Positions 1 through 36,898 of a DNA stretch of 36,898 nt are shown one piece after another. Position 1 is the first letter of the stretch; each line of letters begins with the position of its first letter. Below the pieces are notes generated by a model that ran no database searches, was not told where the DNA came from, and saw nothing but the letters and a program-made list of their open reading frames with translations. Made by a program: the position numbers and the translations under genes. Source of the stretch: Saprospiraceae bacterium (GTDB lineage: Bacteria > Bacteroidota > Bacteroidia > Chitinophagales > Saprospiraceae); the NCBI GenBank assembly GCA_020846655.1, contig JADLDL010000005.1, positions 1-36,898 of the forward strand, written 5' to 3'.

Positions 1-1
1 C

Positions 2-382
2 AACTGGTATGGCCTGCAACCCTACGAAGACCTGAGCCGCCGCGCATCGCGCGACTTCCACGAATGGGTAGAGCGCGACAGCAGCATCGAGGTAAGCCGG
101 CTGGCCGAAGCCATCGCCATGCCCTATCTGGCGGTGTTTTTCCCCGACAGCACGCTTTCACTCTACAACAAAGACGCCCTTAGCGCCCGGGTGCAGTTTC
201 CGGAAGCCCGCCACTACACCTTCGTGCCGGCGACCATGAGTTTGGATATTTCCCATCCCGGCGGATTTGGCGTGGCTTGGCAGGCGCAGGTGTTGCGGCT
301 GACGGCCGACCGGCTGACCCTGTTTTTGCCCGAAGACGCCGAGGTGGTGGAACTCGTCAAAACGGCTTTTTCTTTGCCCTAA
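2..382 (+). CDS. C-terminal part of an unidentified protein (5' end outside window)
   Basis: An open frame runs from the left edge to a TAA stop at 380-382 and gives about 126 residues. It begins N-W-Y-G-L-Q-P-Y-E-D and ends K-T-A-F-S-L-P. The in-frame ATG at 119 is internal, because coding-quality sequence continues upstream of it, so this is the end of a longer gene. I see no membrane segment, no metal-binding motif and no sorting signal in the visible part, and I do not recognise the family. The sequence is mixed alpha/beta in character, with several aromatic-rich strands. It lies 36 bases upstream of the DUF92 gene in the same direction, so the two may be co-transcribed. Function is not assigned. 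Confidence 0.7.
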   Translation, partial: NWYGLQPYEDLSRRASRDFHEWVERDSSIEVSRLAEAIAMPYLAVFFPDSTLSLYNKDALSARVQFPEARHYTFVPATMSLDISHPGGFGVAWQAQVLRLTADRLTLFLPEDAEVVELVKTAFSLP

Positions 383-418
383 CCGCTGCGATATTCACCT
401 GAAACAGGCCTTTTTCAG

Positions 419-1219
419 ATGTTGGAACCCTTGAACTGGGAAAAAACTGCGACACTGCTGCTTGCCCTGGCCTTTGCCGCCTGCTTCGTTTGGTACACCC
501 GCCGCAAAGGCGCCCTCACACTCGACGGCGCCCTTTCGGCCGCTGTCCTTGGGCTCTGGGTGCTGTACCAGGCCGGCCCCTGGTGGCTCCTGCCTTTGTT
601 TTTCTTTTTTATCAGCGGCACCTTGTTCGGCCGGCTCCGGCGCGGCGCAGCCCCGGCCGCCGACGCCAAACACGGCCGCGCCCGCGACATCGTGCAGGTG
701 CTCTGCAACGGCGGCTTGTACGCCGCCCTGGCCACTTTTGCCGGCGGCGCCCACCGCGAAATGGCGCTCAGCCTCATGGCCCTCAGCCTGGCCGTCAGCA
801 CGGCCGACACCTGGTCGTCGGAAATCGGGCAGTACGCCCGGCAACCCACGGTGGACCTGCTGCGCTGGCGCGCGGTGCCGCCGGGCTTGTCGGGCGGCGT
901 CAGTTGGGCGGGCACCCTGGCGGGCTTGGCCGGCGCCCTGGCGATGGCGCTGTTGTGCAGTATGCTGCTGTACCACCGGCTGCAGGCCTCGTTCCTGCTG
1001 CTGGCGACGGCCGGCGGATTTGCCGGCATGTTGCTTGATAGCCTCCTCGGGGCCAGTGTGCAGGCGCGCTACCGCGATGCCGAAACCGGCGCTTTGTCGG
1101 ATCAGCCCGGCCCCGGCCGCGTGTTGTACAGCGGCGCCGGTTGGATGAGCAACGATGGGGTAAACTGGTGGAGCAACCTGTTGGTTACCCTGGCGGGATA
1201 TTGGATGTGGGTAGGGTAG
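419..1219 (+). CDS. DUF92 family integral membrane protein
   Basis: This 266-residue, very hydrophobic protein has about six membrane segments. It carries the DUF92 hallmark: a conserved S-T-A-D-T-W-S-S-E-I-G stretch near residues 126-137, followed by a Gly-rich G-L-S-G-G-V-S-W-A-G-T loop. Plant and algal members (VTE6) act as phytyl-phosphate kinases, and the wider family is related to CTP-dependent polyprenol/phosphatidate kinases. By inference it may phosphorylate an isoprenoid or other lipid alcohol in the inner membrane, but the bacterial substrate is unknown. The ATG at 419 starts directly with the first hydrophobic helix after a short charged lead. ruvA follows closely, with its own promoter box beginning 22 bases after this stop. 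Confidence 0.85.
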   Translation: MLEPLNWEKTATLLLALAFAACFVWYTRRKGALTLDGALSAAVLGLWVLYQAGPWWLLPLFFFFISGTLFGRLRRGAAPAADAKHGRARDIVQVLCNGGLYAALATFAGGAHREMALSLMALSLAVSTADTWSSEIGQYARQPTVDLLRWRAVPPGLSGGVSWAGTLAGLAGALAMALLCSMLLYHRLQASFLLLATAGGFAGMLLDSLLGASVQARYRDAETGALSDQPGPGRVLYSGAGWMSNDGVNWWSNLLVTLAGYWMWVG

Positions 1220-1240
1220 CAGGCAATTGCCCAAAGGGCG

Positions 1241-1248
1241 TACTTTTG
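1241..1248 (+). promoter_or_regulatory. Bacteroidota -7 box (TACTTTTG) for ruvA
   Basis: TACTTTTG fits the Bacteroidota primary sigma factor -7 consensus TAnnTTTG and lies 23 bases before the ruvA ATG at 1272. No clear -33 TTTG is visible at the usual spacing. The predicted transcript would have a leader of roughly 15-20 bases. Confidence 0.6.
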
Positions 1249-1271
1249 CCGGACATTCCAATCGATACTCG

Positions 1272-1862
1272 ATGTACGCCTACCTGAAAGGAGAAATTAC
1301 CTACCGCACCCCGGCCTTCCTCACCCTGGAGGTCAATGGCGTGGGCTACCACCTGAATATTCCGCTGAGCACCTATACCGCCCTGCAAGGGCAGGACCGG
1401 GCCACGTTATACACCCATTTTCATGTCATGGAGGATGCGCACACGCTGTATGGCTTTGCCCTGCAAACGGAGCGCAATCTGTTTGTGCAACTGATCAGCG
1501 TGACGGGCGTTGGGCCCACTTCGGCCTTGCTGCTGCTCTCCGCCATGTCGGTCGATGAGATCCGCTCGGCGATCATTGGCGAACAGGCCCATGTCTTGCA
1601 GCGCGCCAAGGGCATTGGCCCGAAAGCCTCCAAACAAATTATCCTCGACCTGAAAAACAAACTGTCCAAAGAATCTCCCGATGGCCCGGTCTTGTTGCCG
1701 CTGACCGACAGCGCCACCCGCGACGAGGCCGTTTCGGCGCTTATGTCGCTGGGAATCAACCGAATCGCCGCGCAAAAAGCCTTGAACCAGGTGGTGAAAG
1801 AACAGCCCAACCTGAGCAAAGTGGAGGACCTGATTCGCGCGGCGCTGAAAGCCTTGGCATGA
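1272..1862 (+). CDS. ruvA: Holliday junction branch migration protein RuvA
   Basis: This is the DNA-binding subunit of the RuvAB motor, which recognises four-way Holliday junctions and positions RuvB hexamers for branch migration in recombinational repair. The protein is 196 residues, the usual family length. The N-terminal OB-fold begins M-Y-A-Y-L-K-G-E-I. Two helix-hairpin-helix motifs follow (V-T-G-V-G-P-T-S-A and A-K-G-I-G-P-K-A-S-K), and the C-terminal RuvB-binding domain includes D-E-A-V-S-A-L-M-S-L-G. The reading frame opens 45 bases further upstream at a non-typical position, but the ATG at 1272 gives the canonical RuvA N-terminus and follows the promoter box. It lies directly upstream of sprA, an arrangement seen in other Bacteroidota such as Flavobacterium. 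Confidence 0.97.
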   Translation: MYAYLKGEITYRTPAFLTLEVNGVGYHLNIPLSTYTALQGQDRATLYTHFHVMEDAHTLYGFALQTERNLFVQLISVTGVGPTSALLLLSAMSVDEIRSAIIGEQAHVLQRAKGIGPKASKQIILDLKNKLSKESPDGPVLLPLTDSATRDEAVSALMSLGINRIAAQKALNQVVKEQPNLSKVEDLIRAALKALA

Positions 1863-2098
1863 TGTTCGCTATGTCGTCAATCTGTCATTTCCGGAAATAA
1901 AAGCAGCTGAACGCCGGCAAGGCGCGGGGCGGCCTGTCTTCCGGTAAACTCTATGCTTTTGCACCCGAAACAACTCCCATCACATTCCGCAGCAAAATGA
2001 CGAATCACGCTTTTCCGGGCAACCTGTTTGTGCAATATTGCGTCATTCTCCCGTTTGCGTTTCCAACCAACGAATTGTATTAGACCTGCTTTTTGAAC

Positions 2099-5000
2099 AT
2101 GACGAGGAAGAATCTCCTTCTTGCGACTACAGGACTGCTGTCTTTAGCCACTTTGTATGCCTTCTCCAGCCCTGGCAGCATCCGCCACCAGGTGCTTACG
2201 CTCTTTATGCCGGATGAAACGCCGCCGGTGGCAGCCGTACAGCTTGCAGCAGAAGCCGTTGAAGCCCCATCCGCAGCCCTGTCGGACTACGACGCGCCCG
2301 CTCCCGATACGTTTCCGCCCCTGGAAGAACGGTACGACGATTTTATCAACAACCGCAACTCCAATCCCGTCGACCTGAACGACCCCAAAGCCATTCAGCA
2401 AGAGGTGGAATACGATCCGCTCACGAATATGTACATCATCACCGAAAAAATCGGCAACGATGATTATCGCCCCCCCACCTACCTCACCTACGACGAGTAC
2501 GTCAAATGGCGCGATAAAAAACAACAGGAAGAATATTTCGACCGCCTGCAGGGCGTGGTCACCAGCGGCAAGGCCGGCGACGGCGGCATCAATGACCCGA
2601 TTGCCAAATTTGAGGTCAAAAACACCCTGATCGACCGCCTGTTCGGGGGCACCAACGTAGACATCAAACCCCAGGGCAATATCAACCTGACCTTTGGCTA
2701 CGATTACCAGAAGATTCAAAACCCGATCCTGACGCTGCGCCAGCAACGGACCGGCAATTTTGACTTCGACATGGATATCAACATGACCGCCGCCGGCCAG
2801 ATCGGCGAAAAACTCAAGTTGAATTTTACCTACAACACCCAGGCGACTTTTGATTTTGACAACCAGATGAAGCTCCACTACGATACCAAGGGCTTCTCCG
2901 AAGACGAAATTTTGCAGGATATCCAGGCCGGTAACGTGTCGCTCCCGCTCCGCTCCAACCTTATCAAAGGCGCCCAAAACCTCTTTGGTTTCAAAACCAC
3001 GATGAAATTCGGGCACCTGAATATGACCCTGCTGGCCGCCCAGCAACGCTCCAAACAAAACTCCCTCGCCGTGCAGGGCGGCTCCCAACTGCAAACCTTC
3101 GAAAAACCCATCGACGAGTACGACGAAAACCGCCACTTCTTCGTCAGCCATTGGAACCGCTCGCAGTTCGAGCCCGCGCTGAAATGCCTGCCCGTGCCCC
3201 AGTCGCTCTTCACCATCACCCGGATGGAGGTGTGGCTCACCAACGACAAACTGGCCACCCAGGACGTGCGCGACATCGTGGCCATTCAGGACCTGGGCGA
3301 ACCCCTCCCGTACCTCAACAAAGACTCGGCGGATTTGCGCAACTACGCGATCCCCAAGAACGCTCTTCCCGCCGTAGACATCAAAGGCGACGGCTTGCCC
3401 ACCAACCAGAACAACCGCCTGTACCCGGAAATTCTCGCCGAACTGGCGATGGATTCTACCCTCCGTTTCTCCGACCAGGCAGTGAAGCGCCTCACCGGTA
3501 TCGATTATGGCCTCAAGCAAATCCGCGACTTTGAAAAAGTGCGCGCCCGCCTCTTGTCGCCCTCCGAATATACCTTCAACGACCAACTAGGCTTCGTCAG
3601 CGTCAACCTCAACGTGCAGCCCGACCAGGTGGTGGGCGTTGCCCTGGAATACACCTACAACGGCGTCCCGTACAAAATCGGGGAGTTCACCAGCGAAGTG
3701 CCTGCGGGCGATTCGCTGAACCAGAACGTGTTGTTTGTGAAAATGCTGAAAAGCACCACCGCCAACGTGCGGTTCCCGATCTGGGACCTGATGATGAAAA
3801 ACGTGTACTCCGTGGGTTCGGTCAACGTAGACCCCAAGGAGTTTCGGTTCGACATTTTTTACGAAGACCCGGGCAAAGGCCAAAAACGCTTCCTGACCGG
3901 CGCAGGCATCCCCTCGGGTATCGCCAACCGCCCCTTGCTCCAGTTGTTCCGCCTCGATACCCTCAATTTGCAGGGCGACCCCGGCCCCGATGGGATCTTC
4001 GATTTTGTGCCCGGCCTCACCATCAACCTGCGCAACGGCCGGATCATGTTTCCGGTACTGGAGCCTTTCGGTTCCTACCTGCAGCAAAAAATGGAAGCGG
4101 CCAACACCAGCCCCGACACCATCAAACGCATTGTTTACCCCCAACTCTACGACTCTACGCTCTTCCGGGCGCGGGAGTTTCAACAACTCAACCGCTTCAC
4201 CCTCAAGGGCTCGTATAAATCCTCCACCTCTTCCGAGATTTCACTCGGCACCTTCAACCTGCCCCAGGGCTCTGTGCGCGTGAGCGCCGGCGGTCGCCAA
4301 CTCATCGAAGGACAGGATTATATCGTGGACTACAACATCGGCAAGGTGAAAATCCTGAACGATGCTATCCTCCAGTCGGGCCAAAGCGTCAACGTCAGTT
4401 TTGAAGACAACACGCTCTTCGGCTTCCAGAGCCGAACCATGCTCGGCGCCCGCTTCGACTATGCCCTGGGCAAAGACATCAACATCGGGGCTACCTACAT
4501 GAACCTGTTCGAGCGGCCGCTCACGCAAAAGGTCAACTTCGGCGACGACCCCATCAACAACCGCATGTACGGCCTGGATTTCAGCATTTCAAAAGAAGCG
4601 CCCTGGCTCACCAAACTGGTGGACAAACTGCCGTTTTTCAGCACCAAAGAGGCCTCTTCGATCTCGGCGCAAGCCGAGGTGGCCTGGCTCGATCCCGGCC
4701 ACAACCGCGCTATCAACCAGGTCGGTGAAAAAGGCGGTATCGTGTACGTCGACGATTTCGAGGGCAGCACCTCCAACCTGCCGCTGGCCAACCCGGCCAA
4801 CGGCTGGGTACTGGCCTCTGTGCCGCAGGGCGTAGACACTATTTTCCAGGAAGCAAAAGCAGAATACAACGATAGCACCTTGCTGGCCCTCGGCGCCAAC
4901 CGCGCCCGCTTGTCGTGGTACATCGCCGACCCCAGCGCCCGCGACGGCATCGACGGCCCCAACCCCTACACCACCTCCATTCAGTTTCAGGACATTTTCC

Positions 5001-8000
5001 CCAACCGCCAGCTCACGCCGCTCGAACAATCGGCCCTGCGCCCGCTGGATGTCACCATCTACCCCCGCGAACGCGGCCCCTACAACTTCGAACTCCCCGA
5101 CGGCTACGTAGGCCCCGATGGTGTGGTGTTGTCCAAAGGCCTGACCACGACCGGCGAACTGAACGAACCCGATACCCGCTGGGCAGGCTTTATGAAAGGC
5201 CTGAATACCAACGACTTTGAAGCCGCCAACATCGAGTTTGTCGAATTCTGGATCCTGAACCCCTACATGGACAAGAAAGACGGCACGGATATTTCCAAGT
5301 CGGGCGACATGTACATCGACCTGGGTTCTTTGTCGGAAGATATCATGCGCGACTCGCGCCAGTTTTTTGAAAATGCCCTCCCGACCGGTCAGGGCACCGG
5401 CGCTACCGCTGCTACCCGCTGGGGGCGCGTGCCCATCCTGCCGCCTGTGGTCAATGCTTTTGACAACGACCCGGACAAACGTATTTTGCAGGACGTGGGC
5501 CTCGACGGCCTCGACGACGCCGGCGAAAGCTCCTATTTTGCCGAATGGCTGAACACGATTGTGAATTCCACGCTGTCGCCCAACGCCAAAGCCGCTTTCC
5601 AGGCGGACCCGGCCAACGACAACTTCGTGTATTTCCGCGATCCCATGTTCGACGGCTCACAGCCCGGCTTGCTGGAGCGCTACCGCCGTTTCAACAGCCC
5701 GCAAGGCAACTCGCCGGTCAACAATACCCAAAACCTCAACCCCTCGGCCACCAACTACCCGGATGCGGAAGACCTGAACCGCGACAACTCGCTGAACGAA
5801 ACGGAGGCTTATTTCCGCTACAAAATTCCGCTTCGCAAACGGAATATCGTGTTCAACGACGGCGTCCAGATGGATGTGCTGGATATGGAAAACCCCGATC
5901 TGGTCAACCTCATCACCGACACCGTGGTGTTTGACCGCAACGGCGACCGCTACATCTGGTACCGCGTCAAACTGCCGCTGGACTACACCAAGCGCCAGCA
6001 GGTGGGCGGCATCCAGGATTTCCGCTCCATTCGCTTCGTGCGGATGCTCTGGAAAGGCTTCGACGAGCGCACCACCTTCCGTTTTGCCACCCTCGAACTG
6101 GGTCGCAACCAATGGCGCCGCTTTACGCAGCGCATCGGCTGCCCTTCGGATATCGTCGTGCCGTCTAAAGGCGTTGCATTCGACGTGAATGCGGTAAGCA
6201 TCGAAGAAAATGCTGCGCGCACGCCGTTCAATTACACCATTCCGTTTGGTATTTCGCGGGAGCAATCGGTGGGCGCGTTCCCGGATATTTTGCAAAACGA
6301 GCAGGCGCTCTCCATGAACGTTTGCAACCTGCCGTATTGCGAAGGCCGCGGTATTTTCAAAACGCTCAACATGGACCTGCGCCAGTTTGAACGCCTGAAA
6401 ATGTTTGTACACGCCGAACGCGTGGAAGAAGAGATCGACAGCGCCATGACCGTTTTCATCCGCCTGGGCTCCGATTTTTACAACAACTACTACGAATACG
6501 AGATTCCGCTGACGCCTTCCGACCCCTTCAACGTGATCAACGGCAACCCCGACAGCCGGGTGTACAAGGAAGAAGTATGGCGCCCGGAAAACAGTTTCGA
6601 CTTTCCGCTGGACCTGCTCACTACCGTCAAAAAATTGCGCAACGCGCAAGCGCCCAACGACCTGGGCACGCCGTTTATCATTCAGGACCCCGACAACCCG
6701 CGCAACCGCGTGAAGGTAGTGGGCAACCCCAACCTGGGCTACGTCAAAGGTGTGATGGTGGGCGTATTGAACGCCGACCCGCTGGAAATACCGCACTGTG
6801 TGGAAGTTTGGATCAACGAACTGCGGCTCAACGGCTTCAACGAACAGGGGGGCTACGCCGGGCAGGCCCGGCTGGACATGAAACTCGCCGACCTGGGCAA
6901 TATTTCAGTGGCCGGCAACTACTCCAGTATCGGGTGGGGGAGCATTGAGCAAAAACTCATCCAGCGGCAACGCGAGGAAATTATTCAATACGATGTGTCC
7001 GCCAACATCGAACTGGGCAAGTTCCTGCCGGAAAAATCGGGCCTCCGGATTCCGTTTTATGTGCAGTACTCCAACATCACCAAAAACCCGGAGTACGACC
7101 CCTACGACCTCGATATCAAACTCAAGGACAAACTCCGCGAAGAAACCGACCCGACAGCCCGGGAGGAGATTCGCCGGAGCGCGCAGGACGTAACCATCGT
7201 GCGCGGCTACAACTTCACCAATGTCCGGAAAGAACGGACGGGCGCGGCGCGCAAAATTCCACTGCCCTGGAACATCGAAAACTTCAGCCTGACCTACGCG
7301 TTCAACCAGCAGAAAATGCGCAACCCCTTCGTCCTCAGCGACGAACAGAACAAGTACAACGGCTCGATCGACTACCAGTACGCCACCGGCCTCAAGCCGA
7401 TACAGCCCTTCAAAGGCCTGATCAAAAACGACAAGTATTTCAAGTGGATCACGGAGATCAACTTCAATCCGCTGCCCAATACCTATGGGTTCAGCACCAA
7501 CCTGGAGCGCTTGTCGCAAAAAACGACCTACCGTTTTGCCGGTGAGGACCCCGCGCTGAACACCTACTACAACCGGCGTTTCACCTGGGACCGCAACTAC
7601 GACCTGGGCTGGGACATTACCAAAAACCTGCGCTTCAACTTCGATGCCACGGCACGCAGCCTGATCGACGAGCCACAGCAGTACAAATTTGAGGGCGGAC
7701 CCGCCTACACGGCTGCTGAACGCCGGGACTCGATTTTGCAAAACATCAAAAAACTCGGCCGTCCTAAAAACTACACCCACAACGCCAGCCTGAACTACAC
7801 CCTGCCGTTCAAGTTGATCCCGCTGATGGATTGGATCACGGTCAAGGCGTCCTACACGGCCGGCTACACCTGGACGGCCCAGTCGCTCAAACTCCAGTAC
7901 CTGCCCGATGTGCCGCAGCAGTTTGCCAACGACGTCAACCTGCGTTCGCTGGGCAACGTCATCCAGAACAACAGCGTGCGCCAGATCAACGGCGATTTCA

Positions 8001-9850
8001 ACTTTGAAACGCTGTACAACAAGAGCAAATACCTGGGCAAAATCAACAAACCGGCGGTCAAGGGCGGTAAATCGCCCGCCAGCGGCCGCAACAACCAGCC
8101 CGGGGCTGGCGGCGACCCATCGGGCGCGCCGGGCGGGCGCGATATTCCGCCCGGCGGCGGCCTGACCGGCGACGACAAAGCCAACCCGCGCTCCAACCCC
8201 GGCGACGACAAGGCCGCCAACCCCCGCAGTGGCCGCAACAACAACAACCGCAACAACGCCGACAATCCGGCCAACGCCGACGGCACCGCCGGCGCGCCGG
8301 GTGGAAACAACGATAAAGCCGGCGGCGGCAAAGACAAAGCCGGCGGCAAAGACGCCAAAGGCAGCAAGGAAAAGAAAAAAGACCGCGAGCCCTCGGTGGC
8401 CGAGCGCATTGCCCTGCGCCCGCTGATGATGGTGCGCAAAGGCCGCTTTACCTACAGCGAAAACTTCAGTACCGTGATCCCGGGCTTTATTCCGGATAGC
8501 AAACTGATGGGCCTGAGCGAAGGATTTGACGCACCGGGCTGGGCCTTTGTGGCGGGTTTCCAGCCCGACAACAAGTGGCTCGACGATGCCGCCAGCAAAC
8601 GTTGGATCACCGAGCGCCCGGAACTCAACCAGCAGGTGACGCGCAACTATACCCAGAATTTCGACGCAGCAGCCACCATCGAGCCGTTTACCGATTTCCG
8701 CATCGAACTCAGCGCCAACCGGCAGTATTCCCGCAACAACACCGAGTTGTTCAAAGACCAGATTTTCCGCCTGGATCCCGACTCCGTCGACTTCCAGCAC
8801 CGCGCCGCCCGCGACCTGGGTAGTTTCACGGTCTCGTACTTCTCGATGAAAACGCTGTTCGACAACGACCTGAACGCCCTTTTTGCCCGCTACGAAGGCT
8901 ATCGCTCGGTGATTTCGACGCGGCTTGGCGAGACCTCCGGCAATACCAACCCGCACATCAAAGACGGACCCGGCTATCGCTATGGCTACGGCAAAATCCA
9001 ACAGGAAGTGCTGATTCCGGCTTTTGTAGCGGCCTACACCGAAAAAGACCCAAACACTGTGGGCCTCGACGTGTTCAAAACCCGGCCGGCCATCAACTGG
9101 AAACTGAACTACAACGGCCTGTCCAAAATCGGTAAGTTGAACAAGATCTTCGCCAGCGTGCAGATTTCACATGGCTACAAGAACACCCTGACGGTCAATT
9201 CCTACAACACCGACTTGTTCTTCCAGCCGTCTTCGCCCTACGTGACCGACGAACTGACGTACAACTACATTGCGCGGTACGAAATTCCGCAGGTGGTGGT
9301 CAACGAGCAACTCTCGCCGCTGCTGGGTATCGATATCAAGTTGAAAAACGACATGACCTTCAAGGTGGATTTCAAAAAAAGCCGCACCCTGGCCCTGTCG
9401 TTTATCGACTACCAATTGGCTGAAACCCGCTCCAGCGGCTACACAGTGGGCTTTGGCTACCGCCTGAAGAATGTCAACATCGGCTTCCTGACGGGCAAAA
9501 AAGCCAAAAAGAGCCGGGCGAAGAAGCCGACCACCGGCACGACGCCCGCGCCACCGCCCACACCCGGGCGCGGCAACACCGGCCAGCAAGCCAACGACAT
9601 GAACTTTAAACTCGATTTCGACCTGCGCGACGATATCACGATCAACCACCGTCTCGACCAACTCGACGAAGCCGTGCCGACCCGTGGCGCCCGCACCATC
9701 AGCCTCAACCCCTCGGTAGACTACGCCCTGAACCGGCGCCTCAAATTGCGCCTCTTCACCGACTACCGCAAAACGGTACCCAAAACCTCGCAGTCGTTCC
9801 CGATCACGACCGTGAACGCCGGGGTGGCCGTGCAGTTCTCACTGAACTAG
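2099..9850 (+). CDS. sprA: Cell-surface protein SprA, type IX secretion system outer-membrane translocon
   Basis: This 2583-residue protein forms the very large (about 36-strand) outer-membrane beta-barrel of the Bacteroidota type IX secretion system, through which CTD-tagged proteins and gliding adhesins reach the surface. The family size (about 2,400 residues in Flavobacterium johnsoniae) fits. The N-terminus M-T-R-K-N-L-L-L-A-T-T-G is a Sec signal peptide. The body is a long series of amphipathic strands (for example G-N-I-N-L-T-F-G-Y-D-Y near residue 200) and it ends in a C-terminal strand A-V-Q-F-S-L-N. Around residues 1986-2100 there is a Gly/Asn/Lys/Asp-rich low-complexity insertion. 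A TTG lies two codons upstream, but the ATG at 2099 is the natural start. The upstream neighbour ruvA supports the call. Confidence 0.96.
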   Translation: MTRKNLLLATTGLLSLATLYAFSSPGSIRHQVLTLFMPDETPPVAAVQLAAEAVEAPSAALSDYDAPAPDTFPPLEERYDDFINNRNSNPVDLNDPKAIQQEVEYDPLTNMYIITEKIGNDDYRPPTYLTYDEYVKWRDKKQQEEYFDRLQGVVTSGKAGDGGINDPIAKFEVKNTLIDRLFGGTNVDIKPQGNINLTFGYDYQKIQNPILTLRQQRTGNFDFDMDINMTAAGQIGEKLKLNFTYNTQATFDFDNQMKLHYDTKGFSEDEILQDIQAGNVSLPLRSNLIKGAQNLFGFKTTMKFGHLNMTLLAAQQRSKQNSLAVQGGSQLQTFEKPIDEYDENRHFFVSHWNRSQFEPALKCLPVPQSLFTITRMEVWLTNDKLATQDVRDIVAIQDLGEPLPYLNKDSADLRNYAIPKNALPAVDIKGDGLPTNQNNRLYPEILAELAMDSTLRFSDQAVKRLTGIDYGLKQIRDFEKVRARLLSPSEYTFNDQLGFVSVNLNVQPDQVVGVALEYTYNGVPYKIGEFTSEVPAGDSLNQNVLFVKMLKSTTANVRFPIWDLMMKNVYSVGSVNVDPKEFRFDIFYEDPGKGQKRFLTGAGIPSGIANRPLLQLFRLDTLNLQGDPGPDGIFDFVPGLTINLRNGRIMFPVLEPFGSYLQQKMEAANTSPDTIKRIVYPQLYDSTLFRAREFQQLNRFTLKGSYKSSTSSEISLGTFNLPQGSVRVSAGGRQLIEGQDYIVDYNIGKVKILNDAILQSGQSVNVSFEDNTLFGFQSRTMLGARFDYALGKDINIGATYMNLFERPLTQKVNFGDDPINNRMYGLDFSISKEAPWLTKLVDKLPFFSTKEASSISAQAEVAWLDPGHNRAINQVGEKGGIVYVDDFEGSTSNLPLANPANGWVLASVPQGVDTIFQEAKAEYNDSTLLALGANRARLSWYIADPSARDGIDGPNPYTTSIQFQDIFPNRQLTPLEQSALRPLDVTIYPRERGPYNFELPDGYVGPDGVVLSKGLTTTGELNEPDTRWAGFMKGLNTNDFEAANIEFVEFWILNPYMDKKDGTDISKSGDMYIDLGSLSEDIMRDSRQFFENALPTGQGTGATAATRWGRVPILPPVVNAFDNDPDKRILQDVGLDGLDDAGESSYFAEWLNTIVNSTLSPNAKAAFQADPANDNFVYFRDPMFDGSQPGLLERYRRFNSPQGNSPVNNTQNLNPSATNYPDAEDLNRDNSLNETEAYFRYKIPLRKRNIVFNDGVQMDVLDMENPDLVNLITDTVVFDRNGDRYIWYRVKLPLDYTKRQQVGGIQDFRSIRFVRMLWKGFDERTTFRFATLELGRNQWRRFTQRIGCPSDIVVPSKGVAFDVNAVSIEENAARTPFNYTIPFGISREQSVGAFPDILQNEQALSMNVCNLPYCEGRGIFKTLNMDLRQFERLKMFVHAERVEEEIDSAMTVFIRLGSDFYNNYYEYEIPLTPSDPFNVINGNPDSRVYKEEVWRPENSFDFPLDLLTTVKKLRNAQAPNDLGTPFIIQDPDNPRNRVKVVGNPNLGYVKGVMVGVLNADPLEIPHCVEVWINELRLNGFNEQGGYAGQARLDMKLADLGNISVAGNYSSIGWGSIEQKLIQRQREEIIQYDVSANIELGKFLPEKSGLRIPFYVQYSNITKNPEYDPYDLDIKLKDKLREETDPTAREEIRRSAQDVTIVRGYNFTNVRKERTGAARKIPLPWNIENFSLTYAFNQQKMRNPFVLSDEQNKYNGSIDYQYATGLKPIQPFKGLIKNDKYFKWITEINFNPLPNTYGFSTNLERLSQKTTYRFAGEDPALNTYYNRRFTWDRNYDLGWDITKNLRFNFDATARSLIDEPQQYKFEGGPAYTAAERRDSILQNIKKLGRPKNYTHNASLNYTLPFKLIPLMDWITVKASYTAGYTWTAQSLKLQYLPDVPQQFANDVNLRSLGNVIQNNSVRQINGDFNFETLYNKSKYLGKINKPAVKGGKSPASGRNNQPGAGGDPSGAPGGRDIPPGGGLTGDDKANPRSNPGDDKAANPRSGRNNNNRNNADNPANADGTAGAPGGNNDKAGGGKDKAGGKDAKGSKEKKKDREPSVAERIALRPLMMVRKGRFTYSENFSTVIPGFIPDSKLMGLSEGFDAPGWAFVAGFQPDNKWLDDAASKRWITERPELNQQVTRNYTQNFDAAATIEPFTDFRIELSANRQYSRNNTELFKDQIFRLDPDSVDFQHRAARDLGSFTVSYFSMKTLFDNDLNALFARYEGYRSVISTRLGETSGNTNPHIKDGPGYRYGYGKIQQEVLIPAFVAAYTEKDPNTVGLDVFKTRPAINWKLNYNGLSKIGKLNKIFASVQISHGYKNTLTVNSYNTDLFFQPSSPYVTDELTYNYIARYEIPQVVVNEQLSPLLGIDIKLKNDMTFKVDFKKSRTLALSFIDYQLAETRSSGYTVGFGYRLKNVNIGFLTGKKAKKSRAKKPTTGTTPAPPPTPGRGNTGQQANDMNFKLDFDLRDDITINHRLDQLDEAVPTRGARTISLNPSVDYALNRRLKLRLFTDYRKTVPKTSQSFPITTVNAGVAVQFSLN

Positions 9851-9873
9851 ACCGCCTGCGGTATATAAACACG

Positions 9874-9911
9874 ATAGCCGATGCATGCCACATGCATCGG
9901 CTATGTTTTTA
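9874..9911 (+). terminator. Strong intrinsic terminator after sprA
   Basis: A perfect 14-bp stem (ATAGCCGATGCATG at 9874-9887 pairing with CATGCATCGGCTAT at 9891-9904), closed by a CCA loop, is followed by GTTTTTA. It sits 24 bases after the sprA stop. hemA ends on the opposite strand about 100 bases further on, so the site mainly serves sprA. Confidence 0.9.
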
Positions 9912-10005
9912 GCCTTGACAAGGAAATCACCGCAGTGGCTATCGAAATCCTGAACGCCCGAGGGTAGCCGGTTTTTTTAAATGCCGGAACTGTCCAGTAT
10001 TTTGT

Positions 10006-11262
10006 TTAAGCCGGACTAGCGGCCGCCACCCGCCGCCCGGCCGTAGTGGCAATTTCTTTCATTGTGCGCATAGCGGTCGCCACGCTTTTTTTCTCCAGGT
10101 AGCCCATCATGCGGCCCACGAGGGCTTGGGTGTCGGCGTCGAGCAGGGCAATTTCTTTGGCAAACACCTCTGTCAGGGCGCGTTCTTTGGCCAGGCGTAC
10201 CTCGTCGACGACGGGCAGCAGGGCGCGTTCCACCTGGCGTTGGTGCCAGCGTTCGCGAAATTCCCGCAGTTTGCCGTTCAGCAACACATCGGCTTTTTGC
10301 CGCTCGGCCTCGCGGTGGGCGAGGTTTTCGCGGGCTGTTTCGCGCAGTCCTTCTATTTCAATATAGCGCACCGGAAAGGTGTGCGGAATGCGGGTATCCA
10401 CGTTGTTTGGGATCGACAGGTCCACGACCACCTTGGTGTCTGACTCGGCAGCCAGCAGGCGGTGGTAGAGGGCTGGCGTGATGACCGGTTCGAGGGCGCC
10501 TGTGCAGACCAAAAGGGCATCGAAGCCGGCGGTGTAGTGGGGTAGGGCGTCGAGCGGGAGCGCGCGGCCACCGAGGTAATCGGCCAGAACCTGGGCTTTG
10601 TTGAGGCTGCGGTTGAAGACGGTTACGTTCTGGTAGCCGTATTTGAACAGAAATTTGGCCATGAGGCTGTTGGTCTGTCCGGCGCCCACCAGCAGAATGC
10701 GGGCTTGGGGCGAGAGTCCCGCTTCGTGCAGTTGGCCGAAGGCCAGGGCGACAACCGACAAGGCTTTTTCGCCGATGCCGGTGGCGGTGTATACTTCTTT
10801 GGCGGTTTCAATGGTAAAGCGCAGGAGCAGGCGCAGGTGGTCGCCGGTGAGCCCCTGATCGAGGCAGCGCTCGTAGGCTTCGCGCAATTGGCGGATGATT
10901 TCTCGTTCGCCAACGATCAGGCTGTCCATCGAAGCGGCTACTTCGAGCAGGTGCCGAACGGCGGCAGCGCCCTGCAGGTGCTGCATTTTGAGGGCCATGG
11001 CGTGGATTTGCTCGCCCGGAAGTTCGGGGCGGAGGGCAGTCAGGACATCGGCAGCCAAGGACTTGGCGACCGGATTGCTGCTATAAAACAGGTAGATAAC
11101 GCGGTTGCAGGTAGGGAGGTACAACACTTCTTCCCAGCCGAAGCGGTGTTTCAAATCGCGGAGGGCATCCGCCGGCTCTTCCTGGCGGATTAGTGCCTGG
11201 CCGATCCAGTCGAGGGGGGCCTGGCGGTGGGTTAGGGTTAGGAGATGATAGCCGTCCAGCAT
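10006..11262 (-). CDS. hemA: Glutamyl-tRNA reductase
   Basis: This enzyme catalyses the NADPH-dependent reduction of glutamyl-tRNA to glutamate-1-semialdehyde, the first committed step of C5-pathway tetrapyrrole (heme) synthesis in the cytoplasm. It has 418 residues, a normal length. The catalytic cysteine lies in Y-L-P-T-C-N-R (Cys52). Further motifs are the substrate-binding V-G-E-R-E-I-I-R-Q-L, the NADPH Rossmann loop L-L-V-G-A-G-Q-T-N, and the sequence V-D-L-S-I-P-N-N-V-D, which corresponds to the usual D-L-A-x-P-R-D stretch and is slightly divergent. The C-terminal part is the helical dimerisation domain. The ATG at 11262 gives the expected N-terminus M-L-D-G-Y-H-L-L-T-L-T-H-R. The gene is a single unit with no co-directional neighbour, divergent from the EamA permease. 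Confidence 0.95.
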   Translation of the reverse strand: MLDGYHLLTLTHRQAPLDWIGQALIRQEEPADALRDLKHRFGWEEVLYLPTCNRVIYLFYSSNPVAKSLAADVLTALRPELPGEQIHAMALKMQHLQGAAAVRHLLEVAASMDSLIVGEREIIRQLREAYERCLDQGLTGDHLRLLLRFTIETAKEVYTATGIGEKALSVVALAFGQLHEAGLSPQARILLVGAGQTNSLMAKFLFKYGYQNVTVFNRSLNKAQVLADYLGGRALPLDALPHYTAGFDALLVCTGALEPVITPALYHRLLAAESDTKVVVDLSIPNNVDTRIPHTFPVRYIEIEGLRETARENLAHREAERQKADVLLNGKLREFRERWHQRQVERALLPVVDEVRLAKERALTEVFAKEIALLDADTQALVGRMMGYLEKKSVATAMRTMKEIATTAGRRVAAASPA

Positions 11263-11451
11263 GGCAGGGAAATTTGGCGAAATAGAAATCGAAGCAATAC
11301 AACGTGGGGCGCAGTCCGGGATCGTTCAGGAAGTTGCCCAACAGGCTCTTAGACGCCTGGCAAATGTAACGGGTCGCAGCCCCGGCTCTGTCACACCTGT
11401 GTAAACGGCTGTTGGGGCATAAAATTTGGACAAAGTCTAAACAAGTCCCGT

Positions 11452-11459
11452 TACTTTTG
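11452..11459 (+). promoter_or_regulatory. -7 box (TACTTTTG) immediately before the EamA permease
   Basis: TACTTTTG ends only six bases before the ATG at 11466. A TTTG at 11425-11428 lies 23 bases upstream, slightly long for the -33 element. If used, transcription would start at or next to the ATG and give an almost leaderless mRNA. Confidence 0.6.
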
Positions 11460-11465
11460 CGCCCG

Positions 11466-12374
11466 ATGAGCGACAAATTACGAGCCTACCTGTTTTTGCA
11501 TTTTTGTGTGTTTTTGTGGGGGTTTACGGCCATTTTGGGCAAACTAATTAGCCTGAACGCCTTGCCCCTGGTGTGGTGGCGCGTGCTGCTGTGCAGCCTT
11601 ACCCTTTGGCTGGTGTTGCCCAAGGTGCAGTTGCGGACAATCCCCCGGCCGGTATTCTGGCAGATGCTGGGCGTCGGCATGCTGGTGGGCTTGCATTGGC
11701 TGTGTTTTTATGGCGCCATCAAATTGTCGAACGCTTCTGTGGCCGTGACGACGATGGCCACTACCTCTTTTTTTTCGGCCCTGGCTGAGCCCTGGCTGCT
11801 GCGGCAACGGATCAAATGGTTCGAACTGGGCCTGGGCATCCTGATCCTGCCGGGCATGGCCCTGGTGGTGGGCAACATCGACTGGAACATGCGCCTGGGC
11901 TTTGCGGTTGGGGTGCTGGGCGCCTTGCTGGCCGCTATTTTTACCAGTTTAAACAAACGTATTCTCGACAAAAACCCGCCGCCGCCGCTGGCCATGAGTT
12001 TTGTGGAATTGTTCGGCGGCTTGGTCGTTACCTCCATCGTCCTGCCCTTTTCCCTTTGGCAAACGCCGGAACTGCCGTTTTTGCCCCAAGACTGGGATTG
12101 GCTCTGGATGTTTATCCTCGCCTGGGTTTGCACACTCCTCCCGTATTACCTTACTTTGCGGGCGATGCGCCATATTTCTGCTTTTGCCACCAACCTGACG
12201 ATCAACCTCGAACCGGTGTATGGCGTTTTACTGGCAGGACTCTTTTTCCGGGAGGACAAAGAACTGGCGCCGGGTTTTTATCTGGGCGTGGGAATTATCC
12301 TGCTGGCGGTGTTCAGCCATCCATTTTTGAAAAAATTAGTTGAAAAACAAAACAGGGTAGAGGAGCAGGGATAG
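11466..12374 (+). CDS. EamA/DMT superfamily permease
   Basis: This 302-residue inner-membrane protein has about ten hydrophobic segments arranged as two EamA repeats, typical of drug/metabolite exporters of the DMT superfamily. It starts M-S-D-K-L-R-A-Y-L-F-L-H-F-C-V-F-L-W-G-F, where the F-x-W-G-F aromatic pattern in helix 1 is characteristic. The second repeat includes the conserved N-L-E-P-V-Y-G stretch, which contains the Asn-Leu-x-Pro helix motif. The substrate cannot be predicted; some relatives export amino acids or metabolites. The frame stays open for 54 bases upstream, but the ATG at 11466 fits both the promoter box and the family N-terminus. A small membrane-protein gene follows after 49 bases. 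Confidence 0.88.
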   Translation: MSDKLRAYLFLHFCVFLWGFTAILGKLISLNALPLVWWRVLLCSLTLWLVLPKVQLRTIPRPVFWQMLGVGMLVGLHWLCFYGAIKLSNASVAVTTMATTSFFSALAEPWLLRQRIKWFELGLGILILPGMALVVGNIDWNMRLGFAVGVLGALLAAIFTSLNKRILDKNPPPPLAMSFVELFGGLVVTSIVLPFSLWQTPELPFLPQDWDWLWMFILAWVCTLLPYYLTLRAMRHISAFATNLTINLEPVYGVLLAGLFFREDKELAPGFYLGVGIILLAVFSHPFLKKLVEKQNRVEEQG

Positions 12375-12423
12375 CAGAGGCTGGCTTGGGCAAAATGACC
12401 CTGTCTGAAAGTTGTTATTGGCC

Positions 12424-12594
12424 ATGTTGTTCAAATTACTATTCACCGCGATAGCCGTCTTGTGGCTGGTGCAAGCGCTTCGCCCCTACTTTGCGATCAA
12501 ACCACCGCCCCCGCCCAGCCCGCCGTCGCCCCCGCCGCCCAAGAGTAAGAGCCGCGACGACGATTACATTGATTATGAAGAAATTAAACCCTGA
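12424..12594 (+). CDS. Small single-pass membrane protein, DUF4834-like
   Basis: This protein is about 56 residues long. An N-terminal membrane helix (residues 2-22, M-L-F-K-L-L-F-T-A-I-A-V-L-W-L-V) is followed by a stretch of prolines and serines and an acidic tail ending D-D-Y-I-D-Y-E-E-I-K-P. Small Bacteroidota proteins of the DUF4834 type share the N-terminal helix and a tail of the form Y-V-D-Y-E-E-I, so I place it there tentatively from pattern memory. The role is unknown. The ATG at 12424 is preferred over a TTG at 12412. The gene lies between the EamA permease and purC in the same direction. Confidence 0.6.
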   Translation: MLFKLLFTAIAVLWLVQALRPYFAIKPPPPPSPPSPPPPKSKSRDDDYIDYEEIKP

Positions 12595-12601
12595 TTCATT
12601 C

Positions 12602-12609
12602 TACTTTGC
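12602..12609 (+). promoter_or_regulatory. Possible promoter box for purC (TACTTTGC)
   Basis: TACTTTGC resembles the -7 box TAnnTTTG but has one base fewer between TA and TTTG. It lies about 58 bases before the purC ATG, just after the stop of the small membrane-protein gene. It is the best candidate for a separate purC promoter, and it is weak. Confidence 0.35.
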
Positions 12610-12667
12610 GGCAACCGGAGCCTTCTGAAACACCGGCGCCGGCAAGCCGACACGAATACCACACAAC

Positions 12668-13612
12668 ATGCACGCCATCCGCGAAACGAATTTTCAACTC
12701 CCCGGCCAAACGGCTTTTTACCGCGGCAAAGTCCGCGACGTGTACACCCTGGGCGACCGCCTGGTCATGGTTGCCAGCGACCGAATTTCCGCCTTCGACC
12801 ATATTCTGCCCCGCCCCATCCCGTACAAAGGCGCCGTGCTGAACCAAATTGCCGCTTACTTTCTAAACGCCACCCGCGACATCTGCCCCAACTGGCTGCT
12901 CAGCACCCCCGATCCCAACGTGGCCATCGGCCGGTTGTGCGAACCCGTGCGGGTGGAAATGGTGATCCGCGGCTACCTGGCCGGCCATGCAGCCCGCACC
13001 TATGCGGCCGGTGGCCGGGTCTTGTGCGGCGTGTCGCTCCCCGAAGGCCTGCGCGAAAACGATCCTTTTCCAGCGCCCATCCTGACGCCGACTACCAAGG
13101 CCGACGAAGGCCACGACGAAGATATTTCGCGGGAGGAGATCCTGGCCCGTGGCATTGTGAGCCGGGCCGACTACAAACAAATGGAGGCCTACACCCGGGC
13201 ACTCTTTCAGCGCGGCACCGAAATGGCCGCCCGCCAGGGCCTGATCCTGGTCGATACCAAATACGAATTCGGCACCATCGACGGGCAGATCGTGCTCATG
13301 GATGAAATCCACACGCCCGACAGCTCGCGGTATTTTTATGCCGAGGGCTATGCCGAACGGCAGGCACGCGGCGAAAAGCAGCGCCAACTGAGCAAAGAAT
13401 TTGTGCGGGAGTGGCTGATCGCCCATGGTTTCCAAGGCAAAGAAGGCCAGCAAATGCCGGAAATGCCCGACGCCTTTGTGGCCGAAATTTCGGCGCGCTA
13501 TATCGAACTATACGAAAAAGTGACGGGTCTGCCGTTTGAAAAAGACCTGTCGGAAACACCGGAAACCCGCATCGAACGGCATATCCTGGATGAATGTGGC
13601 CAATGTGGGTGA
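12668..13612 (+). CDS. purC: Phosphoribosylaminoimidazole-succinocarboxamide (SAICAR) synthase
   Basis: This enzyme condenses CAIR with aspartate using ATP to form SAICAR in de novo purine synthesis. It has 314 residues, the longer monofunctional type. Signature elements are the N-terminal Y-R-G-K-V-R-D-V-Y nucleotide-binding hairpin, the [11 protein letters not shown] motif, the [11 protein letters not shown] segment, [13 protein letters not shown] and the late L-V-D-T-K-Y-E-F-G metal/ATP region. The ATG at 12668 gives the usual N-terminus. The last codons (D-E-C-G-Q-C-G) lie in a short imperfect repeat of AATGTGGGTG. It has no other purine gene beside it here and is followed by a hairpin terminator. 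Confidence 0.97.
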
Positions 13613-13640
13613 ATGGGGTCAATGTGGGTGAAAACCGGAA

Positions 13641-13676
13641 GGGCTGTTTCAGACTTACGCTGAAACAGCCCTTTTG
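13641..13676 (+). terminator. Intrinsic terminator between convergent purC and the M56 gene
   Basis: A perfect 12-bp stem (GGGCTGTTTCAG at 13641-13652 with CTGAAACAGCCC at 13660-13671) with a 7-base loop is followed by TTTTG on the plus strand. On the minus strand the hairpin is followed a few bases later by a TTTT run (from AAAA at 13631-13634), so it may also stop transcription of the M56 gene. Confidence 0.85.
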
Positions 13677-13703
13677 TATGGCTACCGCCGGCGGAACGGC
13701 AGA

Positions 13704-15677
13704 TTAATTCCGGTTGTCATTGTAAAAAATGCCAACCCCATTCCGGTTTTTGTACCCATAATAAATGCTGTAGTCCGAATTTTTCAGGTATTTGGCTTTG
13801 AATTTCTGATGTGTTTCGGCTGGCACGGATTTGCCATTGACCACAAACTCGCTGGCCGACAGGTGAAAGGATGACAGGCTCTTTTTGTCCGGCACAAGTT
13901 GCTCCCGAATCAATTCCTGAATCAGGTTTTCCACCATTTCCTGGTCTTTTTTGGCTTGCTCGGCGTCCAGTTTGGCCTGTTCGGCATCGCGTTTGGCTTG
14001 CTCCGCGTCGCGCTTGGCTTGTTCGGCGTCCAGTTTAGCCTGGGCGACATCGCGTTTGGCTTGTTCCGCGTCGCGTTTGGCTTGTTCGGCATCGCGCTTG
14101 GCCTGCTGGCGGTCTTTGTCGGCTTGGGCGGCGTCGCGTTTGGCCTGTTCGGCGTCGAGGCTGCCCTGGTAGCGGTCGCGTTCGGCTTGTTCGCTATCCA
14201 GTTTGGCCTGTACGGCATCGCGTTTGGCTTGCTCGGCATCGCGTTCGGCTTGCTCGGCATCGCGTTCGGCTTGTTCGGCGTCGAGTTTGGCCAGGGCAGC
14301 ATCTCGTTCGGCTTGCTCGGCATCGCGTTGGGCTTGTTCGGCATCGAGTTTGGCCTGTGCGGCGTCGCGTTCGGCCTGCTCCCGGTCCTGTCGGAGTTGA
14401 TCGTCCACGCTGCGGATCAGGTCGGCATAGTCGGCGATTTGGCCTTCTGGTACTTGTTGCCCATTCACGTACAGGTCCCGTATTTTTTGGTTGATTCGGG
14501 TCAGTTTGTACGTTTTTCCACCAGTTTCTGTAATGGTCATCTGCTCCGGATCGGCAGCGGTGCCTTTGCCAATGACATTGATGGATGAGATTTGGGGTTT
14601 GGTTTTGCCTTGGGCTTGTGCATCGCTCAGCGGCAGCAAGGCGAGGCAACCGGCCAGGATCAGGCAGCTGACTAAGGTGACTTTTTCCATATTGCTTAAA
14701 GATTTAGTGTTGCCTTGGCCAATAATCCGCTTGACGCGGTTCAACAAATGCCCTTTGCCGGCGCCCGGAAATGCCAGGGCGTAGGGGGCGGGCTTGAATT
14801 TTTCAAAATACAACAGGGCATTCAGGTAGCCGGCTTTGTGCCGGAGCGTGGCCACAGCCAGTTCGTCGCAGCAGTGTTCACGCTCTTCGCGCAGCAGCGC
14901 AGACACCCACAACACGGCGGGATTGAAGAAAAAAATGGTTTCCGCCACATGCTGGAGCAGGTTGACCAGGAAATCGCGGCGCCGGATATGGGCCAGCTCG
15001 TGCAGCAGAATCCCTTCCACCTGTTCGGCCGGCAACTGCGCCAGCAAACCGAGGGGCACCAGGATCACCGGTTTCAGGATGCCTATCGCCGAGGGCACCT
15101 GCACGCGGGCCGATTCCAGCAAGGTAACGCGCTGCCGGATGCCCAATTGGGCAGCGAGAACCTGAACGCGGTTTTGCCAGCCGGCCGGCGGGGCGATGGC
15201 GCCCCGGGTCCGGAGTTGGCGGATCCGATAGAGATCGAGGATCATGTTGAGGCATTTCAACAAAAACACCAGCGCCCAAAGCAGGGTCAGCACAGCGGCG
15301 TGCCGGTTGAAAAAGGCAATGCCGGCATCGAGGTAGCTTTGGTACCCGCTGGTCCAAAATGAGGTGGCCAAGGTAATGTCTGCTCTCTCGCCCGTACTTG
15401 CGGCGGTTTCGGCCGGCACAGCCAGAGCAGCGCCGGTTTCGGCGGTTTGTTGCCATTGCCAGATGAAGGTGGCGGCTACGGTGGCGAAAAACAAGGCAAA
15501 CAACAGCGCCAGGAGCTGATAGCGCAGCGCCGAACTTGTTTTTTGCGTGCTTTGTAACACCAGGCCTGCCAGCAAGGCCAGCAAAACGCCTTGCCAAAGG
15601 GAGTGCAGGAGCGTCCAGCAAAAGGGACGAATGAAGGCATCGGAAACCGGCAGCAGGTGGTCGAACAGCAGGTGCAT
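13704..15677 (-). CDS. M56 family (BlaR1/MecR1-type) membrane metallopeptidase with heptad-repeat stalk
   Basis: The protein has 657 residues. The N-terminal about 300 residues hold four or so membrane helices around a cytoplasmic zinc metalloprotease: H-E-L-A-H at residues 226-230, with the downstream E-R-E-H-C-C-D-E providing the third zinc ligand. In BlaR1-type systems this protease inactivates the partner BlaI repressor when the external domain senses a signal. Another membrane helix (about residues 330-350) leads to a periplasmic part. Residues of about 429-578 consist of some twenty copies of a seven-residue unit, A-E-Q-A-K-R-D, predicted to form a long alanine/charged coiled coil. A short C-terminal domain, ending N-G-V-G-I-F-Y-N-D-N-R-N, follows. 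There is no penicillin-binding sensor domain, so the signal is not beta-lactam by this evidence. The ATG at 15677 is 13 bases after the repressor stop. Confidence 0.9.
   Translation of the reverse strand: MHLLFDHLLPVSDAFIRPFCWTLLHSLWQGVLLALLAGLVLQSTQKTSSALRYQLLALLFALFFATVAATFIWQWQQTAETGAALAVPAETAASTGERADITLATSFWTSGYQSYLDAGIAFFNRHAAVLTLLWALVFLLKCLNMILDLYRIRQLRTRGAIAPPAGWQNRVQVLAAQLGIRQRVTLLESARVQVPSAIGILKPVILVPLGLLAQLPAEQVEGILLHELAHIRRRDFLVNLLQHVAETIFFFNPAVLWVSALLREEREHCCDELAVATLRHKAGYLNALLYFEKFKPAPYALAFPGAGKGHLLNRVKRIIGQGNTKSLSNMEKVTLVSCLILAGCLALLPLSDAQAQGKTKPQISSINVIGKGTAADPEQMTITETGGKTYKLTRINQKIRDLYVNGQQVPEGQIADYADLIRSVDDQLRQDREQAERDAAQAKLDAEQAQRDAEQAERDAALAKLDAEQAERDAEQAERDAEQAKRDAVQAKLDSEQAERDRYQGSLDAEQAKRDAAQADKDRQQAKRDAEQAKRDAEQAKRDVAQAKLDAEQAKRDAEQAKRDAEQAKLDAEQAKKDQEMVENLIQELIREQLVPDKKSLSSFHLSASEFVVNGKSVPAETHQKFKAKYLKNSDYSIYYGYKNRNGVGIFYNDNRN
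13938..14395 (-). repeat. 21-bp in-frame tandem repeat encoding the heptad stalk
   Basis: About twenty imperfect 21-base units, each encoding (A)-E-Q-A-(K/E)-(R/L)-D, lie head to tail in the M56 gene. Units differ mainly at third positions and in K/E and R/L choice. Since the unit is a multiple of three, gain or loss of copies would change stalk length without a frameshift. Confidence 0.9.
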
Positions 15678-15690
15678 GGGAAGCGGTTTT

Positions 15691-16092
15691 TTATTCGTTG
15701 TCCAATTGGTCGAGCAGTTTCCGGATGGCATCCAGTTCTGCTTTCGAGGTTTTTTTGTTGCCCAGGAGTTGCAGCATCATGCTCGACGCAGAGCCTTTGT
15801 ACAGCGAATCCACAAACCGGTCGAGCAGGGCCCCTTTGGTTTTTTGCTCCTCGATGGCGGCGCGGTACACGTGCTTCATGCTGCTTTCGTCGCGGAGGAG
15901 CATGCCTTTCTCAGCCATGAGTTGCATTTGTTTCAAGGTGGAGGTGTACTGGACTGCTTTTTTTTGCGCGTTCAGGATGTCGTTCACCGCGCGTACGGTG
16001 CAAGGGCCTTGTTCCCAAAGCACCTGTAGGATGTCCAGTTCCGCTTTGGTCGGTTCCGTTTTTTTGTCCGCTTGTTCTGGTTCGTCTTGCAT
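15691..16092 (-). CDS. BlaI/MecI/CopY family transcriptional repressor
   Basis: This 133-residue protein is normal size for the family. A winged-helix DNA-binding domain spans residues 13-80 (P-T-K-A-E-L-D-I-L-Q-V-L-W-E, then T-V-R-A-V-N-D-I-L, then Y-T-S-T-L-K-Q-M-Q recognition helix). A helical dimerisation tail (L-L-D-R-F-V-D-S-L-Y) follows. Family members bind dyad operators as dimers and are cleaved when the partner M56 protease is activated. The gene is directly upstream of that protease on the same strand, 13 bases apart, so they form an operon. The tandem dyad at 16103-16132 overlaps the predicted promoter, pointing to autorepression. Confidence 0.93.
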   Translation of the reverse strand: MQDEPEQADKKTEPTKAELDILQVLWEQGPCTVRAVNDILNAQKKAVQYTSTLKQMQLMAEKGMLLRDESSMKHVYRAAIEEQKTKGALLDRFVDSLYKGSASSMMLQLLGNKKTSKAELDAIRKLLDQLDNE

Positions 16093-16096
16093 GCTT

Positions 16097-16104
16097 CAAA
16101 GGTA
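16097..16104 (-). promoter_or_regulatory. -7 box (TACCTTTG) of the BlaI-M56 operon
   Basis: On the minus strand TACCTTTG is followed by AAGC and then the ATG at 16092, so the start codon is only four bases away. A TTG lies 19 bases upstream of the box on the same strand, matching -33 spacing. The transcript is probably leaderless or nearly so. Confidence 0.7.
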
Positions 16105-16132
16105 CGATTGTTTTCGTACGTTGCAAGACGTA
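16103..16132 (-). promoter_or_regulatory. Tandem dyad operator for the BlaI-type repressor
   Basis: There are two 16-bp inverted repeats of the same form: TACGA-N6-TCGTA at 16103-16118 and TACGT-N6-ACGTA at 16117-16132. They share a TA, and their start points are 14 bases apart. The first shares its outer TA with the -7 box at 16097-16104, so bound repressor would cover the promoter. The half-sites differ from the classical TACA/TGTA of staphylococcal BlaI but have the same TAC/GTA outer edges. Confidence 0.7.
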
Positions 16133-16187
16133 CGTTTATTTTTCTACAAAAAAAATCAAAACAAGCGTCCTGGCCTCTGCCGGGCGA

Positions 16188-16205
16188 CTTCAAATTTTCC
16201 TCAAA
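16188..16205 (+). promoter_or_regulatory. Direct-repeat site upstream of the response regulator gene
   Basis: CTTCAAA (16188-16194) and CCTCAAA (16199-16205) repeat with an 11-base period, the spacing typical for OmpR/PhoB-family regulators binding as head-to-tail dimers. The pair lies where the -33 element would be, 10 bases before the -7 box at 16215. A matching pair precedes the TonB receptor (18174-18191). Confidence 0.5.
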
Positions 16206-16214
16206 ATCACGGCC

Positions 16215-16222
16215 TACCTTTG
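16215..16222 (+). promoter_or_regulatory. -7 box (TACCTTTG) of the two-component operon
   Basis: TACCTTTG ends eight bases before the ATG at 16231. No TTTG is present at -33; the direct repeats occupy that position instead, as expected for a promoter that needs an activator. Confidence 0.65.
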
Positions 16223-16230
16223 GCGCCGGT

Positions 16231-16905
16231 ATGAAACTTTTGCTTGTAGAAGATGAAAAGGCTTTGCTGGACAATATGCTGGCCTACCTCAACCGCGGCG
16301 ACATCGTGTGCGAGGCAGCCGCTACTTTTCGCGAAGCGCAGGACAAATTCCTGTCGTTTGCCTACGATATCGTGGTGCTCGACATCATGTTGCCCGACGG
16401 CAACGGCCTGCAACTGCTGCGCCTGCTGAAAGACGCCCAGCCGGAAGCCGGCGTGCTGATCGTGTCGGCTAAAAATGCCCTCGACGACCGGGTGCAGGGC
16501 CTCGAACTCGGCGCCGACGACTACCTGACCAAGCCCTTTCACCTGCCCGAACTCAACGCCCGCCTCAAAGCGATCTACCGGCGCCGCAAATTTCAGGGCC
16601 ATAAAGCCGTGCAATTCAACGAAATCTCGATCAATACCGACACCCACGACGCCACGGTACACGATACGGTCCTGGCCCTTACCCTCAAAGAATACGAACT
16701 GCTTCTGTTTTTTATTGCCAATAAAAACCGCGTGCTGACCAAACAAACGATTGCCGAACACCTCTGGGGCGACCACGTGGACCTACAGGATTCGTTCGAT
16801 TTTGTGTACCAGCACATCAAAAACCTGCGCAAAAAAATCACGGCTGCCGGTGGCGAAGATTACATCAAAACTATTTACGGACTGGGCTACAAAATGAACG
16901 GATGA
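16231..16905 (+). CDS. OmpR/PhoB-type response regulator
   Basis: This 224-residue cytoplasmic transcription factor has an N-terminal receiver domain: acidic pocket E7-D8 in L-L-V-E-D-E, phospho-acceptor Asp51 in V-V-L-D-I-M-L-P-D-G-N-G, conserved Ser/Ala in V-S-A-K-N-A, and K-P in L-T-K-P-F. The C-terminal winged-helix domain shows L-T-L-K-E-Y-E-L-L and ends Y-I-K-T-I-Y-G-L-G-Y-K-M, both standard for the family. An open frame extends 159 bases upstream, but the ATG at 16231 gives the canonical M-K-L-L-L-V-E-D-E start. Its stop overlaps the kinase start (ATGA), so the two are translationally coupled. It likely activates its own operon and the TonB receptor, judging from shared upstream repeats. 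Confidence 0.95.
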   Translation: MKLLLVEDEKALLDNMLAYLNRGDIVCEAAATFREAQDKFLSFAYDIVVLDIMLPDGNGLQLLRLLKDAQPEAGVLIVSAKNALDDRVQGLELGADDYLTKPFHLPELNARLKAIYRRRKFQGHKAVQFNEISINTDTHDATVHDTVLALTLKEYELLLFFIANKNRVLTKQTIAEHLWGDHVDLQDSFDFVYQHIKNLRKKITAAGGEDYIKTIYGLGYKMNG

Positions 16906-18167
16906 CTATGCGCCTGCTCACCAAAATTACCTTGCTCAACCTCTTGCTGGCCTTGGCGGCCTTTGGGGTGGGCGGCGTGCGGGTGTACCACAAATTCCGG
17001 TTCGAGGTGCAGCGCGAAACGGATTTCACCCTGCTCGAAACGATGGATGAAGTGGTGCGCACCATTCAAAGTGGTGTGCCGGCCGCCGATCTGCAAAACC
17101 GCCTGATGCACATCACGCCGCTCGCCGGGCCACAGGCTGCGAAAGATACGTACACCGACACCCTGGCCATGCACCCGGTGCTGAAACGCCCCGAATTGTT
17201 TCGGCGTTTGCAGGCGACCCGTACCATCGACGGCAAAACCTACCGTTTTATGGTGATGAACGTGGTCATCGAGCAAAGCGACATCAGCCGGATCATCAAA
17301 AACGTGCTGACGGACCTGTTCGTCGTGTTGGGCGGTATTCTGCTGGTGTTCAATTTTTTGTTGTCCAAATGGCTGCTCGGCCCCTTGAACCAGACCCTGG
17401 CACAAATTCAAGCCTTCAACCTGACCTCCGGGCAAGTGCCCGAGTTTCCGCGCAGCAGCACCACCGAATTCAGCCAACTCAACACGTTTCTCGCCGGCAT
17501 GCTCGATAAAATCCGGCAAGACTACCACACCCTGAAGGAGTTTTCTGAAAACGCGTCGCACGAAATACAAACCCCGCTGGCTGTCGCCAGCGGCAAACTG
17601 GAACTCCTGCTCGACACCCCCAGCCTCGACGATGCGCAGGTTCAACTGGTGCAGGACGCCCAGCAAGCCCTGTCGCGCTTGTCCAAACTGGGCGAAGCCC
17701 TGCTCCTGCTGACCAAAATCGAAAACCAGGAGTTTGCGCCGCAAACGCCCGTCGATTTTTCGGCCCTGGTGGGCACCGATGTCCAGATTTTTGCCGACCT
17801 GGCCGAACTCAAAGGCCTGCAATTTTCCAGCCGGCTCGAGCCGGGCGTGTCGCTCCGTATCGAGCCCTCGCTGGCGCATATCCTCATCGGCAATTTGTTG
17901 AAAAACGCCATCCGCCACAACCAGGAAGAGGGCTGGATCAGGGTGGCGCTCAGCGCGGACCAGTTTTGTGTCCAAAATTCAGGTCCCGAGCCCGCCGTGC
18001 CGACGGAGCAGTTGTTTGAGCGTTTTCAAAAAAGCAAGCCATCGGGCGCTTCCTTGGGGCTTGGGTTGGCTATTGTGAAAAAAATCTGTACCGCAGAGGG
18101 CTGGGCTGTTTCGTACACCTATGAGGCGGGTACGCATTGTTTGTGCGTTGCGTTTGCAAACGCTTAA
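16902..18167 (+). CDS. Sensor histidine kinase
   Basis: This 421-residue inner-membrane kinase is the partner of the preceding regulator. Membrane helix 1 covers about residues 7-27 and helix 2 about residues 138-158. Between them is a periplasmic domain of about 110 residues with no recognisable fold. The H-box is S-E-N-A-S-H-E-I-Q-T-P-L-A with phospho-accepting His220. The ATPase domain shows the N-box L-L-K-N-A-I-R-H-N near residue 335 and the G-box S-L-G-L-G-L-A-I-V-K-K near residue 390. The G1 region is degenerate (V-Q-N-S-G-P-E), which is common in this Bacteroidota subfamily. The start ATG overlaps the regulator stop codon. The signal is unknown; the downstream TonB receptor suggests a nutrient, metal or envelope cue. 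Confidence 0.93.
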   Translation: MTMRLLTKITLLNLLLALAAFGVGGVRVYHKFRFEVQRETDFTLLETMDEVVRTIQSGVPAADLQNRLMHITPLAGPQAAKDTYTDTLAMHPVLKRPELFRRLQATRTIDGKTYRFMVMNVVIEQSDISRIIKNVLTDLFVVLGGILLVFNFLLSKWLLGPLNQTLAQIQAFNLTSGQVPEFPRSSTTEFSQLNTFLAGMLDKIRQDYHTLKEFSENASHEIQTPLAVASGKLELLLDTPSLDDAQVQLVQDAQQALSRLSKLGEALLLLTKIENQEFAPQTPVDFSALVGTDVQIFADLAELKGLQFSSRLEPGVSLRIEPSLAHILIGNLLKNAIRHNQEEGWIRVALSADQFCVQNSGPEPAVPTEQLFERFQKSKPSGASLGLGLAIVKKICTAEGWAVSYTYEAGTHCLCVAFANA

Positions 18168-18173
18168 CAACTG

Positions 18174-18191
18174 CCTCAGGTTTCCTTCAGA
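18174..18191 (+). promoter_or_regulatory. Direct-repeat site upstream of the TonB receptor gene
   Basis: CCTCAGG (18174-18180) and CTTCAGA (18185-18191) repeat with an 11-base period and match the pair before the response regulator gene (common form CYTCAR-N5-CYTCAR). The second repeat starts 38 bases before the -7-like box at 18223; at the regulator promoter the same distance is 16. The difference is 22 bases, two helical turns, so the sites face the same side of the DNA. Confidence 0.5.
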
Positions 18192-18222
18192 ATCTCTACC
18201 AATTCCGGCCAAACTCGCGGCG

Positions 18223-18230
18223 CACCTTTG
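18223..18230 (+). promoter_or_regulatory. -7-like box (CACCTTTG) for the TonB receptor
   Basis: CACCTTTG differs from TAnnTTTG only by C for the first T. It precedes the start at 18292 by about 60 bases and follows the direct repeats at 18174-18191. Confidence 0.45.
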
Positions 18231-18291
18231 CGGCGAGTTTCCAGTATCGCCCCTTGGCCATATGTTTTATTGCTTAAAATTAGATTCATCC

Positions 18292-20718
18292 ATGCGTACT
18301 CTCCCGTTTTTGACTGCACTGTTTTTGCTGTTGGGCGCCCTGGCCTTGCCGGCACAGCAAACCCTTAAAAATACGATCACCGGCCAAGTCGCCGATGCCC
18401 AAACGGGCGCTGCTGTGGCCTATGCCACGGTTACCCTGTTTGCCCGTGCCGACAGCAGCCTGGCCGGCGGCGCCATCACCGACGAATCGGGCGGCTTCAG
18501 CATCGCTGCCCAGGCCGGCCGCTACTACGCCCGGATCGAGTTTCTGGCCTACCAGCCCTATTGGGTGGGCGATATTGAACTGACCGCCGCCCGGCCCTCG
18601 CGCGAACTGGGCCTGCTGGCGCTCCAGCCCGCCGAAAACCTGCTTGACGAGGTGGTGGTGCAGGCCGAAAAAAGTTCGATGCAACTGGCGCTGGACAAAA
18701 AAATCTTCAATGTGGGAAAAGACCTGGCCAATGCCGGCGGCAACGCGGCCGATGTGTTGAGCAACATCCCTTCGGTGTCGGTCGACGTGGAGGGCAACGT
18801 TAGCCTCCGGGGCACCAACAACGTCCGGATCCTGATCGACGGCAAACCTTCCGGCCTGGTGAGTTTCAAAGGGGCCGACGGCTTGCGGCAGTTGCCGGGC
18901 AACCTCATCGACCGGGTAGAGATCATCACCAACGCATCGGCGCGCTACGAGGCCGAAGGCACCGGCGGTGTCATCAATATTATCTTGAAAAAAGAGCGCA
19001 AAGATGGCTTGAACGGTTCCTTCGATCTCATTGCCGGGTATCCGACCAATTTCGGGTCGGCCATCAACCTGAATTACCGCAAAAAAAACCTGAACCTGTT
19101 CCTCAACTACGGCATTTCGTACCGCAACTCCCCGGGCAACGGCGAAGTGTACCAGGAAGTGTACGACGGCGATACGACCTATATTTACCAGCAAAACAAC
19201 AGCCGCGACCAAAAAGGCTTCAACAACAACATCCGCGGCGGCCTCGATTATTTTTTTAATCCGAAAAACAGCATCACGGCTTCTTATACCTGGCGCCACA
19301 GCAAAAGCAACCGGCTCTCGACCCTGGAATATTTTGACTACCTGTTTTCCAGCACTCAACTGACTGGCATCAGCACCCGCACCCAGGATGAGCAGGAAAT
19401 CGAGCCCAACTCGGAATACGCGTTGAACTACAAAAAAACCTTCGCCCGCGAGGGCCACGAACTGGTAGCCGAAGTGCGCTACCTGGACAACTGGGAAGAC
19501 TCCGACCAGGATTTTGTGCAACGCGCCTTCCTGCCCGATTACACACCGAGCGGCGAAGCCGACTTGCTGCAACATTCCTTCAACAAGGAGACCGAAAAAC
19601 AACTGCTGCTGCAACTCGACTACGTGCAGCCCTTCGGCAAAGAAGGCAAATTTGAAGCCGGCTGGCGCACGAGTTTTCGCGACATGACCAACGATTACCG
19701 GGTGGAACAACTGGCCGGTGGCGTTTGGACGCCCGATCCGGGCCTCACCAATTATTTTGTGTACAACGAAAACATACACGCCGCCTACGGCATTTTCGGC
19801 AACAAAATCAAGCGTTTTTCCTACCAACTAGGCCTCCGCGTGGAAATGACCGACGTCACCACCACGCTCGAACAGACCAACGAGGTGAACCCCCGCGACT
19901 ACACCAACCTGTTTCCGAGCCTGCATTTCACCTACGACCTGAAGAATCAAAATGCCCTGCAACTCAGCTACAGCCGCCGGGTGCGGCGCCCGCGCTACTG
20001 GGATTTGAGCCCCTTTTTCACCTTTACCGACAACCGGAATTTTTTCAGCGGCAACCCCGACCTGGAACCGGAGTTCACGGATGCGTATGAGATTGGGCAC
20101 ATCAAATACATGGAGCAGGGCTCCATCAGTTCGGCCCTCTACTACCGCCACACCACCGGCAAAATCGAGCGCATCCGCCGGGTGGATGAACAGGGCAACG
20201 CCACCACGCGGCCCGAAAACCTGTCGACCGAAGATGCCTTCGGCGCTGAATTTACGGCAGCCTACAGCCCCTACAAATGGTGGAAACTGGACGGCAATTT
20301 CAACTTTTTCCGGGCCATCACCGACGGCGGCAACCTCGGCGCCTCCTTCCAGAGCGATACCTACAGTTGGTTTGCCCGCCTGACCTCGCGGTTTTCATTT
20401 TGGAAAAATACGGACCTGCAACTGCGCGGCAACTACGAATCCCGCGCTCAAACCACGCAAGGCTACCGCAAACCCACCTGGTTCATCGACCTGGCCATCA
20501 GCAAGGATATTTTGAACAACAACGGCACCCTCACGCTCAACGTGTCGGACCTGTTCAACACCCGCCGGCACCGCTCGGTGTCGGAAGGCGATACGTTTTA
20601 CACCTACAACGATTTCCAATGGCGCGCCCGGCAGATCAACCTCACGTTGAACTACCGCCTGCACCAACAGAAAAAAGAGTCGAAAAAGTCGATGGACGAG
20701 GGTGGCGGCGATTTTTGA
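18292..20718 (+). CDS. TonB-dependent receptor, outer-membrane beta-barrel family (OMP_b-brl_3 type)
   Basis: This 808-residue outer-membrane protein has a signal peptide M-R-T-L-P-F-L-T-A-L-F ending near A-L-P-A-Q-Q. It is followed by a carboxypeptidase-regulatory-like domain (I-T-G-Q-V-A-D-A-Q-T-G-A-A-V-A-Y-A) at residues 27-110. The plug domain follows (V-L-S-N-I-P-S-V-S-V-D, V-S-L-R-G-T-N-N-V, I-L-I-D-G-K-P-S-G, and G-T-G-G-V-I-N-I-I-L-K-K) at about residues 120-240. The rest is a barrel with R-R-P-R-Y-W-D-L-S-P-F-F near the middle. This build is typical of Bacteroidota receptors of PF14905 type, often paired with two-component genes. The substrate is unknown, and no SusD partner is present, so a glycan role is not supported. 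An earlier ATG in the frame is inside the upstream kinase gene or lacks a signal peptide. Confidence 0.9.
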   Translation: MRTLPFLTALFLLLGALALPAQQTLKNTITGQVADAQTGAAVAYATVTLFARADSSLAGGAITDESGGFSIAAQAGRYYARIEFLAYQPYWVGDIELTAARPSRELGLLALQPAENLLDEVVVQAEKSSMQLALDKKIFNVGKDLANAGGNAADVLSNIPSVSVDVEGNVSLRGTNNVRILIDGKPSGLVSFKGADGLRQLPGNLIDRVEIITNASARYEAEGTGGVINIILKKERKDGLNGSFDLIAGYPTNFGSAINLNYRKKNLNLFLNYGISYRNSPGNGEVYQEVYDGDTTYIYQQNNSRDQKGFNNNIRGGLDYFFNPKNSITASYTWRHSKSNRLSTLEYFDYLFSSTQLTGISTRTQDEQEIEPNSEYALNYKKTFAREGHELVAEVRYLDNWEDSDQDFVQRAFLPDYTPSGEADLLQHSFNKETEKQLLLQLDYVQPFGKEGKFEAGWRTSFRDMTNDYRVEQLAGGVWTPDPGLTNYFVYNENIHAAYGIFGNKIKRFSYQLGLRVEMTDVTTTLEQTNEVNPRDYTNLFPSLHFTYDLKNQNALQLSYSRRVRRPRYWDLSPFFTFTDNRNFFSGNPDLEPEFTDAYEIGHIKYMEQGSISSALYYRHTTGKIERIRRVDEQGNATTRPENLSTEDAFGAEFTAAYSPYKWWKLDGNFNFFRAITDGGNLGASFQSDTYSWFARLTSRFSFWKNTDLQLRGNYESRAQTTQGYRKPTWFIDLAISKDILNNNGTLTLNVSDLFNTRRHRSVSEGDTFYTYNDFQWRARQINLTLNYRLHQQKKESKKSMDEGGGDF

Positions 20719-20721
20719 ATC

Positions 20722-20790
20722 AAATTTTAAACCACTGAGGGCACTAAGGTTTTCTAAGTGCCCTTAGTGCTCTCAGTGGTTTAAAAATTT
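20722..20790. terminator. Long bidirectional terminator between convergent genes
   Basis: A 21-bp arm at 20729-20749 (AAACCACTGAG...CACTAAGG) pairs with 20762-20782 with a single G-T wobble. A/T runs flank it on both sides (AAATTTT before, AAAAATTTT after), so either strand gives a stem followed by U-rich RNA. An inner alternative pairing also exists (GGGCACT with AGTGCCC). It separates the TonB receptor stop from the subtilase stop. Confidence 0.85.
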
Positions 20791-22808
20791 TAGACTTCTT
20801 TCACATAATTGCCCAGCACCCACTGCTTGTCGGCGATCCGGAACCAGCCGTCGGCCGATTTTTCCAGGATATTCACCAGGGCGCCCAGTTTCAGGGTGGC
20901 CACTTTCGGATTGGCGGTAGAGGGCCCCGTGCGCACAGTCAGCGTGGCGGAGATCACCTTGCCTTTGCGGGCGCCGGCTGTGGACAGCACCTGGATGTAG
21001 TCGGCGCTCACGAATTGGCCATTGCCGATCCGGAACCAGCCGCCCACGCGCTCCAGCAGGTTGACCACATCGCCTTGTTTGAGGATGGCTACTTTGCCGT
21101 TGCTGGTGGAGGGGCCGCTGCGCACGTTGAGGGTAGGGGAGGCCACCCGGCCTTTTGCCACGGTGGGCTGTTGGGTAGGCGTTGTGGTGGGTGTCGTTGT
21201 AGGTGTCGTGGCGATTTGTCCGGCAGTGTTGCGGGCCAGTTGGACGGCTCGCAGGGCATTGACGCGGCCATAGCCATAGAAATCGGAGTGTCCGCTGCTG
21301 TCGTAGGTGCCGGCCGGGCCGATTTTGTCGGCGCTTTGGCGGAGGATATTTTTAATGTCGATCACCGTCAGGTCGGGGTTGGCGCTGAGCAGCAGGGCGC
21401 AAATGCCGGCCATGAGCGGCGCGGCGCTGGAGGTGCCGCCGAATCCGCTGGTATAACCCAGTTCGACGGAGCGGCCGTCGCGGCCCAGGTCGCAGGTGGC
21501 GGTAGTGATGCCCACGCCGGCGTCGCCGTTGGTGGGGGCGCAGATAAATGCATTGGGGCCAAAGAAGGAATAACTGGCACGTTGGTCGAGGCTGTTGGAG
21601 GCGGTCACGCAGAAGCCGTCGGGGTGTGCGGCGAAATCGCTGACGGCGCGGGGCTGGTTGTTGGAAGCAGGGTTGGCGTTGCCGGCGGCAAAAAACATGG
21701 GGATGCCGCGTCCGCCGCGCCCTTCGCGGGCTACTTTGCGCAGGTAATTGGTGACAAAGGTGGACAGGGGCACGGGGCGGGGATAGCCCAGGCTACAGGA
21801 AATAATATCGGCGCCGTTGAGCAGGGCGTGCTCGAAGGCGGCTTTGATGGAGTCGTCGCTGAGGGCGTCCAGTTTGATAAGGATCAGGCGCGCGTTGGGT
21901 GCCGCGCCCACGATGCCCTGGACGTCGAGGGCGCCGGCGGCTACGGCGGCGCAGGAGGTGCCGTGGCTGAACACGCCGAAGGAGCCGTTGCTCAGGCGCA
22001 CGAAGGGCGACACGTCGGCGTTGCGGGCAGTGGCGTTGAGCGGGTTGCGGACTTTGGTGCCGTCGCCGCGCAGTTGTGGGTGGTCGGCGGCAAATCCGGT
22101 ATCGATGACGGCGATTTTCAGGCGGGCATCGCCGGCGCTGCCCAGAAAATTCCAGGCTTCTTTGACGCGGGCGTCGGCGCCGCGTTTGAAATGCGAAGCG
22201 GCGTAGACCGAGTTGGGCACGTCGATGGCCGGGATGGCCTGGCCGGTGTTTTCGAGGTGCCATTGGGTGGCGAAAAACCGGCCCGTGGGGGCCATGAAGG
22301 CGTTGGTGGTGGGGGTGGTGACAAACTCCGGCTCGGCCACCAGCACGATCTTGCTTTTCTGGAGTTCCATCGCGCATTTGACCGGGTTGGGCGATCGCGG
22401 GCTGACGCTCACGCGGTAGGCGCCGGTGCTTACAATTTCTTTGACCGTGAGGCCCAGGCTTTCCAGGGTTTCCTGTTGCTTGAGGTAGTCCGAATCGGCT
22501 ACGAACTCGATGTAGAGGTTGCCGGTGGGGATGAAGGGCGTATCGTTTTCGCCGTCGACGTTCCAGACGTGCGTACCGACGGCCACATCGGGTTCGGCGC
22601 GCAGGGCGTCCAGTTTTTGGTCGATGCCACGTTTGCTGGACACCACTTCGAAGTTTTCGATGGTTTCAGGTCCGGCGGCGCCGCGTTTGGCGGCTTTTTG
22701 TTGTCTGGCGCCGGTGTATTGGACGGCGACCTGCGTTTTGCTTTTGCTGAGGGTGAGGTTTTCGCCGCCGTAGCTAAAGGTGGCTTTGTTGACTTTCTTA
22801 TTGGCCAT
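20790..22808 (-). CDS. S8 subtilisin-like serine protease with two C-terminal SH3b domains
   Basis: The protein has 672 residues. The subtilase triad is complete: Asp236 in A-V-I-D-T-G-F, His282 in S-H-G-T-S-C-A and Ser460 in G-G-T-S-S-A-A-P. Residues 10-170 form a pro-domain-like region that begins F-S-Y-G-G-E-N-L-T-L-S-K-S, as in other bacterial S8 peptidases of this branch. A Thr/Pro linker (T-P-T-T-T-P-T) near residue 530 leads to two bacterial SH3 domains, each with V-R-(S/T)-G-P-S-T and G-W-F-R-I; such domains usually bind peptidoglycan or peptides. The N-terminus M-A-N-K-K-V-N-K shows no signal peptide. Upstream in-frame codons to 22994 are possible, but they do not create one either, and the ATG at 22808 is the natural start. 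It is convergent with the TonB receptor and divergent from the next gene. Confidence 0.9.
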   Translation of the reverse strand: MANKKVNKATFSYGGENLTLSKSKTQVAVQYTGARQQKAAKRGAAGPETIENFEVVSSKRGIDQKLDALRAEPDVAVGTHVWNVDGENDTPFIPTGNLYIEFVADSDYLKQQETLESLGLTVKEIVSTGAYRVSVSPRSPNPVKCAMELQKSKIVLVAEPEFVTTPTTNAFMAPTGRFFATQWHLENTGQAIPAIDVPNSVYAASHFKRGADARVKEAWNFLGSAGDARLKIAVIDTGFAADHPQLRGDGTKVRNPLNATARNADVSPFVRLSNGSFGVFSHGTSCAAVAAGALDVQGIVGAAPNARLILIKLDALSDDSIKAAFEHALLNGADIISCSLGYPRPVPLSTFVTNYLRKVAREGRGGRGIPMFFAAGNANPASNNQPRAVSDFAAHPDGFCVTASNSLDQRASYSFFGPNAFICAPTNGDAGVGITTATCDLGRDGRSVELGYTSGFGGTSSAAPLMAGICALLLSANPDLTVIDIKNILRQSADKIGPAGTYDSSGHSDFYGYGRVNALRAVQLARNTAGQIATTPTTTPTTTPTQQPTVAKGRVASPTLNVRSGPSTSNGKVAILKQGDVVNLLERVGGWFRIGNGQFVSADYIQVLSTAGARKGKVISATLTVRTGPSTANPKVATLKLGALVNILEKSADGWFRIADKQWVLGNYVKEV

Positions 22809-22832
22809 GCTTCGGATAAATTCAGTGGATGA

Positions 22833-22840
22833 CAAAGATG
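22833..22840 (-). promoter_or_regulatory. -7-like box (CATCTTTG) of the subtilase gene
   Basis: On the minus strand CATCTTTG lies 24 bases before the ATG at 22808, matching [T/C]AnnTTTG as seen at other starts in the window. Confidence 0.4.
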
Positions 22841-22910
22841 GAGAAAATTTGCGGATGGGGGGCGTAGAGCATGGATTTTCCGGCCGGGCCGAAAAAAAAC
22901 CAACATGCTC

Positions 22911-22918
22911 TATCTTTG
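22911..22918 (+). promoter_or_regulatory. -7 box (TATCTTTG) before the unknown gene at 22979
   Basis: TATCTTTG matches TAnnTTTG and precedes the ATG at 22979 by 60 bases. It also argues against the in-frame ATG at 22871, which would lie upstream of the transcription start. Confidence 0.5.
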
Positions 22919-22978
22919 GCGGGAAAGGGTCGGGAGGATGCTTTGCCGCGACCGTACAACGCAAAAAACGCTTTTGAT

Positions 22979-23620
22979 ATGGTGCGTACTGCACAAATTC
23001 GTTTTATAAAAAAGGTCCCGGAAACGTTTCTGGAGCGGGCCGGAGCGCTGCTTTCAGGGACTTCATTCATGGGGATCAACCTGGAAGCGCTCCGCCTCCA
23101 GTGGGGCGAGCGGCCTTTGATCGAGGGAAAAGGATCGATTTGGCTGTGGTTTTGGGATCCCCGACAGGCTGCCCGTCGGGTGCTGCACCTGAGTTTTGGC
23201 GACGGCCTGGTTGCGGCATCTCCTGCCGAAGAGTGGTTCGATATTTCGATGCTTGACCCGGCTGCGGCCCCGGCGCGCCAAATTGAACTGGGTTTTGGCG
23301 GAGGGGCTACTGGTTTGCTGCGCCTGCAACTGCTCTGCCGGCGGCATGCTGAAACCTTGACAACGCCGGATGATATCCGGCGTTATAGCCACTTTTTTAA
23401 GGAGGAGAATTCACTTCCGGATGTACTTCTGGTGGAACACGATGTGGTGGAACGGCTTGTTTTTCAGTTGGAAGGAGGCCGGAGCCTGATCCTGGAGCGC
23501 GAAGACCAAATCGGTGTTTTCAAGTTGTATGTAAACGACGATGCCCAACTTGAGGCGATTTGGGCTGAGGTGGCAAGCCCCGAATGGGGGCGGGTAGAGG
23601 TGGTGGAGGTGAGCGGCTAA
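22979..23620 (+). CDS. Uncharacterised soluble protein
   Basis: This 213-residue protein starts M-V-R-T-A-Q-I-R-F-I-K-K-V-P and is not recognised as any family. It has no signal peptide and no membrane segment. It is rich in beta-type stretches (G-S-I-W-L-W-F-W-D-P, V-L-H-L-S-F-G-D-G, I-E-L-G-F-G-G-G) with a C-terminal acidic strand-rich part (L-V-E-H-D-V-V-E-R-L-V-F-Q-L-E-G-G). The frame is open from 22871, but the promoter box at 22911 favours the ATG at 22979. Its TAA stop overlaps by three bases with the stop of the XRE gene on the opposite strand, so the two are convergent without room for a terminator. The GC content looks like the surrounding genes. Confidence 0.6.
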   Translation: MVRTAQIRFIKKVPETFLERAGALLSGTSFMGINLEALRLQWGERPLIEGKGSIWLWFWDPRQAARRVLHLSFGDGLVAASPAEEWFDISMLDPAAAPARQIELGFGGGATGLLRLQLLCRRHAETLTTPDDIRRYSHFFKEENSLPDVLLVEHDVVERLVFQLEGGRSLILEREDQIGVFKLYVNDDAQLEAIWAEVASPEWGRVEVVEVSG

Positions 23621-23868
23621 TCTGCCGGCAAATCGTTGGGCCACTCAAATTCGAAGAGTTCTTTCACTTGAACCTCTAACGCAGTGGCGATACTGAAAAG
23701 TTGACTTACACTGGTGTTGATTATTCCTCTTTCAATTCTGGAGATTTGGCTTAGTTCCAAATCTGCTTTCCATGCCAATTCTTCCTGCGACAAATGCTTC
23801 ATTTGTCGAACAGTCCTGAGACGATTGCCTAAGGCTTTTAGAAATTGCACATGGCGCGTTTGCTTCAC
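23617..23868 (-). CDS. Small XRE-family (Cro/C1-type) HTH transcriptional regulator
   Basis: This 83-residue protein is essentially one helix-turn-helix domain: L-G-N-R-L-R-T-V-R, Q-E-E-L-A-W-K-A-D, L-S-Q-I-S-R-I-E-R-G, then L-F-S-I-A-T-A-L-E-V and K-E-L-F-E-F. This is the HTH_3 pattern seen in phage repressors, restriction-modification controllers and island regulators. The start is the GTG at 23868; no in-frame ATG is available near it. A perfect 20-bp palindrome lies 32 bases upstream (23901-23920) and is the obvious operator. The gene is divergent from the large lipoprotein gene, whose start is 172 bases away, so the regulator may control it. No ligand or dimerisation domain beyond the HTH is present. 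Confidence 0.88.
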   Translation of the reverse strand: MKQTRHVQFLKALGNRLRTVRQMKHLSQEELAWKADLELSQISRIERGIINTSVSQLFSIATALEVQVKELFEFEWPNDLPAD

Positions 23869-23900
23869 CCCGCCATGTTCCGGGTAAACAGTAAATTTTG

Positions 23901-23920
23901 TTTAGGCAAATTTGCCTAAA
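23901..23920. promoter_or_regulatory. Perfect 20-bp palindrome, probable operator of the XRE regulator
   Basis: TTTAGGCAAA is followed directly by its reverse complement TTTGCCTAAA. It lies between the XRE gene and the lipoprotein gene. Its centre also reads CAAATTTG on both strands, a loose match to the -7 box, so the operator may overlap a promoter. Confidence 0.7.
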
Positions 23921-24040
23921 TTCAAACCTGGCCACTAGATTTGCTGCATTGTATCACCGGAGAAGCAACGTCCAATAAGTCAGGATATACCCTCTGATAC
24001 CAACGGCAAACAACATTGCGGATCCTTCAAAACCACATTT

Positions 24041-26011
24041 ATGTTTTATTCATTCTTCAATCGGGTGAACCTGATGGCCTATGCCATGCTTCTCACCCTG
24101 AGTTTCGTTTCTTGCCACAAGGATGCCCAAGATGGATTGGGTACAATGCAAAGCCTTACTTCCGGACCAACTCAGCACTATCCTATTTCACTTTCTGAAG
24201 TTCTGAAATTTTATGCTTCTGGTGGAGAACAGCAAGGCAATCCGTTAGATGCGGAAAAAATTATCGCGCTTGAGCCAAAGTGGGACGAAGCATTTACCGG
24301 CCAGTCGGTTTCCGGGAGAGAAATCCTGGTCGTGCCATTGCCGGATAGCATGCTGAAAAGTATCAATCATGGCCGGGCCGGAGCCAGGCTTCTTTTTAGT
24401 AAATACAGTGCAGATAGCATCCAGGCCGACCTTTTGGTATATGTTGCTGATTCGGCTTGGCACCAAAACAATAGCGGAGTCTTTGATTTGAGCACCTTCA
24501 CCGGAGCACTGGCTTTTTATGATGTTGGTCAGCATTTCCGGCATGCCATGTATGTACAAGCCGGCGTTCCAATTGCAGGTACAGACTTGATTTCGACACA
24601 GACCGCTGTTATTGCTGACGACCGGGATGTGCATTGTCAGGATTATACGGTTAGTTTTATCACCAGCATCTGTACGGATGTTGTTATCGCACTGGATTGC
24701 CCTGAGGTCAATGTATACATCAATACGTTTACGTTCCAACATTGCACAACGGTTTATACCGGCGGCGGCGGATCGGGTACAGGTGGGAACAGTGGCGGCG
24801 GCGGTAGCGGCGGGAGCAATAACGGCGGAAATGGCGGTGGCAACAGTTACAACCCGTATACCGATTTTGCCCTTCTTTTCAACGGAACGATCCCACTAAA
24901 CGTGTTTCTAGCCAATGGTGGACAGTTGCCGGAGGGGTACACCTCGGAGTCGTTTAAACAGTTGGTGTCGGCAAACAATAGTTTCAAATTTACGCCGAGG
25001 CAGATAGACTCTCTGCTGAAACACCCGGAATACATCCCGATTATTTACAACGCATTGTTCAATCCGGTGGGCGAAGAGGCTGCTATTTTAAAAGAAGTCC
25101 TGGATTTTGCCCTTGCGCATGGGTTGACGCCGACGGAGTTTCAGTATTTGCTATTGAATTATCCTTATTTTCAGAAAATCAAGCACATCGCATCAAAAAT
25201 TACTTTGAATACTCACCAACTTGGTTGGCTAATTGCTAACGGAGCTACCTTTGTTACTGATCAGGTTTATGATTTTATTCAGGATACAAATATTCAAGAT
25301 CCAATAACAATTCAAGAGTGCGTTGTCGCGCATTTAAGTTTTTTGATAGAGGACCCAGAGTATGCTGAATTGAATGAAGCAGCTTCACTTTGGCCTCCAT
25401 GGTTTTGGGAAATTGGTAGCGATATATTAATAGAGATTGCAGAAAAGGTTGTTAAAAAGCAACTAGGTATTACAATAGGCGAGGATGTTAAAAATGCTAT
25501 CAGGGATTGTGGAAGTTTTGATATTCTTGGATGCCTTGGTAACACTTTTGATGTTATGAGAAGGTTTTTTCCGGCACTCAAATTTGTAGATCTTACATTT
25601 GATGCAATTGAATTCGGGGGAAAAGCAAAAAATGTTTGGAAAGCGATTGAAAAGGTGCAAGCATTTGGGGAAGACGTTGGCTCTAAATTCTGGACTGTAT
25701 TAAAAACTCGATGTGGAAATTGGCTCGAAAATTTCAAATGGGTAAATAATGCTACGGGTGCATCATTAAAAAATTCAGGGAGCCCACTTTCCTTTTGGGA
25801 TGATTTAGAAAATTCATTGAAGCAAATTCCGGGAGTAAAAATTCTAACACCTGGTGAATTAGCACAATATGAATTAGCAGGGGTCCAACTAAATCACCCG
25901 TATGGACATAAAATAACCCTTAAATATGGAGGAAATACTAACCCAAATGGCTACACGTTGGTTTTTAAATTACAACCTGGCGGTGGCGAATTTAAAATTC
26001 GCTTTGATTAA
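24041..26011 (+). CDS. Large lipoprotein with Gly-rich linker and AT-rich C-terminal half, polymorphic-toxin-like
   Basis: The protein has 656 residues. The N-terminus ends in a lipobox, T-L-S-F-V-S-C, with Cys25 as the lipid site, followed by charged H-K-D-A-Q-D that resembles Bacteroidota surface-export signals. Residues 45-240 form a folded region (E-P-K-W-D-E-A-F, I-L-V-V-P-L-P) of a type I associate with Bacteroidota surface proteins but cannot name. Residues 241-269 are an almost pure Gly/Ser/Asn linker. Residues 270-365 are helical. From about residue 366 to the end the DNA is clearly poorer in GC (hand counts: 33 of 60 G+C at 24301-24360, but 23 of 60 at 25501-25560 and 24 of 60 at 25861-25920). 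This part holds a helical stretch and a final beta-rich segment ending G-G-G-E-F-K-I-R-F-D. Layout suggests a delivered toxin or variable effector; function is not established. Confidence 0.7.
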   Translation: MFYSFFNRVNLMAYAMLLTLSFVSCHKDAQDGLGTMQSLTSGPTQHYPISLSEVLKFYASGGEQQGNPLDAEKIIALEPKWDEAFTGQSVSGREILVVPLPDSMLKSINHGRAGARLLFSKYSADSIQADLLVYVADSAWHQNNSGVFDLSTFTGALAFYDVGQHFRHAMYVQAGVPIAGTDLISTQTAVIADDRDVHCQDYTVSFITSICTDVVIALDCPEVNVYINTFTFQHCTTVYTGGGGSGTGGNSGGGGSGGSNNGGNGGGNSYNPYTDFALLFNGTIPLNVFLANGGQLPEGYTSESFKQLVSANNSFKFTPRQIDSLLKHPEYIPIIYNALFNPVGEEAAILKEVLDFALAHGLTPTEFQYLLLNYPYFQKIKHIASKITLNTHQLGWLIANGATFVTDQVYDFIQDTNIQDPITIQECVVAHLSFLIEDPEYAELNEAASLWPPWFWEIGSDILIEIAEKVVKKQLGITIGEDVKNAIRDCGSFDILGCLGNTFDVMRRFFPALKFVDLTFDAIEFGGKAKNVWKAIEKVQAFGEDVGSKFWTVLKTRCGNWLENFKWVNNATGASLKNSGSPLSFWDDLENSLKQIPGVKILTPGELAQYELAGVQLNHPYGHKITLKYGGNTNPNGYTLVFKLQPGGGEFKIRFD

Positions 26012-26020
26012 TCAGTGAAC

Positions 26021-26084
26021 TTGTTGCGGTGGAGGGTTTTGAACGAGAGAGCAATTTTTTAGGCAAAAATCTTCACCGCAACAA
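26021..26084. repeat. Inverted repeat with 14-bp arms after the lipoprotein gene
   Basis: TTGTTGCGGTGGAG (26021-26034) pairs with CTTCACCGCAACAA (26071-26084), with one G-T wobble. The 36-base spacer contains TTTTTT and a copy of the XRE operator half-site TTTAGGCAAA (26058-26067). It could act as a terminator-like structure, be a short mobile-element remnant, or be an attachment-type boundary of the AT-rich insert. I cannot decide between these. Confidence 0.55.
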
Positions 26085-26152
26085 ACCTATCCGATACATT
26101 TTTGAAAAAAAGAGACTGTGTATCATTCGTAAATAAAATATCCTATGCTTAT

Positions 26153-26803
26153 ATGTTAACCTTTAACGGCCTTTTGCCCCAATTCACGCTCGAACAACTG
26201 CAACAATGCTTCCTACAAGCTGCTGCCAACCGTTTCCAACTACAATATACCACGGTTGGACTCGGCGTCGATCCCGTGCTGATTGAGTGCAGGGGGAAAC
26301 TGCGGGTCAGTTTTGAGCGCTCCGATGGATCGGCGATCCACCTGGATCTGACGTCCCTGTTCGGCGAAGTGGATATCCCCCTGGTGGAGCAGGGCAAACT
26401 GCATATCGATGTGCATACGGAACATTGGAAGCCCCTGGCCGAGCAGCTCGCCGAGCCCCAGGTCGCCGAATTCTACTGCACCCTAGCTTATCCAGACATG
26501 GCGCCTATCGCTGCCATTCAATGCTACGGCAATCAACTGGACGAGGTCTTGAACACCATCGACCCCGATATCGACCTCTCTTTTTTACAAGAACAATACG
26601 GGCTCAACGAATTCCCCCGGGTACTTTGCCAATCGATAGAATTCGTCGTGTTCTGCCACAAAAACGGCCGAAAAACGATACTTGTCCTGCAATCCGGCGG
26701 CTTCAGGGTTCTTTTTTACGAAACAGTGCCCGACCTGCCGGCCTTGTTGCACCGCTACAACCCCTACGGCAAAAACACTGTCCTGCATCAGGAAGTCTCC
26801 TGA
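26153..26803 (+). CDS. Uncharacterised protein downstream of the toxin-like lipoprotein
   Basis: This 216-residue protein starts M-L-T-F-N-G-L-L-P-Q-F-T-L-E-Q-L. It has no signal peptide or membrane segment and no family I recognise. It looks like a compact alpha/beta protein with strands such as L-R-V-S-F-E-R-S-D-G-S-A-I-H-L-D-L and I-E-F-V-V-F-C-H-K-N-G-R-K-T-I-L-V-L. The frame is open from a TTG at 26102, but the ATG at 26153 is more likely. It follows the lipoprotein in the same direction by 141 bases, the place where an immunity gene would stand. However, its base composition is like the chromosome and not like the AT-rich end of the lipoprotein gene, so that role is only a possibility. 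The patatin gene follows after 120 bases. Confidence 0.6.
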   Translation: MLTFNGLLPQFTLEQLQQCFLQAAANRFQLQYTTVGLGVDPVLIECRGKLRVSFERSDGSAIHLDLTSLFGEVDIPLVEQGKLHIDVHTEHWKPLAEQLAEPQVAEFYCTLAYPDMAPIAAIQCYGNQLDEVLNTIDPDIDLSFLQEQYGLNEFPRVLCQSIEFVVFCHKNGRKTILVLQSGGFRVLFYETVPDLPALLHRYNPYGKNTVLHQEVS

Positions 26804-26923
26804 TGCCCTACCCAGCCCCCTCCCACAAAGTCGAAAAAAATATACTATTTGGACTGTAACATTGCCTGAGCCGTGGCCTTTACTGCCCCGGACCTATTTT
26901 TTCTCCATAAATCAAAAAAAACC

Positions 26924-28843
26924 ATGTTGACCGCTGACGATTTGCGTGCTGAAGTCGACGTCCTGGTCGCCGACCTCAAACAAGAACTTGCCCACAAAGT
27001 ATTTTCCGATCTGGTAGAATTGGACGAAAAAGGCTGCATCCGCCACCAATACGTGGACCTGGTGCAGGAGGGTGGGGGCGTGCTCGGCGTAGCCCTCATG
27101 GGCTACTGCTACGTGCTCGAACAAATGGGTATCCGTTTCCTGAGCCTGGCCGGCACCTCCGCCGGCGCCATCAACACTGTGCTGCTGGCCGCCGCCGGCC
27201 AACCCCACGAAGAACGCGTGGCCCGGGTGCTGAACGTAGTGGCGCCCAAAAGTTTCCGGGATTTTATCGACGGCAGCCGCCTCAAACGCTGGGTGGTCCT
27301 GCGCTTCCTGGGCGGCGGTGGCTTCAAAAACAACCTGATCCGCTTCCTGCTCCTGCTGCTCTTGCTGCCGCTCCTGTTGCTCCGGGCGCTGGCCTGGGGC
27401 CTCTGCAAAATCCTCAACCTGCTGCTGAAGGTGCCGATGCCCCGGTTCCTGCTGTTCAAAGGCCTCAACAGCGGCGACAACTTCCGCCGCTGGGTCCGCA
27501 CCGTGCTCCAGGGTTTTGATGTGCGCAATACCGCAGAGATCAACCAAAAAATCCAGCCCGATTGGGCGCGCCTGCACTTGCTGGGCAGCGACGGCAAAAC
27601 CTACTACCTGCACCCCGACCGCCGCCCCAAGGTCAAACTGGCCCTCATGAGCACCGATATCACCACGCTCACCAAGGTGGAATTCCCCGACATGGCGCCG
27701 CTCTATTTCCCGGATTTTCAATCTGTTTCGCCCGCCGAATACGTGCGCGCCTCCATGTCGGTGCCCCTGTTTTTCAATGCCTCTGTGCGCAAAACAGCCG
27801 CTTTGCAGGCCAACAGCCAGGCCTACACGGCCCTGCGGCAAGCCAAACGCTTCCACTACAAAGGCCCGATGCCCAAGGAAGTGTATTTCGTGGACGGCGG
27901 CGTGTTGTCCAATTTCCCACTGGACACGCTCTACGAACCCGGCGTGGTGCCCCTGCGGCCCGTGTTCGGCGTGAAACTCAACTACGACGACCGCATCGAA
28001 AAAATCCACAACCAAAGCCTGAGCCGCCTCGCCCTGCAAACCTTCGACACCGCCCGCCGCCTGCACGATGCCGAATTCCTCAAAACCCGCCCCGAATACG
28101 AGCCGGCCATCGGTTATATCGATACCGGCGAGGTGTCCTGGCTCAATTTTGACTTGCCGGACCAGGAGAAAAAACAACTCTTCCTGGCCGGTGTCATGGC
28201 CGCGCGCGAATTCCTGCGCCGCTTCGATTGGAACGACTTCAAAGCCCGGATCGAAGACAAACTCATCCAGGAAACCCAGGACCTGCTCTGGACCGCCTGG
28301 GAAAAAACCGAAGTGTTTCCCGACAAAATCGCCTACCTCGCCGCTGCGGCCGCCGCCCGGCACCGAAATTCCGCCCCGCCAGCCGATATCCGCGCCCTGC
28401 GCCAGCAAATCCAGCGCGTCGGCACCTTGCGGGTCCTGTGGGTCGACGACAACCCGGTGAACGACCTGCTGGAATTCTACCTCTTCCGCTACCTCGAAAT
28501 GGAACGCCAGCACGCCCGCTCCACCCAGGAAGCCATGCAAGTGCTCCGCGAAAAAGGCAAGGCGCATTTTTGGCTGGTGGTGACCGACAACCGCCGGGGC
28601 CCCAACAACAACGAGGGCATCGAACTCATCCGCCAACTGCGCGACAGCGGATATGAGGGCCATATTGTGCTCAGTTCCAAGTCCTACAACGAAGTGGCCC
28701 GGCAGGCGGGCATGCCACCGCTGGCCAAAGACATCACGGTGCTGGAGCACAATTCGCCTTCGGCCCTGGTGGCTGTTATTGCCCGCTTGCTGGAACAATC
28801 CAACACCGGAGCCCCGCCGGATGACCCGGCGCTGGAGCTGTGA
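26924..28843 (+). CDS. Patatin-like phospholipase fused to a C-terminal receiver-like domain
   Basis: The protein has 639 residues. The patatin domain covers about residues 45-345: oxyanion loop G50-G-G-V-L-G55, nucleophile Ser79 in G-T-S-A-G, and catalytic Asp324 in V-D-G-G-V-L-S-N-F-P. This Ser-Asp dyad hydrolyses acyl esters of lipids in the family. A very hydrophobic leucine-rich segment near residues 140-175 suggests membrane contact. Residues of about 505-625 look like a response-regulator receiver: L-W-V-D-D-N-P (Asp508/509), L-V-V-T-D-N-R (Asp555 at the acceptor position), I-V-L-S-S-K (Ser584/585 at the Thr/Ser position) and a possible late Lys602. The spacing (46 and about 30 residues) resembles CheY. 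The ATG at 26924 gives M-L-T-A-D-D-L-R; the earlier open frame is not favoured. No kinase gene is adjacent, so the input is unknown. Confidence 0.88.
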   Translation: MLTADDLRAEVDVLVADLKQELAHKVFSDLVELDEKGCIRHQYVDLVQEGGGVLGVALMGYCYVLEQMGIRFLSLAGTSAGAINTVLLAAAGQPHEERVARVLNVVAPKSFRDFIDGSRLKRWVVLRFLGGGGFKNNLIRFLLLLLLLPLLLLRALAWGLCKILNLLLKVPMPRFLLFKGLNSGDNFRRWVRTVLQGFDVRNTAEINQKIQPDWARLHLLGSDGKTYYLHPDRRPKVKLALMSTDITTLTKVEFPDMAPLYFPDFQSVSPAEYVRASMSVPLFFNASVRKTAALQANSQAYTALRQAKRFHYKGPMPKEVYFVDGGVLSNFPLDTLYEPGVVPLRPVFGVKLNYDDRIEKIHNQSLSRLALQTFDTARRLHDAEFLKTRPEYEPAIGYIDTGEVSWLNFDLPDQEKKQLFLAGVMAAREFLRRFDWNDFKARIEDKLIQETQDLLWTAWEKTEVFPDKIAYLAAAAAARHRNSAPPADIRALRQQIQRVGTLRVLWVDDNPVNDLLEFYLFRYLEMERQHARSTQEAMQVLREKGKAHFWLVVTDNRRGPNNNEGIELIRQLRDSGYEGHIVLSSKSYNEVARQAGMPPLAKDITVLEHNSPSALVAVIARLLEQSNTGAPPDDPALEL

Positions 28844-28980
28844 GCATTTGCCCGGGTATTCGGTGCTGCAAACGCGCGCTGTGGTAAATTTGTAAAAACA
28901 GGCCACAAAAAATCCGAATCTTTGCCCTCCGAAACATCCCATCGCAGCAGGCAGTTGTTCACCATGCCAACCGCATTTTC

Positions 28981-31851
28981 ATGAAAAAACTTTTTCTACT
29001 CGACGGCCATGCCCTCATTTACCGGGCGCACTATGCCTTCATGACCCGTCCGCTGATCAACTCCAAAGGCTGGAATGTGTCTGCTATCCAGGGCTTTATG
29101 CGTACGCTCTGGGATATGATGCAACGCGAGAAACCCAGCCACCTGGCGGTCGTGTTCGATCCGCCCGGCGGCACGTTCCGGCATGCCGAGTACGAGCCGT
29201 ACAAGGCCAACCGCGAAGCCCAGCCCGAGGATATTACCCTGGCGCTCCCCTGGGTCCAGAAAATCGTGAAAGCCATGAACATCCCCGTGCTGGTCATCCC
29301 CAACTACGAAGCCGACGATGTCATCGGGACCCTGGCCAAACAAGCCGAAAAAGAGGGCTACGACGTGTACATGGTGACCCCCGACAAAGACTTCGGCCAA
29401 CTGGTCGACGAACATATTTTCCTCTACAAGCCCGGCCGCCAGGGCAATGAAATCGAAATCTGGGGTATCAAGGAGGTTTGCGAACGCTGGGGCATCCAAC
29501 GCGTGGACCAGGTGGTCGACATCCTGGCGCTCATGGGCGACGCCGTCGACAACATCCCCGGTCTGCCCGGCATCGGCGAAAAAACCGCCACCAAACTGCT
29601 CCAGGAGTTTGACAATGTTGAAAACCTCCTGGCCAACGCCGACCAACTCAAAGGCAAGCAGCAGGAAATTGTAAAAAACCACGCCGACAAAGCCACCTTG
29701 TCCAAATGGCTGGCCCGGATCGAAATCAACGCGCCGGTGCAGTTTGAGGATAAATTCTTCGAAATAGAGCCCTTCAACCGCGAAGAACTGATCGAGATTT
29801 TCAAGGAACTGGAATTTAAAACGCTGGCCACCGATATTTTGAAACACCCGCTGGCCAGTCCCGGCACCGTTGCGGCGCCCAAAACCGAAGCCGCCACTGC
29901 CAAGCCCAAAGGCAATTCCGGGGTGCAGGGCAGCCTGTTTGGCGACGCCGATGCCGCGCCGGAAAGCAGTGTTTGGACCAACCCCGCCGCCGGTGGTGAG
30001 GGCCCGGTGGCCGAATTCCGCCGGGCCTCCAAAAACATCGCCAACGTGACGCATACCTACCACGTGGCCGATACGCCCGAAAAACGGGCCGAACTTGTCC
30101 GGCTCCTGCTCAGCCGCCCCGATGTGAGCTACGACTCCGAAACCACCGCCCTCGAAGCCACACAGGCCGATCTGGTGGGTTTTTCCTTCGCCTACCAGCC
30201 CCACGAAGCCTGGTACGTGCCCATCCCCGCCGACCGCGAGCAGGCACAGGCCATCGTTGAGGAATTCCGGCCGTTTTTTGAAAATGAAAACATTGAAAAA
30301 ATCGGGCAAAACCTCAAATACGACGCCATTGTCCTCCAAAACTACGGCGTGGAATTGCGCGGCGCCTACTGGGACACTATGATCGCCCACTACCTGCTCG
30401 AACCCGAACTCCGCCACAACATGAACTACCTGGCGGAAACTTACCTCGACTACTCGCCGGTCAAAATCGAAGAACTGATCGGCAAAAAAGGAGCGGGCCA
30501 GGGCACCATGCGCGACGTGCCCATCGAACAGATCAAGGAGTACGCCGCCGAAGACGCCGATATTACCCTGCAACTCAAAAAATACCTGGAACCCAAACTG
30601 GAGGCCGGCGGCAAAAGCCTGCTCAATTTGTTCCACCTCGTCGAAACCCCGCTCGTCAAAGTGCTGACCGATATCGAGTTTGCCGGCGTGCGGATCGACC
30701 CCGATTTTCTGAAAGAATACTCCGTCGAACTGGCCATCCAAACCGACGCGCTCGAAAAGAAAGTGCTCGAAGAAACCGGCTACACCTTCAACGTGGCCAG
30801 CCCCAAACAGGTGGGCGAAGTCCTGTTCGACCGCATGAAACTGCCCTACCCGGGCAAAAAAATGAAAAGCGGCCAGTATTCCACCGACGAGGAAATCCTC
30901 AGCACCCTGGCCGCCGAGTACCCGATCTGCGCCGACATCCTGCAACACCGCGCCCTCATGAAACTCAAGGGCACCTACGTGGATGCGTTGCCCGCCCTGA
31001 TCAATCCGCGCACCGGCCGGGTCCACTCGTCGTTCAACCAGGCCCTGGCCGCCACCGGCCGCCTGAGCAGCCAAAACCCCAACCTGCAAAACATCCCGAT
31101 CCGAACGGCCGAGGGCCGAAAAATCCGGGAAGCCTTTATCCCCCGCGACGAAGACCATGTGCTGCTCTCGGCCGACTATTCGCAGATCGAACTGCGGCTG
31201 ATCGCCGAAATCAGCAACGAAGAAGCCATGCTGGAGGCCTTCCAACTGGAGCAGGACATCCACCAGGCCACCGCCGCGCGCGTGTTCGGGGTGCCGCTGG
31301 AGGAAGTGACGCCCGACCAACGCCGCACCGCTAAAACCGTGAATTTCAGCATCATCTACGGCGCCGGCGCCACCAACCTGAGCAGCCAACTGGGCATCAA
31401 ACGCCAGGAAGCCAAGGAAATCATCGACAACTATTTTAACCAGTACCGCGGCCTCAAGAACTACATGGAAACCACCGTAGAGTTTGCGCGCCAGCACGGC
31501 TACGTCGAAACCCTGCTCGGCCGCCGCCGCCACCTGCGCGACATCGACAGCCGCAACGGCATGCACCGCAGCATGGCCGAGCGTATGGCCATCAACTCGC
31601 CCATCCAGGGTACGGCCGCCGACATGATCAAAGTGGCCATGGTCAATATCCGCGAAGCCATGCGGGCGGGCAATTTCCGCTCGAGCATGATCCTCCAGGT
31701 ACACGATGAATTGGTGTTCGACGTGCGAAAAGACGAACTCGAAGCGCTCAAACCCATCGTCCGCGAGAAAATGAGCACCGCTATCCCGAATTTAAAAGTG
31801 CCGATTCTGGTGGAAATGGGCGTGGGGGTAAATTGGCTGGAAGCGCATTAG
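28981..31851 (+). CDS. polA: DNA polymerase I
   Basis: This 956-residue repair and Okazaki-fragment polymerase has all three activities. The N-terminal 5' nuclease spans residues 1-290 (L-F-L-L-D-G-H-A-L, Y-E-A-D-D-V-I-G-T, L-M-G-D-A-V-D-N-I-P-G-L-P-G-I-G). The 3'-5' exonuclease lies at about residues 350-545 and keeps its catalytic residues (Asp385 and Glu387 in Y-D-S-E-T-T, G-Q-N-L-K-Y-D, Y-A-A-E-D-A-D), so proofreading should be active. The polymerase domain has motif A with Asp732 (S-A-D-Y-S-Q-I-E-L-R), motif B R-R-T-A-K-T-V-N-F-S-I-I-Y-G and motif C V-H-D-E (Asp909). An Ala/Gly/Pro-rich linker near residues 295-340 separates the nuclease modules. A weak AATCTTTG box at 28917 may be its promoter. 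Repeats and a hairpin follow the stop. Confidence 0.97.
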   Translation: MKKLFLLDGHALIYRAHYAFMTRPLINSKGWNVSAIQGFMRTLWDMMQREKPSHLAVVFDPPGGTFRHAEYEPYKANREAQPEDITLALPWVQKIVKAMNIPVLVIPNYEADDVIGTLAKQAEKEGYDVYMVTPDKDFGQLVDEHIFLYKPGRQGNEIEIWGIKEVCERWGIQRVDQVVDILALMGDAVDNIPGLPGIGEKTATKLLQEFDNVENLLANADQLKGKQQEIVKNHADKATLSKWLARIEINAPVQFEDKFFEIEPFNREELIEIFKELEFKTLATDILKHPLASPGTVAAPKTEAATAKPKGNSGVQGSLFGDADAAPESSVWTNPAAGGEGPVAEFRRASKNIANVTHTYHVADTPEKRAELVRLLLSRPDVSYDSETTALEATQADLVGFSFAYQPHEAWYVPIPADREQAQAIVEEFRPFFENENIEKIGQNLKYDAIVLQNYGVELRGAYWDTMIAHYLLEPELRHNMNYLAETYLDYSPVKIEELIGKKGAGQGTMRDVPIEQIKEYAAEDADITLQLKKYLEPKLEAGGKSLLNLFHLVETPLVKVLTDIEFAGVRIDPDFLKEYSVELAIQTDALEKKVLEETGYTFNVASPKQVGEVLFDRMKLPYPGKKMKSGQYSTDEEILSTLAAEYPICADILQHRALMKLKGTYVDALPALINPRTGRVHSSFNQALAATGRLSSQNPNLQNIPIRTAEGRKIREAFIPRDEDHVLLSADYSQIELRLIAEISNEEAMLEAFQLEQDIHQATAARVFGVPLEEVTPDQRRTAKTVNFSIIYGAGATNLSSQLGIKRQEAKEIIDNYFNQYRGLKNYMETTVEFARQHGYVETLLGRRRHLRDIDSRNGMHRSMAERMAINSPIQGTAADMIKVAMVNIREAMRAGNFRSSMILQVHDELVFDVRKDELEALKPIVREKMSTAIPNLKVPILVEMGVGVNWLEAH

Positions 31852-31908
31852 CAGTTTGCAGTAGCAGTTTGCAGTAGCAGTGGGCAGTAGCAGTAGCAGT
31901 GGCAGTTG
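31852..31908 (+). repeat. Short GCAGT-based tandem repeats after polA
   Basis: Immediately after the polA stop come three 13-base units (GCAGTTTGCAGTA twice, then GCAGTGGGCAGTA) followed by 6-base units GCAGTA, GCAGTG and GCAGTT. All are built on GCAGT. They look like slippage-prone spacer DNA. I see no coding or structural role. Confidence 0.8.
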
Positions 31909-31920
31909 GGGGGAGCACAC

Positions 31921-31928
31921 CATTTTTG
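31921..31928 (+). promoter_or_regulatory. -7-like box (CATTTTTG) before the lipoprotein gene
   Basis: CATTTTTG matches [T/C]AnnTTTG and lies directly before the hairpin at 31929-31968. A transcript from here would begin within the hairpin's 5' arm. Confidence 0.35.
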
Positions 31929-31978
31929 CAGCGGAACAGCATCTTGTCCAACAGATGCTGTTCCGCTGTTTATTTTTT
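31929..31978 (+). terminator. Perfect 16-bp hairpin with T-rich tail, overlapping the next start codon
   Basis: CAGCGGAACAGCATCT (31929-31944) pairs perfectly with AGATGCTGTTCCGCTG (31953-31968) around an 8-base loop and is followed by TTTATTTTTTC. It looks like the polA terminator. The ATG of the following lipoprotein gene (31955) lies inside the 3' arm, so the same structure could block translation of any read-through transcript. Confidence 0.75.
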
Positions 31979-32731
31979 CTCCTGCTTACCCTTTTCAGTT
32001 GTTCCCGCGCTCCGGTGCCGGATACCTGCCAGCCCCGCCATTCCGCCGGCCAATTGCTCGCACAACTGGAGGCGGCCGACAGCCTGGGCATTCGCAGGTT
32101 TTGCCAGAGCTGGCAGCAAGACTTGCCGCCGAGTACACTGGATTTTATCCAGCAAAACGACACGATTCAGGCCTTATTTGACCTGTACGCCCAATTTCGG
32201 GCACTCCGCGCCGACAACTTTCCCGACGAATATTTGTCGACCTGGGATTGGATTCAGGCCTTCGATCAATCCCGGCGATACCTGCTGGTACCCGACCAGA
32301 TCACCTATGCCGTCCTGCCGGATACCAGCCTGGGCCAGGAGGAAGTCCATTCAAATTACCGCAAATTGGAGGGATTCCGGCCTCCCTTCCCACAGGCGCA
32401 GGCGCGCGTCCTGTACCTGAGTACAGCCTATCGCTGTGCGCTCGATACCTTTTTGGGTCGGGCCGGCGGCGTTTTTTACCAGCCCTACCAGCCTTCAGAC
32501 ACCCTGCACCAACGCTTGGAAAAACACTGGGACCTGTTGGGCCAATGGGTGGCGGTACACCGGAATTTTGGCTTGCTTCGTGCGCCGAATATCCGACGGA
32601 TTGACCTGAACGAAACCCTGACCCGCGCCTGCCTGCACTATTCCTTTTTTGGCAAAGGCGGGATTGCCCGATTTGAACGGCAGGGCCACCGTTGGCAACT
32701 CAAAAGCCTCGCCTTGTCGTGGATCGAATGA
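31955..32731 (+). CDS. Uncharacterised lipoprotein
   Basis: This 258-residue protein has a short signal sequence M-L-F-R-C-L-F-F-L-L-L-T-L-F-S-C, which ends in a lipobox with Cys16, so it is predicted to be lipid-anchored in the envelope. The mature part is mostly helical with many Gln, Leu and aromatic residues (T-W-D-W-I-Q-A-F-D, L-E-K-H-W-D-L-L-G-Q-W). It ends with a strand W-Q-L-K-S-L-A-L-S-W-I-E. I do not recognise the family. An earlier start at 31880 would place repeat-derived residues before the signal peptide, so the ATG at 31955 is chosen; it lies inside a hairpin. The next gene in the same direction starts 139 bases after the stop. Confidence 0.7.
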   Translation: MLFRCLFFLLLTLFSCSRAPVPDTCQPRHSAGQLLAQLEAADSLGIRRFCQSWQQDLPPSTLDFIQQNDTIQALFDLYAQFRALRADNFPDEYLSTWDWIQAFDQSRRYLLVPDQITYAVLPDTSLGQEEVHSNYRKLEGFRPPFPQAQARVLYLSTAYRCALDTFLGRAGGVFYQPYQPSDTLHQRLEKHWDLLGQWVAVHRNFGLLRAPNIRRIDLNETLTRACLHYSFFGKGGIARFERQGHRWQLKSLALSWIE

Positions 32732-32823
32732 GATTTGACTTTTTAGCCGTTCTTTTTCCAAAATTTAGCCACACGGCGCAGTTTTATTCGCTTGGAAATG
32801 CCGGACACCCCACAATTTTGCCG

Positions 32824-32831
32824 GACTTTTG
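32824..32831 (+). promoter_or_regulatory. -7-like box (GACTTTTG) before the periplasmic adaptor gene
   Basis: GACTTTTG has the AnnTTTG core and lies 39 bases before the GTG at 32871. It is a loose match. Confidence 0.35.
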
Positions 32832-32870
32832 CGCCGCAGCTTCAAACCCCGGCCATCAACGAACGACACC

Positions 32871-33926
32871 GTGAAACGTATTTTCCTCTGGATTTTTCTA
32901 CTCCTCCTGGCCGCCCTCATCGCCTGGAAACTGTATAACAACCGCCAGCAATCGAATGCCGCCACCGCCCTGGCCACCGTTGCCCGCACCCATGTGCCCG
33001 TGGAAGTGACGGCAGTGCGGCTCGACACCCTCGCCAACCACCTCGAAGCCAACGGCATTTTCCTGCCGGCCAAAGAGATGTTTGTCATCTCCGAAACACA
33101 GGGCCGCGTGCTGGAGGTGTACAAAGGCAAGGGCGAATGGGTCAACGAAGGCGACCTGATCGCCAAGATTGACGACGAACTCCTGCGCACCGAACTGGAT
33201 GCCACGCAAGCCAATATCGCCAAACTCAAAAAAGACCGGGAGCGCGTCGGCAACCTCATCGAAGGGGAAGCGATTGCTAAAAATAAAATCGAAGACCTCG
33301 AACTGGGCTTGCTGGCCGCCGAAGCCAAAGAAAAAGCGCTGAAAAAACAAATTTCCAACACGAGCATCCGGGCTACTATGACCGGCACCCTGGGCTACCG
33401 CTTCATCGAGCGCGGCAGCGTCATCGGTCCGGGCATCCAGGTCGCGCAAATCACCAACCTGGAAAAACTGTTCCTCATGGTGAAAGTAACCGAGCGCGAC
33501 GTGCTCAACGTGCGCAAAGGCCTGCCCGTCCGCGTAACCGCCGATGTGTACCCCGGCCAGCCGATCGGCGGCAAAGTCACCAACATCGGGCTTCGGGCCG
33601 ACAATGCCTTCAACTACGACGTCGAAATCGAAGTACCCAACCCCAAAAACGCACCCTTGCGCGCCGGTATGCATGCCCAGGCCTCTTTTACCTTCAATGC
33701 CAACCGCCAGGGCCTCACCCTGCCGCGCAAGGCCATTGCCGGCAGCCTGCAAGACGGCAAGGTGTATGTGGTCAAAGACAGCACCGCCGAATTGCGCCAT
33801 GTGACGCTCGGCGGCGTCTACGGCGATCGCGTGGAAGTGCTCGGCGGCCTCGAAAAAGGCGAACGCGTGGTGGTCACCGGGCAGATGAACCTGGCCGACG
33901 GCGCCACTGTGGAAGTGGTGGACTAA
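32871..33926 (+). CDS. RND-type efflux periplasmic adaptor (membrane fusion) protein
   Basis: This 351-residue protein has an N-terminal membrane anchor (K-R-I-F-L-W-I-F-L-L-L-L-A-A-L-I-A-W). A biotinyl-lipoyl-like half (E-T-Q-G-R-V-L-E-V-Y-K-G-K-G-E-W-V-N-E-G-D-L) follows, then a helical hairpin (A-T-Q-A-N-I-A-K-L-K-K-D-R-E-R-V) and the second lipoyl half (T-S-I-R-A-T-M-T-G-T-L-G). The beta-barrel and membrane-proximal domains close the protein (T-G-Q-M-N-L-A-D-G-A-T-V-E-V-V). Such proteins bridge an inner-membrane RND pump and an outer-membrane channel. The start is the GTG at 32871; a TTG at 32829 is less likely. The usual RND pump gene does not follow; the next gene is convergent, 26 bases after the stop, so the partner must be encoded elsewhere. 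Confidence 0.9.
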   Translation: MKRIFLWIFLLLLAALIAWKLYNNRQQSNAATALATVARTHVPVEVTAVRLDTLANHLEANGIFLPAKEMFVISETQGRVLEVYKGKGEWVNEGDLIAKIDDELLRTELDATQANIAKLKKDRERVGNLIEGEAIAKNKIEDLELGLLAAEAKEKALKKQISNTSIRATMTGTLGYRFIERGSVIGPGIQVAQITNLEKLFLMVKVTERDVLNVRKGLPVRVTADVYPGQPIGGKVTNIGLRADNAFNYDVEIEVPNPKNAPLRAGMHAQASFTFNANRQGLTLPRKAIAGSLQDGKVYVVKDSTAELRHVTLGGVYGDRVEVLGGLEKGERVVVTGQMNLADGATVEVVD

Positions 33927-33952
33927 TTAAGTAGTCGGTTCAAAACCAGGCG

Positions 33953-34465
33953 TTATTTCCGGCCATTGCCCGGCCCGAAAGACACCGGTACCTCTACCGC
34001 CCGGAGGCGCTTGCGCGCACTCATTTTTACCCGTTTGTGTTTGAAAATCTGGTAAAAAATAAATCCGGACGCCAACCCCGTGCCCGACACGATGGCCGTG
34101 CTGGCCGTGAGTTCGTAGTTGTCGAAAGCCGCGCCCAGCAGGGAAAATCCGGCCCAGGAAGCCCCAAAAATCATGAGGGACGGCCCGATGCCGCGCACGA
34201 TCCCGGGGTACTGGAGGCGCAGGGCATCGATGTCGGCCACGCGCACCGGCTTCAGGTCGAGCGCCACGCGCTGCGAGTCCATTTGGACGTCGGTAAGGGT
34301 GGCGGTGATCCAGTCGGACTCGCCTTTCAGGCGGTAGGTGATCTCCTCGCCCAGGTAGAATTTTTCGGTGCGGGCCTTGTTGGCTTTTTCCAACTGGAGA
34401 AATTTTTGGCCGAAACCGAGGGCAGGCAGGAGCCCGGCCACTAGCAAAAGCATAAAAACGCGCAT
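33953..34465 (-). CDS. Small exported/membrane protein of unknown function
   Basis: This 170-residue protein has a signal peptide M-R-V-F-M-L-L-L-V-A-G-L-L-P-A-L-G-F-G-Q. A predicted beta-rich region (F-Y-L-G-E-E-I-T-Y-R-L-K-G and I-T-A-T-L-T-D-V-Q) follows, then two hydrophobic segments (about residues 90-105 and 115-135) and a basic C-terminus. The central region resembles proteins that describe a structural or surface parameter in other Bacteroidota, but I cannot name the family. The ATG at 34465 is selected because it opens the signal peptide; the frame is open 87 bases further upstream without one. It is convergent with the adaptor gene, and only 26 bases without a visible terminator separate the stops. 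Confidence 0.7.
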   Translation of the reverse strand: MRVFMLLLVAGLLPALGFGQKFLQLEKANKARTEKFYLGEEITYRLKGESDWITATLTDVQMDSQRVALDLKPVRVADIDALRLQYPGIVRGIGPSLMIFGASWAGFSLLGAAFDNYELTASTAIVSGTGLASGFIFYQIFKHKRVKMSARKRLRAVEVPVSFGPGNGRK

Positions 34466-34621
34466 AGGATGGTATTTTGTGCCAAACGCCGCAAACCGGT
34501 TTTTCGCGGCCTGCGGGGGTGGCAAAATGCCGGAACGCCGTAAATGTAACAAAGTGCAAGGTGCCCTGTGACTTTTCTCAGGAATCTACTTTTCTACCAC
34601 AAGAGTACGTGCCGGAGCAGT

Positions 34622-34629
34622 TATTTTTG
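34622..34629 (+). promoter_or_regulatory. -7 box (TATTTTTG) of the GH3 gene
   Basis: TATTTTTG matches TAnnTTTG and lies 17 bases before the ATG at 34647. A clear -33 element is not visible. Confidence 0.55.
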
Positions 34630-34646
34630 CCAAAACATCTTGATCC

Positions 34647-36898
34647 ATGAAAAATATACGTGCGCTTTGCTTTTTGCTCCTGGCCCTGGTTTACCTGCCG
34701 CAGGCGGCCTGGAGCCAAAAAACCTCCGTTCAAAACATCGACCGCCGGGTAGAGGAACTGCTCGCCAAAATGAACCTCGACGAAAAGATCGGGCAACTCA
34801 ACCAGGTCGTCGGCGATATCAGTACCGGCACCGATGTGCGCCAGGACAACCTGCTCAACCAAATCCGCACCGGCAAGGTGAGCAGCGTGCTGAGCCACAC
34901 CAATTTTCAAAACAAAATCACCATGCAGCGGATCGCCACCAAAGAGACGCGCCTGGGTATCCCACTGGTGTTTGGCTTTGACGTGATCCACGGCTACAAA
35001 ACCATTTTCCCGATCCCGCTGGCCCAGGCGGCTACCTGGAACCTGGCCGCCATCGAAGCCGGCGAACGCATCGCCGCCACAGAAGCGGCCGCCGACGGCC
35101 AAAACTGGGCTTTTAGCCCTATGGTCGACATCAGCCGCGACCCCCGCTGGGGCCGCGTCATGGAAGGCGCCGGCGAAGACCCCTACCTCGGCAGCCTCGT
35201 CGCTGCGGCCCGCGTGCGCGGCTTTCAGGGCGAAGACCTGAGCCTGTCCAACACCATTGCCGCCTGCACCAAACACTACGCCGGCTACGGATTTATCGAG
35301 GGCGGCCGCGACTACAACACCGTCGACATGAGCGATCAGCGCTTGCGCGAAACCGTGCTCCCGCCCTTTGAGGCTGCTGCACGGGCCGGCAGCGCCACGT
35401 TTATGAACGCTTTCAATACCCTCAACGGCGTGCCCGCCAGCATGAACAAGTACCTCGTGACCGATATTCTGCGCGGCGAATGGGCCTGGCGCGGCCTGGT
35501 GGTGAGCGACTGGGATTCCTTCGGCGAAACCATCAAACACGGCGCCGCTGAAAACGATGCTGATGCTTCCGCCAAATGCCTCACGGCCGGCAGCGACATG
35601 GATATGGCCGGCGGCACCTTCCAGCGCGGCCTCAAAAAAGCCCTGGAGCAAGGCGGCGTCACGGAAAAACAGATCGACGAAGCGGTGCGCCGGGTGCTGC
35701 GTTTCAAATTTGAACTCGGCCTCTTCGACGACCCGTTCCGCTACCTCGACCCCAAGCGCCGCGAACAAACCCTGGAAAAACCCGAATACCGCCAGGCCGC
35801 CCGCGCGATGGCCGCCGAGAGCATGGTGCTGCTCAAAAACGACGGCGGCTTGCTGCCGCTCGACCCCAAGGGCCCCTTCAAAAAAATTGCCCTGATCGGT
35901 CCGTACGCCAACAGCGTGGGCAACAAAGACTACATGAGTTTCTGGACGCTCGGCCTGGGCATGCGCGCCTACGATTCCACCAAAGTGGTCACGCCTGCCC
36001 AGGCCCTGAAGCCTGCGCTCGAAAGCCTCGGCTTCGAGGTGACCGTCACCGAAGTATGCCTCAGCGCCGCCTGCGACGAGATCGCCTACAGCACCGCCCT
36101 CAAGGCCGCCCGCGATGCCGACCTGGTGATCGCCTGCGTGGGCGAGCGCGGTTTTGATTGCGGCGAAAGCCGCTCGGTCAGCAGCCTGGAACTGCCGCGT
36201 GGCCAGGACAAACTGCTCCAGATCGTGGGCCGCAACAACAAGCCTACCGCCATGATCCTGTTCAACAGCCGCCCGCTGGTGTTTCCCTGGGCCATGGACA
36301 ACGTGCCGGCCATCCTCGTAGCCTGGCAACCCGGCTTCGAAGCCGGCAACGCCCTGGCAGACGTCCTGACCGGCAAGGTCAATCCCTCGGGCAAATTGCC
36401 CATGACCTTTCCGCGCAACACCGGCCAAATCCCGCTCTACTACAACCACCTCAACACCGGCCGGCCGCAAAGCACCCAGGGACAAATGTGGACCAGCGGC
36501 TACCTCGACGTGGCCAGTACGCCGGCCTACCCCTTCGGCTATGGCCTGAGCTATACGAGTTTTGGGTACTCCCTGATCTCGCTGAACAAAACAACGATCG
36601 CCGCCGGCGAAACCCTGGAGGTATCGGTCACGGTGACCAATTCGGGCAAAGTCAGCGGGCAGGAAGTGGTGCAGTGCTATACCCGCGACTTGTTTGGCGA
36701 TATTTCGCGGCCGGTCAAGGAATTGAAACGTTTTGAAAAAATCACGCTTGCGCCGGGCGAAAGTCGCGTCGTGACCTTCAAACTGAGCGACAAAGACCTG
36801 GCCTACTGGAACCACAAAGGCCAATACAAAGCCGATCCCGGCAAATTCAAGGTCTTCGTGGGCGGCAACTCGGCAGAAGTGCGGGAGGCCGATTTTGA
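34647..36898 (+). CDS. bglX: Glycoside hydrolase family 3 beta-glucosidase (3' end cut by window)
   Basis: About 750 residues are visible and the frame is still open at the edge (…R-E-A-D-F), very near where BglX-type enzymes end. The signal peptide is M-K-N-I-R-A-L-C-F-L-L-L-A-L ending near A-W-S-Q, so the enzyme acts in the periplasm or outside. The GH3 N-terminal barrel includes F-G-F-D-V-I-H-G-Y, D-I-S-R-D-P-R-W-G-R, E-G-A-G-E-D-P-Y-L-G and K-H-Y-A-G-Y-G. The nucleophile is Asp288 in V-V-S-D-W-D. The second domain carries G-E-R-G-F-D-C-G-E-S, where Glu507 may be the acid/base. A fibronectin-III-like C-terminal domain (P-F-G-Y-G-L-S-Y-T-S-F) follows. It hydrolyses beta-linked glucosides from the non-reducing end. 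No sus genes are adjacent. Confidence 0.93.
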   Translation, partial: MKNIRALCFLLLALVYLPQAAWSQKTSVQNIDRRVEELLAKMNLDEKIGQLNQVVGDISTGTDVRQDNLLNQIRTGKVSSVLSHTNFQNKITMQRIATKETRLGIPLVFGFDVIHGYKTIFPIPLAQAATWNLAAIEAGERIAATEAAADGQNWAFSPMVDISRDPRWGRVMEGAGEDPYLGSLVAAARVRGFQGEDLSLSNTIAACTKHYAGYGFIEGGRDYNTVDMSDQRLRETVLPPFEAAARAGSATFMNAFNTLNGVPASMNKYLVTDILRGEWAWRGLVVSDWDSFGETIKHGAAENDADASAKCLTAGSDMDMAGGTFQRGLKKALEQGGVTEKQIDEAVRRVLRFKFELGLFDDPFRYLDPKRREQTLEKPEYRQAARAMAAESMVLLKNDGGLLPLDPKGPFKKIALIGPYANSVGNKDYMSFWTLGLGMRAYDSTKVVTPAQALKPALESLGFEVTVTEVCLSAACDEIAYSTALKAARDADLVIACVGERGFDCGESRSVSSLELPRGQDKLLQIVGRNNKPTAMILFNSRPLVFPWAMDNVPAILVAWQPGFEAGNALADVLTGKVNPSGKLPMTFPRNTGQIPLYYNHLNTGRPQSTQGQMWTSGYLDVASTPAYPFGYGLSYTSFGYSLISLNKTTIAAGETLEVSVTVTNSGKVSGQEVVQCYTRDLFGDISRPVKELKRFEKITLAPGESRVVTFKLSDKDLAYWNHKGQYKADPGKFKVFVGGNSAEVREADF

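Follow-up and report, generated by a model that had tools for sequence, protein, structure and literature searches.

A predicted lipid-anchored polymorphic toxin with exchangeable C-terminal tails in a Saprospiraceae bacterium

The stretch of Saprospiraceae DNA analysed here, which is 36,898 nucleotides long and is referred to as the window, carries a gene whose product opens like a lipoprotein and whose second half is markedly richer in A and T than its first. A preliminary description took it for a polymorphic toxin, which raises the questions of whether its C-terminal part is exchanged among relatives, how a lipidated protein of this kind might reach other cells, and what might protect the cells that produce it. 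On the comparison with relatives set out below, we consider it likely that this Saprospiraceae-type bacterium carries here a module built around a polymorphic toxin with a lipid anchor, a type of toxin that is little described in Bacteroidota. No other description of this toxin family was found at title level in the open-access literature.

Table 1. Features of the toxin locus, with positions in the window.
Feature	Position	Strand	Basis
Divergent XRE-family regulator, 83 aa, like restriction-modification control proteins	23617..23868	-	Pfam HTH_3, PADLOC
Candidate XRE operator, perfect 20-bp palindrome TTTAGGCAAATTTGCCTAAA	23901..23920	.	Uniqueness and conservation
Predicted lipid-anchored polymorphic toxin, 656 aa	24041..26011	+	Open reading frame without internal stop, plus family comparison
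Signal peptide and lipobox, Cys25 predicted to be lipidated	24041..24115	+	Read by eye and pattern filter
H-K-D-A after Cys25, export-signal-like C-x-K-[D/E] motif	24116..24127	+	Motif counts in relatives
N-domain, aa 26-235, constant part of the family	24116..24745	+	Alignment of relatives
Linker rich in Gly/Ser/Asn, aa 236-270	24746..24850	+	Translation
Middle region, aa 271-445, common to N-family relatives, containing the GC break at 25139	24851..25375	+	
'Pre-toxin' stretch, aa 446-556, common to relatives with differing tails	25376..25708	+	
C-terminal tail, aa 557-656, presumed toxin domain, ending FKIRFD	25709..26008	+	
Candidate immunity gene, 216 aa from ATG, pI 4.9, no signal peptide	26153..26803	+	Position and charge

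Architecture of the protein and exchange of its tail

The N-terminus has the sequence of a signal peptide and lipobox, the lipobox as had been claimed, reading SFVSC-HKD around Cys25, and residues ~241-268 are Gly, Ser or Asn nearly throughout. The earlier hand counts of GC along the gene (33, 23 and 24 of 60) were exact. A likelihood method placed the best single change-point at base 25139 (aa 367), with a GC of 0.489 before it and 0.362 after, a break that none of 200 shuffles reached, and GC3 falls along the gene from 0.47-0.60 to 0.25-0.31. The drop reported near 25140 is real, but the linker, which had been taken as the junction, is a separate place, the composition break lying ~100 aa beyond it. 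Likewise, the first half does have the higher GC of the two, but at 0.47 the N-part is below the window mean of 0.57, so its supposedly normal GC is only relative. Nor does the exchanged part begin at residue 366, where a division of the protein for searches had been proposed. Residues 4-541 align to a relative (G020/L002) whose end is then a different domain and, judged from the relatives, the exchanged tail comprises about aa 557-656, later than the break; the AT-rich part (aa 367-656) therefore consists of a leading stretch, the pre-toxin (~446-556) and the tail.

A BLAST-type search matched the protein in 18 of 100 related genomes, its own included, and the matching was mosaic, with the first half alone found in some genomes (e.g., G009, G007 and G022) and the last third alone in others (G043, G099 and G050). 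The family is patchy, i.e., a profile of the N-domain matches 16 of the 42 genomes of the genus and is absent from 26, and a second, divergent copy lies in the window's own genome on contig C387. Among 395 genomes sampled from the class and phylum the N-domain was found in eight. A broader N-domain profile gave 13 of 395 genomes with a best E-value up to 2e-6, the only ones counted, and these include at least one (L167) that is not toxin-like in appearance; at 1e-3 it gave 44 of 395, with many matches barely exceeding the signal peptide and lipobox. A profile of the window-type pre-toxin and tail (E up to 0.01) matched 4/395 class genomes and 6/395 phylum genomes, the window's own included. 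A Pfam scan of 13 N-domain family members gave no match above chance level, and a search of 72,556 plasmid records for plasmid-borne copies returned no match. Truncated family copies were seen in three loci (L004, L006 and L041), and transposase genes follow directly after those of L004 and L041.

Many different C-termini are found behind the first part, as the preliminary description had predicted of a polymorphic toxin. Among 37 N-family relatives scanned with Pfam, an AHH nuclease tail was identified in five (L007, L012, L015, L010 and L035), an EndoU tail in two (L013 and L020) and an M23 peptidase tail in one (L165). Six further peptidase matches lie below the cut-off (SprT-like in L106 and L163, C39-like in L107 and L160, M91 in L164, M35-like in L166), and the tails of the other 23 gave no informative Pfam match. 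Two relatives (L002 and L096) have a tail in common; its HHA[VI]P stretch looks HNH-like by eye, but Pfam gives no match for it. An unknown tail type with the motif NPIC...VNCD...NC was observed in five loci (L003/L087, L008, L032, L033/L082 and, in the window's own genome, L038/L116).

Tails are also exchanged within single genomes. Three paralogues of G412 keep 83-100% identity throughout the 60-aa windows that start no later than aa 481 but only 10-38% in those from aa 571 on, so that near-identical N-parts carry three different tails in one genome. Two paralogues of G377 pass from 67-100% identity, in windows starting up to aa 271, to 0-25% from aa 331, while a third copy, 93-100% identical in most windows and 63% in the first, has a frame that stops soon after the constant part. 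The G412 paralogues adjoin genes that by eye are reverse-transcriptase-like, of group II intron type (L118 9297-12425 and 16345-17625; L119 8760-9296). AT-rich tails, such as the window's had been said to be, are common: of 16 genes picked for their readable starts, 14 have a lower GC in the last 100 aa than in the N-domain (Wilcoxon p 4e-4). A constant N-part is joined here to exchangeable C-terminal domains, which is how a polymorphic toxin is recognised, and the earlier reading was right in the main, given the recurrence of the N-part with unrelated tails. Homologues that are collinear over the full length with an unvarying C-terminus are not what the relatives present, and a collinear envelope protein without tail variation was rejected on the mosaic matches and the paralogue breaks.

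Within the window's own protein, the pre-toxin is 19-36% identical to those of L002, L096, L005, L014, L016 and L043. The tail, which is basic (pI 9.1), is 47% identical in L005, from another genus of Saprospiraceae, and 19-36% identical in L014, L016, L017 and L043; F, K and R are the sole invariant residues of the tail alignment across six relatives. This second part had been expected behind different N-termini, and it does recur behind other N-parts in these five loci (L005, L014, L016, L017 and L043). However, four of them are divergent and not unrelated: a BLAST-type search missed the N-parts of L005, L014 and L016 and matched that of L017 weakly, but profile comparison makes all four remote homologues of the window N-domain (hhalign 95.7%, E 9e-9, 40 columns). 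Searches of Pfam, NCBIfam, PADLOC and PDB sequences did not link the window tail to any known toxin family; the PDB sequence searches were uninformative, one returning mainly glycine-rich linkers. Its assignment to one particular nuclease fold was dropped for lack of profile support.

These properties of the tail bear on the possibility that the window carries a decayed or non-toxic copy in a family of toxins, its tail being a remnant or an envelope domain. The missing family match and the three invariant residues would fit such a copy, as would the broken copies of L004, L006 and L041 and the difference in composition between the tail and the next gene. However, the 656-codon frame is open, the tail keeps its 47% identity in L005, and it recurs in L014 and L017 directly ahead of genes that start within 4 bases of its end or overlap it, so we regard decay as unlikely.

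The regulator and the downstream genes

The XRE regulator (Pfam HTH_3, E 2e-10; best PADLOC match Control_protein, E 1e-13) is 59-73% identical to nine homologues that adjoin family genes. The 42 genomes of the genus hold 13 close homologues (E below 1e-19), the window's included. Ten of these adjoin a family gene, truncated in three cases (L004, L006 and L041), and the others lie at a contig end (G022, C13), with a transposase directly upstream (G009), or beside another secreted-protein gene (G017). Where loci bearing the regulator are named, their MAGs have the labels Saprospiraceae, Saprospirales, Chitinophagales, Bacteroidota or Bacteroidetes. By eye, members of the regulator family also stand beside a C39-peptidase/ABC exporter-like gene (L092, 973-3490) and a secreted subtilisin-like protein (L089, 1200-5243).

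The palindrome upstream of the regulator is the single site in the window's genome within three mismatches, against 0 expected from shuffles of the window. A counterpart was found in 13 of 13 XRE upstream regions examined, of which 12 are beside lipobox proteins and one (L089) beside the subtilisin-like protein, and in 11 it keeps the same distance, 35 bases, to the start of the XRE gene. Seven regions have a 14-bp core of full symmetry, four a core with one asymmetry and two a core with two; no more than 3 of 1000 shuffles reach such a score, for a motif derived from the very sites scored. The halves covary (AGGCAAA, AGGCGAA, TGGCAAA), and a conserved palindrome whose halves change in concert points to autoregulation of the XRE gene. 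It would also be a candidate operator for XRE control of the toxin promoter. Neither this pair of regulator and palindrome nor the C-x-K-[D/E] motif discussed below was foreseen in the preliminary description.

On the other side of the family genes, 28 of 29 loci have an ORF of 90 aa or more on the same strand close downstream, L105 being the one without. The own-genome copy on C387 was left out of the 29-locus table, and the gene after it resembles an ordinary secreted protein. By a simple filter, signal peptides are present in 0/15 partners beside nuclease-like or window-type tails, 2/3 beside peptidase-like tails, 4/4 beside NPIC-type tails and 0/6 beside other unknown tails; the partners of L106 and L112 did not pass it, although by eye they resemble secreted proteins. 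For the NPIC-type tails a signal peptide or lipobox opens the next gene in four of five loci, which suggests a periplasmic target for this tail type, and loci L082 and L087 carry two to three tandem partner copies that are homologous by eye. Tandem homologous partners also occur in L016 and L043, weakly related between the two loci (E 5e-4 to 0.03).

The gene downstream of the window toxin has its ATG 141 bases after the toxin gene and, with a GC of 0.54, is host-like and not AT-rich. It has no similarity to the partners of other window-type tails, and sequence kinship with them was rejected. Among 99 other genomes it has a single homologue (G015, 31%), and ahead of that homologue lies a partial gene with homology to the gene behind the L014 tail (BLAST 1e-7, phmmer 3e-8); this neighbourhood is an indirect sign of an immunity cluster. 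The G015 contig ends at the partial gene, and BLAST-type searching of this genome found no toxin gene. It is plausible, from sequence context, that the window's gene confers immunity. Further downstream, at 26873-28843, lies a gene that by eye resembles a patatin-like phospholipase with a receiver-like end.

Downstream partners also bear on the target. Proteins of this family could be directed at eukaryotes such as grazing protists, or at prey, and not at kin, in which case the downstream genes would not encode immunity. Lipobox effectors that are aimed at a host and have polymorphic tails have been described from Bacteroidetes (PMC3482391), and some of the present tails are peptidase-like, with one near the M91 'effector protein' family. 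However, the small downstream ORF in 28 of 29 loci, the homologous partners in tandem and the way in which signal peptides vary with tail type make such a target very improbable. Since tails are exchanged between relatives and some are known toxin enzymes, the swappable-tail lipoprotein is probably a weapon against competing bacteria.

Surface signal, known systems and a proposed route

All nine aligned relatives have Cys25 and Lys27, and so do all 13 of a wider set. The motif C-x-K-[D/E] occurs in 24 of 27 relatives picked for a readable start, nine of which fail the lipobox filter, and in 2 of 24 other lipobox ORFs, drawn from 451,733 bases of the window's genome with a crude background filter. 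With the identical filter on both sets it occurs in 17/18 relatives vs 2/24 others (Fisher p 1e-8, a value overstated by the shared descent of the relatives). The optimum of the Capnocytophaga lipoprotein export signal (LES) is described as C-X-K-(D/E)2-X (PMC5080379), and in Bacteroides surface SusG is reported to need such a signal if it is to be packed efficiently into vesicles (PMC6222051). The window motif, C-H-K-D-A, has one acidic residue whereas the published optimum has two, and that optimum, coming from Capnocytophaga, may not be the signal of the host genus. The Cys-x-Lys-Asp signal probably helps to expose the toxin on the surface.

A lipidated and possibly surface-exposed toxin had been called an unusual delivery form, which is fair, but there are precedents in SitA (PMC5562445) and in the lipobox/Cystatin-like toxins (PMC12419801). 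SitA of the myxobacteria was called in 2017 the first polymorphic toxin that is a lipoprotein itself (PMC5562445), and its escort domains have been described for myxobacteria (PMC8546572). It has nuclease tails, as the present family does, together with lipidation, an N-terminal escort part and a downstream immunity gene (PMC5562445), of which the present family has predicted or candidate counterparts. However, SitA travels by TraAB outer-membrane exchange, its authors report no homologues outside Myxococcales and, compared by its description there, it is without the export-signal motif (PMC5562445).

The lipobox and Cystatin-like-domain toxins are described as having a constant N-terminal domain, interchangeable tails and linked immunity proteins (PMC12419801). 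The present family resembles them in its lipobox, constant N-part, partners and exchangeable tails, which in that system include papain-like or peptidase-related ones (PMC12419801). By the same account (PMC12419801) their tails act on lipid or wall and their immunity proteins are membrane-bound or lipoproteins, whereas nuclease tails and cytoplasmic partners are frequent here. With the N-domain compared by description, the present family may be this published system.

Other toxins of the phylum share single elements. The APD1/APD2 lipobox effectors of Amoebophilus and the Microscilla-N toxins are likewise from Bacteroidetes, with constant N-parts and polymorphic C-termini, but APD1/APD2, which follow a lipobox, are predicted by their description to act on a eukaryotic host (PMC3482391). 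BSAP of Bacteroidales is a lipoprotein with antibacterial action that reaches the surface by means of a lipoprotein export signal, but the BSAP proteins are described as MACPF pore-formers without interchangeable enzyme tails (PMC12853789), and the window protein has no Pfam MACPF match. TANFOR toxins are also from Bacteroidetes and have AHH and EndoU tails and immunity genes; unlike the window protein they are large and carry a TANFOR domain, with T9SS proposed (PMC7073777). Even with E allowed to rise to 1, NCBIfam gave no match for the window protein, and on that basis the TANFOR domain (TIGR02542) is judged absent. The reported absence of RHS repeats and of a T9SS sorting domain agrees with the Pfam and NCBIfam searches, which gave no match, and membership of the TANFOR, T9SS-tail or RHS groups was rejected on this ground. 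That a T9SS or T6SS-type machine carries the protein, its lipidation being incidental or its start misread, is barely credible: the TANFOR toxins of Bacteroidetes have been suggested to use T9SS (PMC7073777), but a T9SS tail or TANFOR match is missing here, and Cys25 and Lys27 are invariant in the nine relatives and the 13 of the wider set.

We return to the reading of the gene as a lipid-anchored toxin. Counting against it are the unmatched window tail and the 23 of 37 relatives with uninformative tails, the distance, composition and lack of kinship of the next gene, the single acidic residue of the motif and the patchiness of the family. By sequence comparison, the locus combines a modular architecture, tail exchange, a lipobox and a conserved regulator with its palindrome. 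From these we infer surface exposure, a delivery route, toxicity of the window tail and the identity of the immunity gene, as follows. The XRE regulator would govern its own gene, and probably the toxin gene, through the palindromic operator. The toxin would leave by Sec, be lipidated at Cys25 and go to the outer membrane, where the Cys-x-Lys-Asp signal would probably bring about surface display and perhaps vesicle loading. The N-domain (aa 26-235) would serve in escort or display, taking the toxin to a neighbouring cell by contact or in vesicles, and the basic C-terminal tail would enter the target and harm it, the cytoplasm being the most likely site of action. Sister cells would be shielded by a cytoplasmic protein, the one encoded by the next gene. 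The combined proposal, that a family of lipid-tethered toxins uses a Bacteroidota surface-export signal and not a secretion machine, under the control of a Saprospiraceae XRE/palindrome switch, is put forward tentatively, with somewhat less than an even chance of being correct in full.

If true, Bacteroidota would have a route for lipid-anchored toxins without a dedicated secretion machine, parallel to SitA of the myxobacteria. It would then become testable how a lipid-anchored nuclease gets into the cytoplasm of a neighbour, and whether Saprospiraceae tell kin from rivals by such toxins. Furthermore, the pair of regulator and palindrome offers a handle for locating more antagonism genes.
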